In this document: positions 1 through 54,363 of the stretch, piece by piece | How the letters are laid out: every line of letters starts with the position of its first letter | How positions within the stretch are numbered: the stretch's first letter is position 1 | Source of the DNA: Betaproteobacteria bacterium | GTDB taxonomy: Bacteria; Pseudomonadota; Gammaproteobacteria; Burkholderiales; SG8-41 | Reading direction: 5' to 3' | Length of the DNA: 54,363 nucleotides | NCBI GenBank assembly: GCA_900299145.1 | Contig: OMIN01000044.1 | Span: 1-54,363, forward strand | The notes under the pieces: model-generated | The model's database searches: none | What the model was told of the DNA's origin: nothing | The model's input: the letters and a program-made list of their open reading frames with translations, nothing else | Made by a program: the position numbers and the translations under genes

Positions 1-48
1 CCGGGCTACGTTTGGGGCTGGTGATGGCCAGCCCCAAACGTAGCCCGG
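1..48. repeat. Perfect 21-bp inverted repeat at the contig start
   Basis: Bases 1-21 are the exact reverse complement of 28-48, with a 6-base spacer. The right arm reads in frame as the protein segment A-S-P-K-R-S-P expected in a Bug protein (family pattern 'SPKRSPALPDLP'). The left arm does not continue that protein. The left arm therefore looks like a fold-back copy at the contig end, probably a library or assembly artefact rather than a genomic palindrome. Confidence 0.8.
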
Positions 49-335
49 CGTTGCCGGATTTGCCGTCGGTGGCCGAGTCCGCCGTGCCAGGCTTTGACGT
101 TCAGGTGTGGTTCGGCGTTTTCATGCCGGCGGGCGCGGCGCGGCCGCTGGTCAGCAACGTGAACGAACGCATCCGAAAAATGCTCGAAGGCACGGAGCTA
201 CGCCGGCGGCTGGTCGAGCAGGGCGCCGACCCTGCCAGCAGTACGCCGGAGGAATTCGGCGCGCTGGTGAAATCTGATCTGGCGCGATGGGTCAAAGTGG
301 TCAAGGCGACCGGGGTTGCCAGCGCAGAGCGCTAG
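12..335 (+). CDS. Bug-family TTT solute-binding protein, C-terminal fragment
   Basis: This is the last third of a periplasmic solute-binding protein of the tripartite tricarboxylate transporter (Bug/TctC) family. It carries the family's C-terminal landmarks: 'SPKRSPALPDLPSVAE', then 'PGFDVQVWFGVFMPAG', and a closing 'DLARWVKVVKATG' helix. The rest of the gene lies off the contig, and the apparent start codons near bases 12-24 fall in or next to the suspect inverted repeat, so they are not real starts. The protein binds small carboxylates or related solutes for uptake; the ligand cannot be told from this fragment. It is followed by a 133-base gap with an AT-rich repeat and the rpoH promoter region. 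Confidence 0.85.
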   Translation: MGLVMASPKRSPALPDLPSVAESAVPGFDVQVWFGVFMPAGAARPLVSNVNERIRKMLEGTELRRRLVEQGADPASSTPEEFGALVKSDLARWVKVVKATGVASAER

Positions 336-357
336 CCAGCCAGTCAGGAAAAAGTCA

Positions 358-384
358 TAACTATATGTTTTTATTGATATTTTT
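358..384 (+). repeat. AT-rich boundary repeat, copy 1
   Basis: This is a copy of the dispersed AT-rich repeat, whose consensus is TAA(C/G)TAT(T/C)TG, then TTTT(A/T)ATTG, then AATATTTTT. It lies between the Bug fragment and rpoH, in the same orientation as both genes, and ends 30 bases before the CIRCE element. It is one base short of the 28-base consensus. Confidence 0.8.
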
Positions 385-414
385 ATAATATCATCTGGGG
401 AACCCTCCCATAGA

Positions 415-441
415 TTGGCACTCTAACCCCAAGAGTGCTAA
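415..441 (+). promoter_or_regulatory. CIRCE element (HrcA operator) upstream of rpoH
   Basis: The sequence is TTGGCACTC, nine bases, then GAGTGCTAA. It matches the CIRCE consensus TTAGCACTC-N9-GAGTGCTAA with one mismatch in the left arm. It ends 27 bases before the rpoH start codon. CIRCE is bound by the heat-shock repressor HrcA, so rpoH is probably under HrcA control here. Comparative studies have predicted such coupling of the two heat-shock systems in betaproteobacteria. Confidence 0.92.
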
Positions 442-468
442 AATGCACACCACTGACAGGGAGGTTAT

Positions 469-1344
469 ATGTCTACACAAGCAACCTTTGCATTACCGGC
501 GTTACCCATGCCCTCGGCGGGCGGCAATCTGGATTCCTATATCCATTCCGTCAGCCGCTTTCCGTTCCTGACGCAAGAACAGGAAACCGGCTACGCCCGC
601 GCCTTTCGCGACAAGGGCGATCTTGAAGCCGCGCGCGCGCTGGTGGTGTCACACCTGCGCGTGGTTGTCGCGATGGCGCGCGGTTACATGGGCTACGGCC
701 TGCCGCAATCCGACTTGATTCAGGAAGGCAACATCGGTCTGATGAAAGCAGTGAAGCGCTTTGACCCCGACCGCGGTGTGCGGCTGGTGTCGTTTGCAGT
801 GCACTGGATCCGCGCGGAAATGCACGAATACATTCTACGCAACTGGCGCATCGTTAAAATCGCCACCACCAAGGCGCAACGCAAACTCTTCTTCAACCTG
901 CGCAGCCTGAAGCAAGGCCTGAACACGCTGGGCACCGACGAAGTCAAAGCCATCGCTAAACAACTCGGCGTCAAGGATGAAGAAGTGGTCGAGATGGAAA
1001 CACGTCTCGGCGGACAGGATGTCGCCCTTGAACCCGGTGGTGCCGAAGACGAAGAAAGCTACAGCCCGATCGCGTATCTCGCATCGGAAGACGCTGAGCC
1101 GGTAGCGGTCATTGAACAGGAACAAAACGCGCGGCTGCGTGGCGAAGGGTTGGAAAAAGCGCTGGAAAGCCTCGACGACCGTAGCCGCCGTATCATCAAG
1201 GCGCGCTGGCTCACCGAAAAGGACCCGGCCACGCTGCACGATCTGGCGGATGAATTCGGCGTATCAGCCGAGCGCATACGACAAATCGAAAACAAGGCGC
1301 TGGGCAAAATGAAAAGCACAATGGCAGGGTTGGCCGCTGCATAA
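469..1344 (+). CDS. rpoH: RNA polymerase heat-shock sigma factor RpoH (sigma-32)
   Basis: This 291-residue sigma-70 family protein directs RNA polymerase to heat-shock promoters. Region 2 is complete ('SHLRVVVAMARGY', 'DLIQEGNIGLMKAVKRFDP', 'RLVSFAVHWIRAEMHEYIL'). It is followed by the sigma-32-specific RpoH box 'QRKLFFNLRSLK', which separates it from RpoD and RpoS. Region 4 ends with the helix-turn-helix 'LHDLADEFGVSAERIRQIE'. The start is supported by the Shine-Dalgarno AGGGAGG seven bases upstream. A CIRCE operator lies just upstream and an intrinsic terminator just downstream, so the gene looks monocistronic. The TAA stop lies inside a copy of the AT-rich repeat. Confidence 0.97.
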   Translation: MSTQATFALPALPMPSAGGNLDSYIHSVSRFPFLTQEQETGYARAFRDKGDLEAARALVVSHLRVVVAMARGYMGYGLPQSDLIQEGNIGLMKAVKRFDPDRGVRLVSFAVHWIRAEMHEYILRNWRIVKIATTKAQRKLFFNLRSLKQGLNTLGTDEVKAIAKQLGVKDEEVVEMETRLGGQDVALEPGGAEDEESYSPIAYLASEDAEPVAVIEQEQNARLRGEGLEKALESLDDRSRRIIKARWLTEKDPATLHDLADEFGVSAERIRQIENKALGKMKSTMAGLAAA

Positions 1345-1363
1345 GTGTTTGTTTTATTTGAAC
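1342..1363 (+). repeat. AT-rich boundary repeat, copy 2, containing the rpoH stop
   Basis: TAAGTGTTTG followed by TTTTATTTGAAC matches the first 22 positions of the repeat consensus. Its first three bases are the rpoH stop codon. The right part merges into the A-tract of the terminator hairpin, so the 3' end of the repeat is lost or overwritten. Confidence 0.65.
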
Positions 1364-1391
1364 AAAAATCCCGGCTTTGGCCGGGATTTTT
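1364..1391 (+). terminator. Intrinsic terminator after rpoH
   Basis: A 12-bp perfect stem (AAAAATCCCGGC pairing with GCCGGGATTTTT) closes a TTTG loop. The run of T at the 3' side serves plus-strand transcription, and the A-run makes it usable from the minus strand too. It sits 20 bases after the rpoH stop. Confidence 0.9.
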
Positions 1392-1489
1392 GTTTGTGTA
1401 TAACCACTTTCAACTTTGGCAATGCCACTACGCGGCAGCGCGAGATGCACTACTACTTAATAGTTGGTGCGCGCGATCGGTTTACACAT

Positions 1490-2845
1490 TTACTCCGCCT
1501 TCACCAACTTCGCCAGCTTCTCCTCCAGATAATGAATGCTGGTGCCGCCACGCAGGAACGCCGCGTCGCGCAAGAGTTCCTGGTGCAGAGGGATGTTGGT
1601 CTTGATGCCTTCAATCACGGTTTCCGATAGTGCGATGGCAAGCCGCGCGATGGCCTGTTCGCGGGTGTCACCGTAGGCGATGATTTTGCCGATGAGCGAA
1701 TCATAATTCGGCGGCACTCTGTAGCCGCTGTAGGCGTGCGAATCTACGCGGATGCCGGGGCCGCCCGGCATGTGCAGCGAGGTGATTTGGCCCGGGCTGG
1801 GCGTGAATTTGTAGGGGTCTTCGGCGTTGATGCGGCATTCAATCGAGTGGCCGGAGAGCTCAACGTCGCGCTGACGCAGCGCGAGTTTTTCGCCCGCCGC
1901 GATGCGAATCTGCATTTGCACAAGATCAAGGCCGGTGATCATTTCGGTCACCGGGTGTTCGACCTGCAGGCGCGTGTTCATCTCAATGAAATAAAATTCA
2001 CCGTTTTCATAGAGGAATTCAAAGGTGCCCGCGCCTTCATAGCCGATTTTGCGGCACGCGTCGGCACAACGTTCGCCGGTGCGCACGCGGGCACGCGATT
2101 GCAGCAGTGGCGCCGGCGCTTCCTCGATGATTTTCTGGTGGCGGCGTTGCATGGAGCAATCACGGTCACCCAGATACAGCGCATTTTTGTGTTTGTCGGC
2201 GATGACCTGGATCTCCACGTGGCGCGGGCGCTCGAGGAATTTCTCCATGTAGATCATCGGGTTGTTGAAGGCGGCCTGGGCCTCGCTGCGCGTGGTATTG
2301 GCGGCGTTTACCAGCGCGGCCTCCGTGTGCACCACGCGCATGCCACGCCCGCCGCCGCCGCCCGCCGCCTTGATGATGACCGGGTAGCCGATTTCACGCG
2401 CGATTCTGATGATTTCCTTCGGTTCTTCGGGCAGCGCGGTATCCACACCGGGCACCACCGGCACGCCCGCGCGGCGCATCGCGTTTTTAGCGCTCACCTT
2501 GTCACCCATCAGGCGGATGGTGTCCGCGCGCGGGCCGATAAAGGTGAAGCCGCTCTGCTCAACGCGCTCGGCGAAATCCGCGTTCTCCGACAAGAATCCG
2601 TAGCCTGGATGAATCGCCTCGGCGTCTGTGACTTCGGCGGCGCTGATGATGGCCGGCACATTGAGATAGCTCGCAGCGGAAGGCGCGGGGCCGATACACA
2701 CCGATTCATCTGCCAGCTTCACGTACTTGGCCGAGGCATCAGCCTCGGAGTGCACCGCCACGGTCTTGATGCCCATTTCGCGGCACGCGCGCAGGATACG
2801 CAGCGCAATTTCGCCGCGATTGGCGATGAGGATTTTGCCGAACAT
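1490..2845 (-). CDS. accC: Acetyl-CoA carboxylase, biotin carboxylase subunit AccC
   Basis: AccC carboxylates the biotin on AccB using ATP and bicarbonate, the first half-reaction of malonyl-CoA synthesis in fatty acid biosynthesis. The length of 451 residues is normal. The protein starts with '[17 protein letters not shown]', has the ATP-grasp glycine loop '[10 protein letters not shown]', and '[19 protein letters not shown]'. It also has the active-site stretch '[16 protein letters not shown]'. It follows accB with a 60-base gap on the same strand, in the standard aroQ-accB-accC order. Confidence 0.97.
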
Positions 2846-2905
2846 GTGTGGAGCGTGAGGGGTGAGACGTTAGGCGTGAGGCGTAAGTCGCAGGGTACGT
2901 CCGGG

Positions 2906-3403
2906 TTAGCCGATCACCATAAGCGGCTGGCCGTACTCTACCGGCTGGCCGTTTTCGACGAGGATTTGTTTGACTACGCCCTCGGCGCCCGCTTCGATTT
3001 CGTTCAGCAGTTTCATGGCTTCGATGATGCACACGGTTTCATCGGCCTTGACGGCTTGCCCAACGTCGACAAACGGTTTTCCGCCTGGTGACGACGCACG
3101 ATAAAACGTGCCGACCATCGGCGATTTGAGCACATGGCCTTGCGGCTCGACGGCTTCCGGCATCGCAGGCGCGTTGGGGACAGCTGCGGCGGCGGGCACC
3201 GGAGTAACGCCCAAATCCAGAGCGGCAGGCGCAAACGCGCCGGGCAACACTACTGGCGCCAAGCCCGTATTAGGGTGTGCGGCATGAACCACGGCGCCAC
3301 CGCGGCTAATACGTACGCGCTCTTCACCCTCGGTAATTTCCAGTTCGGTAATGTCCGACTGCTGCACCAGATCGATCAGTGTTTTAACTTTTCGTAAGTC
3401 CAT
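2906..3403 (-). CDS. accB: Acetyl-CoA carboxylase biotin carboxyl carrier protein AccB
   Basis: AccB carries the biotin that shuttles carboxyl groups between AccC and the carboxyltransferase. The 165-residue protein has the usual N-terminal '[18 protein letters not shown]', a proline/alanine-rich linker (about residues 45-85), and a C-terminal biotinyl domain. The biotinylation site is EAMKLLNEI with the target lysine at about residue 131; most homologues have EAMKMMNEI, so M-to-L changes flank the lysine. It lies 14 bases downstream of aroQ and is probably cotranscribed with aroQ and accC. Confidence 0.97.
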
Positions 3404-3417
3404 GATTTTATTATCTT

Positions 3418-3879
3418 TTACTTACGATATTCTGGTTGGCCCAATGCGTAAGCCAGCGCTAACTCATATCCCTTGGCACCAAGACCGCTGATGATGCCCA
3501 CAGCAATATCGGTAAAGTACGAATGGTGCCGAAACGCCTCACGCGCGAACACATTCGACAAGTGCACCTCAATAAACGGTATCGCCACGGCCGCCAGCGC
3601 GTCACGCATCGCCACACTGGTGTGGGTGTAGGCCGCGGGGTTGATAATGATGAAATCCACACCATCGCGAGCGGCCTGCTGGATTCGGTTGACGAGGTCG
3701 GCCTCTGAGTTGCTTTGAAACGCCTCAAGCGTGGCACCGCCCGCCTTGGCCTGTTGAATCAGGCGTTGTTCGATGGCCGGCAGATTGTCGCTGCCATAAA
3801 TGCCCGGCTCGCGCGTGCCGAGCAGATTCAGGTTGGGGCCGTTCAGCAGCAGTATGTTTTTGTGGGATTTACTGGCCAC
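3418..3879 (-). CDS. aroQ: Type II 3-dehydroquinate dehydratase
   Basis: This cytoplasmic enzyme converts 3-dehydroquinate to 3-dehydroshikimate in the shikimate pathway. The 153-residue length is normal for the dodecameric type II class. Signature segments are '[17 protein letters not shown]' (with the catalytic tyrosine), '[20 protein letters not shown]' and '[19 protein letters not shown]' (with the catalytic histidine). It is the first gene of the aroQ-accB-accC run. The 174 bases upstream, before the tlpA-like gene ends, probably hold the promoter, but I cannot pick a confident -35/-10 pair. Confidence 0.96.
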
Positions 3880-4053
3880 GATGCCGTCCTCCTACTGCGA
3901 TGTTGATTAGCCTGTCGCATCTCTTGTAGTGGCCAAATATGGCTTCGCGCGACTTGCCATCGCTTAATAAAGCCCGAAAAAGTTCAACGCGACTACGGCG
4001 AAGATGATACCACTTTGCTCGAATTTGGCGAATTTTAGCCGCTTAATCACCGA

Positions 4054-4587
4054 TCAAAGCAAAGGCAACAGCAGCGCGTCTAACTTTTCCTGTGTGATGC
4101 CCCCCATTTCAGTGGCGGAAATTTGGCCTTTTCGGTCCAAAATGATGGTGTAGGGAAGCACCCGGCGTTTGTTACCCGCCAGCCGCGAAACCTCTACAGT
4201 GTCGAAAGTACCGATCAGATTGGGGTAGTTTATTTTGAAGTTGGCAGCAAATTCACTGGTTTTATCAGCTTGATCGATGGAGATGCCGACAAATTGCAAG
4301 CCTTTAGCGCCATGCTTTTCCTGCATTTGCACGAATAATGGGATTTCCTTGCGACACGGTTCGCACCACGTAGCCCAAAAATTGACCACCAACACCTTAC
4401 CGCGCCACTGATCGAGTTTTTGCGGCTTATTTTGCAGATCAGGGAGGTTTATTGCATACAGCGCGTCGGCAGCCGTTGGTTCAGCTGGCCCCGCCTGACG
4501 TTCCGGGTTAAGCCAAACGCCGGCGGCAAACGCCAGCAGCGCCACAAACGCAAAAAAAGAATACCGCACCAACCGGCTGGACATCAT
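4054..4587 (-). CDS. TlpA/ResA-like membrane-anchored thiol-disulfide oxidoreductase
   Basis: This 177-residue protein has an N-terminal membrane anchor or signal segment (about residues 9-26, 'YSFFAFVALLAFAAGVWL') followed by a periplasmic thioredoxin fold. The redox motif is WCEPC at residues 74-78 in 'NFWATWCEPCRKEIPLF', the form found in TlpA, ResA and CcmG-like reductants. The cis-proline region is 'RVLPYTIILDRKG'. It probably reduces periplasmic disulfides, for example in cytochrome c or copper-site assembly. It lies 51 bases downstream of dsbD on the same strand, and DsbD is the natural electron donor for such proteins. ATG codons at 4587 and 4584 are both possible starts. Confidence 0.9.
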   Translation of the reverse strand: MMSSRLVRYSFFAFVALLAFAAGVWLNPERQAGPAEPTAADALYAINLPDLQNKPQKLDQWRGKVLVVNFWATWCEPCRKEIPLFVQMQEKHGAKGLQFVGISIDQADKTSEFAANFKINYPNLIGTFDTVEVSRLAGNKRRVLPYTIILDRKGQISATEMGGITQEKLDALLLPLL

Positions 4588-4638
4588 TTAATGAATTTTA
4601 GAGAACTTTGGAGAAAGATAACGAAATTTGCTGACAGA

Positions 4639-6486
4639 TCAGAATTTCAGCACTTCGTCGAGCATGCCGGCAAACTTTTCGGCATTCTGAAAGCCGATTA
4701 CACGTAACCCATTGATTTCTTTTCCATTTTTATCAAAGAAGATAATTCCGGGCGGGCCAAACAGCCGGAAGCGTTTCAGCAGTGCCTGGTGCTCGGCGTT
4801 GTTGGCGGTGACGTCGGCTTGCACCTTGACCATGCCCGCCAGCCGTGCCTGAACTTGTGCATCGGTAAAGGTGAATCGCTCCATTTCCTTGCACGATACG
4901 CACCAATCGGCGTAAAAATCGAGCAAAAGCGGCTTGCCTGACCCTGCTGCTGCCTGAATCGCCGCATCAAGTTCTGCGCTGGTAGTCACCCGCTTGAACA
5001 GCGGTTCATTACTAGCGGCTGATTGTGAAGCCGTCTGAACGGCGGGTGCGGTCAACCCTGACAGCGGCTGGAAAATATCCTTCGCGCCGGAAAGCCCGCC
5101 CACCACATATGCCGCGCCCGCCAGCAGTGCGATCAACCCGAAGCCCTTGCCCGCGCGCGCCAAGCCCGGCGCATCCGCCGGCAGCGGATCGATCGCCCGC
5201 AGCCACATGGCGCAGCCGATGAGCAGCGCGCCCCACGCCAGCATTTGCATGGCCAGCGGCAGCAGCGGCGACACCAGATAAATCGCCACCGCGATCAACA
5301 GCACGCCGAAAAACCGCTTCACGCCGTCCATCCACGGCCCGACCTTGGGCAGCAGCGTGCCTGCCGATGCGCCCACCGCCAGCAGTGGCACGCCCATGCC
5401 CAGCGCCATGGCGAACAATGCCGCGCCACCAAGCACGCCGTCGCGGCTTTGGCCGATGTAGAGCAACGCGCCCGCCAACGGCGCCGCCACGCACGGCCCG
5501 ACAATGAGCGCCGACAGCGCGCCCATCACAAACCCCCCGCCATATTGCCCACCCGGCAGCGCGTTGGAGGCCGCACTGAGCCGCGACTGCACAGTCACCG
5601 GCAACTGCAATTCATAAACGCCGAACATCGACAGCGCCAGCACCACAAACAGCGCCGCGAAGCTGCCGAGCACCCACGGGTTTTGCAGCGCCGCCGACAG
5701 CATCGCCCCCGACAGCCCCGCCGCCACGCCCGCTATCGCGTAGGTAATCGCCATGCCCAGCACATAGGCCGCGGACAGCGCCAGCGCATGCGCGCGCGTG
5801 ACGGCCTGGCCGCGCCCGACGATCATGCCCGACAGAATCGGAATCATCGGTAACACGCACGGCGTGAATGACAGCAACAATCCAAAACCGAAAAAGCTCG
5901 CAATCAGCAGCCAGAAACTGCCCTGAAACATCGCGGCGATGCGTGAGTCTTCGGCCGCCGCTGACGAGGCCCTATCCGACCTATCCGGCCCCTGACCCAT
6001 CATGCGCGCCAGCGGGTCGCCGCTATCTTTCGTGCCGTTGCCCACAGGCAGCCCCGCCGCCGCCGCGCTGCCAATCAGCGACAGTTGAATTTTGCTTTCC
6101 ATCGGCACATAACACACGCCGACATCGGCACAGCCCTGTGACGTCACATTCAACGCCACCTTGCCGTCGGCGGCAGTTTCCACCGGCACCACGATTTTCA
6201 GTTCACCGCGATGCGTTTGCACCTCGCCGAAAAACTCATCTTTCTTCTTTTTGCCTTCGGGAATTTTGGCCTCGCCCAGCTTCGCCCCCGGCTCGGCGGC
6301 AAACGCAAAGCGCTCGCGATACAAATAGTAGCCGTCGGCGATCTGGTAACGCACCTCGACGTTGGAAGCATCGAGCACCCGCGCGGAAAAGCGAAACGCC
6401 TGCTCGGGCTCAAGCAAATCCTTACCAGCCGCCGAAGCCTGAGCGGACAATAAAAAAATAATCAATGAAATCAAATACTTATACAT
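4639..6486 (-). CDS. dsbD: Thiol:disulfide interchange protein DsbD
   Basis: DsbD moves electrons from cytoplasmic thioredoxin across the inner membrane to periplasmic reductases. All three domains are present in 615 residues. After the signal peptide comes the N-terminal domain with 'GCADVGVCY'. The central membrane domain has 'FTPCVLPMIPILSG' and 'GPCVAAPLAGALL', which contain the redox cysteines. The C-terminal thioredoxin domain has WCVSC with cysteines at about 529 and 532. It follows cutA by 7 bases, the same order as in E. coli. No convincing Shine-Dalgarno is seen, so coupling to cutA is likely. The first codons (MYKYLISLIIFLL) are made of a copy of the AT-rich repeat. Confidence 0.96.
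   Translation of the reverse strand: MYKYLISLIIFLLSAQASAAGKDLLEPEQAFRFSARVLDASNVEVRYQIADGYYLYRERFAFAAEPGAKLGEAKIPEGKKKKDEFFGEVQTHRGELKIVVPVETAADGKVALNVTSQGCADVGVCYVPMESKIQLSLIGSAAAAGLPVGNGTKDSGDPLARMMGQGPDRSDRASSAAAEDSRIAAMFQGSFWLLIASFFGFGLLLSFTPCVLPMIPILSGMIVGRGQAVTRAHALALSAAYVLGMAITYAIAGVAAGLSGAMLSAALQNPWVLGSFAALFVVLALSMFGVYELQLPVTVQSRLSAASNALPGGQYGGGFVMGALSALIVGPCVAAPLAGALLYIGQSRDGVLGGAALFAMALGMGVPLLAVGASAGTLLPKVGPWMDGVKRFFGVLLIAVAIYLVSPLLPLAMQMLAWGALLIGCAMWLRAIDPLPADAPGLARAGKGFGLIALLAGAAYVVGGLSGAKDIFQPLSGLTAPAVQTASQSAASNEPLFKRVTTSAELDAAIQAAAGSGKPLLLDFYADWCVSCKEMERFTFTDAQVQARLAGMVKVQADVTANNAEHQALLKRFRLFGPPGIIFFDKNGKEINGLRVIGFQNAEKFAGMLDEVLKF
6454..6481 (-). repeat. AT-rich boundary repeat, copy 3, encoding the dsbD N-terminus
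   Basis: On the minus strand this reads TAAGTATTTG, then ATTTCATTG, then ATTATTTTT. It starts 5 bases inside dsbD and is read as K-Y-L-I-S-L-I-I-F, the hydrophobic core of the signal peptide. Orientation is the same as the gene. Confidence 0.75.
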
Positions 6487-6493
6487 ATATCAC

Positions 6494-6832
6494 TCAAACA
6501 GCCTGGGTTTCAGCGGCCACCCACTGCAAGTACGCCGGCAAGCCTCGCACCAGTGGGACTGCGATGATTTCGGGAAGTTCGTACGGATGCAGCCGGCGGA
6601 TGGCGGCTTCAAGCGCCGTGTAACGCGCGCCAGTGGTCTTGATGAGCAGCGGAATTTCTTCGGCGTTGTCCACCGCACCCTGCCAGCGATACACCGACGT
6701 GCACGCCGCCAGAATATTGACGCACGCGGCGAGCCTGTCCTCGATCAACCCGCGCGCGATCTTGTCCGCCGTATCGCGATCCGGCACGTTGGTCAGAACC
6801 AGCAGTACGCTGGAATCACTCATGGCGCTCAT
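6494..6832 (-). CDS. cutA: Divalent-cation tolerance protein CutA
   Basis: This 112-residue trimeric ferredoxin-like protein of the CutA1 family is linked to copper and divalent-cation tolerance; its biochemical role is unsettled. Family landmarks are 'VLLVLTNVPDRDTADKIARG', 'RLAACVNIL', 'SVYRWQGAVDNAEEIPLLIK' and 'HPYELPEIIAVPL'. Its ATG overlaps the stop of the upstream epimerase gene (ATGA-type overlap), and dsbD follows within 7 bases, so epimerase-cutA-dsbD-tlpA is probably one transcription unit. Confidence 0.94.
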   Translation of the reverse strand: MSAMSDSSVLLVLTNVPDRDTADKIARGLIEDRLAACVNILAACTSVYRWQGAVDNAEEIPLLIKTTGARYTALEAAIRRLHPYELPEIIAVPLVRGLPAYLQWVAAETQAV

Positions 6833-7728
6833 ACCAACGATGGTATCCCCGCATGCACACTCGGGTACCGCAGCCGGAAGCGCAATTCCTGCTTGATGCG
6901 CCGGTTGGTCAGCCGCCGCGATTCGCTCATGAACGACAGCAGGTTTTCCGGAATCACGCGCGCCGCCTCGCTGCGCGCGATGCGCGGCGGACGCGGCAGG
7001 CCGTGGCGATCCGCCACCAGATCAAAGTAGTCCCCCATTTTCTGCGGTACGTCGTCCACGGCGTTATACGCGCGCCCCGGCCGCGCCCGCGCGAGCGCTG
7101 CCATCACCAGCCGCGCCAGATCGTCGGCGTGCACGTGGTTCACAAAACTGTCGTCGGCATCCGCCAGCGCCGGTGTGCCGCGTTGCAGCCGTGCCAGCGG
7201 CAGCCGTCCGTCGGCATAAATGCCCGGCACGCGCAGTATCGACACCGCCACGCCGCTGCGCACGCCCCACGCACGCAACCGCCGCTCCGCGTCCACGCGG
7301 CGTTGCGCGCGTTCGGTTTGCGGACGCGCAGGCCGCGTTTCGGGCACAAGGCCGCCGCCGCAATCGCCATAGACGCCGCTGGTGCTTATATAGACAAAGT
7401 GCTGTGGTAGACTGCCGCGCATGTTTTTTGTCTTGCGCTGGTTTCCCCGCTGGTTCCCCAGTACAGCGATCAGATGCGCGGTGCGCTTATCGGTGGCGCC
7501 GCTGGCGGGTGGCGGAGCAAGATGAACCACATCGTGCGCAATGCCGGCGAGCGCGGACAGCGTGTGCGGCTTGTCCAGATCGCCCACAATGGGGGTTACG
7601 CCCCGCGCGCGCAAAGCGGCGCATTGCGCCCCATCGCGCGTCAAGGCATAAACGCGATAGCGCGGGCGGGCCAGCGGTATCAGCCGCGCGCCCACGTCGC
7701 CACATCCGATAATCAGTAATCGCCGCAT
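6829..7728 (-). CDS. NAD(P)-binding SDR-type epimerase/dehydratase family protein
   Basis: This protein of about 299 residues has an N-terminal Rossmann motif 'LLIIGCGDVGARL' and an extended-SDR layout like the YeeZ/NAD-dependent epimerase group. It has 'VYISTSGVYGD' in the position of the catalytic serine/tyrosine region and 'NHVHADDLARLVMAAL' in the C-terminal half. The substrate is unknown. A basic insertion with a tandem NQRGNQR lies before the catalytic strand. The ATG at 7728 is preferred over an upstream TTG. Its start is only 19 bases from that of the divergent reductase gene, so the two promoters must overlap. Confidence 0.82.
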   Translation of the reverse strand: MRRLLIIGCGDVGARLIPLARPRYRVYALTRDGAQCAALRARGVTPIVGDLDKPHTLSALAGIAHDVVHLAPPPASGATDKRTAHLIAVLGNQRGNQRKTKNMRGSLPQHFVYISTSGVYGDCGGGLVPETRPARPQTERAQRRVDAERRLRAWGVRSGVAVSILRVPGIYADGRLPLARLQRGTPALADADDSFVNHVHADDLARLVMAALARARPGRAYNAVDDVPQKMGDYFDLVADRHGLPRPPRIARSEAARVIPENLLSFMSESRRLTNRRIKQELRFRLRYPSVHAGIPSLV

Positions 7729-7747
7729 AGACAAAGCATTTTACGCC

Positions 7748-8776
7748 ATGTCCGACACGCCCCGCCAAGTCACCCTCAAGCCCAGCGGCCACAGTTACAG
7801 CGTCAGCGGCTACGAAACCATCCTCGACGGCGCGCTGCGCGAGGGCTACAACATCCCCTACGCCTGCCGCAACGGCGGCTGCGGCAGTTGCAAAGGCAAG
7901 CTCCTCGAAGGCACGGTCGATTACGGCAACTACAGCATCGCCACGCTCACCGACGCCGACAAGGCCAACGGCTACGCGCTCTTTTGCCAGGCCAAGCCGC
8001 TGAGCGACGTGGTGGTGGAATGCCGCGAAGTGAGCGGCGTGAAAGACATTCCCATCCGCACGCTGCCGTGCCGCGTGCAAAAGCTTGAGCGTCTCGCACC
8101 CGACGTGATGATGATTCAACTGCGGCTGCCGGCGAGCGAGCGGCTGCAGTTTCTCGCCGGGCAATATATCGATGTCACCACCAAATCCGGCATCCGCCGC
8201 AGCCTGTCGCTCGCCAACCCGCCGCACGACGACGCCATGCTGCAACTGCATTTGCGCAATTACGGCGGGCCGTTCAGCCAGTTCGTGTTCGGCACGCTGA
8301 AAGAAAAAGACATCCTGCGTTTTGAAGGCCCGCTCGGCACGTTTTTCCTGCGCGAAGACAGCGACAAGCCGCTGATCTTCCTCGCCAGCGGCACCGGCTT
8401 CGCACCGATCAAGGCCATCATCGAACACGCCATCCACAAGGGCATCAAACGCCCGATGACACTCTATTGGGGCTGCCGCGTGCACGATGACCTGTATCTT
8501 GATGCGCTCGCGCAACGTTGGGCCAGCGAACACGGCATCACCTACATCCCGGTGCTGTCAGAGCCGCGCGCCGAAGACAACTGGACCGGCCGCACCGGCT
8601 TCGTGCACCAGGCCGTGATGCAGGATTTTCCCGACATGTCCGCACATCAGGTGTACGCCTGCGGTGCGCCCATTGTCATCGAATCCGCGCGTCGCGATTT
8701 CACTACGCAGTGCAGGCTGCCGGAGGATGCGTTTTACAGCGACGCCTTCTCACCCTCAGCGCCGCCGGCGGCGTAG
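7748..8776 (+). CDS. Ferredoxin-type oxidoreductase (CDP-6-deoxy-hexulose reductase-like)
   Basis: This 342-residue electron-transfer flavoprotein has an N-terminal plant-type [2Fe-2S] domain (cysteines 40, 45, 48 in 'CRNGGCGSC', and 80 in 'ALFCQA'). An FAD domain ('SGIRRSLSLANPP', an RxxS/T-type motif) and an NAD(P)H domain ('IFLASGTGFAPIKAIIE', 'LYWGCRV') follow. The order matches AscD/E3-type reductases and reductase components of ring-hydroxylating oxygenases. Homologues in betaproteobacteria are usually annotated as CDP-6-deoxy-delta-3,4-glucoseen reductase, but no deoxysugar or oxygenase genes lie here, so the electron acceptor is unknown. Confidence 0.88.
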   Translation: MSDTPRQVTLKPSGHSYSVSGYETILDGALREGYNIPYACRNGGCGSCKGKLLEGTVDYGNYSIATLTDADKANGYALFCQAKPLSDVVVECREVSGVKDIPIRTLPCRVQKLERLAPDVMMIQLRLPASERLQFLAGQYIDVTTKSGIRRSLSLANPPHDDAMLQLHLRNYGGPFSQFVFGTLKEKDILRFEGPLGTFFLREDSDKPLIFLASGTGFAPIKAIIEHAIHKGIKRPMTLYWGCRVHDDLYLDALAQRWASEHGITYIPVLSEPRAEDNWTGRTGFVHQAVMQDFPDMSAHQVYACGAPIVIESARRDFTTQCRLPEDAFYSDAFSPSAPPAA

Positions 8777-8823
8777 CCGGTATTGGCCGACAGACGTCGA
8801 AAGCGAACACCGGAGCAACGAGC

Positions 8824-9234
8824 ATGGCCCGCCAGTGGCTGATCCCCATCCTCATCATGGTCGGCGTCTACGTGTTCTCGCAGCACAGCCTCAAAGGCGG
8901 GCCGGAAGTATCGGTGCACGACGCCGCCAACCTGCTGAAAAGCGTGCCGCGCCCTGTCGTTGTCGACCTGCGCGAACGCGCCGAGTTTGAGCAAGGCCAT
9001 ATCGCCGGCGCGATCTCCGTGCCGAGCGCGGAATTCAAGGAACGGCTGGATAGCCTGAAACTGCCCAAGACCGAAGCCGTGATCCTTTACGACACGGATG
9101 ATACGCGCGTTCGCGAATCGACCAAGCTGATGTACGAAAGCGGCTATCAGGGCGCGCTGAAGTTGAAAGGCGGGCTTGAGGCTTGGCGTGGGGCGGGGCA
9201 TGGCGTGGTTAAGCCGTTGCCGGCGAAGCCCTAA
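8824..9234 (+). CDS. Membrane-anchored rhodanese-like protein without catalytic cysteine
   Basis: This 136-residue protein has an N-terminal hydrophobic anchor ('WLIPILIMVGVYVFSQ') followed by one rhodanese fold: 'VVVDLRERAEFEQGHIAGAI', 'VPSAEF' and 'LKGGLEAWRGAGHGV'. Active rhodaneses have a Cys at the start of the active-site loop. Here the loop reads 'ILYDTDDTRVREST', with no cysteine, so sulfur transfer is unlikely and a binding or structural role is more plausible. The start at 8824 is chosen because the fold and anchor begin there; an open frame runs further upstream but overlaps the reductase gene. It lies 47 bases after that gene. Confidence 0.85.
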   Translation: MARQWLIPILIMVGVYVFSQHSLKGGPEVSVHDAANLLKSVPRPVVVDLRERAEFEQGHIAGAISVPSAEFKERLDSLKLPKTEAVILYDTDDTRVRESTKLMYESGYQGALKLKGGLEAWRGAGHGVVKPLPAKP

Positions 9235-9291
9235 TCAAGGCCCAAGGTTCGCTTGCCCGGCCAGATTAGCTAACGAGGCAACGACCTTTGT

Positions 9292-9360
9292 GTCCAACGC
9301 CGAAGTCACCGGCGCTGCGCGGCTTTATCGCGCAGCATCCGGTGGACCGCAGGGTTAGCC
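9292..9360 (-). other. attC-like integron recombination site
   Basis: Read on the minus strand, the site has R'' GGCTAAC, a 5-base spacer, L'' GGTCCACCGG, an 8-9 bp stem (CGCTGCGCG pairing with CGCGCAGC), L' CCGGTGACT, a 5-base spacer, and R' GTTGGAC. R' fits the core consensus GTTRRRY. Equal 5-base spacers and one extra base in L'' relative to L' are attC hallmarks, and that asymmetry fixes the orientation. It lies 14 bases beyond the stop of the minus-strand ORF, exactly where a cassette attC belongs. No integrase gene is in the window. Confidence 0.72.
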
Positions 9361-9373
9361 ATCAGCCTTCGCA

Positions 9374-10039
9374 TTACTTCCATATGAACTCCCCTGAGAA
9401 GTCGACGAACCAAAGAAAGATCTCATGTACGCGGTCGGCGATGCGATCAGCTTCAGCTCGGAGGTCTTTGTCATGTGGTATGGCCCAGATTTGGCGAACG
9501 ACGATACTGTCTATGATGTCGTCGGCAACTTTGAAATGCCAAAGACGAGCGGTGCTGCCTCTCGTTATCGATGACGTTCTTACATCTGGGCAAACTGCTC
9601 GATCAGCAACAGCCTGTTTAATGAGCTTTCCACTCTCATCGTAGTGGAACGTCAGGTTGTGGCGAATTCGGCCGACGAGCTGCTCAAACTCACTGCGTTT
9701 CGGTGCCTTGGGAAGAAACTGTTCAAGTTCCTTGAAGGACTGTTGCGTTTGACCGTCACAACGCGCAATTAGCGCCATGAGTTGTGGGTCGTTCTTGATT
9801 TCTTCGATGACTTTCAATCCCTCGTGAAGGTGCGCAAGCTGTGTCCTTACGAAGTACATTCCAGCGCCAGTCTGGCGAGTTCTCATACCAGGCGGCAGTT
9901 CCTTCTTCCACTCCGCCAGCGACTGATTCGCCAGCGACAGATCGTTGCAAGCCATCATCAGTTTGATGACGGTCATCGCGCCGGCGCCCCGGGACTGCAA
10001 ACGCTCGAAGTTCAAGAATCGCGTGGTTGTCCTGGACAC
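9374..10039 (-). CDS. HEPN-like hypothetical protein, probably cassette-borne
   Basis: I do not recognise a named family for this 221-residue protein. It is mostly helical by composition, and residues 126-132 read RHNLTFH within 'LVGRIRHNLTFHYDESG'. That fits the R-x(4-6)-H motif of HEPN domains, many of which are RNases of toxin-antitoxin or abortive-infection systems. No antitoxin-like partner is adjacent, so a defence role is only inferred. The start is a GTG; an internal ATG at residue 22 (MTVIKLMMACNDL) is a credible alternative. Base composition differs from the flanking genes. Its upstream region shares a 32-base stretch with that of the hypothetical gene at 20050. Confidence 0.6.
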   Translation of the reverse strand: MSRTTTRFLNFERLQSRGAGAMTVIKLMMACNDLSLANQSLAEWKKELPPGMRTRQTGAGMYFVRTQLAHLHEGLKVIEEIKNDPQLMALIARCDGQTQQSFKELEQFLPKAPKRSEFEQLVGRIRHNLTFHYDESGKLIKQAVADRAVCPDVRTSSITRGSTARLWHFKVADDIIDSIVVRQIWAIPHDKDLRAEADRIADRVHEIFLWFVDFSGEFIWK

Positions 10040-10074
10040 GTTCGGGGATATGTTGTCGTAGTGGCTACCTAGTC

Positions 10075-10106
10075 TTATACAGCAAAAACACCGTACAACA
10101 TCCCGG
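10075..10106 (-). repeat. Leader sequence shared with the gene at 20050, copy X
   Basis: On the plus strand this stretch begins TTATACAGCA and ends CATCCCGG. It aligns without gaps to 20657-20688 at 26 of 32 positions. Both copies lie just upstream (minus strand) of low-GC hypothetical genes, so they may be a common promoter or cassette leader. Confidence 0.55.
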
Positions 10107-10230
10107 TGCGCCGCTTAACATTCCATGGTTTACTCAGGAAATTTTGAACAAAATCAATTAGTTAATAAACCTTGGTATGTTGGGCTACAGTAATATCAAA
10201 TTCCGCAAAAGCGGCAACCTGCTCCCTATC

Positions 10231-11019
10231 TCACCGCCCGCCAACCACCTTCCTTATCTGCGCCACCGCAGCCGCAATCTTGAACTCCAGCCCCTGCTTG
10301 CCATAAGCCACGCTGGCGCGCGCGGGATTGCCACTGACTCCCGTCACTTTGAAATCCCCGCCCGGCGCAAGCTTGTCCTTGCGGATGTAATCCGGATTGA
10401 TGGCCATGAGTTCGGATGTGTCTTCGATGCCGGCGTGGGTGCCGATGCTTTCCGCCGTTTCGCCCTGGCTCCGCAGCCATTTATTGAATGCGGGTGAGTG
10501 GTAGTAATCGCCGATGTAATGCACGCGCACGCCGCTATCGGCCCATTCCTTGTTAAGCCGCGCGGCGGCGGATTGCAGACCCTTCTGGTTCGGGCCGCTG
10601 TCGCCGATCAGCACGATGTCCTTGAAGCCGTTGACGCGAAAGCTGCGCGCGGCGTATTCGGTGACCTTGATGAAGTGTTCCTCCGGCAGCGTGATGCTGC
10701 CGGGGAACAGCATGTGCCCGCTGGGCGGATTGAGATTGCCTTCGGGCACATAAGCGAGCACCGGCGCCACCAGCGCGTTGCCCAGCCGCCGCGCGATTTC
10801 GCCCGCCGCGTGTTTGACAATGAAGTTGTGTTTGCCGAGCACCATGTGCGGCCCGTTTTGCTCGGTGCCGCCGGTGGGAAAAATGATCGTAGTTTTGCCG
10901 TCCTTGATGGCGTCACGCACCTCGACCCACGTGAGTTCCTCGATGAACACGCTGTCGGCCGCTTGAGCCGATATAGAAATAAATGAATAAAAACAGATGC
11001 TTATGATTAACCAGCGCAT
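10231..11019 (-). CDS. Exported creatininase-family protein
   Basis: This 262-residue protein has a signal peptide (about residues 1-20, cleaved near 'ISAQAADS') and a creatininase/creatinine amidohydrolase fold: 'IIFPTGGTEQNGPHMVLGKHN', then 'LAYVPEGNLNPPSGHMLFPG' and 'THAGIEDTSE'. In classical family members the first motif is 'GSTEQHGPHLPLGTD' and a later one is 'NGHGGN'. Here they read TEQNGPHMVLGKHN and 'GDSGPNQ', so several metal ligands are changed. Family membership is clear, but creatinine hydrolysis is doubtful. It is the last gene of the minus-strand block headed by iclR. Its first codons overlap an AT-rich repeat. Confidence 0.82.
   Translation of the reverse strand: MRWLIISICFYSFISISAQAADSVFIEELTWVEVRDAIKDGKTTIIFPTGGTEQNGPHMVLGKHNFIVKHAAGEIARRLGNALVAPVLAYVPEGNLNPPSGHMLFPGSITLPEEHFIKVTEYAARSFRVNGFKDIVLIGDSGPNQKGLQSAAARLNKEWADSGVRVHYIGDYYHSPAFNKWLRSQGETAESIGTHAGIEDTSELMAINPDYIRKDKLAPGGDFKVTGVSGNPARASVAYGKQGLEFKIAAAVAQIRKVVGGR
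10976..11003 (-). repeat. AT-rich boundary repeat, copy 4, in the creatininase signal peptide
   Basis: On the minus strand this reads TAAGCATCTG, then TTTTTATTC, then ATTTATTTC. It is inside the 5' end of the exported creatininase-like gene and is read as I-S-I-C-F-Y-S-F-I-S. That is a different frame from the dsbD copy, so the likeness is at DNA rather than protein level. Confidence 0.72.
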
Positions 11020-11070
11020 GCCAGCCTCGATGTGTGATGACGTGTAACAGGGTACCGCGCTTACGTTTGC

Positions 11071-12099
11071 TTACTGTGCAACAGCGCCGGAAGTTTTGAC
11101 CACGCGCGCCCACTTTACCAGTTCGCTTTTGATGTAAGCGTCAAACGCCGCCGCCGAATTGCCCACAGGCACGGCGCCGTCTGCCGTCAGCCGCGCGATG
11201 ACCTCCGGAAATTGAAGCGCCTGCACGAAGGCAGTATTTAACGTGGCGACTACATGTGCCGGCGTGCCCGCCGGCACCAGTATGCCCGTCCACGAGGTTG
11301 ATTGCGCGCCGGGGAAACCCGCTTCGTCCATGGTGGGCAACTCCGGCGCGGGGGCCACGCGCGCGGGGGTGGTCACTGCCAGCGCGCGCAGGCGGCCACT
11401 ACGGTAGTGCGGCATGGACGAAGGAATGCCATTGAAGAACAACTGCAGTTGCCCCGCGATCAAATCGGTGAGGCCGGGATTGCTGCCTTTGTACGGCACG
11501 TGCGTGAACTTCACACCGGCAACAGACTGGAACAACTCCCCCGTGAGATGCGAACCGGTACCGCTGCCCGCAGAACCGACATTGAGCGTGCCGGGTTTGG
11601 CCTTGGCAAGCGCCACCAGTTCCTTCGGCGATTTTGCCGACAGCGCAGGATGCACCAGCAACATGTAGGCGGCGGACGCCAGTTGTGTGACCGGCGCGAA
11701 ATCACGCAGCGGGTCGTAGCCGAGCTTGCGGTAGAGCGCCGGGCTGATCGCGATATTGCCAATGGTGCCCATCAGCAGCGTGTGGCCATCGGGTGCGGCT
11801 TTCGCCACGATTTCCGTGCCGACAATGCCGCCGGAGCCGGGCCGGTTGTCGATCACCACTTGCTGGCCGAGCCGGTCGGCGATTTTGGGAGCAACGGCGC
11901 GCGCCACCAGATCGGTGGTGCCGCCCGCGCCATTGGGAACGATAAAGCGGATCGGGCGCGTGGGGTACGCCGAAACAGCGGGCGCCGCCGCGGCACACGC
12001 CGATGTCGCGTGCACGATAACGCCAGCCAAACAAAGCGTAGCCCGCAAGAAGCGCAGCGTATTGCGGGAACAATGTTCCCGTATTGCGCGTCGCTTCAT
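11071..12099 (-). CDS. Bug-family TTT solute-binding protein
   Basis: This 342-residue periplasmic binding protein has an N-terminal export signal ending near 'ATSACAAA' and the family opening 'YPTRPIRFIVPNGAGGTTDL'. It also has 'LGQQVVIDNRPGSGGIVG', 'VPYKGSNPGLTDLIAGQLQL' and the C-terminal 'LVKWARVVKTSG'. Such proteins feed TctAB-type transporters, which are absent here, and the ligand is unknown. The gene lies inside the minus-strand catabolic block, so the ligand may be the substrate of that pathway. The codons for the signal peptide are largely built from an inverted pair of REP-like sequences. Confidence 0.93.
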   Translation of the reverse strand: MKRRAIREHCSRNTLRFLRATLCLAGVIVHATSACAAAAPAVSAYPTRPIRFIVPNGAGGTTDLVARAVAPKIADRLGQQVVIDNRPGSGGIVGTEIVAKAAPDGHTLLMGTIGNIAISPALYRKLGYDPLRDFAPVTQLASAAYMLLVHPALSAKSPKELVALAKAKPGTLNVGSAGSGTGSHLTGELFQSVAGVKFTHVPYKGSNPGLTDLIAGQLQLFFNGIPSSMPHYRSGRLRALAVTTPARVAPAPELPTMDEAGFPGAQSTSWTGILVPAGTPAHVVATLNTAFVQALQFPEVIARLTADGAVPVGNSAAAFDAYIKSELVKWARVVKTSGAVAQ

Positions 12100-12110
12100 A
12101 CAGGCTACGG
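12037..12110. repeat. Inverted pair of REP-like palindromic units
   Basis: 12037-12072 begins CGTAGCCCGCAAGAAGCGC and ends ATTGCGGGAACA. The stretch 12073-12110, read on the minus strand, begins CGTAGCCTGTATGAAGCG and ends AATACGGGAACAT. The two units are diverged copies facing each other, making a large imperfect palindrome centred near 12072. Each has the form of widespread proteobacterial REP units (GTAG-C-C-G, AGCGCAGCG, C-G-G-G). The pair overlaps the first 21 codons of the Bug gene. Confidence 0.7.
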
Positions 12111-12125
12111 CAACAAACGCACGCC

Positions 12126-12758
12126 TTACTGCAACGGCGAAAACGCGGAAGGCATCATGATTTTATTTTCCTGCGCCACCAGGTTGTAACCCGGCAGGCC
12201 GAGCTTGGCGGCATTCGGCGGCCACACACCGGCGGCAGAGGCCTTGTCGCGCGTGGCATTGCGCGCATCCAGCGACGGATACGGCCAGATATGCACGAAC
12301 TTGTTGAGGCCGCCGAGTTCGGAATACCACGCCGCGCACAGCGGGCTGAATTTCAGGCGCTCCGGCACACCCTTTTCCCACACGGCGCGCAGCTTGGGCA
12401 AGTCACCCGCGGCATGCGTGTAGGTGCGCATTTCGTAGTACGGCCCCATCTTGGCGGGCGGCAATTCTGGCGACACCGAAAACGGCATGAAAATTTCGGA
12501 ACGCATGTTGACAATGAATTCGCTGATGTTCGGCGGCCACACTTTGTCGGCGACGGCGGCAGCGCGAATGCGATTGCGTTCTTCCAGATCCTTGTATCCC
12601 CACACATGAATGATCTGGTTCAAAGGGCCGATTTCCGTGTGCCAGAACGCCGTCAGCGGCGAATAGGTCTTGCGTTTTTCGTAGGCTTCGCCGAAACGTT
12701 TTTCCACTTCGGCGAGCGAACGGGGTTTGAGGTCATAGGTACGCATTTCGTAAATCAT
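12126..12758 (-). CDS. NIPSNAP family protein, two-domain
   Basis: This 210-residue protein contains two NIPSNAP ferredoxin-like alpha/beta domains in tandem. The first opens with 'MIYEMRTYDLKPRSLAEVEK' and has 'NQIIHVWGYKDLEERNRIR'. The second opens with 'YYEMRTYTHAAGDLPKL' and has 'NKFVHIWPYPSLDARNATR'. There is no signal peptide, and the biochemical role of bacterial NIPSNAP proteins is not established. The start at 12758 is fixed by an AAGGAG Shine-Dalgarno; a longer open frame upstream is only a shadow of the oxidoreductase gene. It sits between the Gfo/Idh gene and the Bug gene in the same direction. Confidence 0.92.
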   Translation of the reverse strand: MIYEMRTYDLKPRSLAEVEKRFGEAYEKRKTYSPLTAFWHTEIGPLNQIIHVWGYKDLEERNRIRAAAVADKVWPPNISEFIVNMRSEIFMPFSVSPELPPAKMGPYYEMRTYTHAAGDLPKLRAVWEKGVPERLKFSPLCAAWYSELGGLNKFVHIWPYPSLDARNATRDKASAAGVWPPNAAKLGLPGYNLVAQENKIMMPSAFSPLQ

Positions 12759-12792
12759 GGTTGCTCCTTGGTTGGTGGTTGTTTGCCTGGTT

Positions 12793-14019
12793 CTAGGAAA
12801 TTCCGCTGTAATCCACATACCCCCACGCGCGCTTTTCCACCGAGGCCTCGGCGGCATCCCACACGCGGTGAATCTTGAGTTTGTCACGAAAGCTGGGGCT
12901 GCATTCATACCCCTTGTTGATCGCTTGTGCAAATGCGTGCCAGGTTTGCGCCACCAGATACGCGCCGCGCCCGCGATCCATGCCGTCAACGTAGTAATGC
13001 TTTTTCGGGATGGCGATTTCGCGGTACTGATTCTGCAGCCGCTCCGGCGGCGTGGGGTTGGCGGCGTACTCGCGCAAATTGGCGCGCGCGCCATAGAGCT
13101 TGAGTTCGCCGCGCGAAGGGTCGCCCTCGCCGGTTTTTTTGTTCCAGTCAGGCGAGCTGCCGGTGGCAAGCATCAGCATGCCCTCGGTGCCGTAAACCTC
13201 GAAATGGTTGCCGCTGCCGTACCACGCGGTAAACGAGGTCTGCATCGTGCCCATGATGGGCTCACCGGCTTTAGTGTGCATGCGCAGCAGGTAGTTCATG
13301 TTGTCCACCTGATTGCTGCGGATCACGCCGCCGGTGTCCACGGCGATGCGCTCCGGTACCTGCACTGCCATGTCGGCCGAGATGGCGGTAATGTCGCAGC
13401 CGAGCACGCTCATCACGCGGTCAAGGCTGTGGCCGCTGCGATAGCCGGGGTGACCGCCCATGCCGGCGTCGAACAGCCATTGCCGGTGTGACGGGCGCGG
13501 CACGATGTAGTTGCCGACAAAGTACGTATGATTGAACGACAGCGGCCGGCCGATATACCCCTCGCGCACCAGTTGCGCCATGTGCAGCGTGGCGGGCTCG
13601 TAATGGCTTTGGTGGCCGATCACCGTGCGCACGCCTGCCTGTTTGGCCAGTGCGGTCATGGCGCGCGCCTCGGCAGTCGAAATGCCCAGCGGCTGTTCGC
13701 AATACACATGCTTGCCCGCGCGCAACGCGGCGGAAACCACCTTGTAGTGGTGCACCGGTCGCACCGACACGCACACCACGTCGATCTGCGGCAGCGCTTC
13801 GAGCATGTGTTCGACGTTATCGAAGGCATGCGGCACGCCAAAATGGCGCGCTGCGTTTTGCGCGGTTTCCTGTTGCGTCGTGCACACCGCCACCACATCG
13901 TAAATATCGGCAAGCTTTTTGAGCGCCGGCAGATGCGCACGCGCGGCCCAGCCTTCGCGTCCGTCGGGGCTGTTTTTCAGGCCGGCGCCGGTGACGGCGA
14001 CTTTGAGCCGCTTTGGCAT
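12793..14019 (-). CDS. Gfo/Idh/MocA family oxidoreductase
   Basis: This 408-residue NAD(P)-dependent oxidoreductase has an N-terminal Rossmann domain ('LKVAVTGAGL', 'VVAVCTTQQETAQNAARHFG', 'DVVCVSVRPVHHYKVVSAAL'). The family's 'GKHVYCEQPLGISTAEARAM' holds the EKP-type motif, here EQP. Members act on sugars, cyclitols and related alcohols; the substrate is not predictable here. The C-terminal domain includes 'DAGMGGHPGYRSGHSLD', which carries the histidine/aspartate region. It is cotranscribed with the NIPSNAP gene 34 bases downstream. An AT-rich repeat lies between it and the CitE-like gene. Confidence 0.9.
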   Translation of the reverse strand: MPKRLKVAVTGAGLKNSPDGREGWAARAHLPALKKLADIYDVVAVCTTQQETAQNAARHFGVPHAFDNVEHMLEALPQIDVVCVSVRPVHHYKVVSAALRAGKHVYCEQPLGISTAEARAMTALAKQAGVRTVIGHQSHYEPATLHMAQLVREGYIGRPLSFNHTYFVGNYIVPRPSHRQWLFDAGMGGHPGYRSGHSLDRVMSVLGCDITAISADMAVQVPERIAVDTGGVIRSNQVDNMNYLLRMHTKAGEPIMGTMQTSFTAWYGSGNHFEVYGTEGMLMLATGSSPDWNKKTGEGDPSRGELKLYGARANLREYAANPTPPERLQNQYREIAIPKKHYYVDGMDRGRGAYLVAQTWHAFAQAINKGYECSPSFRDKLKIHRVWDAAEASVEKRAWGYVDYSGIS

Positions 14020-14026
14020 GGTGATC

Positions 14027-14053
14027 TAACTAATTGTTTTTATTGATATTTTT
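14027..14053 (+). repeat. AT-rich boundary repeat, copy 5
   Basis: This reads TAACTAATTG, then TTTTTATTG, then ATATTTTT on the plus strand, opposite to the flanking minus-strand genes. It fills the 32-base gap between the CitE-like stop codon, which it touches, and the oxidoreductase start, which lies 8 bases away. Confidence 0.78.
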
Positions 14054-14969
14054 AGGCTCGATATTCCATTGCCGCCAGCGTGCGCGATTCGCGCTTTTTG
14101 ATCGCCTCATACCGCGCGATGAGCTTGCGCGCACGCACAATGATCGGAACATCCACCATCTTGCCATCCAGCGTGAACGAGCCGCGCCCGCTGGCGGCGG
14201 CCTCGTCATCCAGTTTGATGAGCTTCTGCGCGTAAGCCACTTCCGCGTCGCCCGGCGTGTATTCCTGATTGACGATGGCGACTTGTCCCGGATGGATGCA
14301 GCCCGCGCCCATGAAGCCGAAATCGCGTGAACGGCGCACCATTTTGCGGAATGCCTCCCAGTCGCCGAAGCCCGCGATGCTGTCGATGAAGCCCAGCGGA
14401 ATCACGCCGGCGGCGTTGGCGGCAAATATCATCTGTTGCTTCGGGTAGAGCAACGCTTCGCCGGTGGGCTGCATATTGTTGTCGAGCGCAAAATCCTCGC
14501 CACCCAGATTGAACGCCACGATGCGGGGCGAAGCGCTCACGATGTCGCGCATCCTGAAAAACGCCGCAGCGGTTTCGACCATCACAATGAATTTCGTGCG
14601 GCCAACGGGCACACCGCGTTTTTCTTCGAGTTCACTCACCAGCTCGTCGAGCAGTTGCACGTGCGACACGCCACCAATTTTGGTGCAGGCCAGCGCATCG
14701 ACGTCAGGGCAAATCGCGTGTTCAATGTCGCGCACCGCCATCGACAGCGGCTGGTTGAAACGCACCACCACATCGGCGCCGCCACGCCGCACGCGCGCAG
14801 CGGCTTTTTCGACGAGTTTGCGCGCCCCGGCTTTTTCGGCCATCGGCACGCTGTCTTCAAGATCGAGCTGAATCACATCCGCGCCGCGCGTGTGCGCCCT
14901 GTCGACGTACTTTTCGACGTTGACCGGGCAATACATCAACGAGCGCCAGACGGGGAGTTCACGAGTCAT
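14052..14969 (-). CDS. CitE-like CoA-ester lyase (HpcH/HpaI aldolase family)
   Basis: This 305-residue protein belongs to the citrate lyase beta-subunit-like family, whose members cleave or form malyl-, citramalyl- or related CoA esters with Mg2+. It shows 'RSLMYCPVNVEKYVDRA', 'DVIQLDLEDSVPMAEK', 'KFIVMVETAAAFFRM', 'FNLGGEDFALD' (metal and carboxylate binding) and 'GCIHPGQVAIVNQEY'. The start at 14969 is preferred because AAGGAT lies 7 bases upstream. Next to a class III CoA-transferase, it suggests a route of CoA activation followed by C-C cleavage of a hydroxy acid, but the substrate is not known. Confidence 0.88.
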   Translation of the reverse strand: MTRELPVWRSLMYCPVNVEKYVDRAHTRGADVIQLDLEDSVPMAEKAGARKLVEKAAARVRRGGADVVVRFNQPLSMAVRDIEHAICPDVDALACTKIGGVSHVQLLDELVSELEEKRGVPVGRTKFIVMVETAAAFFRMRDIVSASPRIVAFNLGGEDFALDNNMQPTGEALLYPKQQMIFAANAAGVIPLGFIDSIAGFGDWEAFRKMVRRSRDFGFMGAGCIHPGQVAIVNQEYTPGDAEVAYAQKLIKLDDEAAASGRGSFTLDGKMVDVPIIVRARKLIARYEAIKKRESRTLAAMEYRA

Positions 14970-15141
14970 GACTGATCCTTCAGGTTCGATCAATGGTTGC
15001 AAAACAGCGAAAGAAGCTGCACAAGCGATTCAAGTCGGCATTCCGGAGCAGGCCAGAACGACGGCGGGGTGATAGTGCAAATTTTCTATGCTTTGTTTCT
15101 ATGCTTTGCGATCCGGCGGCAAAACAGCTGACATTGCGCGA

Positions 15142-16392
15142 CTACTTCTTCCGCTGCGGCCCGGCGTAAATGACATCGCCTTCCGCCAGCGATTGTATCT
15201 CCACATCGCTCAACCCCAACCCACCCAAAATCTCGCGATTGTGTTCGCCAAGTTTCGGTGCGGGCGCGCGGATCGCACCGGGCGTGCGCGACATTTTCGG
15301 TACCACACCGTGCATCGGTATCGTGCCCATTTCGTCATCGGGATATTCCGCGACGATTTCGCGGGCACGCACGTGCGGGTCCTGCACGAACTGCGCAATG
15401 TCGTAGACCGGCCCGACGGTGACTTCGTGTTTGTCGAAAAATTCCAGATTTTCAGCAAGCGTCATCTGGCCGATGAAATCACCGACGATGGCGTCGAGTT
15501 CCTGCGCGTGCTTGACACGCTCGGCGTTGGTTTTGTAACGCGGGTTTTCCAGCAGATCCGCGCGACCGATCACGCGAAACAGGCGCTCGGTCATCGCCTG
15601 CGTCGATGCCGACATGCTGACCCAGCCATTGTCCCTGGTGCGATACACATTGCGCGGCGCAGCGGTGGTGGAGCGGCTGCCGGTGCGTTCCCGCAGCTTG
15701 CCGCCCGCCTTGTACGCGGCGGCTTGCGGCCCCATGAAAGTGAACAAGGGTTCGAGCAGCGACAGATCGATCACCTGCCCCTGCCCGCCGGCCACTTCGA
15801 CATGGCGCAGCGCCATCATCACCGCGAACGCGCCGTAGGTGCCCGCCGTGCAATCGGCCAGTTGATTCGGTGGCAATACCGGTTCTCGATCGGCAAAACC
15901 ATTCAACACCGCAAAGCCCGACATGCCTTCGGCCAGGGTGCCGAAACCCGGCTTGTGTTTGTACGGCCCGGTTTGGCCCCAGCCGGTGACGCGCACAATG
16001 ACCAGCTTCGGGTTGCGCGCGTGAAGCACGTCGGGGCCGAGGCCCATTTTTTCGAGCGTGCCGGGCCGAAAGTTTTCGATAAAAACCTGCGCGGTGCCCA
16101 CCAGCTTCAGCAGCAAATCCTTCGCCGCCGCTTTACGCAGATTGAGGCACACGCTTTTCTTATTGCGCGCGTAAACCTTCCAGTTGGCGGCAACGCCGCC
16201 CACCAGCCAGTCGCGCAGCGCATCGCCTTCTGGCGTTTCGATTTTGACGACTTCCGCGCCGAAATCCGCGAGCAGCAGACTCACCATATTGCCCGCCACC
16301 ACGCGCGACAGATCGAGCACGCGCACGCCATCGAGCGGGCACGCCGCGTCGCGCGCAAACGGCTTTTGCGGCAACCCCGGCAAATCAATCAT
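15142..16392 (-). CDS. Class III (CaiB/BaiF) CoA-transferase
   Basis: This 416-residue family III CoA-transferase moves CoA between carboxylic acids in the cytoplasm. Landmarks are 'LDGVRVLDLSRVVAGNM', 'LLADFGAEVVKIETPEGD', 'RNKKSVCLNLR', 'FIENFRPGTLEKMGLG', 'GYGQTGPY'-like 'TGWGQTGPYKHKPGF', and 'DCTAGTYGAFAVMMAL'. It is the first structural gene after iclR in the minus-strand block and probably activates the substrate that the CitE-like lyase then splits. About 170 bases separate it from the CitE-like gene, so an internal promoter is possible. Confidence 0.92.
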   Translation of the reverse strand: MIDLPGLPQKPFARDAACPLDGVRVLDLSRVVAGNMVSLLLADFGAEVVKIETPEGDALRDWLVGGVAANWKVYARNKKSVCLNLRKAAAKDLLLKLVGTAQVFIENFRPGTLEKMGLGPDVLHARNPKLVIVRVTGWGQTGPYKHKPGFGTLAEGMSGFAVLNGFADREPVLPPNQLADCTAGTYGAFAVMMALRHVEVAGGQGQVIDLSLLEPLFTFMGPQAAAYKAGGKLRERTGSRSTTAAPRNVYRTRDNGWVSMSASTQAMTERLFRVIGRADLLENPRYKTNAERVKHAQELDAIVGDFIGQMTLAENLEFFDKHEVTVGPVYDIAQFVQDPHVRAREIVAEYPDDEMGTIPMHGVVPKMSRTPGAIRAPAPKLGEHNREILGGLGLSDVEIQSLAEGDVIYAGPQRKK

Positions 16393-16438
16393 GTGGCCTG
16401 CTCCGTGCCAGCCCTATTCGCTGCCCGCACGGCCATAC

Positions 16439-17230
16439 TCACATGCCGTTGCTGAGCTGTTTTTCGATCAGGCGCACTTCGTTCTTCAGCAGTGCGGCGA
16501 TTTCGATCACGCGCTTTTCCGTCATGCGGCTGGAAATTGTCGAAACCGAAAGCGCGGCGAATGGCGTGCCCGACTGATTGCGGATGGCGTGGCCGACCGA
16601 GCGCACGCCGGCGAGCGTGGGCGCTTCGCGCATCGAGTAGCCGAGCTTCTGTGCTTTTCTCGCCTGTGCCTGCAAGGTTGCGCCCGACACGCCGTATTCC
16701 TCAAAACGCGGCTGGTTGTTGGTCAGGACAACCTGGATTTCCTCTTCGGGCAGCGCGGCGACAATCGCCAGACTGCCGGTGCCGACGCCGAGCGGACGGC
16801 GCATGCCGATGTCGAGCGTGAAGGTCTTGATCGGAAACGTGCCTTCGTGACGGTCGATGCATACCGCATCCGGGCCGCTGCGCTGGGTGAGAAACACGGT
16901 GTCGCCGGTGGCCTCGGCGATGCGTACCATGGCGGGATGACAAATTTCGCGCAGGTTAAAGCGCGGCGCGGCGGTCAGGCCAAGCTCAAACGCCATTGAA
17001 CCCAGATAATAACGGTGCGTATCGGGATCCTGTTGCACCATGCCTTCGTGCGCCAGGCATTTCAGCATGCGGTGCACGGTCGGGCGCTGCAGGCTAGTGC
17101 GCGTGGCCAGATCGAGCAGGCGCGAGCCCGTGCGATTGTGGGCGGCGATCTCGCGCAGCAACAGCAGCGCGCGTTCTATACTCTGGGTGCCGGTCAGCCG
17201 GCCGGGTTCATCAGGAGATTTTTTGGGCAT
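16439..17230 (-). CDS. IclR family transcriptional regulator
   Basis: This 263-residue regulator has an N-terminal winged helix-turn-helix ('SIERALLLLREIAAH', 'LLDLATRTSLQRPTVHRMLK') and the IclR effector domain ('GDTVFLTQRSGPDAVCIDRH', 'LGVGTGSLAIVAALPEEE', 'GVRSVGHAIRNQSGTPFAAL', 'VSTISSRM'). Such proteins control neighbouring catabolic genes in response to a small aromatic or carboxylate effector. It lies 46 bases upstream of the CoA-transferase on the same strand and probably controls the whole block down to the creatininase-like gene. It is divergent from prpB. Confidence 0.94.
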   Translation of the reverse strand: MPKKSPDEPGRLTGTQSIERALLLLREIAAHNRTGSRLLDLATRTSLQRPTVHRMLKCLAHEGMVQQDPDTHRYYLGSMAFELGLTAAPRFNLREICHPAMVRIAEATGDTVFLTQRSGPDAVCIDRHEGTFPIKTFTLDIGMRRPLGVGTGSLAIVAALPEEEIQVVLTNNQPRFEEYGVSGATLQAQARKAQKLGYSMREAPTLAGVRSVGHAIRNQSGTPFAALSVSTISSRMTEKRVIEIAALLKNEVRLIEKQLSNGM

Positions 17231-17661
17231 GATGACTAAAGATTCGTAGTTGAAAAAAGGCGGGAAGTAACGTTTGTCGTCGAGCGGGCGGGTTTTACGG
17301 CGCCCAACTTAGCTTTGTTTGAGGGATTTGAAGTATTCGCGGTAAGGCACACAGCGCACGTCAGGGCACATCAGGGCACGACAGAGTGCAAAACGGGCCA
17401 GTGATCCAGCAAAAAATCAGACAGACATTCTTCACCGTGCTTCACCGGCCACTGCGCCAGCCCTCCCCAGCGTATAGTCCGAATTGTGTTAAATCTTTAC
17501 GAGTCCACGATTATAACTCCAACTGCTAAAATAACGCCACTGAAGTCGTTTCGGAGCCATTTTTCATAGTTAAATCTTAACGTCCGCAAATTGGACATCA
17601 TTTCCGATTTGCATAAATCAATTTTCAACACCCTTTTAAGACCCTTGGGAGTAACCACATC
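17231..17661. promoter_or_regulatory. Divergent iclR/prpB intergenic region with a paired direct repeat
   Basis: This 431-base gap holds no gene I can support. A 14-base direct repeat, GTTAAATCTTTACG (17488-17501) and GTTAAATCTTAACG (17569-17582), is spaced 81 bases apart with one mismatch, and the second copy is near-palindromic. It could be the operator of a regulator of prpB. A shorter tandem, TCAGGGCAC twice, lies near 17368-17387. The last part carries the prpB leader, with GGGAG 9 bases before the start codon. I see no convincing riboswitch. Confidence 0.4.
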
Positions 17662-18582
17662 ATGACCGATTTGTCCTCTGGCAACCCCGCCAAGTCCATC
17701 CAGCCTGCGTCCGCGGGCGCGAAATTCCGCGCGGCCGTCGCCGCCGAAAAGCCGTTGCAAATCATCGGCACCATCAATGCGTATTCCGCGCGGTTGGCGG
17801 CGCGCACGGGTTACAAGGCGATTTATCTGTCCGGCGGCGGCGTCGCGGCGGGTTCGCTGGGCTTGCCCGATCTCGGCATCAGCACGCTGGATGATGTGCT
17901 GACCGACATCCGCCGCATCACCGACGTCTGCGACCTGCCGCTGCTGGTGGATGTCGACACCGGCTGGGGCGGCGCTTTCAACATCGCGCGCACGGTGAAA
18001 TCGCTGATCAAATACGGCGCGGGCGGCATGCATATCGAAGATCAGGTGCAGCAAAAACGCTGCGGCCACCGCCCGAACAAAGAGATCGTCAGCAAAGCCG
18101 AAATGGTCGACCGCATCAAGGCGGCGGTGGACGCCAAGACCGACAGCAACTTTGTAGTGATGGCGCGCACCGACTCGCTGGCGGTAGAAGGGCTGAACGC
18201 CGCCGTGGATCGCGCCTGTGCGTGCGTAGAAGCCGGCGCCGACATGATTTTCCCCGAGGCCATCACCGAACTTGGCATGTACAAACAATTTGCCGACGCG
18301 GTGAAAGTACCCATCCTCGCCAACATCACCGAGTTCGGCAAAACGCCGCTGTTCTCCACGCAGGAACTCGCCAGCGCCAACGTGGCAATGGCGCTCTATC
18401 CGCTATCGGGTTTCCGCGCAGCAAATGCCGCGACGCTGAAAGTGTTTCAGGCACTGCGCAAAGACGGCCATCAGAAAAATGTGGTCGATGCCATGCAGAC
18501 GCGCGACGATCTTTACGACTACCTCGACTATCACGCATTTGAAGGCAAGCTCGATGCGCTGTTTGCGCAGGGCAAGAAGTAG
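17662..18582 (+). CDS. prpB: Methylisocitrate lyase (2-methylcitrate cycle)
   Basis: PrpB splits 2-methylisocitrate into pyruvate and succinate in propionate degradation. The 306-residue protein of the isocitrate lyase/PEP mutase superfamily has the diagnostic '[20 protein letters not shown]' with the catalytic cysteine. It also has '[11 protein letters not shown]' (metal binding), '[14 protein letters not shown]', '[15 protein letters not shown]', 'ILANITEFG' and '[11 protein letters not shown]', all very close to E. coli PrpB. The usual partners prpC, acnD/prpD and prpF are not adjacent, so it is an orphan copy here. The GGGAG before the ATG supports the start. Confidence 0.93.
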
Positions 18583-18606
18583 GTCTCGCGCTGCACCGAC
18601 ACGCCA

Positions 18607-18634
18607 TAAGTATCTGTTTTATTTAACTATTTTT
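18607..18634 (+). repeat. AT-rich boundary repeat, copy 6
   Basis: This reads TAAGTATCTG, then TTTTATTTA, then ACTATTTTT on the plus strand. It begins 24 bases after the prpB stop and ends 83 bases before the rubredoxin start, in the same orientation as both. Confidence 0.78.
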
Positions 18635-18717
18635 TGAGGTATTTTGATGCACCAGCACCGGGCCGGAAACGCCCGGCGCTGCGCGCAAAACCTCGCCGCT
18701 GATGACCTGAAGCAATC

Positions 18718-18891
18718 ATGAACAATAAAAAATGGATGTGCATACTTTGCGGCTTCATCTACGAGGAAGCGCTCGGCATCCCCGACGAAGGCATTGCCCC
18801 CGGCACGGCCTGGGAAGACGTGCCGGAGGACTGGACCTGCCCGCACTGCTCGGCAACCAAGGCCGATTTTGAGATGGTGGTGCAGGGGTAG
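18718..18891 (+). CDS. Rubredoxin
   Basis: This 57-residue one-iron electron carrier has the two Cys-x2-Cys knuckles: C8-I-L-C11-G and C41-P-H-C44. They are separated by the typical 'YEEALGIPDEGIAPGTAWED' loop with conserved aromatic residues (W6, Y15, W32, W39). Rubredoxins pass electrons to alkane hydroxylases, oxygen or peroxide reductases, or other partners, and no such partner gene is adjacent. The start ATG is preceded by a weak AAGCAA. The protein is full length. Confidence 0.95.
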   Translation: MNNKKWMCILCGFIYEEALGIPDEGIAPGTAWEDVPEDWTCPHCSATKADFEMVVQG

Positions 18892-18974
18892 AGGTGTAAC
18901 GCGCGTGCCTAGCGCGCTGTCGATGACGACAAGCCAAGTCACATGGATTCAAACGTCACAACTCAATACCCAAA

Positions 18975-19086
18975 CCGTCATTCCAGCGAAGGCTGGAATC
19001 CAGTTCGTTCAAATTACGCGAAGCGTCAAATCAGGCCCTTAGGGCGGACTTACGATTCTGGATTCCAGCGTTCGATGGAATGACGG
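18975..19086. repeat. Inverted pair of 'GTCATTCCAGCGAAGGCTGG'-type repeats
   Basis: 18975-19003 (CCGTCATTCCAGCG, AAGGCTGGAATCCAG) and 19058-19086, its diverged reverse complement (CTGGATTCCAGCG, TTCGATGGAATGACGG), face each other across 54 bases. This is the common proteobacterial intergenic repeat whose translation gives 'VIPAKAGIQ', similar in form to the Neisseria dRS3 unit. It fills much of the gap between rubredoxin and the convergent aldolase gene. I see nothing else in that 268-base gap. Confidence 0.8.
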
Positions 19087-19159
19087 GGATGGAAATCTGG
19101 TTGGCTAACGTGCAGATGGGCTGCAAGGCACGACCACAAAGATAGACCGCGCAGCAACC

Positions 19160-19951
19160 TTAACTCCGGAAATCCGCCCCCCGCCGGTCCAGCATGCGCA
19201 GCAGCGCGGGCCAGTCACGGTGTTCGTTATCCGCGCGCGGGCGATTCACCTGCGCACTGGTGCGCTCCACGGTCTGCTTTGAAATCAGCGTGATTTTGTC
19301 GCGCCCCGCCGCCATCGCGTCCACCTGAACGCGGCAGGACATTTCCATGTTGTACATCAACATGAACGCATCGCGCACCGTTTTGCCCAGCGTCAACAGC
19401 CCGTGATTGCGCAGCACCATGCAGCGGCTGTTGGGCCCCAGGTCGTGCGCGAGCCGCTCACGTTCGTCCATGTCGAGCGCGATGCCCTCGTAGTCGTGAT
19501 AAGTCACGTTGTCGACGATGCGCGCGGAATGCTGGCTTAACGGCAAAATGCCTTCGCTCATCGCCGCCACCGCGATGCCCGCGCGCGTATGCGTGTGCAG
19601 CACGCACAGCGCGTCCGTGCGTGCGCCGTGAATGCAGCCGTGAATCACAAACCCCGCCTTGTTCACTCCCATGCCGGTGATGTCCTCGATCAAATTGCCT
19701 TCCTGATCGACCTTCACCAGATTCGACGCGGTCACCTCATCAAACATCAGGCCATACGCGTTGAGCAAAAAATGCTCCGTGCCCGGCACCCGCGCGGAAA
19801 AGTGCGTGAGGATAATGTCCGTCATGCCGTAAATCGTCGCCAGGTGGTAGGCAGCGGCCAAATCCGTGCGCACTTTCCATTCGGCTTCGCTGACGCGGTC
19901 TTTTACCGAGCGTTGCTTTTTAGGCCTGCTTGCTAGTTTGGTTACAGCCAT
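19160..19951 (-). CDS. Class II aldolase/adducin family protein
   Basis: This 263-residue protein belongs to the zinc-dependent class II aldolase/adducin head family. The metal site is visible as 'VLHTHTRAGIAVAAM' (two histidines) with a third histidine in 'VLRNHGLLTLGKTVRDAF'. The N-terminal part has 'AAAYHLATIYGMTDIILTHFSARVP', also typical. Members cleave or form sugar-phosphate or hydroxy-acid bonds; the substrate is unknown. A GGAGG Shine-Dalgarno precedes the start. No neighbouring pathway genes point to a role. Confidence 0.9.
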   Translation of the reverse strand: MAVTKLASRPKKQRSVKDRVSEAEWKVRTDLAAAYHLATIYGMTDIILTHFSARVPGTEHFLLNAYGLMFDEVTASNLVKVDQEGNLIEDITGMGVNKAGFVIHGCIHGARTDALCVLHTHTRAGIAVAAMSEGILPLSQHSARIVDNVTYHDYEGIALDMDERERLAHDLGPNSRCMVLRNHGLLTLGKTVRDAFMLMYNMEMSCRVQVDAMAAGRDKITLISKQTVERTSAQVNRPRADNEHRDWPALLRMLDRRGADFRS

Positions 19952-20049
19952 GTTGCCTCCTATTGTGTACTTGGCGATGGGTTAGTTCACACGACGTTTA
20001 CGCTGCGAGGACTGCCAAAGACGACGCCCGTGCAAGCACAGACCTGGTG

Positions 20050-20634
20050 TCATTTTACTGACCGCAACGAACGGAACACCCTTTCAAACTCCGTAACTTC
20101 GACATAGGAAATTGTTCTGTTTTCTCTGATGCGCATATTCTTTGGGGGTTCAATTAGGGTTGACCATTCTATTATCCACTTCTCGATGCTATCTAGACTA
20201 TCTTCGATGGGCATAGCAGCACGACCAGAATTCATAATTGCGTACGCTGCCGCGACCCCTTTGCATTCGCGGTGGAACTCTTGGAGCGCGTTTAGATGCT
20301 TAGAATTTGTCGACAAATAGCTTTCTGGCGCCAACGCTCCTTGAACAAGAAAGATCAGGTAACGACCGCCAATACGCAGGTTGTAGTAAGGTCCAAACTC
20401 TATACTCTTTGATTCCGCATTGCCCTTATAAGATCGCACGATTTCGCCGATATAGCGCGCCCCACAGTCATCCTTATTGCCTCGCACCATGCGGCCCGAA
20501 GTTACGCGAACCAATGCGATGACATCCGCACGTTTAATTGTATCGGCAAGCGGAATGGGCATGAGTATAGTCGCGCGAACACTTAGGGGGAACAGTGTTG
20601 CCAAGCCAAGAATTGCGCGACGAAGGGGAAGCAT
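20050..20634 (-). CDS. Exported hypothetical protein (TIMP-like OB fold possible)
   Basis: I do not recognise a named family for this 194-residue protein. It has an N-terminal signal peptide (about residues 1-21, 'AILGLATLFPLSVRA') and a beta-rich middle: 'RADVIALVRVTSGRMV', 'CGARYIGEIVRSYKGN' and 'YYNLRIGGRYLIFLVQG'. That layout, with 'KG' then 'G-x-Y-L-I-F-L', is seen in many small exported proteins with netrin/TIMP-like OB folds. GC content is lower than in the neighbours. A GCCTAAC core-type site lies at 20645-20651, and a leader shared with the cassette ORF at 9374 follows. No attC is visible downstream. Confidence 0.65.
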   Translation of the reverse strand: MLPLRRAILGLATLFPLSVRATILMPIPLADTIKRADVIALVRVTSGRMVRGNKDDCGARYIGEIVRSYKGNAESKSIEFGPYYNLRIGGRYLIFLVQGALAPESYLSTNSKHLNALQEFHRECKGVAAAYAIMNSGRAAMPIEDSLDSIEKWIIEWSTLIEPPKNMRIRENRTISYVEVTEFERVFRSLRSVK

Positions 20635-20656
20635 GTTGCATGAGGCCTAACTAACT

Positions 20657-20688
20657 TTATACAGCACGAACGCCGCACGACATCACGG
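20657..20688 (-). repeat. Leader sequence shared with the gene at 9374, copy Y
   Basis: It begins TTATACAGCA and ends CATCACGG on the plus strand, and matches 10075-10106 at 26 of 32 positions without gaps. It lies 23 bases upstream of the exported hypothetical gene. Confidence 0.55.
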
Positions 20689-20690
20689 AG

Positions 20691-21335
20691 CTACTGATAG
20701 CTTTCCAATCGGCTGTCAACTAAAAATTAAATAAAACAATGCATTAGAAATCGCACTGCTTAGTTTAGTACAGATAATTTTGGCACGAAAAGCAGCAAAT
20801 AACTTTCGACGCGACAAAAGACTGAACCTTCGCCATCTCCAGTACAGATTGCGCTGACTTTTTGACAAGAGGCAAGGAAGCTTGCTGTAAAGCAACAGGC
20901 AGAGATGATAGAGAAGCGGCAAACACACGCAAATCGTAGCTCCGCCAATCCAGCCCGGAATAATCCTCAAACGCCAGGTTGAGGGTGGCCACCGCTGGTT
21001 CGCATCAGGCACGCCCCGGAGGCCTCGCGCGGGGCGCGCGCAACAGCGAACTCAAACACAGCAGCCGGATCAGTCGATAGTTTGAGAATCCATCCCGGAC
21101 CGGATCAACGAAGTGCGTTCAGTTGACGCCCGCCGTCGGCATGCGTCAACGTACTTTTTGTATGATTTTGTGTATCAAATTGGCGTCGAGAATTTGCCAA
21201 GGCCTTGGCCACGCCTGTGCGAATGGCAAAAAAGCCTTGTAAATCCGCACGTTCGGACGAGCACTCAAAGTGGTACGGTAAAATGGGCGTTTGCTCGACT
21301 CTGGACAGTTTTTTCGTCATTCCGTTATTCGCACC
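20691..21335. other. AT-richer intergenic region upstream of hemA
   Basis: This 645-base stretch contains no gene I can name. 20720-20747 (minus strand TAATGCATTG, TTTTATTTAA, TTTTTAG) is a weak, gapped match to the AT-rich boundary repeat. A 7-bp GC-rich hairpin (CGCCCCG with CGGGGCG) lies near 21013-21039 without a T-run. The last 200 bases must hold the hemA promoter, but I cannot fix -35/-10 boxes. A small open frame at 20765-20992 is listed separately. Confidence 0.5.
20765..20992 (-). CDS. Small hypothetical ORF, doubtful
   Basis: This 75-codon frame (MATLNLAFEDYSGLDWRSYD at the N-terminus, GTG start) has no recognised domain and no Shine-Dalgarno. A second frame of 98 codons overlaps it on the same strand, so coding is not certain. 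It lies in the AT-richer patch next to the exported hypothetical gene and could be a relic of an accessory insertion. Confidence 0.2.
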   Translation of the reverse strand: MATLNLAFEDYSGLDWRSYDLRVFAASLSSLPVALQQASLPLVKKSAQSVLEMAKVQSFVASKVICCFSCQNYLY

Positions 21336-22589
21336 ATGCAACTCTACGCCATAGGCCTTAACCACCAGACCGCGCCGCTCAACGTGCGCGAGCAGGTGGT
21401 TTTTCACGCCGAGCGTTTGGTGGGTGCGCTGAACGATCTGGTGGCGCGGCGGCCGGTGCAGGAGGCGGCGATAGTTTCCACCTGCAACCGCACCGAGATT
21501 TATTGCCACGCCGAGGAGCCGCGCGCAGCGGTGGACTGGATGGCGGCGTACCATCAGCTGAAGCCCGCGCAGATCGAGCCTTATCTTTACAAGCTGCCGC
21601 AGGAACGCGCGGTGAAGCACGCGTTTCGTGTCGCCAGCGGGCTGGATTCGATGGTGGTGGGCGAGCCGCAAATCCTCGGCCAGTTCAAGGACGCGGTGCG
21701 CGCGGCGGAAACCGCCGGCACGCTGGGCCTGCATCTGAACAAACTGTTTCAGCGCACCTTCGCGGTGGCGAAAACCGTGCGCACGGAAACCGACATTGGT
21801 GCCAGCACGGTGTCGATGGCCGCTGCTGCCGTGCAACTGGCCGGGCGCATTTATCCCAGCATTGCCGAGCAGGCGATTCTGTTTATCGGCGCGGGCGAAA
21901 TGATCGAGTTGTGCGCCAGCCACTTTGCCGCGCATCACCCCAAGCGCATCACGTTTGCCAATCGCACCGCTGCCCACGCGCAGCATCTGGCGGATCGTTT
22001 TCTCGGCCGCGTGATTGCGCTGAACGATGTGCAGGCGCAGTTGCCGCTGCACGACATCGTGGTGTGCTGCACCGCGAGCCCGCTGCCGATCATCGGCAAG
22101 GGCATCGTCGAAAGCGCGCTGGCGGCGCGCAAGCACCGGCCGATGATGATGTTCGATCTGGCGGTGCCGCGCGATGTCGAGGGCGAAGTCGGCCAGTTGG
22201 ATGACATCTTTTTGTACACCGTCGATGACCTGGGCAAGATCGCCAGCGCGGGCAAGGCCCAGCGCCAAAGCGCGGTGGAGCAGGCCGAAGTCATTATCGA
22301 AAACCAGGTCACCGATTTCATGCACTGGCTGGGCAACCGCGAGCTGGTGCCGACCATCCGCGCGCTGCGCGACACCGCCGAGCGCGCACGCCGCAATGAA
22401 GTCGAACGAGCGCTGCGCAAGCTCGGCAATGGCGAAGACCCGCAGCGCGTGATCGAAGCGCTGTCGCAGGCGCTGACCAACAAGCTGATCCACCCGCCCA
22501 CGCATGCGCTGAATCATGCGAGCGAGGCTGAGCGCGGTGAACTGGCGGCGCTGCTGACGCGGCTTTACCAGATTCCGCGGCAGGAATAA
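21336..22589 (+). CDS. hemA: Glutamyl-tRNA reductase
   Basis: HemA reduces Glu-tRNA to glutamate-1-semialdehyde, the first step of C5-pathway haem biosynthesis. The 417-residue protein has '[20 protein letters not shown]', the catalytic cysteine at residue 50 in '[12 protein letters not shown]', and '[19 protein letters not shown]'. It also has an NADPH-binding '[18 protein letters not shown]' and a C-terminal dimerisation helix. The start at 21336 fits the family N-terminus; an upstream in-frame ATG at 21291 adds 15 unlike residues. It heads a run with prfA 16 bases downstream, the usual betaproteobacterial order. Confidence 0.96.
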
Positions 22590-22605
22590 GCCGTTACCCA
22601 AAAAA

Positions 22606-23697
22606 ATGAAACCCAGCATCGCCGCGAAACTCGCGCAACTATCGCGCCGTCTCGAAGAAATCAACCGCACGTTGAGTTCGGAAAACGTCACCAACGACAT
22701 GGACAACTATCGCAAGCTGACCCGCGAGAGCGCGGAAATTCAGCCGGTGGTTGAGCTGTATCGCGAATACGAAAAGTTTGAAGCCGATCTCAAGGGTGCG
22801 CAAGAAATGGCAGCGGACCCCGAGATGCGCGAACTGGCCGAGGCGGAAATTCCGGACATCAAGGCGCGCCTCGAAGGCCTCGAAAAAGACCTGCAAAAAC
22901 AATTACTTCCGAAAGATCCGAACGACGACAACAACATCTTTCTGGAAGTGCGCGCGGGCACCGGCGGCGAGGAAGCGGCGCTGTTTGCGGGCGAACTTTT
23001 TCGCATGTATTGCCGCTATGCCGAGCGTAACCGCTGGCAGGTGGAAATCATGTCGCAGAACGAATCCGATCTCGGTGGCTTTCGCGAGGTGATCGCGAAA
23101 ATCGTTGGGCGCGGCGCGTATTCCAAACTCAAGTTTGAATCCGGCGCCCATCGCGTGCAGCGCGTGCCCGAAACCGAAACCCAGGGTCGCGTGCATACCT
23201 CGGCGTGCACGGTGGCGGTTCTGCCGGAAGTCGCGGATGTGGGCGACGTGGTGTTGAATCCGGCGGATCTGAAAATCGACACCTTTCGTTCGTCGGGCGC
23301 GGGCGGGCAGCACATCAACAAGACCGATTCGGCGATCCGTATCACGCATTTGCCGACGGGCACGGTGGTCGAATGCCAGGACGACCGCTCGCAGCACAAG
23401 AACAAGGCGCGCGCGATGGCCGTGCTCGCCGCGCGCATCAAAGATAAACAAGTGCGCGAGCAGAATTCCAAGATCGCCGCCGAGCGTAAATCGCTCGTTG
23501 GCAGCGGCGACCGCTCCGAGCGCATTCGCACCTATAATTTTCCACAGGGGCGCATGACCGATCACCGCATCAATCTCACGCTCTACAAGCTCGCGCAGAT
23601 CATGGATGGCGACATTGACGACGTGACTGGCGCGCTGGCCGCAGAGCATCAGGCCGAACAACTGGCGCAACTCGCCGAAGACATGCAGCCGGCGTAG
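22606..23697 (+). CDS. prfA: Peptide chain release factor 1
   Basis: RF1 ends translation at UAA and UAG codons. The 363-residue protein has the anticodon-like PxT-type region in domain 2 and the peptidyl-hydrolysis motif GGQ at residues 233-235 in '[20 protein letters not shown]'. The C-terminal '[20 protein letters not shown]' and '[13 protein letters not shown]' are typical. The GGQ glutamine is normally methylated by PrmC, whose gene lies two genes downstream. Since RF1 does not read UGA, it would not compete with selenocysteine insertion in the gene at 49045. Confidence 0.97.
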
Positions 23698-23720
23698 CGG
23701 TCGCGCCGCGCCGTCAGTTC

Positions 23721-24581
23721 ATGGCCGCCGCCCTCGCCTTGCTTGCCGCGGTGCTGTTCGCCGCGGCGCTGGTCACCACGCAATTTGGCTTGCGTCATAT
23801 GGAAGGCCTCGCCGGCGCCAAAGTCAGCATCTCGTCCGCTGCCATACTGTTCTGGCTGATGTTGCTGGTCAGTCCTCAACATTCATTGCTAGGCTGGAAC
23901 ACGCCGGGCGCCGGTGTTTTCATCGCGCTGGGTGTGTTTTTTCCGGTGTCGGTTACGCTGCTGGCGTATGAGGCGAATCGCCGTCTGGGGCCGACCACGG
24001 CGGGCGCCATCGGCAGCACCGCGCCGTTGTTTGCGGTGTTGGGCGCGGTGCTGTTTCTCGGTGAAACCCTGGGCTTGCGGCAGGCGGCGGCAACGCTGGC
24101 GGTTGTAGCCGGATCGGCAGTGCTTGTGTGGCGGCGCCAAGCGGCGACCGCTACGCCGGGACAAGGTTCGTGGGTGGCGTGGCTCGCGGCGGCGCTGCGC
24201 GCGCTGGCGCAGGTGATCGCCAAAGCGGGCCTGCTGCTGTGGCCCAACCCGTTCGCCGCCGCGTTGCTGGGCTACAGCACGTCGGCGGTGGTGATCTGGC
24301 TCATCAGCGCACGCAGCACGCGCCCCGAATCGCGCGCCTACACCCGGCGCGGCGTGACGTGGTTCGCGCTGACGGGGCTGTTCAACTGCTGCGCGATACT
24401 CGCGCTCTACACGGCGCTGGACGGCGGCGCGGTGAACATCGTGTCGCCAATTGCGTTTTCGTATCCGTTGTTTACGCTGCTGCTCAACGCGGTCATCCTG
24501 CGCGAAGAGCATTTAAGCCTGCGGCTGGTGGCGGGCGTGGCGCTGACCGTGGGCGGCGTGGGCGCATTATTGCTCAACTAA
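23721..24581 (+). CDS. EamA/DMT-family inner-membrane transporter
   Basis: This 286-residue, ten-helix drug/metabolite transporter has two EamA repeats. The first includes 'SVTLLAYEANRRLGPTTAGA' and 'APLFAVLGAVLFLGETLG'. The second includes 'LFNCCAILALYTALDGGAVN' and 'IAFSYPLFTLLLNAVILREE'. The substrate is unknown. Its place between prfA and prmC is unusual, because those two genes are normally adjacent. The TAA stop is the left edge of an AT-rich repeat whose right edge is the first base of prmC. Confidence 0.88.
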   Translation: MAAALALLAAVLFAAALVTTQFGLRHMEGLAGAKVSISSAAILFWLMLLVSPQHSLLGWNTPGAGVFIALGVFFPVSVTLLAYEANRRLGPTTAGAIGSTAPLFAVLGAVLFLGETLGLRQAAATLAVVAGSAVLVWRRQAATATPGQGSWVAWLAAALRALAQVIAKAGLLLWPNPFAAALLGYSTSAVVIWLISARSTRPESRAYTRRGVTWFALTGLFNCCAILALYTALDGGAVNIVSPIAFSYPLFTLLLNAVILREEHLSLRLVAGVALTVGGVGALLLN

Positions 24582-24606
24582 TAAATTCAATTAAAACAAA
24601 TACTTA
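24579..24606 (-). repeat. AT-rich boundary repeat, copy 7, spanning eamA stop to prmC start
   Basis: On the minus strand this reads TAAGTATTTG, then TTTTAATTG, then AATTTATTA. On the plus strand its first three bases are the eamA TAA stop and its last base is the A of the prmC ATG. The repeat is therefore exactly the whole intergenic spacer, in the opposite orientation to both genes. Confidence 0.85.
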
Positions 24607-25424
24607 TGATAACCATTGCCGAACTGCTCCGCGCCAGCGGCCTTGCCGCCGTGGATGCGCGCGTGCTGTTGCGGCATGTGCTGGACGTCTCTGATGTGTA
24701 TCTGATTGCGCACGCGAACGATGCGGTGGATGAACCGCTGGCCGCGAAATTTCGTGCGCTGGCGGCGCGGCGCGCGGCAGGCGAGCCGGTAGCCTATCTG
24801 GTGGGCGAACGCGAGTTTTATGGGCATGTGTTCAAGGTGACGCCAGCCGTTCTGATTCCACGTCCGGAAACCGAGTTGCTGGTGGAACTGGCGCTGGAAC
24901 GCCTGCCGCACGACAAGCCCGCGCGCGTGCTGGATTTGGGTACGGGCAGCGGGTGCATCGCCATCAGCATCGCCGCCGAACGCCACTTGGCTACAGTGAC
25001 GGCAGCGGACATCTCTATCGCTGCGCTGGAAATTGCACAAGCGAACGCACGCCGGTTGAAGTTGGCAAACATAACTTTCGTACAGGGCCGATGGTTTGAA
25101 GCAGTGGCTGGCGAACAATTCGATATCATCGTCTCCAATCCCCCTTACGTGGCTGTCGGCGATTCTCATCTCACACGCGGTGATTTGAGATATGAACCAG
25201 CCCAAGCACTGTCGGCAGGTGACGATGGTTTGCTAGACATCGCATTTATCGTCGCGCACGCGCGCCAGCATCTTGTGCCGGGCGGTTGGTTGTTGTTGGA
25301 ACATGGTTACGATCAGGCTACACCCACCAGCGCCTTGTTGCAGTTGGCGGAGTTTGTTGACGTGCATGTGTGGCGCGATCTGGCGGGCATCGAGCGCGTA
25401 AGCGGCGGACGCGCCGCCTTATAA
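24606..25424 (+). CDS. prmC: Peptide chain release factor N5-glutamine methyltransferase
   Basis: PrmC methylates the GGQ glutamine of RF1 and RF2 using S-adenosylmethionine. The 272-residue protein has an N-terminal helical domain ('AELLRASGLAAVDARVLLRH'), the 'PVAYLVGEREFYGHVFKV' linker, and 'LIPRPETELLVELAL'. The SAM-binding motif is 'VLDLGTGSGCIAISIA' and the catalytic NPPY is at residues 178-181. Its ATG is provided by the edge of an AT-rich repeat, and no purine-rich Shine-Dalgarno is visible, so translation may depend on coupling to eamA. Confidence 0.95.
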   Translation: MITIAELLRASGLAAVDARVLLRHVLDVSDVYLIAHANDAVDEPLAAKFRALAARRAAGEPVAYLVGEREFYGHVFKVTPAVLIPRPETELLVELALERLPHDKPARVLDLGTGSGCIAISIAAERHLATVTAADISIAALEIAQANARRLKLANITFVQGRWFEAVAGEQFDIIVSNPPYVAVGDSHLTRGDLRYEPAQALSAGDDGLLDIAFIVAHARQHLVPGGWLLLEHGYDQATPTSALLQLAEFVDVHVWRDLAGIERVSGGRAAL

Positions 25425-25455
25425 TCCAGCGCAACCCTTACGCATGGAGAACACC

Positions 25456-26424
25456 ATGTTTAGAGCCGCGCTGATGGTGTGCGCAACCTTGCTGACCGCC
25501 GGCCCGAGTTTCAATCTTGCCATCGCACAAACGTACCCAAACCGCACCGTGCGCATGGTGGTGACGTTCCCGCCGGGCGGCGCCACCGACATTCTCGGCC
25601 GCATGAGCGCGCAGCGGCTGACCGAACGCTTGAGCCATCCCACGGTGGTGGAAAACCGCGTGGGTGGCGGCGGCAACATTGGCGCGGAATTTGTCGCGCG
25701 CGCTGAAGCCGACGGCCACACGTTGCTGCTGGGCGGCGTGCCGCACGCGATCGGCATGAGCTTGTTCAGCAAGCTCTCCTATGACTTTGCGCGCGATCTT
25801 GCACCGGTGATCAACCTCGCGGTGTTTCCGAGCATGATCATCACACATCCCTCGCTGCCCGTGAAATCAATCAAGGAACTCATCGCGCTGGCTAAAGCGC
25901 GGCCCGGCCAGTTGAATTACGGCGGCACGCACGCGTCACCGAATCACCTGGCGATGGAATTGATCAACGCGCAGGCAGGCGTCAAGATCGTGCTGATTTC
26001 GTACAAAGGCACCGGGCAAATCGTCAGCGACCTGGTGGCGGGCCACGTGCAGATTGCGTCGATGGGCTTTCCCGCCGCGCTGCCAATGGTGAACGCGGGC
26101 AAGCTGCGCGCACTGGCGGTGACCAGCGCCAAACGGTCAGCGCTGCTGCCGGAGGTGCCGACGGTCAATGAAACCGGCTTGCCCGGTTACGATGTCACGT
26201 CATGGTACGGCGTGTTCGCGCCCGCCGGCACGCCGGAGCCCATCATCGCGCGGCTTTACACCGAGCTTGCCGCGCATTTCAAAGCGCCGGAAGCTGCCAA
26301 GCGCCTGTCTGCACTGGGCGCGGAAGCCGCCATCAAGGCGCCGGCGGAACTTGCAAGCTTCATGCGCGAAGACATCAAGCGCTGGGCCGGCGTGGTCAAG
26401 GCTTCAGGGGCGAAGGTAGAGTGA
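25456..26424 (+). CDS. Bug-family TTT solute-binding protein
   Basis: This is a periplasmic binding protein of about 322 residues with a signal peptide ending near 'FNLAIAQ' and the family opening 'YPNRTVRMVVTFPPGGATDI'. It also has 'VVENRVGGGGNIGAEFVARA', 'LISYKGTGQIVSDLVAGHVQ' and a terminal 'IKRWAGVVKASG'. The ATG at 25456 is preferred because GGAGAA lies just upstream; an ATG 12 bases earlier is in frame. It lies 31 bases after prmC and splits prmC from grxD, which are neighbours in many relatives. Transporter membrane subunits are absent. Confidence 0.92.
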   Translation: MFRAALMVCATLLTAGPSFNLAIAQTYPNRTVRMVVTFPPGGATDILGRMSAQRLTERLSHPTVVENRVGGGGNIGAEFVARAEADGHTLLLGGVPHAIGMSLFSKLSYDFARDLAPVINLAVFPSMIITHPSLPVKSIKELIALAKARPGQLNYGGTHASPNHLAMELINAQAGVKIVLISYKGTGQIVSDLVAGHVQIASMGFPAALPMVNAGKLRALAVTSAKRSALLPEVPTVNETGLPGYDVTSWYGVFAPAGTPEPIIARLYTELAAHFKAPEAAKRLSALGAEAAIKAPAELASFMREDIKRWAGVVKASGAKVE

Positions 26425-26567
26425 AGCGCGCCCGGGTAAAAGTGAAACTTGACGCTCCCTTGGGCTGACCGCTAAACTAATACCTTATTGAATTTGTCGG
26501 ATATGGCCGTAATAGCGGGTTGGCGATTCGCGGCTGCCGGCGTGACTGAGAGATTCTGGAGACCCCC

Positions 26568-26873
26568 ATGAGCGTGCACGACGATATCAAATCCCAAATC
26601 AGCAAGAACAAAATCATGCTGTACATGAAAGGCTCGCCGGATTTTCCGCAGTGCGGCTTTTCAGCCAATGCGGTGAACATTCTGCGTGAGTGCGGCGTCG
26701 AGGAAATCGCCTCATGCAACGTGCTGGAAAACCCGGAAATCCGCCAGGGCATCAAGGAATTTTCCAACTGGCCGACGATTCCGCAGCTGTATGTGAATGG
26801 TGAATTCATCGGCGGCTCGGACATCGTGACCGAGATGTATCAAAGCGGCGAGTTGCAAAAACTGCTGAAGTAG
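26568..26873 (+). CDS. grxD: Monothiol glutaredoxin GrxD
   Basis: This 101-residue monothiol glutaredoxin has the active site CGFS at residues 29-32 in 'KGSPDFPQCGFSANAV'. It also has the glutathione-binding 'NWPTIPQLYVNGEFIGGSDI'. Such proteins carry [2Fe-2S] clusters with glutathione and pass them on in iron-sulfur protein assembly. GGAGA lies upstream of the start. It ends the hemA-to-grxD run and is followed by a strong terminator. Confidence 0.95.
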   Translation: MSVHDDIKSQISKNKIMLYMKGSPDFPQCGFSANAVNILRECGVEEIASCNVLENPEIRQGIKEFSNWPTIPQLYVNGEFIGGSDIVTEMYQSGELQKLLK

Positions 26874-26901
26874 CGCTCGCAAGACGCTGCCGCGTGCCGG
26901 C

Positions 26902-26930
26902 AAAAAGGCCATGCATTGCATGGCCTTTTT
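26902..26930 (+). terminator. Intrinsic terminator after grxD
   Basis: A 14-base arm AAAAAGGCCATGCA is followed after one base by its full reverse complement ending in TTTTT, then TATTTTT. The hairpin begins 28 bases after the grxD stop. Its A/T symmetry lets it work for the minus strand too, although the nearest minus-strand gene reads towards it only from 26975. Confidence 0.9.
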
Positions 26931-26974
26931 TATTTTTGCCAGTGATCAGTGACCGCTGCGCGGTTGACGAGCCG

Positions 26975-27412
26975 CTACTGCGGCTTCGGCACCGTGGCGC
27001 CGCCACCCTCTCGCCAGCCATCGATGCCGCCCGCGATCAGCCGCGCCTTGAATCCGTTTTTCGTCAGGTAGTCGACAGACGCATTGCTGATGGAGCCGCC
27101 GTGCGCGCAGAACAGCACAATTTCCTTGTCCCTGGGCAGTGAGCCGCTCCATTCGGCGATTTTGTCCGGATGCAGGCGGCGCGCGGTCGGCACGGTGACC
27201 GTGTCTTTGTCGTAGTCACTGCTGCGCCGCAGATCAAGGATCACCGCGCTGTCGGGCTGCGCCAGCGCTTTTCTTAAGTCCGCGTGCGAGATCACACGCT
27301 CGGTCGACGGCTGCCTGGCGTAATCCTTATCCGCCGCACTCGCTACATTCACCGCCAGCGGCATCGCAAAAAACATAATAAAAACAAATAGATACGATTT
27401 CACCTGCTTCAT
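26975..27412 (-). CDS. Exported single-domain rhodanese
   Basis: This 145-residue protein has a signal peptide ('KSYLFVFIMFFAMPLAVNVA' then SAAD) and one rhodanese domain. The domain has 'AVILDLRRSSDYDKDTV' and an active-site loop starting with a cysteine, 'IVLFCAHGGSISNASVDYL', so sulfur transfer is possible, unlike the protein at 8824. It ends 'LIAGGIDGWREGGG'. The start at 27412 is chosen because GGAGAT precedes it; the in-frame ATG at 27424 lies inside that ribosome site. The TauE-family permease gene ends 10 bases upstream of 27424, so the two are probably cotranscribed, which fits a sulfur-compound role. Confidence 0.87.
   Translation of the reverse strand: MKQVKSYLFVFIMFFAMPLAVNVASAADKDYARQPSTERVISHADLRKALAQPDSAVILDLRRSSDYDKDTVTVPTARRLHPDKIAEWSGSLPRDKEIVLFCAHGGSISNASVDYLTKNGFKARLIAGGIDGWREGGGATVPKPQ
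27367..27394 (-). repeat. AT-rich boundary repeat, copy 8, encoding the rhodanese signal peptide
   Basis: On the minus strand this reads TATCTATTTG, then TTTTTATTA, then TGTTTTTTG. It is translated as S-Y-L-F-V-F-I-M-F-F, the same frame used in dsbD. Confidence 0.72.
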
Positions 27413-27434
27413 GCCGATCTCCATTAAAAACGCT

Positions 27435-28205
27435 TCAGTGCACGCCCAGCCCGTATTGTATGACCAGCACCAGCGCGATCACGAACAACAGGCGCAGCAA
27501 CCAGCGGCGATAAGTTTTGGCATCAATGCGGTCGCGCAGGCGTATGCCCACAACGGCGCTGACAGCCGCAATCACTACCAGCGGCAGCGTCGCCGCCCAT
27601 TGCGTCCACGTGACGCCGCCTTCCGTTGTCAGCACGACAAATTGCGTGGGTTTGCCCACCGTGAAACACAAATTGAGCACCTGCACGAAAACATTACGTT
27701 CCAGCTGCAGCGGCAGCAGATACATCAATAGCGGCGGCGCCGCAACGTTGATCGCGCCTTCCGTAAGGCCGGCGAGCAAACCGAAACCGATGCCGGATGC
27801 GACGCGGTGGCGCGCCACGAACGCCCATTCCACGCGCCCCAGATGATCCATGTAGAGATACAACAGAATCACGCCTGCCAGCACCAGCGCGAACGGAAAT
27901 TTGGGAAACACCACGAAAAGCCGCGCGCCCTCCGCCGCGCCCGCCAGCATGCACAGTGGCATGAACCAGTAGCGGCGCAAGGTCGCCATGAACGGCCCCG
28001 ATAGACAGATCACCGCCACCGTGGTGGCGATGCACGGCAGCAGCACCAGAATCACCGCCGTGCGCATGTCGGTGACCGCGGCGATCATCGGCGTGGCCAC
28101 CATCGGAAAGCCCAAGCCCAGCGCGCCCTGCACCAGCCCGGCAAAGGCCAGCACCAGCGCCACCCAGATCAATATCGCCAGCGTGAGATTTTCAAAGCCC
28201 GGCAA
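27435..28205 (-). CDS. TauE/SafE-family permease (putative sulfite/sulfonate exporter)
   Basis: This 256-residue inner-membrane protein has about eight helices in the TauE/SafE layout: an N-terminal 'LAGLVQGALGLGFPMVATPM' and a second-half repeat 'FGLLAGLTEGAINVAAPPLL'. It ends 'LLRLLFVIALVLVIQYGLG'. Family members are linked to export or uptake of sulfite, sulfoacetate, sulfolactate or other anions; the substrate here is unknown. Its nearest downstream neighbour is a periplasmic rhodanese, which supports a sulfur role by context. Confidence 0.87.
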   Translation of the reverse strand: MPGFENLTLAILIWVALVLAFAGLVQGALGLGFPMVATPMIAAVTDMRTAVILVLLPCIATTVAVICLSGPFMATLRRYWFMPLCMLAGAAEGARLFVVFPKFPFALVLAGVILLYLYMDHLGRVEWAFVARHRVASGIGFGLLAGLTEGAINVAAPPLLMYLLPLQLERNVFVQVLNLCFTVGKPTQFVVLTTEGGVTWTQWAATLPLVVIAAVSAVVGIRLRDRIDAKTYRRWLLRLLFVIALVLVIQYGLGVH

Positions 28206-28349
28206 AGGAATTTCCGCTTAAATTGGCATTGTAGCGGCGATCCGGCGTCTGCGGCGGGCCCGGTGCGCCGCCGCGCCATGATGTCGGGGTAGAATTCCGC
28301 TGCGGGCGGTATTTGTCACCCTGCATTGAGATTGCGCAAGGAACAGGTC

Positions 28350-29150
28350 ATGGCTGAATCAACGTTATACGATGTGCTGGAAGTCAGCAGTTCAGCGTCT
28401 GCCGATATCATTGACGCGGCGTATCAGCGGCTCGCCGAGAAATTTGATCCAGCGCGGGACGCCAACACCTACCGGCCGCACGCGCGCGTGCAACTGGACG
28501 CAGTGAAACAGGCCTATCTCACGCTGGGTGACGCCGAAAAACGTGCGCTGTACGACCGCAAACTGGCATTGCGCGGCGCAAGCGATCGGGCACCGGCCGC
28601 CGCGACGGCCTCCACGGCAACATTGGCAACATTGGCAACTATGGCGGCAGCACCGGCAAAAGCACCGTTCTGGAATGTGCCGAAGATGCTCATTGCCAGC
28701 GCTCTAGTGGTCGGCGTGACTGGCTTTTATTTCCAGCATCAGCACGAGCAGGCGCGCATCGAGGCGGAAAAGGTTATCGCGGTCGCCAAGGCAAGAGAAG
28801 CCGAAGCCAAAGCGCTGGCCGAAGCTGAGCAGGAGCGGCTGGCGCTGCTACGCGAACGCGATCGCGAAATGGCCGCGCGGCGCGAAGCCGCCATGGCACG
28901 CGCGGAGCGCGACGCCGACTTGCGCCAGTATCAACAAGACGCACGCGCCAACGACGCCGCCAATCGCGCGCTCGCCGCCGCCGAGCGCGAACAGGCGCGG
29001 CGCGATGCCACTTACGCACGCGCGGAAGAAACGCGCATCCGGCGCGAGGAGGCGCAAGCCGCCGCCGCGTCGCGACAACAGTTGGCACGCGACCGCGCAG
29101 AGCTTTGCCGGATCGAACGCCAGCGCTATGGCAGGCCGATATCATGTTGA
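28350..29150 (+). CDS. Membrane protein with degenerate J domain and coiled coil
   Basis: The 266-residue protein opens with a J-domain-like region (residues 1-70: 'LYDVLEVSSSASADIIDAAY', 'VKQAYLTLGDAEKRALYDRK'). The HPD tripeptide needed to stimulate DnaK ATPase is missing; the position reads 'LAEKFDPARD'. A single transmembrane helix follows ('MLIASALVVGVTGFYF'). Then comes a long Ala/Glu/Arg-rich coiled coil and a short tail 'LCRIERQRYGRPISC'. The start at 28350 follows AAGGAA. Function is unknown, and a canonical co-chaperone role is unlikely. Its stop overlaps the start of the DUF4124 gene by 7 bases. Confidence 0.8.
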   Translation: MAESTLYDVLEVSSSASADIIDAAYQRLAEKFDPARDANTYRPHARVQLDAVKQAYLTLGDAEKRALYDRKLALRGASDRAPAAATASTATLATLATMAAAPAKAPFWNVPKMLIASALVVGVTGFYFQHQHEQARIEAEKVIAVAKAREAEAKALAEAEQERLALLRERDREMAARREAAMARAERDADLRQYQQDARANDAANRALAAAEREQARRDATYARAEETRIRREEAQAAAASRQQLARDRAELCRIERQRYGRPISC

Positions 29151-29647
29151 TTTTATTGATAAATTTTCCATGCCTACGCAATGCGTTCACACGCGTGGCT
29201 TTGATGGCCTTGGCACTGCTTGCGAGTAATCCTTTGGTCGCGCAGGAGCGTAAGGCGTACAAAGTGGTGGACGCCAACGGCAACGTTACCTACTCGCAAA
29301 CCCCGCCCGTGGACGGTCAGGATGCGCAGAAGTTGAGCACCAAACCGGCGATTGTCGGGCGCGGCGGCTATGTGGGCGGCAGCGCGGGCAGTTACTCGCC
29401 CTACGACGATCCGCGCCTGTATTCAAATCAGTACGCCGGGCGGCAAGGGTATAACCCAAACTACAACGCCGCCGGTCAGCGCCAACCCACGGCGCAGGAA
29501 CAACGCTACACCGCGCTAAAGGCCGAATGCGAACGCCAGCGCGGCACGGATTGCAACAATCCGTCGACGCTACAATACATGGATTCCACCAGTGTTCCGG
29601 GCGGGCGGCGGCGGCCGCCGGCCATAAACCCCCGGCCCGGCACGTAA
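29144..29647 (+). CDS. Exported DUF4124-domain protein
   Basis: This 167-residue protein has a signal peptide ('RVALMALALLASNPLVAQ') followed by the DUF4124 signature 'KAYKVVDANGNVTYSQTPPV'. A Gly/Tyr/Asn-rich low-complexity region and a C-terminal stretch 'LKAECERQRGTDCNNPSTLQ' with two cysteines follow. DUF4124 proteins are common, small, exported proteins of unknown function in beta- and gammaproteobacteria. The ATG at 29144 overlaps the end of the J-domain gene and sits at the edge of a partial AT-rich repeat that encodes MLILLINF. Confidence 0.8.
   Translation: MLILLINFPCLRNAFTRVALMALALLASNPLVAQERKAYKVVDANGNVTYSQTPPVDGQDAQKLSTKPAIVGRGGYVGGSAGSYSPYDDPRLYSNQYAGRQGYNPNYNAAGQRQPTAQEQRYTALKAECERQRGTDCNNPSTLQYMDSTSVPGGRRRPPAINPRPGT
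29147..29167 (+). repeat. AT-rich boundary repeat, copy 9 (partial), at the DUF4124 start
   Basis: TTGATTTTATTG followed by ATAAATTTT matches the central and right parts of the repeat; the left part is not conserved. It contains the TGA stop of the J-domain gene and the first codons of the DUF4124 gene. Confidence 0.5.
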
Positions 29648-29682
29648 CCGCCAGACGTTTACTGGATCGCCTGCTTCAGCGC

Positions 29683-31104
29683 TTACTTCAGAGTCTTGCG
29701 CGCCTTGGCGATGGCCGACTTGACCCGCGTCGGAGCCGTACCACCAATGTGTGAGCGCGCATTCACGGCACCATCCAGCGTGAGCGACGCATAGACATCG
29801 TCGCCAATCAGGTTGGAAAACTGCCGCAGTTCCTGCAAGTTCAAGTCCGCGAGATCGCATTTACGCACCTCGCAAAAGCGCACGGCCTGCGCCACCGCTT
29901 CGTGCGCCTCGCGAAACGGCAGACCCTTGCGCACCAGGTAATCGGCAAGATCGGTAGCAGTGGCGAAACCCTGCGCCGCCGCCGCGCGCATGGCCTCGGC
30001 GTTCACACTGATGCCGGGCACCATTTCGGTAAACACCGCAAGGCTGTTGCTGACGGTGTCGATGGTGTCAAAGAGCGGTTCCTTATCTTCCTGATTGTCC
30101 TTGTTGTAGGCGAGCGGCTGGCCTTTCATTAAAGTCAGCAGTGCCACCAGATGCCCGTTCACCCGCCCGGTCTTGCCGCGCACCAATTCCGCCACGTCCG
30201 GATTTTTCTTCTGCGGCATGATCGACGAGCCGGTGCAAAAGCGGTCGGCGATGTCGATAAACGCATAGCGCGGGCTCATCCACAAAATCAGTTCTTCACT
30301 GAATCGCGACAGATGCGTCATGGTGAGCGACGCGCAGGCGCAAAATTCAATCGCGAAGTCGCGATCGGACACTGCATCCAGCGAGTTTTCGCACACACCG
30401 TCGAACTCCAGCGCCTTCGCCACCATCTGCCGGTCTATCGGGTACGAGGTGCCCGCCAACGCCGCCGCGCCCAGCGGCAGACGGTTCACACGCTTGCGGC
30501 AATCGGCGTACCGCGAGGCATCCCGTGACAGCATTTCATAGTAGGCCATCAGGTGGTGGCCGAAAGTCACTGGCTGCGCCACTTGCAAATGCGTGAAACC
30601 CGGCATCACCGTGCCGGCGTGCTTGTCGGCGAGATCAAGAAGGGCTCCCTGCAATGCGCGTATCTGATCGATGATGTGATCGATGGCGGCGCGCACATAC
30701 AGCCGGATGTCGGTGGCGACCTGATCGTTGCGCGAGCGCGCGGTGTGCAGGCGCTTGCCCGCGTCGCCCACCAGATCGGTCAGACGTCGTTCAATATTCA
30801 GATGCACGTCTTCCAGATCAAGCGACCAGTTGAAGGCGCCAGTGCGGATTTCCTCACGAATTTGCCCAAGGCCGCGTTCGATGTCCGCCAGATCGGTGGC
30901 GCTGATAAGCTCCACCGCGTGCAGCATGCGCGCGTGGGCAATTGAGCCTTCAATATCGAATTCCGCGAGCCGCCGGTCGAAATCCACTGACGCGGTAAAC
31001 CGCTTGACCAGATCGGACACCGGCTCGTTAAAACGGCCGGACCAGGGTTTGCTGGCGGTGGCGGGCGCGGTGGTTGACAAGGCGGTGGTGCGCTGTGCGG
31101 GCAT
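29683..31104 (-). CDS. argH: Argininosuccinate lyase
   Basis: ArgH splits argininosuccinate into arginine and fumarate, the last step of arginine biosynthesis. The 473-residue protein has '[20 protein letters not shown]', '[19 protein letters not shown]', '[20 protein letters not shown]' and the superfamily signature '[17 protein letters not shown]' with the catalytic serine. The start at 31104 is preferred; an open frame extends 36 codons upstream but reaches into the fimS gene. It is divergent from fimS-algR, a conserved neighbourhood in Pseudomonas and many betaproteobacteria. Confidence 0.96.
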
Positions 31105-31158
31105 GGACTGAAGGTCGAAAAATAAACGGTGGTGGATTGCTGATAAGATGATGCAGCT

Positions 31159-32228
31159 ATGTCGCGGAGTATAAATCAATTCTCCAGCACTCACGCCGGC
31201 GCGGCGGTGCAAAACGCCTACGGCGCTTCATTGCCGAATTTTCGCAATCTTGGCATTGTGTTGCGCATTTTGCTTGGCGTGCATGTGGCGGTGGTGTTCG
31301 CGGTGGTGATCAAAAGCCCGTCGCTGCTCACGCTCGGCGATCAATTGATGGAAGCCGCGGCGCTGGTGGAACCGCTGCTGATTCTGTCGCTGGTAGTCCT
31401 GTATGCGCTCAACGGCTTGCTTGTTCGGCTGCCCTACCTCACGGGGGCGGCAGCGGTGATTGTGCTGGTGCTGGCGCTAACCACCCTGCTCTACACGCTG
31501 ACGCGCCCGTATCTGCCGATGGATCTGTCAGGCATCGCGCGCTACTGGCTGGTGACTGGTCTGGTAACCGCCATTTTGCTGTATGGATTCGAGCTGCGCG
31601 GGCGCGCGCTGTCGCCCGCCATCGTCGAAGCGCGGTTACAGGCTTTGCAGGCGCGCATCCGCCCGCACTTTCTGTTCAACAGCATCAACGCCGTGCTGTC
31701 GCTGATCCGGCAGGAACCCAAGCGCGCTGAAACCGCGCTCGAAGACATGGCGGAACTGTTTCGCGTGCTGATGGCGGACAACCGCGAGCTGACACCGCTC
31801 GCGCGCGAAATCGAACTGTGCCGCCAGTATCTGGCGCTCGAACAACTGCGTCTGGGCGAGCGGCTGCAAGTCGAGTGGCACACCACCAACATGCCCGCCG
31901 ATGCGATGATCCCGCCGCTGGTGCTGCAACCCTTGCTGGAAAACGCGGTGTATCACGGCATCGAACCTCGCACAGAACCCGGCGTGGTCAGCATCAACGT
32001 TTACGCCAGCCGCGGCCAGCTGCATGCGGTGTTGAGCAACCCGTACGCGCCAGCCAACGACAACCACGTGGGCAACAAAATGGCGCTGGCGAATATCCGC
32101 GAGCGGCTGGCGTACATTACGACGCCGAGGCAAGCCTCACCACGCGCGCCACGGGTGACACCTATCAGGTGCACATTGTTATGCCGTATCGTAACGATGG
32201 CGTGGATAATAAGGAAGCCCGATCATGA
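31159..32228 (+). CDS. fimS: FimS/AlgZ-like sensor histidine kinase, with a 1-base frameshift near the 3' end
   Basis: This membrane sensor has about four N-terminal transmembrane helices and a His_kinase (LytS/YehU type) domain with the phosphorylated histidine at residue 170 in '[20 protein letters not shown]'. It also has an ATPase region '[20 protein letters not shown]' and '[13 protein letters not shown]'. The original frame then runs into unlike sequence to 32304. Shifting by one base near 32113 restores the expected tail '[20 protein letters not shown]', ending at a TGA that overlaps the algR ATG. The gene is therefore full length with one base missing, by error or mutation. It pairs with AlgR, which controls twitching and exopolysaccharide genes in Pseudomonas. 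Confidence 0.88.
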
Positions 32229-33007
32229 CCGTGACGCCCTTGCGCGTGGCGCTACGGGTGGCAATCGTCGACGACGAAGCGCCCGCCCGCAGCCGCCTGC
32301 GTGATCTGCTCGCTGATTGCGCGGAAAAGCAGCCGTTGGAAATCGTGGGCGATGCCGCCAGCGGCGCGGCCGCGCTGGAACTCATCAATGCCAAGCCGTG
32401 CGACGTAGTGCTGCTCGACGTGCGTATGCCGGGCATGGACGGCATCGAAACCGCGCAACACTTGCGCCAGCTCGAGAACCCGCCGGCGATTATTTTTGCC
32501 ACCGCTTATGATGCGTACGCATTAAAGGCGTTCGAAGTGAACGCCATCGACTATCTGTTAAAGCCCATCCGCGCGGCACGGCTGGCGGAAGCGCTGGCCA
32601 AGGCGCAAAAATCCCGTCCACCGCCGCCCGAAGCGCTGGCCGATATGCGCCGGGCACCGCGCACTGCGCTCTCGGCCAGCGAACGCGGTAAAGTGCATTT
32701 GATCCCGGTGGCCGATATTTTGTACTTACGTGCCGAACTGAAATACGTCACCGCGCGCACGCGAGAGCGCGAATTCCTGCTGGACGAGTCGCTGACACGG
32801 CTGGAAGAAGAATTCGGCGAGCGCTTTGTGCGCGTGCACCGCAGTTGCCTGGTGGCGCGCGCGGCCATCAAGGGCTTTGAGCGTGGCTCAACGGCGAACG
32901 GTGACGGCGGCGACAGTCATTGGGAGGTGCTGCTCAACTGGCTAACCGAACGCATTGCGGTCAGCCGGCGTCAGCAGCACATCGTGCGAGATATACAAAA
33001 TTCTTAA
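32225..33007 (+). CDS. algR: AlgR/LytR-type response regulator
   Basis: This 260-residue regulator has a receiver domain (acidic residues in 'VAIVDDEAPARSRLRDLL', phosphoacceptor D65 in 'CDVVLLDVRMPGMDGIET', conserved K in 'IDYLLKPIRAARLAEAL'). It also has a C-terminal LytTR DNA-binding domain ('VHLIPVADILYLRAELKYV', 'RFVRVHRSCLVARAAI'). The start overlaps the corrected stop of the sensor gene (ATGA), so they are translationally coupled. hemC, which often follows algR, is absent here. Its TAA stop lies within an AT-rich repeat. Confidence 0.93.
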   Translation: MTVTPLRVALRVAIVDDEAPARSRLRDLLADCAEKQPLEIVGDAASGAAALELINAKPCDVVLLDVRMPGMDGIETAQHLRQLENPPAIIFATAYDAYALKAFEVNAIDYLLKPIRAARLAEALAKAQKSRPPPPEALADMRRAPRTALSASERGKVHLIPVADILYLRAELKYVTARTREREFLLDESLTRLEEEFGERFVRVHRSCLVARAAIKGFERGSTANGDGGDSHWEVLLNWLTERIAVSRRQQHIVRDIQNS

Positions 33008-33023
33008 TTAAAACAAATACTTA
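32996..33023 (-). repeat. AT-rich boundary repeat, copy 10, containing the algR stop
   Basis: On the minus strand this reads TAAGTATTTG, then TTTTAATTA, then AGAATTTTG. It covers the last codons and stop of algR and ends 19 bases before the stop of the convergent beta-propeller gene. Confidence 0.75.
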
Positions 33024-33041
33024 TATACCTTTGCGCCAGGA

Positions 33042-34151
33042 TTACTGCAACGTAAACCGCTGCACCCGCCGTCCGAAGCCCGCTTCCGCCGTATACAGAT
33101 TGCCCTTCGAGTCGATGGCGATGTTATGGATGTTGCGGAACTCGCCGGGCTGGCGGCCGGGGCGGCCGAAGGCGCCAAGCTTTTTGCCGTCTTCACGGGC
33201 GAGGATGTAAACCTCGGAATTCGATCCATCGGCCACCATCAAAAAGCGCTGCTGCGCGTCCCGTGAAATGGCGATGTCAGCGAGCGGGCCGCTCAAGGTT
33301 TGCGCCTCGATGAAAAACTCGCGCAGGAATTTGCCGCTGCCCTCGAACACCTGAATGCGGTTGTTGGGGCGGTCGCACACGTAAATCAACCCGTCGCGCG
33401 AGCGGCGCACACAGTGCGGATTGCCAAACTGTTTGGACGGTGTTGCGCCCGGTTTGTACGGCGGCTGCTTGCCGTCGTCAGGCACCGCGCCATACGCGCC
33501 CCAATGGCGTTTGTAGGCGCCGGTGGTGGCGTCGAACACAATAACGCGTTTGTTGGTGTAGCCGTCGCCGACGTAAATTTCATTCGCGCCAGCATCCGAT
33601 TCAATCGCTGCGGGTGAGCCGAGTTGCGTGCGGCTGTTGCTGCCCTCTGATTTGCCCGGCTTGCCGATTTGCAGCAGGAACTTGCCCTCGCGGGTGAACT
33701 TGAGCAAATGGTGATCCTTGGCGTCGTTGCCGGAAATCCACACATGGCCCTGGTGATCGACGTGGATACCGTGCTCCTGCGCGGGCCAGTCGTACCCCTG
33801 GCCGGGGCCGCCCCAGCCGCGCACAGTGTTGCCGTTGGCGTCGTATTCGATCACCGGCGGAGCCGAGACACAACAGCGGTTGGTCGGCGGATTTTGATTG
33901 CGGCCTTTCTCATCGGCATGCAGCGTGTTTGGCCGGTGCAGCACAAACACGTGATCACGTTCATCCACCGCCACGCTCGACACTTGCCCGAAAATCCAGT
34001 TTTCCGGCATCGGCTTCATCCACAGCGGATCAACCTGATAACGCGGCACTGCGCCACTGTCCGCCTGCATCGGCTGCTGCGCGCAACCGATCACGATGGC
34101 AGCGGCAGCGGCCAGCGCGGCCACGACTGCTGATAGTTTATTTTGCTTCAT
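33042..34151 (-). CDS. Beta-propeller (NHL-repeat) lipoprotein
   Basis: This 369-residue protein starts with a lipoprotein signal peptide ('AALAAAAAIVIGCAQQ', lipobox cysteine about residue 22) at an ATG preceded by GGGAGAA. The rest is a six-bladed propeller of NHL type, like peptidyl-alpha-hydroxyglycine alpha-amidating lyase. Blade repeats include 'HGIHVDHQGHVWISGNDAKD', 'PHCVRRSRDGLIYVCDRPNN' and 'NIHNIAIDSKGNLYTAEAGF'. It is probably anchored in the periplasm or outer membrane. The ligand or reaction is unknown. A cytoplasmic-type relative lies at 42377. Confidence 0.86.
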   Translation of the reverse strand: MKQNKLSAVVAALAAAAAIVIGCAQQPMQADSGAVPRYQVDPLWMKPMPENWIFGQVSSVAVDERDHVFVLHRPNTLHADEKGRNQNPPTNRCCVSAPPVIEYDANGNTVRGWGGPGQGYDWPAQEHGIHVDHQGHVWISGNDAKDHHLLKFTREGKFLLQIGKPGKSEGSNSRTQLGSPAAIESDAGANEIYVGDGYTNKRVIVFDATTGAYKRHWGAYGAVPDDGKQPPYKPGATPSKQFGNPHCVRRSRDGLIYVCDRPNNRIQVFEGSGKFLREFFIEAQTLSGPLADIAISRDAQQRFLMVADGSNSEVYILAREDGKKLGAFGRPGRQPGEFRNIHNIAIDSKGNLYTAEAGFGRRVQRFTLQ

Positions 34152-34237
34152 GGGTTCTCCCTGTTTGGCTACGAACGATTGCTCCACCGCATGATCGTAT
34201 GCGCGGGAGGCGGCTGCAAGTCTGTTGCGAGCCCCAT

Positions 34238-34265
34238 CAAAAATATCCATTAAAACAGATACTTA
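34238..34265 (-). repeat. AT-rich boundary repeat, copy 11
   Basis: On the minus strand this reads TAAGTATCTG, then TTTTAATGG, then ATATTTTTG. It lies in the divergent region between the beta-propeller lipoprotein gene and the VIT-domain gene, 87 bases upstream of the former and in its orientation. Confidence 0.8.
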
Positions 34266-34360
34266 TGATCAATCCCTCAAACCGTTAACCCCAACCGGGC
34301 GCACCGTGCGTTTAAGTCAGCACCCGCCTGTTGAGCGGTTTGCCTCTTCTGGAGACTTGC

Positions 34361-37354
34361 ATGAATCGCCGAGAATTCATAAGCAACATTCGCACCCTCG
34401 CCGCCGCCGGCTGCGCACTGGGCTACACGCAGGTTGGCGGCGCACGGGACCTGCGGCCGGTTTTGCAGCCCCCCACACTGAACGTGGCACGCGGCGCGGA
34501 AACGCCGGTGGCGTTGCAGTCCGTGCGTATCGACGCGGAAGTGAGCGGCAGCCGCGCGTTGACGTCTGTGGAAATGGTGTTTCACAACCCGAATGCGCGC
34601 GTGCTGGAAGGCGAGCTGCAATTTCCGCTGCTCGACGGCCAGCAGGTGACAGGCTTCGCACTGGATATTGACGGCGTGCTGCGTGAAGCCGTGCCGGTCG
34701 AAAAGGCCCGCGGCCAGCAGGTGTTCGAGGACGTGATCCGCGCGCGCGTCGACCCCGCGCTGCTGCAAACCACGCTGGGCAATAACTATAAATTGCGCGT
34801 GTATCCGCTGCCCGCGCAGGGCACGCGGCGTGTGCTGATCCGTTACGCGGAAACGCTATCTGTCAGCGGCAACCTGCGCCGTTACCGCGTGCCGCTGGAT
34901 TATGCCCGGCAGCTTTCCGGCTTCAATCTGCGCGTCACCGTGCGTGCCCCCGAGCAGGCACCGCTGCTCAAGGCCAATCCCGAAGGCCTCACGTTCCGCG
35001 CGCGCGGCACCGATTACGAAGCTGAAATCTCGCGCAAGGATTACCTCGCGCGCGGCCTGCTTGAGTTGCACCTGCCTGCCTCCACGCGTCCCGAAGTGCA
35101 CACGCAAAACGTCGAAGGCAAGGCTTACTTCATCGCGGAAGTGCCCGCGCCCCGTGTTGTGAATGGTACGGGCGTGGCGCGCAGCGTGCCGCCGGTGGTG
35201 GGCATTATTTGGGACGCCTCCGGCTCGGGTGCGGCGCGCGACCGTGCCCGCGAGTTTGCGCTGATCGAAGCGTACTGCAAACGCATCGGCGGCAACGGCA
35301 ACGGTGAAGTGCGGCTGACGCGCCTGCGCGACAGTGTCGAGCCTGTGGAGCGCTTACACATTGTCAACGGCGACTGGCGCGCCTTGAAGCGCGCACTCGA
35401 AGCCACGCCCTATGACGGCGCGACGCATCTGGGCGCTTTCACTGCCGAACCCGGCGTCGGCGAGTATCTGCTGTTTAGCGATGGCCTCGACAATTTCGGC
35501 GACAAACCCTTTTCCAATCTAAGCGTACCGCTCTACGCCATCGGCGCGGCCGCGCAGGCCGACCCCGCGCGGCTGCGGCGCATTGCCGATGCCAGTGGCG
35601 GCAGGTTTCTGGACATACACACTTGGGGCGCGGCGGAAGCGGCTCGCGGTTTGCTCACCATCGAGCCGCGCATCGTCGGGCTCAACGGCGACGGCGTAAC
35701 ACTGCTCACCGCCGCATCGCGCACGGCGGATGGCAACCGCTGGCTGGTGGCCGGGCAGCTCACCGGTGAGCGCGGCACGCTGCGCCTCAACGTGACGCTT
35801 GGCGGAATCACCGCCGACACAATTTCCGTACCCCTGCGGGCAGGGCAAGGTGCGGACAACCTCACCGCCGCCGCGTGGGCGCAGCAACGCATCGCGGAGC
35901 TGGACGGCGAGTACCGGTTGAATCGCGCCGAAATTCGCCGGCTGGGCATGGCGTTCAACCTCACCTCGCGCGAAACGGCGCTGATTGTGCTCGACCGCGT
36001 TGAAGACTACGTGCGCCATGACATCGTCCCGCCAGCCGAACTGCGCGCCGAGTTCGACCGCCAGCGCCGCGCGCTGCACGTACGGGCCGAAGATGAGCGC
36101 GCGCGGCAACTGGAGCGCGTGGCGGGCATGTTCCGCGAAAAAATCGCCTGGTGGGAAAAAGACTTTCCCAAAACGGCGCGCCCACAACCGGAAGCCAGGA
36201 AGCAACTTGACCCATTGCGTCGGCAGGAAGCTGACAGTGGCGCACTGCGTGACGAACGACGTGAATCGAGCCGGGCACGTCTGGCCGAGCAAGGTCCTGC
36301 TGCGCCACCACCTGCGCCCGCCGCAGCGCGCCCCGCGCCCGCTACAGCCCCCGCAGCAGCCGACACCGCGCTGGCGGGTCGTCTGGCGAAATCCGCGGAT
36401 GGCGTTGCGGGCGGTACGGGGGCAAACGCGTCCGCACCCGCCACCATCGGTATTCAGTTGAAACGCGCCACGTCCGACGCGCCCTACTTTGCGCGTTTTC
36501 GCGATGCCGCGAGCAATGATTTGTATCGCGTGTATCTGGATGAACGCGCGGGTTATCTCAACAGCACGGCGTTTTTTCTCGATGCCGCCGACGCGTTCTT
36601 CGACAAGGGTCTGACCGCGCTAGGCGTGCGCGTGCTGAGCAACCTTGCGGAAATGGAACTGGAAAATCGTCACATCCTGCGCATCCTCGGCTACCGCCTG
36701 ATGCAGGCGGGCCAGGCGCGGCTGGCGATCCCGGTATTCGCGCGCGTGCTGGAACTTGCCCCCAACGAGCCGCAGTCGTACCGTGATCTGGGTCTGGCGT
36801 ACGCAGCGGACCAGCAATGGCAAAAAGCCGTGGATCACCTGCACGACGTGGTGATTCGCCCGTGGCATGGGCGCTTTCCGGAAATCGAACTCACGGCGCT
36901 CGACGAATTGAATGCCATCGTGGCCACTGCCGGCACACCCGTCGACGTGAGCCGGTTCGACAAGCGCCTGCTGCGCAACCTGCCGGTGGATTTACGCGTA
37001 GTGCTGTCGTGGGACGCGGATAACACCGACATCGATTTATGGGTAACTGACCCGAACGGCGAAAAGGCCTACTACGGCAACCGTTTCACGTATCAGGGCG
37101 GGCGCATGTCGATGGATTACACGGGCGGCTACGGCCCGGAAACGTTTTCGCTCAAACAGGCCAAACCGGGCAAATACAAGGTCGAAGCCAACTTTTATGG
37201 CCACAACCAGCAAATCGTCGCGGGCGCCACCACGCTGCAACTGAAACTCACCACACGTTTTGGCACGCGCGAGCAGCAGGAACAGACAGTAACGTTGCGC
37301 CTGAAAGGCCGTAGTGAAGTGGTGCAGGTGGGCGAGTTTGAAGTAAAGCTGTAA
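34361..37354 (+). CDS. Large exported VIT/vWA/TPR/DUF2135 protein
   Basis: The 997-residue protein begins with a Tat-like signal ('NRREFISNIRTLAAAGCALG'), then a VIT domain (about 35-170: 'VALQSVRIDAEVSGSRALTS', 'EGELQFPLLDGQQVTGFALD', 'GTRRVLIRYAETL'). A vWA-like domain follows with an intact DxSxS metal-site start in 'GIIWDASGSGAARDRARE'. An Arg/Ala/Pro-rich segment (about 590-700) and a TPR stretch come next ('YRLMQAGQARLAIPVFARVL', 'SYRDLGLAYAADQQWQKAVD'). The C-terminal DUF2135 domain has 'VVLSWDADNTDIDLWVTDPN' and 'GKYKVEANFYGH'. VIT-vWA proteins act as surface or periplasmic binding scaffolds; the partner is unknown. The start at 34361 follows TGGAG. Confidence 0.87.
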   Translation: MNRREFISNIRTLAAAGCALGYTQVGGARDLRPVLQPPTLNVARGAETPVALQSVRIDAEVSGSRALTSVEMVFHNPNARVLEGELQFPLLDGQQVTGFALDIDGVLREAVPVEKARGQQVFEDVIRARVDPALLQTTLGNNYKLRVYPLPAQGTRRVLIRYAETLSVSGNLRRYRVPLDYARQLSGFNLRVTVRAPEQAPLLKANPEGLTFRARGTDYEAEISRKDYLARGLLELHLPASTRPEVHTQNVEGKAYFIAEVPAPRVVNGTGVARSVPPVVGIIWDASGSGAARDRAREFALIEAYCKRIGGNGNGEVRLTRLRDSVEPVERLHIVNGDWRALKRALEATPYDGATHLGAFTAEPGVGEYLLFSDGLDNFGDKPFSNLSVPLYAIGAAAQADPARLRRIADASGGRFLDIHTWGAAEAARGLLTIEPRIVGLNGDGVTLLTAASRTADGNRWLVAGQLTGERGTLRLNVTLGGITADTISVPLRAGQGADNLTAAAWAQQRIAELDGEYRLNRAEIRRLGMAFNLTSRETALIVLDRVEDYVRHDIVPPAELRAEFDRQRRALHVRAEDERARQLERVAGMFREKIAWWEKDFPKTARPQPEARKQLDPLRRQEADSGALRDERRESSRARLAEQGPAAPPPAPAAARPAPATAPAAADTALAGRLAKSADGVAGGTGANASAPATIGIQLKRATSDAPYFARFRDAASNDLYRVYLDERAGYLNSTAFFLDAADAFFDKGLTALGVRVLSNLAEMELENRHILRILGYRLMQAGQARLAIPVFARVLELAPNEPQSYRDLGLAYAADQQWQKAVDHLHDVVIRPWHGRFPEIELTALDELNAIVATAGTPVDVSRFDKRLLRNLPVDLRVVLSWDADNTDIDLWVTDPNGEKAYYGNRFTYQGGRMSMDYTGGYGPETFSLKQAKPGKYKVEANFYGHNQQIVAGATTLQLKLTTRFGTREQQEQTVTLRLKGRSEVVQVGEFEVKL

Positions 37355-37391
37355 CGGCGCGCTACAATCATGGTCTCAAGAAGGAGAGGCC

Positions 37392-38387
37392 ATGAAAAAC
37401 AAACAAGTCCTGCTCGCGGCGCGGCCCACTGGCGCCGTTGATGCCAGCCACTTTCGCATTGTCGAATCGGATATGCCCAAGGCTGGAGAGGGCGAGTTCA
37501 TCGTGCGCGCGCATTATCTGTCGCTCGACCCTTACATGCGCGGGCGCATGGACGATGCCAAATCGTATGCCGCCAAGGCCGAACTCGGGCAGGTAATGGT
37601 AGGCGGTACAGTGGGCGAAGTGACTGAATCGCGCCATGAAAAATTCGCCGTGGGAGACTTTGTCGCGGCGCCCATCGGCTGGCAACAGTATGGCGTGAGC
37701 CAGGGCGCGGGCGTGCGAAAGGTTGACCCCCGGCACGTGCCGCTATCGGCGTATCTGGGCGCAGTCGGCATGCCCGGAGTAACGGCATGGATCGGGTTAA
37801 ACGAGCACGGGAAGCCCAAAGCGGGCGAGACCGTGGTGGTGTCGGCCGCGAGCGGTGCGGTCGGCAGCGCGGTTGGACAATTGGCAAAAATGAAAGGATG
37901 CCGCGCGGTGGGCATTGCGGGCGGCCGCGAGAAATGCGATTACGTGGTGAAGGAACTCGGCTTTGATGCTTGCATCGATTACAAGTCGGGTAATCTCGAC
38001 AGCGCGCTGGCGCAAGCCTGCCCGAAGGGCATTGATGTGTATTTCGACAACGTTGGCGGGCCCACGCTCGACGCGGTGCTGGGTCGCGTGAATGCCTTTT
38101 CGCGCATCGCCATTTGCGGGCAAATTTCGGGCTACAACGATCCGTCCGCGCTGGCCGTGCGGAATTTCCGCAGCTTTCTGGTGAACCGCATACAGGCGCG
38201 TGGCTTCATCGTCTCGGATCATATGGATTTGTGGCGGCCCGCTTTGGCGGCATTGGGCGAACTGGTGCACGACGGCAAACTCAAGTACCGCGAGACCATC
38301 GCTGAGGGGTTGGAAAATGCGCCTGCGGCATTCATTGGCTTACTCGCGGGTAAGAATTTCGGCAAGCAACTGGTAAAACTGGTGTAA
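37392..38387 (+). CDS. Zinc-free NADP-dependent medium-chain oxidoreductase (CurA/leukotriene B4 reductase-like)
   Basis: This 331-residue MDR enzyme resembles alkenal/one reductases such as E. coli CurA. It has 'YLSLDPYMRGRMDDAKSY', 'VVGGTVGEVTESRH'-like 'VMVGGTVGEVTESRHEKFAV', the NADP-binding 'VVVSAASGAVGSAVGQLAKM' and 'GIAGGREKCDYVVKELGFDA'. It also has 'DVYFDNVGGPTLDAVL' and the terminal 'GKNFGKQLVKL'. It has no structural-zinc cysteine cluster. It probably reduces C=C bonds of enones or similar compounds in the cytoplasm. AAGGAGAGG precedes the start. Confidence 0.92.
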   Translation: MKNKQVLLAARPTGAVDASHFRIVESDMPKAGEGEFIVRAHYLSLDPYMRGRMDDAKSYAAKAELGQVMVGGTVGEVTESRHEKFAVGDFVAAPIGWQQYGVSQGAGVRKVDPRHVPLSAYLGAVGMPGVTAWIGLNEHGKPKAGETVVVSAASGAVGSAVGQLAKMKGCRAVGIAGGREKCDYVVKELGFDACIDYKSGNLDSALAQACPKGIDVYFDNVGGPTLDAVLGRVNAFSRIAICGQISGYNDPSALAVRNFRSFLVNRIQARGFIVSDHMDLWRPALAALGELVHDGKLKYRETIAEGLENAPAAFIGLLAGKNFGKQLVKLV

Positions 38388-38422
38388 TTCACGCGGGTTA
38401 ATGCCGACAACGGAGGCGGTGG

Positions 38423-39433
38423 ATGCAAGGAAGACAGCCCATGCGTGAAACGATCAAATGCCGGCTGACCGCCGCGGCAGCTGCCGGAGTGGCCGCAGTC
38501 GCAGGATTCGCTGCCTCTGCCCATGCCGCCGATCCCGTCAAGGATTATCCGTTGCGTCCGGTGCGCATCGTTTCGGGTTATACCGCGGGCGGCAGTACGG
38601 ATTTCTTGTTTCGTGTGCTGGCGCCCAAGCTCACTGACAGGCTGGGGCAGCCCTTTATTATCGATTACCGTCCGGGAGGCAGCGGGACCATCGGCGCCAA
38701 TCTGGTCGCCAAAGCCACGCCCGACGGTCACACGCTGTTGTCGATGAGCGGCGCGTTCACCGCCCATGCCGGTTCAGTACCCACGTCATACGACGCGGTA
38801 AAGGATTTCGAGTGGATCACCACCATCGTGTCGTATCCGTTTGTGCTCACCGCGCGCAACGATCTGCCGGCCAAAAGCGCCGCCGATCTGGTGGCATTGT
38901 TGAAAAAGAATCCCGGGAAACTGAATTACGGCTCGGTCGGCGTGGGCTCGGTGTTTCACCTGGCGGCGGAGCTGTTTAACGCCATGGCGGGCACCGATTC
39001 CACGCACATTCCGTACAAGGGCGGCAACGAAGCGCTGACCGATATGATCGGAGGACGCATCGATTACATGTTTATGACCCTCACTGGCGCTTCCGCGCTG
39101 ATTCGCACCAATCGCATCCGCGGCATCGCCATCTGTTCGAAGGAACGCTCACCGCAAATGCCGGAACTGCCGCCGGTGTCGCAAGTGCTTCCCGGGTACG
39201 ACGTGAATTCGTTTGCGGGCATCGGCGCCACGGGGCGCACACCGAGAGCCGTGGTTGCCAAACTCAATCGGGAAATTCACGCCGTCATGGCCACCGCCGA
39301 AGTCACCAAACTGTTTACCGAAGCAGGCGGCGATATGTATCCGCAAAGCCCGGAAGCCACCACGCGGCATATTGCCGGAGAAATCGACAAGTGGCGGCGT
39401 GTGGTGAAGGAGCGCAGAATAGAGGTCAAATAA
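38423..39433 (+). CDS. Bug-family TTT solute-binding protein
   Basis: This 336-residue binding protein has a signal peptide ending near 'GFAASAHAADP' and the family opening 'YPLRPVRIVSGYTAGGSTDF'. It also has 'LGQPFIIDYRPGGSGTIGAN', 'IPYKGGNEALTDMIGGRIDY' and a closing 'EIDKWRRVVKERRI'. GGAGG before 38423 supports this start, although 38441 is possible. It is the first of two consecutive Bug genes and follows the MDR gene by 35 bases in the same direction. The two Bug proteins differ clearly, so they are not a recent duplication. Confidence 0.92.
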   Translation: MQGRQPMRETIKCRLTAAAAAGVAAVAGFAASAHAADPVKDYPLRPVRIVSGYTAGGSTDFLFRVLAPKLTDRLGQPFIIDYRPGGSGTIGANLVAKATPDGHTLLSMSGAFTAHAGSVPTSYDAVKDFEWITTIVSYPFVLTARNDLPAKSAADLVALLKKNPGKLNYGSVGVGSVFHLAAELFNAMAGTDSTHIPYKGGNEALTDMIGGRIDYMFMTLTGASALIRTNRIRGIAICSKERSPQMPELPPVSQVLPGYDVNSFAGIGATGRTPRAVVAKLNREIHAVMATAEVTKLFTEAGGDMYPQSPEATTRHIAGEIDKWRRVVKERRIEVK

Positions 39434-39527
39434 GCATCGGCCGCAGAAGGACGTGGCATAAAGAAGTTACAAAAAATCCGGGCTGAATCAGAGCACTGCA
39501 CGCAATATCAACCATCGAGGAGGTGAT

Positions 39528-40526
39528 ATGAAGGCGCTGAATCCCGTTGAAAACGCCGTTTGCGGCACCGCCTGCTTGCTGGCGACCCAGCTTGCCGTAA
39601 GCTTGCCGGCACAGGCGCAGGCGTGGCCGTCAAAGCCAATTTCCATCGTGGTGCCGTTTTCTGCGGGCGGCCCCACTGACACGCTAGCGCGCATCATGAG
39701 CGAGCCGCTGCGCCGGTTTCTGGGCCAGACCATCGTGGTCGATAACGTCACTGGCGCAGGCGGCTCGATCGGTGTGGGCCGTGTGGTGCGCTCTGCCCCC
39801 GATGGTTACACGTTAAGTCTGGGCCACTGGGGCACACATGTGGTCAACGGAGCGTACTACAACCTTAGTTACGATCTGTTGAAAGACATGGCACCGGTGG
39901 CAAAAGTCGCTACCAACCCACAGTTGATCGTGTCGAAACCTGGCGTGCCGGCGAAGGATTTGAAAGAGCTGATCGCGTGGATGAAGGCGAACAGTGACAA
40001 ATTCAAGTTTGCAACGGGCGGTGTCGGCGGCTCGTCACATATCGCGGGTGTCTATTTCTTGAACCGGCTGGGAATGAAAACGGAATTCATCCCATATCGC
40101 GGCGGCGCGCCGGCGATACAAGCCCTGCTGTCGGGGGAAGTCGACCTGTACGTTACGCAAATCGGTGGATCGGTCACGCAGGTGCGCGCCGGCAAACTGC
40201 GCGCCTATGCGGTGACCGCAAAAAGCCGTCAGGCAGCAGCGCCCGAAATTCCTACTGTAGACGAAGCCGGGCTGCCGGGTTTGCGCCTCGAAGTGTGGCA
40301 TGGCGTGTGGGCGGCGGCAAAAACGCCACGAGACATCATCATCAAGCTAAGCGCGGCTTTCATGGATACGCTGACCGACAGCAACGTCAAGGCGCGCTTT
40401 GCCGATTTGGGTCAGGAAATTCCACCACGCGACGAGCAAACGGTTCCGGCGCTGGCGAAATACCACAAGGCCGAAATCGACAAATGGTTTCCGCTGATTC
40501 GCAATGCGGGGATTCGCGCGGAGTAA
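39528..40526 (+). CDS. Bug-family TTT solute-binding protein
   Basis: This 332-residue binding protein has a signal peptide ending near 'LPAQAQA', then 'WPSKPISIVVPFSAGGPTDT', 'LGQTIVVDNVTGAGGSIGVG' and 'IPYRGGAPAIQALLSGEVDL'. It closes with 'KAEIDKWFPLIRNAGIR'. A near-consensus Shine-Dalgarno, GAGGAGGTGAT, precedes the start. It lies 94 bases after another Bug gene. The ligand is unknown. A GC-rich inverted repeat lies between its stop and the convergent VOC gene. Confidence 0.93.
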   Translation: MKALNPVENAVCGTACLLATQLAVSLPAQAQAWPSKPISIVVPFSAGGPTDTLARIMSEPLRRFLGQTIVVDNVTGAGGSIGVGRVVRSAPDGYTLSLGHWGTHVVNGAYYNLSYDLLKDMAPVAKVATNPQLIVSKPGVPAKDLKELIAWMKANSDKFKFATGGVGGSSHIAGVYFLNRLGMKTEFIPYRGGAPAIQALLSGEVDLYVTQIGGSVTQVRAGKLRAYAVTAKSRQAAAPEIPTVDEAGLPGLRLEVWHGVWAAAKTPRDIIIKLSAAFMDTLTDSNVKARFADLGQEIPPRDEQTVPALAKYHKAEIDKWFPLIRNAGIRAE

Positions 40527-40561
40527 TCAACGCCGCGCCATCATTCGGAACATCTGGAAAC

Positions 40562-40588
40562 GCAAAGCCCGCAGGACGCGGGCCTTGC
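40562..40588. terminator. Hairpin between convergent genes
   Basis: GCAAAGCCCGC and GCGGGCCTTGC pair over 11 bases with one mismatch around a 5-base loop. It fills the gap between the Bug stop at 40526 and the VOC stop at 40590. There is no T-run, so terminator activity is a guess from position and stem strength. Confidence 0.5.
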
Positions 40589-40589
40589 A

Positions 40590-41123
40590 TCAAACGCGCA
40601 TGCCGTCGCGGATGAACTGCTCGCGCTGACGGGCAATCGATGCGGGGTCGCGGTGGCCGGTGGCGCCGTGAATTTTTACATCGGCTTCGATGTCACTCAA
40701 TATTTCACTCTCTGTGCGCGTCAGGTCGACAGCCACGCCATAAGGCTGCTTCGCCTTGAACGGCGTGGTCCAGTACAGCTCGCACTGATTGCCTTCCGGG
40801 TCGAAAAAATAGAGCCCCACCGCGTTGCCGTGTGACACCGCGCGGCTGACTTTCACACCTTGTTCCTTGAACTTCTGGAAATAACCGCGAATGTCCGCCA
40901 AACTTTGGCAACTGAACGACAATTGCTGCACGTTGGTGCGCTGTCCGTCGCCCGCCTTGGCCACCAGCAACTCATGGTGCTCTTCTTCCGGATGCGAACT
41001 CATGAACGCGGCGGTCGGTGTCTCGTCCGTCACCGTAAGTCCAATGGTCTTTGAATAAAAGTCACGCATTTTTTCGAAATCCTGCGCGAAGATACCGACA
41101 TGCCCGAGTTTTTTGACTGCCAT
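40590..41123 (-). CDS. VOC-family (glyoxalase/extradiol dioxygenase-like) protein
   Basis: This 177-residue vicinal-oxygen-chelate protein has paired beta-alpha-beta-beta-beta modules with metal-ligand candidates. They are His8 ('KLGHVGIFAQD'), the 'PEEEHHELLVA' region, and a glutamate in 'FFDPEGNQCELYWTTPF'. That layout is typical of catechol-2,3-dioxygenase-like members. The C-terminal part ('ATGHRDPASIARQREQFIRD') lies outside the fold. The substrate is unknown. The start at 41123 is fixed by AAGGGG; a long upstream open frame is not coding. Confidence 0.88.
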   Translation of the reverse strand: MAVKKLGHVGIFAQDFEKMRDFYSKTIGLTVTDETPTAAFMSSHPEEEHHELLVAKAGDGQRTNVQQLSFSCQSLADIRGYFQKFKEQGVKVSRAVSHGNAVGLYFFDPEGNQCELYWTTPFKAKQPYGVAVDLTRTESEILSDIEADVKIHGATGHRDPASIARQREQFIRDGMRV

Positions 41124-41259
41124 GGAAACACCCCTTTTCTGGTCACGCTGAGGGAAACTGAATGGCCATTTTGAACGATTTTTGCCCAAGTGAGAAGGCG
41201 GCCGCACATCGCCGCACCACTGCCACGCCCCGGTTCCGCCTCCATCCGCCCAACCGGGG

Positions 41260-42243
41260 CTAACGCGCCGCAATGCCTGCCTTTTTCGCCAGTTGCGCCA
41301 CCTGGGAAATCTGCCCGGCAAGAAATTTGTCGAGTTGCTCCGGCGTGCAGGGCGCGGCTTCCATGCCCAGCGCACCAAAGCGTTGCTGAATCTCGGCCTC
41401 GTTCAACACACGCACGATATCGCGATTAAGCCGGTTGATCACCGCACGCGGCGTTTTGGCTGGTGCAAAAATGCCGGCCCACGAATCCACCCGGAAACCG
41501 GGGTACCCCAATTCCGCCACCGCCGGCACGTCCGGGTGCACCGCCACGCGTTTCGGGCTGGAGACCGCCAGTGGCCGCAGTTTGCCGTCGCGTATGAGGC
41601 CGATGGTAGCGCCGAGCGGCGCCATGGTGAATTGCACGCGCCCGCCGATGGTATCGGTGATGGCCTCCGGCACGCCCTTATACGGCACGTGCACAATGTC
41701 GATGTTGAGTGTTTGCTTCACCATCTCGCCCGCGAAGTGCATGCCGCTGCCGTTGCCGGCGGACGAAAAATTCAACTGCCCCGGCTTTGCTTTCGCCAGC
41801 GCGACGAAGTCTTGCAGGGTTTTCGCCGGCAGCGATGGCGTTACCGACAGCACATAGGCGGCGGAGTAAGTCGTGGTAATTCCCGAAAGATCACGCATGG
41901 TGTCAAACGGCATGTTGGCGTACACCGCCGGCGAGATTGCTATGGAAGACGACGACGCCAAAAGCGTGTAACCATCGGGCTGCGCTTCGACCACGATGCG
42001 CGAACCCGTCACGCCGCCCGCGCCGGGACGGTTGTCGACAACCACCTGCTGGCCCAGCAGCTCGGTCAGACGCGGCGCGATCATGCGTGCGGCAATGTCG
42101 GGCTGGCCGCCCGGTGTGAAGCCGATCACCATGCGTATGGGGCGCACGGGAAAATTCTGCGCGTACGCCCCAGCGACGTTGAACAAATAAACGCTCAACA
42201 AGGCGTGCGCGGCAGATTTACAAATTGGGCGCGCGGTCAGCAT
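41260..42243 (-). CDS. Bug-family TTT solute-binding protein
   Basis: This 327-residue binding protein has a signal peptide ('LLSVYLFNVAGAYAQ') and the family opening 'FPVRPIRMVIGFTPGGQPDI'. It also has 'LGQQVVVDNRPGAGGVTGSR', 'VPYKGVPEAITDTIGGRVQF' and a closing 'QISQVAQLAKKAGI', in which the usual tryptophan is replaced. The ATG at 42243 gives a standard signal peptide; a GTG at 42267 is in frame. It is divergent from the beta-propeller gene at 42377, with an AT-rich repeat between them. Confidence 0.92.
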   Translation of the reverse strand: MLTARPICKSAAHALLSVYLFNVAGAYAQNFPVRPIRMVIGFTPGGQPDIAARMIAPRLTELLGQQVVVDNRPGAGGVTGSRIVVEAQPDGYTLLASSSSIAISPAVYANMPFDTMRDLSGITTTYSAAYVLSVTPSLPAKTLQDFVALAKAKPGQLNFSSAGNGSGMHFAGEMVKQTLNIDIVHVPYKGVPEAITDTIGGRVQFTMAPLGATIGLIRDGKLRPLAVSSPKRVAVHPDVPAVAELGYPGFRVDSWAGIFAPAKTPRAVINRLNRDIVRVLNEAEIQQRFGALGMEAAPCTPEQLDKFLAGQISQVAQLAKKAGIAAR

Positions 42244-42291
42244 GGCGCGCGATTCTACCAGCGGCACTGTGCTGACTCGCGCAGCGATTCG

Positions 42292-42319
42292 TAACTATCT
42301 GTTTTTATGGAATATTTTT
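42292..42319 (+). repeat. AT-rich boundary repeat, copy 12
   Basis: This reads TAACTATCTG, then TTTTTATGG, then AATATTTTT, nearly the full consensus. It lies in the divergent region between a Bug gene and the beta-propeller gene, 57 bases before the latter and in its orientation. In one frame it reads N-Y-L-F-L-W-N-I-F. Confidence 0.85.
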
Positions 42320-42376
42320 TGCTTGCGGCAAGACCTGATACTCTGCACCCTGATTTTTCACAACCTTGGAATTGCA

Positions 42377-43249
42377 ATGACCAACACCATTCCCGATCTG
42401 GGTTACGCGCCTGTCGCCGATATTTTCAAGTTGCCGCCCGGTGTGAATTTTGGTCCGTGTTCGGGTATCGCGATTACCGCCCGCAATCACATTCTGGTGT
42501 TCAACCGCAGTGAAAACGCGTTAATGGAATTCACGCAACAGGGCGACTGGGTGCGCACCATGGGGCGGGGCATATTCAACTTGCCACACGGCCTGCGCAT
42601 TGATCGCGAAGGCAACATCTGGTGCACCGACACCGGCGCGCACATCGTGGTGAAAATGAATGCCGACGGCCGCATACTCATGGTGCTGGGTGTGGCCGGA
42701 CGTGCGGGCGAATGGCATCACGCTGGGCACCTGAAATGCTTTGACGAACCCAACGATCTCGCCTTTGGCCCCAATGGCGAAATTTATGTGGCGCAGGGCC
42801 ACGGCAAGGGCGAAAACCTCGTGCATATGTTCACAGCCAATGGCGATTTCGTCAAAAGCTGGGGCGGCAACGGCAAAGGCAAATCCCAGTTCGACCAGCC
42901 GCACTCCATCGTGATGAACGGCAAGGGCCTGCTTTACATTTGCGACCGTTCGAATCAGCGCATTCAGGTGTTCGATGGGCAGGGCAACTACGTGCGCGAA
43001 AGCAGCCACCCCGGCACGCCCTGCGGGCTGGCGATGTGCAACGACAACTCGCACATGATGATGGCCTTCGGCCACGCCGGCAAAGTAATGAAACTCGACG
43101 AGCAATGCAACGTGCTCGGCGTCACCGGCAGTCAGGGCAAGGGCCCCAATCAATACGGCGAGGCGCATTACATCGCGCTCGACACCTATGAAGATATCTA
43201 CATCGCCGACACACTGAACTGGCGGGTGCAAAAGCTGGTGAAAAAATAG
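42377..43249 (+). CDS. NHL-repeat beta-propeller protein
   Basis: This 290-residue propeller of the peptidyl-alpha-hydroxyglycine lyase-like group has no signal peptide from the chosen start. Blades are visible as 'GIAITARNHILVFNRSENAL', 'HGLRIDREGNIWCTDTGAHI', 'NDLAFGPNGEIYVAQGHGKG', 'HSIVMNGKGLLYICDRSNQR' and 'HYIALDTYEDIYIADTLNWR'. Function is unknown. The ATG at 42377 matches the family start; an open frame extends upstream through the AT-rich repeat but lacks a ribosome site. It is followed by a Bug gene 44 bases downstream, so the two may be cotranscribed. Confidence 0.87.
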   Translation: MTNTIPDLGYAPVADIFKLPPGVNFGPCSGIAITARNHILVFNRSENALMEFTQQGDWVRTMGRGIFNLPHGLRIDREGNIWCTDTGAHIVVKMNADGRILMVLGVAGRAGEWHHAGHLKCFDEPNDLAFGPNGEIYVAQGHGKGENLVHMFTANGDFVKSWGGNGKGKSQFDQPHSIVMNGKGLLYICDRSNQRIQVFDGQGNYVRESSHPGTPCGLAMCNDNSHMMMAFGHAGKVMKLDEQCNVLGVTGSQGKGPNQYGEAHYIALDTYEDIYIADTLNWRVQKLVKK

Positions 43250-43293
43250 TCCTGCGGAGCACATCCGTGGTTCAAAGTTGAAAGGAGGACGGC

Positions 43294-44277
43294 ATGGCAA
43301 TCATCCTTGTCCGGCACGCATGTGCCGCAGCTTGCTTTATGTTGGCCGCGCCATGGCCCTCCGCAGCCCCGGCACAGCAAACCCCGTCAACTGGCGTGGG
43401 GCAGGCCTATCCCGCAAAGCCCGTGCGGATGGTGGTTTCTGCTGCCGCTGGCACGGGCCTTGATGCCACCATTCGCGTGATTGCGCCCAAGTTAACCGAC
43501 TACTGGAAACAGCCTCTGGTCATCGACAACCGGCAGGGCATCAACGCCAACAGCACTGTCGCCAAGGCGACACCCGATGGCTACACGCTGCTGGTGGTGT
43601 CAGGATCCATCGCGGTGCGACATGTCATGTTTTCCAACCTGCCCTACGATACGCTGAAGGATTTCGCCGGCGTGACCGAGCTATACGGCAGTAACTCCGT
43701 CGTGGTGGTGGGGCCGGCGCTGAATGTAAAAACTGTAAAGGAGTTGGTGGCTTACGCGCAGGCGCGGCCAGGCAAGATTTTCTTCGCCTCCCCCGTCGCG
43801 GGCGGCATGGATCACATGAACTCGGAGCGTTTTCGCATTGCCGCCGGCATCAAGGCGCAGCACGTTAGCTTTAAAGGGTCAGGCGAGGCCATGATTGAAG
43901 TCGCCGCGGGCCGCGCGCATTTTACGGTGGTCTCGGTGCTGGTTGCGCAGCCCCTAATCAAGGATGGCAAAGTCGTGCCGCTTGTGCAGCGCCACCCCAT
44001 TTTACCCGGTGTGCCGCTGATCGCAGACGTACTGCCGGAATGGACGCTGGTCGGCGCCAGTGCCGTGTTTGCGCCCGCGGGGACGCCGCTGCCTCTGCGA
44101 CGGCAGATCAGCAGGGACTTGGCGCACGTATTGCACTCCCCTGATCTGAAGGAACGCCTGGAGTCGGTGGGCATACACGTTAACACCACGACACCTGAAG
44201 AGCATGAGCGTAAACTGCGCGCCGACATCGCTGCCTTTGCAAAAGTGATGAAAGAGATTGGTCTCAAGGCCAACTAA
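43294..44277 (+). CDS. Bug-family TTT solute-binding protein
   Basis: This 327-residue binding protein has a signal peptide, then 'YPAKPVRMVVSAAAGTGLDA' (a variant of the usual GGxxD turn) and 'WKQPLVIDNRQGINANSTVA'. It also has 'HVSFKGSGEAMIEVAAGRAH' and a C-terminal 'LRADIAAFAKVMKEIGLK' lacking the usual tryptophan. The changed ligand-loop residues suggest a different ligand from the other Bug proteins here. AAAGGAGG precedes the start. The alpha/beta hydrolase gene follows after 99 bases. Confidence 0.9.
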   Translation: MAIILVRHACAAACFMLAAPWPSAAPAQQTPSTGVGQAYPAKPVRMVVSAAAGTGLDATIRVIAPKLTDYWKQPLVIDNRQGINANSTVAKATPDGYTLLVVSGSIAVRHVMFSNLPYDTLKDFAGVTELYGSNSVVVVGPALNVKTVKELVAYAQARPGKIFFASPVAGGMDHMNSERFRIAAGIKAQHVSFKGSGEAMIEVAAGRAHFTVVSVLVAQPLIKDGKVVPLVQRHPILPGVPLIADVLPEWTLVGASAVFAPAGTPLPLRRQISRDLAHVLHSPDLKERLESVGIHVNTTTPEEHERKLRADIAAFAKVMKEIGLKAN

Positions 44278-44376
44278 CCGCTGATAAGGCCCGCCGGACC
44301 TGGGATATGATCGCGGGCCGCGCCAGACAAACCAACAGATACAAACCATTCCACTTCAGACAGGAGGATTCACCCC

Positions 44377-45588
44377 ATGCGCACCCCCCGTCTTGACCGT
44401 GACCGCCAGCAATGGATTTTCGATTATGTCGTGAAGGAAACCGGCCGTGTCTTCCACTGGGACGCCGATGGACGCAACTTTCCGGCCAGCGTGAAAAGCC
44501 ATGCACAGATTTCCAAGCACGTGGGCCGCATCGCGCAACGCATGGAACGCGTGGCGCAGGAGGAAGAAGCCGCCGGCCATCGCCAGACAGCGTTCGAGCT
44601 CTACTACAAGGCGTCTGCGCAGTTTGCCGCCGCGCAACACCCGGTGCTCGAAACCAATGACGAAAAGCGCTATCTGCACGGACGCTGCATCGCCAACTAC
44701 GAAAAAGTGATGGAACTTTCGCCGTATCCGATGGAGCGCGTTGAGATTCCGTTCGAGGGCATGGAGCTGCAGTGCAACTTCCATATGCTCAAGGGCAAGC
44801 CCAAGGCGCCGTGCGTGATTTTCATCCCCGGCTGCGACATGACCAAGGAGATTTACCCCGATCCACAAGTCAATCACGCGCTCGATCGCGGCATGCATCT
44901 GCTGGTGATGGATGGCCCGGGGCAAGGCACGAGCAATCTGCGTGGCAACAAACTCACCGCCGACAACTATGAGCGTTCGGTGCTCGCCGTGGCCAAGTGG
45001 CTGACTGGCCGCAAGGAAGTGGATGCCGACAAGATCACCGTGTTCTCGCAATCAATGGGCTGCCACTGGGGCCTCGCCGCCGCTGCGATGGGCGACCCGC
45101 TGATCAAGGCCAACGCCGGCGTGTGGGCGTCGTATCTCGACAAGTACTACATTCTCGACACTTTCTCGCCGCGCTACAAGCAACTCTTCGGGTACCTAAC
45201 CGGCGCGAAAAGCGAGGAAGAACTCGACAAAATCGTGAGCAAAATGACCGTCGAGGGCAAGGAGCACGGCATCACCGCGCCGACGCTGCTCACCACCGGC
45301 GAATACGATGCGCGCAGCCCGGTGGAGCTCGTCTACAACTTCTACGACCGCATCAAGGCGCCGAAAGAGCTATGGGTGTACGAAGATGCCTATCACCAGA
45401 CCACGGTGTTCCCCGCGCAGGGCCAGCGCATGGATTGCCACTCGATGGGCATGGATTGGATCGTCGATGCGCTCGCCGGCAAATTCAAAGCCGGTTACGC
45501 ACGCAAGATGTTCTTGCGCACCGGCGGCGGCGGACCAAATGGCGCGCAGGGCGAGGGACAGGACGCGATGCACTGGTGGGTGAAGTAG
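44377..45588 (+). CDS. Alpha/beta hydrolase (FrsA/DUF1100-like)
   Basis: This 403-residue protein has a helical N-terminal cap of about 125 residues followed by an alpha/beta hydrolase core. It shows 'PCVIFIPGCDMTKEIYPDPQ' (oxyanion region), nucleophile elbow 'ITVFSQSMGCHWGLAAAA', acid 'TLLTTGEYDARSPVEL' and histidine 'YEDAYHQTTVF'. The elbow is S-x-S-x-G rather than the usual G-x-S-x-G. The two-part layout resembles FrsA-like hydrolases and 2,6-dihydropseudooxynicotine hydrolase, which split C-C bonds; the substrate here is unknown. A strong AGGAGG precedes the start. Confidence 0.87.
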   Translation: MRTPRLDRDRQQWIFDYVVKETGRVFHWDADGRNFPASVKSHAQISKHVGRIAQRMERVAQEEEAAGHRQTAFELYYKASAQFAAAQHPVLETNDEKRYLHGRCIANYEKVMELSPYPMERVEIPFEGMELQCNFHMLKGKPKAPCVIFIPGCDMTKEIYPDPQVNHALDRGMHLLVMDGPGQGTSNLRGNKLTADNYERSVLAVAKWLTGRKEVDADKITVFSQSMGCHWGLAAAAMGDPLIKANAGVWASYLDKYYILDTFSPRYKQLFGYLTGAKSEEELDKIVSKMTVEGKEHGITAPTLLTTGEYDARSPVELVYNFYDRIKAPKELWVYEDAYHQTTVFPAQGQRMDCHSMGMDWIVDALAGKFKAGYARKMFLRTGGGGPNGAQGEGQDAMHWWVK

Positions 45589-45716
45589 TCCATTCATTTG
45601 GAACAAGAGAAATTCCGTATCGCATTACTCGCTCCTGCCCCTTCCTGCCCCTTCCTGCTCCATTCCCGCGCGCAGGAGAGGGGCCAGGGGAAAGGGCTGT
45701 CCCGCCGTTCTACCGT

Positions 45717-46772
45717 CTACACCAACGGCAAATAGACCCGCCGCCCTTCGCGACTGGAAATATGCACGGCTTCGGTGAATTCCATGTAATTCACCGCTTC
45801 CATGAATGACGTGCGGCGCACGGGTTCCTGCCCGCGGATGGCGCCGATGAATTCCTCTTCCACGCGCCAGCGGTATTTTTTGTCTTCGGGAATGTCGATC
45901 ACCGCCATTGCCTTGTCGCCACGGCGCGCGCCGGAGAGGCGCAGATTGTCGCGTTCCAGCAGTTCAATCCGCAGCGTGCCCTCACTGCCGTAGAGCCACA
46001 CTTCCGGACCAGGCATGAAGCCGGTAACACCGCTCCAGTGCATGCGTGCAATCGCGCCGTTGGCGAGGTCTGCCAGCACTTCCACGTGATCGGGCACATC
46101 AACCGAGCGCCGCTCGCCGCGCTCGGGGTCGACACGGTACGGCGTGGCGACACGGGTGCGTGCCATCACCGCGCGCGCCGGCCCCACCCAGCGCGAGACG
46201 CATTCATACCAGATACCCATGGTCATGATGTTCGCGCCCGAAAAATCACGATTCATGCGCCAGTGAAACGGTGCTTCGCGATCCATCATGCCCGTGGACA
46301 CATGCAGATCCATCGATTGCAGATCTCCGATGTAGCCCTCTTTCAGCAATTGCATCACCATGGTGTCGGCGTGAAACGTAGTCGGGCCGGGCACCACCTG
46401 AGTCACCAGCTCTGGCCGCGCACGCGAGGCGGCGAGCATTTGCCGCGCCTCGCTGGCGTTCATGGCCAGCCGCGCCTCGGTCAGCACGTGCTTGCCCGCC
46501 GCGAGCGCCGCAAGCGTAATCGGGCAATGCATATAGGGCCAGGTGCCAATGACCACCGCATCGACCGCCGGGTCGTTCACCAGTTGCTGCCAGTGGGCGT
46601 GCACGCGTTCGATGCCGAACTCCTGTGCGACTTTCTCCGACGATGCGCGCGAGCGGTTCACCACCGCCACGACTTCCACGCCGTCGATTTTTTTGAGTTT
46701 GGGGATGTGGTGCAAGCGTGTGTTGCGGCCGGCGCCGACGACGCCGATGCGGATGCGGATGGAGGTGGGCAT
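45717..46772 (-). CDS. Gfo/Idh/MocA family oxidoreductase
   Basis: This 351-residue NAD(P)-dependent oxidoreductase has the Rossmann start 'RIGVVGAGRNTRLHHIPKLK', then 'VEVVAVVNRSRASSEKVAQE', 'DAVVIGTWPYMHCPITLAAL' and 'GKHVLTEARLAMNASEARQM'. In the last segment the usual EKP lysine is replaced (T-E-A-R), which may affect catalysis. The C-terminal domain has 'MTMGIWYECVSRWVGPARAV'. It is convergent with the hydrolase gene and shares little with the relative at 12793 beyond the fold. The 128-base gap before it holds a CT-rich short tandem (CCTTCCTGCC) and no gene. Confidence 0.88.
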   Translation of the reverse strand: MPTSIRIRIGVVGAGRNTRLHHIPKLKKIDGVEVVAVVNRSRASSEKVAQEFGIERVHAHWQQLVNDPAVDAVVIGTWPYMHCPITLAALAAGKHVLTEARLAMNASEARQMLAASRARPELVTQVVPGPTTFHADTMVMQLLKEGYIGDLQSMDLHVSTGMMDREAPFHWRMNRDFSGANIMTMGIWYECVSRWVGPARAVMARTRVATPYRVDPERGERRSVDVPDHVEVLADLANGAIARMHWSGVTGFMPGPEVWLYGSEGTLRIELLERDNLRLSGARRGDKAMAVIDIPEDKKYRWRVEEEFIGAIRGQEPVRRTSFMEAVNYMEFTEAVHISSREGRRVYLPLV

Positions 46773-46859
46773 GGCATTTCCTTATGCGTAATTGAAAACA
46801 AAATCAAACTTGACTAAACCATAACAGGCATCGCAGATGCCGCCAAGCAGGGTGCGCTA

Positions 46860-46887
46860 TAACTATTTGATTTTATTGTATTTTTTA
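46860..46887 (+). repeat. AT-rich boundary repeat, copy 13
   Basis: This reads TAACTATTTG, then ATTTTATTG, then TATTTTTTA on the plus strand. It is between the minus-strand oxidoreductase (start at 46772) and the binding-protein gene (stop at 46935), opposite to both. Confidence 0.8.
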
Positions 46888-46934
46888 ATATTCAAGGCGA
46901 TGCAACATTAAATGTCATCAGTCTCAGACTTGGC

Positions 46935-47642
46935 CTATTCCGCCAACGGCAACTGAATCAACCCGGCGCGCTTGAACGTGGCCGCGTGCATCGGCTGCGC
47001 GAAATACGCGAGCAGTTCGCGCGCAGCAGACCGGTTGCGCGAATCCGTAAAAATTGCCGCCTGGGTATCAAAATCAAATTGCAGTTCATCGGGAATCGGG
47101 CCGATGACGTCAATGCCCGGCACCGCCAGCAGTTCGCAAATCTGCTGAAAACACATTTGCGCCTCGCCCGCCGCGACCACCACACCGATGTAGCCACCGG
47201 GACGCGTGACTTCCTTCGGCTTGATTTGCGCCGCGATCCCCAGCCGCACCATCAGCCCCGGAAAATACGCGCCGCTCGGCCCGAACTCGGTGTGTGCTAC
47301 CGACTGGCATTCGAGCAACGTGCGCTTGAAGGCCTCCACCGTGCTGATGTCGGGCTTCGGTGCGCCCTTCAGCACCGCCATGCCGATGTTGCTGCGGCAA
47401 AAAGGTTGGCGGCTTTCCGGCGCGAGGATTTTCAGATCAGCGAGCTTGTCGATGTTCTTGCCGAGCAACACCGCCACGTCCGCGCGTTCGCCGGCTTCAA
47501 TGCGCGCCAGAGAATTCTTCGCGGTGTCGAGGACGAGTTCAACCTTGTGGCCGCTGGCCCTTTCAAAACCGGGCAACAGCAAATCCAGCACCGGGCGCGT
47601 GCTGTTGGAGGTGCGTAACGCGATACGAGCGTTAGAGGTCAT
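46935..47642 (-). CDS. ModA-like type 2 solute-binding domain protein without signal peptide
   Basis: This 235-residue protein has the fold pattern of molybdate/sulfate-type binding proteins: 'LDLLLPGFERASGHKVELVL', 'RIEAGERADVAVLLGKNIDK' and 'PFCRSNIGMAVLKGAPKPDI'. It also has 'ELLAVPGIDVIGPIPDEL' and 'RSAARELLAYFAQP'. No export signal is visible from the ATG at 47642, and the frame is not open upstream in a way that would supply one. It may act in the cytoplasm or bind a small acid as a sensor. An AT-rich repeat lies 3 bases before the start. Confidence 0.82.
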   Translation of the reverse strand: MTSNARIALRTSNSTRPVLDLLLPGFERASGHKVELVLDTAKNSLARIEAGERADVAVLLGKNIDKLADLKILAPESRQPFCRSNIGMAVLKGAPKPDISTVEAFKRTLLECQSVAHTEFGPSGAYFPGLMVRLGIAAQIKPKEVTRPGGYIGVVVAAGEAQMCFQQICELLAVPGIDVIGPIPDELQFDFDTQAAIFTDSRNRSAARELLAYFAQPMHAATFKRAGLIQLPLAE

Positions 47643-47645
47643 TTT

Positions 47646-47673
47646 TAAGTATATGATTTAAAGAGTATTTTTT
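47646..47673 (+). repeat. AT-rich boundary repeat, copy 14
   Basis: This reads TAAGTATATG, then ATTTAAAGA, then GTATTTTTT on the plus strand. It fills most of the 43-base gap between the acyl-CoA dehydrogenase stop and the binding-protein start, opposite to both genes. Confidence 0.68.
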
Positions 47674-47685
47674 AGAGATGCCTGC

Positions 47686-48879
47686 CTAGAGCAGTGCCTG
47701 CACGGCCTTCAAGCGCGTCACCGAATCCCCCGCGATGTGTGTCCAGATGATCGCGTCGCGCACGAGCTTGTCGGCACCTGCGCTGATTTCGCCCCGGTTG
47801 TGCGTTTGCGCCGTGCGGTGCACATCCAGATTGAGATAACACACGCGCTGCATCGCGTCGGCAGAAAAGTTCATCAGGAACGCGTTATGTTTGTGGGAGA
47901 TGGGTATCGTGGCATCGGCCTCCATCGCCACGCGCAGCACGTACGAACGCAGCGCTTCGGTCAGCATGTGCATTTCGGAGAGCTTTAACTGGAAAAGCTG
48001 GTGTTCGTTCAACCGCTTGCCCGCGCGGCGTGTGTTGCGCCCCAGCGCGGTGGCCATGTCGATGGCGGCATCGCAAATGCCCACGGCGTTGGCGGCATAT
48101 TCCATTTCGCTGAACTTGCTGTTTTTACCGCCATGTTTTTTGTGCGTGCCGTTAATCGCCGAAAGCCGGTCGCTGTCCGCCACGCGCACATTCTCGAAAA
48201 ACAGCTCGGCGTTCTGATAAAAGCGCCAGCCGTGTTTGTTAAACACCTTACCCACATTCAGGCCCGGCGCCCCTTTCTGCACGGCGAAGATGGTCGTGCC
48301 TTCCTGCACCGGTGCGTTTGGGTCGGTGCGCGCAAAGGCAAAAATCAGCTTGCCGATGTTGGCGTTGGCGATGTAGCACTTGCTGCCGTTCAGCACCCAG
48401 GTATCCCCATCGAGTTTGGCCGATAGCTGTAAGCCCGCCTTGGGGTCGTCCGCCGGCGGCATGCGGTTGTCCGAACCTGCATTGGGTTCGGTAATGCCTC
48501 CGCCCATCACAAATTCATCATCGGCTACAAACGCGTCGAAATAACGCCGCTTCTGTTCGGCGCTGCCATGATCAACAATCAAGTGGCTCCACTTCCAGCT
48601 CTGGCTGAAGGTTTTCGCCATGGCGCTGTCGGCGCGCGCCATCTCCGCGATCATCAGTGCCTGCGTGGTGAAGTCGATGCCGTGGCCGCCGTATTCCCGC
48701 GGTACGGCCGCCGTGCGGATGCCGAGTTTTGATCCTTCACGTATCAACGACCAATCAAAAGTGTCGGCCGGCGCTGCGATCTGATCGCGAACTAATGAAC
48801 GTGGTCGGATTTCCCCTTTGGCAAAATCTCGCGCCTTGTCGCGCCAGGCACGCTGGGTGTCGGTGAGCAGGTGTTCCAT
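47686..48879 (-). CDS. Acyl-CoA dehydrogenase family protein
   Basis: This 397-residue FAD enzyme has the N-terminal helical domain ('DTQRAWRDKARDFAKGEIRP'), the middle beta domain ('FVMGGGITEPNAGSDNRMPP', 'WVLNGSKCYIANANIGKLIF') and the C-terminal helical domain ('YAANAVGICDAAIDMATALG', 'YLNLDVHRTAQTHNRGEIS'). It introduces a 2,3-double bond into an acyl-CoA and passes electrons to ETF. The usual catalytic glutamate position is not certain from reading alone. It is divergent from the UGSC selenoprotein gene across 165 bases. Confidence 0.9.
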   Translation of the reverse strand: MEHLLTDTQRAWRDKARDFAKGEIRPRSLVRDQIAAPADTFDWSLIREGSKLGIRTAAVPREYGGHGIDFTTQALMIAEMARADSAMAKTFSQSWKWSHLIVDHGSAEQKRRYFDAFVADDEFVMGGGITEPNAGSDNRMPPADDPKAGLQLSAKLDGDTWVLNGSKCYIANANIGKLIFAFARTDPNAPVQEGTTIFAVQKGAPGLNVGKVFNKHGWRFYQNAELFFENVRVADSDRLSAINGTHKKHGGKNSKFSEMEYAANAVGICDAAIDMATALGRNTRRAGKRLNEHQLFQLKLSEMHMLTEALRSYVLRVAMEADATIPISHKHNAFLMNFSADAMQRVCYLNLDVHRTAQTHNRGEISAGADKLVRDAIIWTHIAGDSVTRLKAVQALL

Positions 48880-49044
48880 GGGCTAAAACCTTGTGTGCCA
48901 AAGCACCACGCAGATTAACAGAGCTAAAACTCACTCACGTCTTTCTGGCGCAGGCCGTAATGATGAGAAGAGGTTTTCGCTATTAGCGTAGCACATGCTA
49001 CGATGCCAGCCCTATTGCACGACTTTGCACGAATGGAGAAACCC

Positions 49045-50769
49045 ATGGTTGAACTCGAATTTTTTGACCCTGCCGGTGCGCTGGAAATCACCACGCCGCA
49101 TGCGCCGCGTCTGGACCAGATTGCCGGCAAGAAAATCGGCTTTGTCACCAACGAACAATGGCAGGCGTATCGCACGCTGCCGCTGATCAAATCCCTGTTC
49201 GAGAAGGATTTCCCCGGCGTGGAAATTCTGCCGCTCGACGCCTTCCCGCAAGGCAATGCACTGATCGGCGAGGAAAAAACCGCGATGATGGTGAAGGACA
49301 GCGGCGTCGATGCGGTGATCATCGGCAACGCGGCCTGAGGGTCCTGCGCCACTGCGTGCGGCCGTGCTGCCGCCCGAATCGAAACCCTGGGCATCCCCAC
49401 CGTCACCCTCACGCGTGCGGATTTTCGCGGTGTAATGACCAATGCCATTTCCGGGTTGGGGCTCGCGCCCGACGCGGCGATGATTACCTTTCCCATCGAC
49501 ATGTTTTTACCGGGCAGCGACATTTCCGGCATTGAGGCGCGCAAGAACGAGTTTTACGACGCGCTCACCGGCTGGCAATCGAGCCGCACCAAGGCGGCCG
49601 CTGTTCCCATGCTGAAAGTGCAAGGCGAAACGTACGAAGACGCCTTGCAAAAGGCCAACCATTTGGCCATCACCAACTTGTGGGGTGACGGCCTGCCGCT
49701 GTGGCCGGCCACACGCGAACGCGTGAATCGCATCCTGCGCGGCACACCGCTGCCACGCGCGCACGTAATCGGCAAATTCCCGCCGCGCGGCGGCATCACC
49801 ACGGTGGAAACCTGTGCGATTTCACTGGCAATGGCGGGCGGGCGGCCCGAATATCTGCCGGTGCTGGTTGCCGCGGTCGAGGCTTTTTTGCATCCCGAAA
49901 CCAATGCCGAGCAATTGCAGGCCGCCAGCGGCAGCGCATTTCCGGTGGTAGTGGTGAACGGGCCGATTGCGAAACAGATTCGCTTGAACTCCGGCTTCGG
50001 CTGCCTGGGCCCTGATCCGCAAAGGCCGGCGGGTGCTTCAATTGGCCGCGCGCTGCGGCTGATCCAACAAAACGTCGGCGGCGCACTGCCGGGCATCGGC
50101 GCCATGGCCAACTATGGCGGCATGCGCAACGTCAATCTTGTCTTCGCCGAGGACGAGGACAACATTCCCGAAGGCTGGCCCACGCACGGCACCGAGCGCC
50201 ACGGCTTTGCGCGCGAGACCAATTCCGTGTCGGTGTTTTTCTGCAATGGCGCAACCAATACGCGGCGGCGCGGTGCTAAAAAAGAGACGCCTGAAGAAGA
50301 CGCCACGCAGGGCATGTATCGGCTCGCCGATTTCATGCGCGTGCCGAACTACACGAATCTCTCGGGCTACGAAAAAGGCACGCCGGGCGCAATTCTGATT
50401 CCCGGCGTAGTTGCCAACAACATGGCGAAGCTGGGCTGGACCAAGCCGAAAATGCGCGAATTCTTTTACCAGAACTCGCGCATCCCGCAGTCGGAAATCA
50501 AGCGCAACGGCGGCACGGCGTGGATCGAGATCGATTCAAACCCGATCACACGCGACAGTCTGAAGCAAGACCCGTGGCCGATTACCTCAAAGCCGGAAAA
50601 CTTTATCGTGCTGGTGTGCGGCGGCGGCCATCCGACCAACAGCTTCTGGCTGCAGGGCTACAGCCCGCGCGTCATCGGCAAGGAAGTGCGCGTGCCAGAA
50701 ACCTTCGAGGAATTGTTGACCGAAGCCGATCGGGATCTGGGGTGTGGCGACGACGTGTGCCGCATATAG
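49045..50769 (+). CDS. UGSC-family selenoprotein, read through an in-frame TGA as selenocysteine
   Basis: The frame from 49045 (GGAG 7 bases upstream) runs 97 codons, meets TGA at 49336-49338, and continues without interruption to 50769, giving 574 residues with Sec at 98. The local protein is 'VDAVIIGNAA', U, then 'GSCATACGRAAARIETLGIP'. The four residues U-G-S-C are the hallmark of the UGSC (seleno)protein family, whose cysteine forms read CGSC. Residues 1-165 form that domain. The C-terminal 400 residues are unrecognised, with conserved-looking 'GKFPPRGGITTVETCAISLA' and a tail 'DLGCGDDVCRI' holding a possible redox cysteine pair. Coding quality is the same on both sides of the TGA. Reaction unknown; a thiol/selenol redox role is inferred. 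Confidence 0.85.
49355..49376 (+). promoter_or_regulatory. Candidate bacterial SECIS hairpin
   Basis: Just after the TGA, GCGGC (49358-49362) pairs with GCCGC (49369-49373) around a six-base loop CGTGCT whose second base is G. Two more pairs extend the stem below one mismatch. The loop begins 25 bases after the TGA, within the spacing seen for SelB-dependent bacterial SECIS elements. It was folded by eye only. Confidence 0.5.
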
Positions 50770-50779
50770 CGCGAGGGCG

Positions 50780-52240
50780 CTACTTTAGCGACCGCACCGC
50801 CCGCACATAAGCGTTGTATTGCACCGTTTCCGTGTTGCACGCACCCTCGGTGTAATACACGACCCAGCCGCGCCCTTGCGATTGGGTGTCGCTGGTCCAG
50901 ATGAAGAAAGCCCCGGCAGATTCAAACGCCGAGGCCAGATGCACCTTCGCCGCGCCGCCGCTGGTTTGCAACGGTTGACCGCCATCGGGCGGCATCATCA
51001 GTGACATGGCTTCTTCCAGCGTGGGCAGGCGCCAGTCGTCAAAGCCGCCGTAACGCTTGGCGTTGAGCGCTTGTATGTATTGTTCCGCGCCCTGCTGGCC
51101 GCCCTGCACTATCGTGCCGGAGCCACTACGTTGCCACATCAACCCTCGCACCGGGTTCACCACCATCAGGCCGCCGCCGTGCACCTGGGTTTCATATTGA
51201 TGCGGGCCGCCGCGGCCCGCCGTGTTCCAGCCGGTACGATAAAAATTCTGCGTGACGATCATCACTTTGGCATCGTCCGCAGTCACGGTCAGTGGCGTGC
51301 TGCGCAACCGCGCACCCGCTGTACGCACCTGGCCGGAGGACTGCGGCGCCAGCGCCACCATCGCAGGCTGCGGCACCACCGGCACCGGGCCGTCGGGCGA
51401 TGAACCGGCGAAATAAAACTTGCCTTCCAGCGGCGAACTCGACACCCACGGCTGCTGCTGGTTGGCGGTGGCGCGCTTGACGGCTACACCCACGTCGTTG
51501 AACACCGAAAACACATCCAGCCCGGGCGTAGCCACCGCCTTCGACAGCGCGCGGGTATACGGGCTGTGGCCGTCCACGCCGTCGGCGGCGACATTGCCCG
51601 GCTGTGTGGCATAGGCGATCAGCGTGCCTTCGGGCGCCTGCATTTGCGCAAGCCCCGTGCCGGTGGAACGCATGCCGGTGGTGGCGAACGGGTTGTTGCG
51701 GCAAGCGTCAAGGATCACCATGTTTAACCGCGTGCCGGCGAGTTCCATCTGGCGCAGCACCAGATCAACGTTGAGCAACTGAAAATCCGCGTCGGCCTCA
51801 CGCGTCGGGTTCGCGTTCACCGGCACCAGGAAATTGCTGCCGCGAATTTGCAGGCCGTGCCCGGCGTAATAAAACAGTGCGACGTTGGCGCCCTGCACCG
51901 CCTTGCCGAAGGATTGCACCACGTTTTCAAAGCCCTGCTTATCAAGATCCACATGCGCCTTGCCGCCGACCAGTGTGAAGCCCAGCGCAGCAAGCGTTTC
52001 AGCCATCAACCGCGCATCCGGCCCGGGGTTCTCGAGCTTGGGTACGGAGACATAGTCGCTGTTGCCGATGATCAGTGCGACGCGGCGTTCGATCTGTTGC
52101 GCGGGCGCATCGTGTGCCGGCAACAAAGCGAGTAGCACCGACGCCGCCCATGCCAGGAATGGCAGCGCCCATCGTTTAAGCCGTTGCTGTGATTTCGTTG
52201 CAGGTGTCACTGTTGCGAACTGCGTCATCGTGGGCATCAT
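50780..52240 (-). CDS. Exported caspase-like (peptidase C14) protein with C-terminal DUF1566-type domain
   Basis: This 486-residue protein has a signal peptide ('WALPFLAWAASVLLALLPAH') followed by a caspase/metacaspase p20 fold: 'RRVALIIGNSDYVSVPKLEN', catalytic His128 in 'VALFYYAGHGLQIRGSNFLV', and catalytic Cys180 in 'MVILDACRNNPFATTG'. A Pro/Ala linker leads to a C-terminal Lcl/DUF1566 domain: 'NPVRGLMWQRSGSGTIVQGG', 'YGGFDDWRLPTLEEAMSLM' and 'GWVVYYTEGACNTETV'. It is convergent with the selenoprotein gene, 10 bases apart. The substrate is unknown. ATG codons at 52240, 52237 and 52228 are all possible. Confidence 0.86.
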   Translation of the reverse strand: MMPTMTQFATVTPATKSQQRLKRWALPFLAWAASVLLALLPAHDAPAQQIERRVALIIGNSDYVSVPKLENPGPDARLMAETLAALGFTLVGGKAHVDLDKQGFENVVQSFGKAVQGANVALFYYAGHGLQIRGSNFLVPVNANPTREADADFQLLNVDLVLRQMELAGTRLNMVILDACRNNPFATTGMRSTGTGLAQMQAPEGTLIAYATQPGNVAADGVDGHSPYTRALSKAVATPGLDVFSVFNDVGVAVKRATANQQQPWVSSSPLEGKFYFAGSSPDGPVPVVPQPAMVALAPQSSGQVRTAGARLRSTPLTVTADDAKVMIVTQNFYRTGWNTAGRGGPHQYETQVHGGGLMVVNPVRGLMWQRSGSGTIVQGGQQGAEQYIQALNAKRYGGFDDWRLPTLEEAMSLMMPPDGGQPLQTSGGAAKVHLASAFESAGAFFIWTSDTQSQGRGWVVYYTEGACNTETVQYNAYVRAVRSLK

Positions 52241-52388
52241 GATATACAGCTTGCGGGTACCGTCAATGCCGGGCTTGCGGTAGCGTTGCGTATCCGTGCT
52301 AGCATGAATTGAATTTGGCTTGGCCGCTATCCAACCGTTGTCGCGCACATTTGTTCGGCGGCCAGCGGCTGCCCCAGCGAATACACCG

Positions 52389-52416
52389 TAACTATTTGTT
52401 TTTATTGAATATTTTA
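52389..52416 (+). repeat. AT-rich boundary repeat, copy 15, ending in a start codon
   Basis: This reads TAACTATTTG, then TTTTTATTG, then AATATTTTA, and the final A begins the ATG of the Bug gene. It is the copy closest to consensus and is oriented with the gene. Just upstream of an ATG with no purine-rich ribosome site, it forms the leader. Confidence 0.85.
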
Positions 52417-53414
52417 TGCAGCCCTTGCAGTGTGGTTCCGTCACTGGCTGGTTGCTGGCGCTGCTGTCGCCATGGGCATTCGCACAGCCCGCCGCCACGA
52501 GCACAAGTTCAGCCTTTCCGGTGAAATCCATCCGCGTCATCGTGCCGTTTGGCCCGGGCGGCCCCAGCGACTATTTGGTACGCAGCGTCGGCATAAAACT
52601 CGCAGAATCGTGGGGCCAGCAACTGCTGGTGGATAACCGCACCGGCGCCAATGGCGTGGTCGGCGTGGAACTCGCCGCGCGCGCCGCGCCCGACGGCTAC
52701 ACGCTGGTGATGGCCACCAACGGCACGCACGGCATCAACGCCAGCCTCTACAGCAGGCTGCCGTACGACACGGTGAAGGATTTTGCCCCCATCACGCGCT
52801 TTGCACTGGCGCCGTATTTGTTGATCGCGCACCCGTCGCTGCCGGTGCACGGCGTAAAGGAGTTGATCGCACTGGCGCGGCAACGGCCCGGCGAACTGAC
52901 GTGGTCGTATGGCGGCAGCCCGTCGCAACTGGCGGTGGAACTCTTCAAGAAAACGGCGGGCGTTAACTTGATCCCCGTGCCGTACAAGGGCAACGCACCG
53001 GCGATCACCGCCGCCATCAGTGGCGAAGTATCGTTGTCGTACGGCAACGTGGCGGCTTCCATGCCGCACGTACAGGCCGGCCGATTGCGCGCGCTGGCCG
53101 TCGGCAGTTTGCAGCGCCTCGCCACCGTGCCACAGATACCGACCGTCGCCGAAGCGGGCTTTGCGAACTTTGCGGGCTACGAAGCCGGCGCGTGGTACGG
53201 CCTTCTCGCGCCCGCCGCAACGCCGCGCGGCATTGTCGAACGCCTCAACGGCGAAATCACGCGCATCCTCAAGCTGCCCGACGTTCAGCAGCGCCTGCGT
53301 AACGAGGCCTACGCCATTTTCGCCGACACGCCGGAACAATTCGCCGCCGCCATCCGCGCCGAAATCGCCAAATGGGCGCCGATCGTGAAACAGGCTGGGC
53401 TGCGGGCCGAGTAA
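52416..53414 (+). CDS. Bug-family TTT solute-binding protein
   Basis: This 332-residue binding protein has a signal peptide ('GWLLALLSPWAFAQ') and the family opening 'FPVKSIRVIVPFGPGGPSDY'. It also has 'WGQQLLVDNRTGANGVVGVE', 'VPYKGNAPAITAAISGEVSL' and a closing 'EIAKWAPIVKQAGLR'. No Shine-Dalgarno is visible because the leader is an AT-rich repeat that ends at the ATG. It is the eighth Bug gene of the window and stands between the caspase-like gene (divergent) and the fimV-like gene. Confidence 0.93.
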   Translation: MQPLQCGSVTGWLLALLSPWAFAQPAATSTSSAFPVKSIRVIVPFGPGGPSDYLVRSVGIKLAESWGQQLLVDNRTGANGVVGVELAARAAPDGYTLVMATNGTHGINASLYSRLPYDTVKDFAPITRFALAPYLLIAHPSLPVHGVKELIALARQRPGELTWSYGGSPSQLAVELFKKTAGVNLIPVPYKGNAPAITAAISGEVSLSYGNVAASMPHVQAGRLRALAVGSLQRLATVPQIPTVAEAGFANFAGYEAGAWYGLLAPAATPRGIVERLNGEITRILKLPDVQQRLRNEAYAIFADTPEQFAAAIRAEIAKWAPIVKQAGLRAE

Positions 53415-53528
53415 TGCATTTGCGTTGCCGGCTAGTCGTGGCCGTTCCCATGGACGGCGCGCTGCTGGCACGGTGTAGAATGTCACCGTCCTTGTGAAAC
53501 CATGCGCGCGCATCCTCAGCACTCATCC

Positions 53529-54329
53529 ATGACCACACTTCGGCGACAGTTTGCTGGCGCGCTGCTGGCGTTGTTCATGGCAGCGTTCGCGGGTGCTGGC
53601 CTGGCGGCGGGGTTGGGCCCGATCAATCCGCAGTCACGCATTGGCCAGCCGTTTGCCGCCGACATCGACCTGATCAACGTAGGCCGCGATGATTTCATGG
53701 CGCTGAAAGTCGGTCTTGCGTCAGCCGCGTCCTACCGCGCGGCGGGGCTGACCCTGGACCCGGTGCTCAATTCACTGCGACTCACGCTGGAGCGGCGCGC
53801 CAACGGTGCACCGTACATACGCGCCATCACCACCCGCCGCGTGACCGAGCCCTATCTCGATGTGCTGGTTGAATTGTCCACGCCCGATGGCGGCTACAGC
53901 GTGCCTACACCGTGCTGCTGGATTTGCCAGATACCGCGCAAACCGCCGTCGCAGCAGCGCCTGCCACGACCGCCGCCGTGCCAGCAACAAAGCCGGATGC
54001 CACCCCGTCAGCGCAAACCGAGGCTCGGCCGCAGCGCGCACGCCCGCCTGTGCCGGCGTCCACCACCACTGGGCCAGCGCCGATTTCTTCCGCACCCGCC
54101 GCAGCCCCTCCGCCCGCCGCACGTGCACCCGCGACAACAGGCGCGTCAGTTACGCCAGCACCACCGGGCGAAATCGCACCAGGGGGGAAGCCAAGCGCCA
54201 AGCCATCCGCGCAACCGGGCGCGCCTGCGGCGCCACCGGCGACCACAACACCCGCGCCCGCTGAACCAGCCACACCGCCGACAACAGTGCCGCCAGCGCC
54301 CGTGGCTGACGCGCCATCGCCTTCAGCAC
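53529..54329 (+). CDS. FimV/HubP-like protein, N-terminal part, frameshifted and cut by the contig end
   Basis: The start has a signal peptide ('QFAGALLALFMAAFAGAGLA') and the FimV N-terminal domain: 'GPINPQSRIGQPFAADIDL', 'SYRAAGLTLDPVLNSLRLTL' and 'EPYLDVLVELSTPDGGYSV'. A one-base deletion near 53904 throws the frame. Shifting restores 'YTVLLDLPDTAQTAVAAAPA' and a long Pro/Ala/Thr-rich linker, as in FimV. FimV-type proteins bind peptidoglycan, sit at the pole and support type IV pilus and secretion functions. The real gene continues past the contig end; bases from 54330 are adapter. The shift, so close to a low-quality contig end, is probably an error. Confidence 0.82.
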
Positions 54330-54363
54330 CTGTCTCTTATACACATCTGACGCTGCCGACGAA
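54330..54363 (+). other. Illumina Nextera adapter contamination
   Basis: The last 34 bases read CTGTCTCTTATACACATCT (the Tn5 mosaic end) followed by GACGCTGCCGACGA, the Nextera read-2 side adapter, plus one base. This is not genomic DNA. It gives the false protein ending 'VSYTHLTLPT' in one frame and 'LSLIHI' in another. Confidence 0.98.

Follow-up and report, generated by a model that had tools for sequence, protein, structure and literature searches.

Selenoproteins with a U-G-S-C motif, and the fusion of this UGSC domain to a second domain named 'Unknown_1', were published in 2008 from ocean-metagenome data (PMC2398784, of which part was available), and the family is modeled in Pfam (PF24696) and NCBIfam (NF041046). 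The available part of PMC5330540, citing earlier work, mentions selenoproteins with the UGSC motif in actinobacteria that possess a tRNA-Sec with the anticodon CUA, which is independent support for selenocysteine (Sec) at this motif, and a table row in the part of PMC5029168 that was available gives 26 and 33 for UGSC, apparently organisms and genes. Comparable Sec sites occur in GrdB of glycine/sarcosine/betaine reductase (PF07355, TIGR01918) and PrdB of D-proline reductase (TIGR04483), in which the Sec of a U-x-x-C motif lies at a strand-to-helix junction; profile comparison aligns this Sec on that of UGSC, and a similar helix and strand follow. The locus described here resembles the published UGSC family, as far as the available sources describe it, in its domain, its U-G-S-C site and its fused second domain. 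It differs from that family in belonging to a set of 19 paralogues and to a subfamily with an extra cysteine (Cys105) and a glycine in place of the near-invariant partner residue Cys266. In contrast to GrdB and PrdB, its product has no match to the GrdB/PrdB family models and its partner domain is unlike GrdE/PrdA, the pyruvoyl partner; moreover, the genome holds 19 UGSC copies but one PrdB-like match over the PF07355 cut-off.

The window, that is the whole stretch of 54,363 nucleotides analyzed, belongs to a betaproteobacterial genome assembly (G000) of 5.5 Mb in 158 contigs, estimated to be 99.7% complete and 1.36% contaminated. An initial annotation, made from the sequence alone, had joined two apparent ORFs (49003-49338 and 49435-50769), both listed at those positions, into one frame running from a good ribosome-binding site through a single TGA to a stop at 50769. 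These facts hold: a GGAGA, the ATG, the TGA and the TAG were read in the sequence, as was the GGG TCC TGC after the TGA that yields U-G-S-C, and translation with TGA as Sec gives the proposed 574 residues with a single U, at residue 98 (Table 1). When all six frames of the window were searched, a single TGA between open stretches of at least 90 and at least 300 codons was found at two places, this gene and one that shares its sequence with a differently framed hydrolase gene as well as with a gene of the other strand. Only at this gene was a UxxC motif flanked on both sides by 60 or more open codons. Directly after the selenoprotein gene lies a gene on the minus strand (50780-52540) with caspase-like Peptidase_C14 and Lcl_C domains, and the contig ends in an untrimmed CTGTCTCTTATACACATCTGACGCTGCCGACGA (54331-54363), presumably a Nextera transposase adapter, which adds false C-termini to the ORFs there.

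Table 1. Features of the UGSC fusion gene and its product (window coordinates).
Feature	Position	Strand	Basis or remark
Ribosome-binding site GGAGA	49035..49039	+	Ahead of the ATG; read directly
UGSC/partner fusion selenoprotein gene	49045..50769	+	ATG at 49045, TAG at 50767-50769
UGSC domain (PF24696)	49063..49494	+	Pfam match
In-frame TGA, read as Sec98	49336..49338	+	Followed by GGG TCC TGC; TGA in 29/29 relatives compared
Cys101 of U-G-S-C	49345..49347	+	C in 44/44 fusions of alignment A1
Cys105, extra Cys of the subfamily (U-x2-C-x3-C)	49357..49359	+	Alignment
Candidate SECIS hairpin GCGGC-CGTGCT-GCCGC	49358..49373	+	GU loop 25-30 nt after the TGA; p 0.126 alone
C-terminal partner domain, residues 190-574	49612..50766	+	Without Pfam or NCBIfam model

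Decoding of the TGA as Sec in a Sec-using bacterium, as the initial annotation proposed, is supported by the family match described below, by the Sec machinery and by the conservation of the codon. selA (568.6 bits), selB (442.7 bits), tRNA-Sec (74.5 bits, its anticodon TCA confirmed by ARAGORN) and selD (422.6 bits, on contig 129 and with one internal TGA of its own), which that annotation had proposed to look for, are all present in G000. On contig 110, selA adjoins selB and tRNA-Sec follows at a distance of 1.2 kb, with a TrxB-like gene (231 bits against TIGR01292, below the cut-off of 343) between selB and tRNA-Sec; at the other end of this cluster (L101, 61188-66572) a UGSC fusion (L082) diverges from selA. 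Across the family, selB exceeded its cut-off in 66 of 74 genomes, the other eight having only below-cut-off matches of a kind that other elongation factors also produce. Compared codon by codon, 29 of 29 relatives (24 best matches, one per genome, and five subfamily members at greater distance) keep TGA at the Sec98 codon, and below it the differences from the close relative L019 are 158 synonymous versus 33 non-synonymous, while those from the far relatives L123 and L125 are 122 versus 163 and 124 versus 227. The close pairs thus indicate purifying selection below the TGA. Were the TGA a true stop, a sequencing error or the trace of a decayed gene, the two ORFs would be separate, a reading compatible with the ATG at 49435 of the downstream ORF and with a non-significant hairpin test for the window gene itself. 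That ATG falls within the UGSC domain, however, and the TGA at the same codon in relatives from other genomes, the selection below it, the presence of TGA at the same motif in 19 of 19 paralogues and the complete Sec machinery make this reading hardly credible.

The hairpin evidence is collective rather than individual. In 15 of the 19 genes of G000 and in 21 of 47 genes from other genomes, a hairpin with a GU loop outscores synonymous recodings at p<=0.05; five of the 47 have no hairpin, and over these 66 genes the mean score is 17.1 at the TGA versus 1.9-6.9 at eight shifted positions. This test was designed after the folds had been seen, the 66 genes are related and the 47 others represent 10 of 51 and 37 of 40 loci fetched, so the counts are not independent trials. 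Six loci for which a wrong frame or none had been picked (L039, L060, L061, L128, L147 and L162) were left out of this set and of alignment A1, and L128, L147 and L162 were read separately. The hairpin stems differ between subfamilies (GTCGTGG/CCACGAC, GCCCGC/GCGGGC and GCGGC/GCCGC), and a plain hairpin energy test was noisy, with a mean z of -1.84 for the genes of G000, -0.34 to -0.75 at control offsets and -0.64 for the 47 others. In the window gene, the 45-nt stretch has a minimum-energy fold other than this hairpin, and single-sequence folding was no better than shuffles; Rfam at gathering thresholds gave no match within the window. The hairpin is thus significant across the 19 copies and not for the window gene alone, where it is best regarded as a candidate SECIS element.

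The assignment to the UGSC family by the initial annotation held, the protein (P0001) scoring 64.6 bits against PF24696 (cut-off 25). Against NF041046, which is the narrower equivalog, it reached 40.4 bits (cut-off 125) and is therefore filed under the wider family of Pfam and not the equivalog of NCBIfam; the stand-alone copies L088 (140.6) and L090 (125.3) pass that cut-off, and the domain of L101 (56.9) does not. The initial annotation also treated the gene as a single curiosity, which it is not: PF24696 matches 19 places in G000 (with all 30 candidates scored), and exactly one TGA interrupts every copy, as the U of a U-G-S-S motif in one of them and of U-G-[S,A,T,G]-C in the others. UGSC matches were present in all 74 family genomes searched, at least 1081 in sum with up to 40 candidates scored per genome, and every family match listed carries one TGA; some of these matches are pieces of broken genes. 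Among genomes scored fully, G014 (selB, 446 bits) has 58 matches, 54 of them with a TGA, which is the sole stop in 51, and G013 and G021 have 35 and 21, respectively. Outside the family the domain was sparse, found in five of 398 genomes of a phylum sample with up to eight candidates scored per genome, one of the five being G000 (elsewhere 4 of 397). The family genomes are draft assemblies in which binning could account for some of the copy number, which is a smaller worry given the completeness and contamination estimates of G000 and of G014 (98% and 2%). Among the relatives, eight loci (L048, L054-L057, L060, L066 and L068), 70-92% identical, come from assemblies titled Bordetella parapertussis, and these titles look wrong.

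Comparison of profiles places the UGSC domain near GrdB and PrdB. A search of 80 relatives with PF07355 identified a full GrdB in G014 (P0002), whose Sec is that of V-S-T-U-G-T-C-T, as well as PrdB-like proteins that carry U-P-N-C; one of the latter belongs to G000, a selenoprotein (L189, contig 134, around 29001-29360) in which about 175 residues follow the PrdB-like part. In hhalign, alignment A1 of 44 UGSC fusions matched nine PrdB-like proteins with probability 90 and score 57.2, and the single GrdB P0002 with probability 65 and score 43.9, in both cases with Sec on Sec, while the controls reached 26.1 (best of 181 unrelated single proteins of G000), 19.5 (reversed PrdB-like profile), 18.8 (reversed GrdB) and 18.0 (TctC profile). 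The profile of the 19 UGSC copies alone (A2) gave a probability of only 31 against the PrdB-like proteins and of 73 against GrdB. Sec was written as Cys in these comparisons, so that the shared CxxC motif itself raises the scores; with that proviso, the similarity is remote, has Sec in register and lies above that of unrelated proteins. Family models did not detect it in P0001, which had no PF07355 match up to E 10 (three related fusions reached only E 0.01-0.2) and, in NCBIfam including TIGR01918 and TIGR04483, only UGSC matches up to E 0.001; on P0002 the PF07355 match itself ends at residue 355, just before Sec356. Nor is the partner domain a visible relative of GrdE/PrdA: PF09338 matched two of the 44 fusions, with E values no better than 0.16, and the near-invariant Cys266 of the partner is Gly in the subfamily of the window gene.

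In the AF2 model obtained for the window protein (pLDDT 88.9, pTM 0.90), Sec98 lies between a strand (90-96) and a helix (99-114), and in the weaker model of the PrdB-like protein (pLDDT 72.8, pTM 0.56) Sec159 lies between a strand (152-156) and a helix (162-175); neither model retrieved a PDB entry at E<=0.001 in fold searches. Taken with the profiles, these predicted structures suggest that the UGSC domain is likely a remote relative of the GrdB/PrdB Sec domain, with Sec on Sec at the strand-to-helix junction. Literature naming both groups, as far as it was available and with most subscription papers and all preprints outside its scope, did not mention such a link. The suggestion printed in 2008 that UGSC is a thioredoxin-fold protein, acting in thiol-disulfide or peroxide redox chemistry, would account for the UxxC motif; against it stand the strand-helix order of the predicted model, in which Sec follows strand 90-96, the lack of any thioredoxin among the 50 PDB fold matches listed, none of which was significant, and the profile kinship with GrdB/PrdB. 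No thioredoxin fold was thus recognized in the predicted model or the PDB fold search, and we consider this reading improbable.

The C-terminal part, which the initial annotation did not recognize, probably corresponds to the 'Unknown_1' domain that PMC2398784 describes in fusion with UGSC, judging from the part of that paper available. Pfam, NCBIfam, PHROGs and PDB sequence searches gave nothing convincing for it, with weak hits such as KHA at E 0.27 and Asparaginase_C, which was seen in 10 of the 44 members and reached E 0.00064 at best; five stand-alone partners had no Pfam or NCBIfam family, and phage records held no relative at E 1e-5. The domain is fused to UGSC in nine copies of G000 and adjoins eight of the ten stand-alone copies (L089 twice), with no partner within the stretch fetched for L092 and L096. 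With 17 of the 19 copies thus showing fusion or adjacency, a joint function of the UGSC and partner domains is supported. Elsewhere, in Halalkalicoccus, Roseovarius and Variovorax SRS16, the partner is a separate neighboring gene; Halalkalicoccus has, upstream of its pair, a further partner domain that stands alone. Without exception, the 44 fusions of A1 carry D215, G216, G306, G334, R335, N343, E369 and W378, and 24 of 24 partner sequences carry D215, T223, G306, G334, R335, E369 and G464. Position 266 is Cys in 23 of those 24 and Gly in the subfamily of the window gene. An exchange of Cys266 for Cys105 appeared clean in A1, where 16 of 44 fusions have Cys105 with Gly266 and Cys105 is missing from the remaining 28, 26 of which have Cys266. 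A check of 57 rows (many of them duplicate genes) gave 54 with Cys105 and Gly266, the exceptions being L060, a wrongly picked ORF, L128, with a gap at position 98, and L126, with Leu105 and Gly266; the pattern is therefore retained as a subfamily signature only.

Homologues differ at the Sec site, as the initial annotation had expected for cysteine forms of the family. Beside the relatives that retain U at residue 98, a chromosomal copy in G021 (L162) reads C-G-T-S, and the eight plasmid homologues opened, among 24 plasmid records with a relative, divide into five with Cys (Halalkalicoccus, two Variovorax, Roseovarius and Neorhizobium), one with Sec (Acidovorax sp. T1, L116) and two with neither (Vibrio and Sporomusa, D-M-G-T-S). 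The initial annotation would have been undermined by a genome without selB and selC together with close homologues bearing neither Cys nor Sec; the genes are present, and the two homologues opened that bear neither are distant. The Acidovorax copy, a U-G-S-C fusion with TGA, lies on the IncP conjugative plasmid p2-T1 with transposase genes nearby, and its annotated gene ends at the TGA after 96 residues, an example of how standard gene calling can cut UGSC genes at this codon. The UGSC/partner-like fusions on the Vibrio europaeus (L119) and Sporomusa termitida (L120) plasmids are located near genes for aconitase X and DUF126, which we take to be a dehydratase pair.

These observations bear on which domain holds the active site. 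The D-M-G-T-S branch cannot use a Sec/Cys chemistry of the kind proposed below, and it is among the 24 partners that keep the seven invariant residues. With Asp215, Arg335, Asn343, Glu369 and Trp378 invariant in the fusions, the aconitase X and DUF126 genes nearby and the lone partner domain in Halalkalicoccus, it could be argued that the partner is the real active site of a non-redox step (lyase, isomerase or hydratase) and that the UGSC Sec/Cys is an auxiliary nucleophile, lost in some branches. Such an auxiliary role would be costly, however, for a Sec and a Cys101 that are invariant in 44 of 44 fusions and a Sec present in all 19 copies of G000. Redox turnover is also indicated by the gene neighborhoods, since three of the eight opened plasmid copies have a TrxB-like gene close by: a trxB-annotated gene adjoins the pair in Roseovarius and lies two genes from it in Variovorax SRS16, and a TrxB-like gene (160 bits, below the TrxB cut-off of 343) lies one gene from the fusion in V. 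boronicumulans. We therefore regard a non-redox partner enzyme as rather unlikely, if a more serious competitor than the thioredoxin fold.

Many of the neighbors of the UGSC genes are catabolic enzymes, as judged from family matches. About 280 genes were predicted around the 19 copies, and 20 chosen neighbors were scanned for families; these include acyl-CoA dehydrogenase, GMC oxidoreductase, mandelate-racemase-type, MmgE/PrpD, 2-hydroxyacid dehydrogenase, CoA-transferase, amidohydrolase, short-chain dehydrogenase and Rieske oxygenase proteins as well as housekeeping genes, and three without a family. A specific tie to TctC/Bug binding proteins was considered and set aside as weak. An immediate same-strand TctC neighbor is found in nine of 19 UGSC units, but TctC genes are common genome-wide and their excess in density near UGSC is slight (56 genes in 287 kb, 0.195/kb, versus 53 in 340 kb, 0.156/kb, in 20 control regions).

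The reading we favor, by a modest margin over even chances, is a two-domain selenoenzyme related to GrdB/PrdB, in which Sec is decoded from TGA, the UGSC and partner domains cooperate, a thioredoxin system regenerates the enzyme and the activity belongs to organic-acid catabolism, with paralogues differing in substrate. The partner would bind a small organic acid or amino-acid-derived substrate through its invariant Asp, Arg, Asn and Glu, and Sec would attack or reduce this substrate. Cys101, perhaps here together with Cys105, would then resolve the selenenyl-sulfide, and the thioredoxin system would re-reduce the enzyme. Each paralogue might act on a substrate of its own. Reductase chemistry is what we infer from these sequence comparisons. 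Copy expansion, the pairing with the partner in 17 of 19 copies and the link to known chemistry turn this reading into a concrete hypothesis, namely thioredoxin-dependent reduction of small organic acids.

More tentatively, and with somewhat less than even confidence, the family may possess a modular arsenal of dozens of Sec enzymes per genome, each joining a GrdB/PrdB-type Sec domain to an uncharacterized substrate domain and placed among different catabolic genes, which would carry out thioredoxin-driven reductive cleavage of a wide range of organic acids. An expansion in UGSC copy number was not mentioned in the literature on UGSC selenoproteins as far as it was available, most subscription papers and all preprints being outside its scope. 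The largest bacterial selenoproteomes given in a review number 57 and 63, against which the UGSC family by itself supplies 54 matches with a TGA in one relative, a draft assembly. If the arsenal is real, these selenoproteomes would be among the largest known in bacteria and would lie outside the phyla usually named as selenoprotein-rich. The 19 copies in this bacterium, together with their apparent kinship with the Sec component of the glycine- and proline-reducing enzymes, suggest that many catabolic enzymes dependent on selenium await description.
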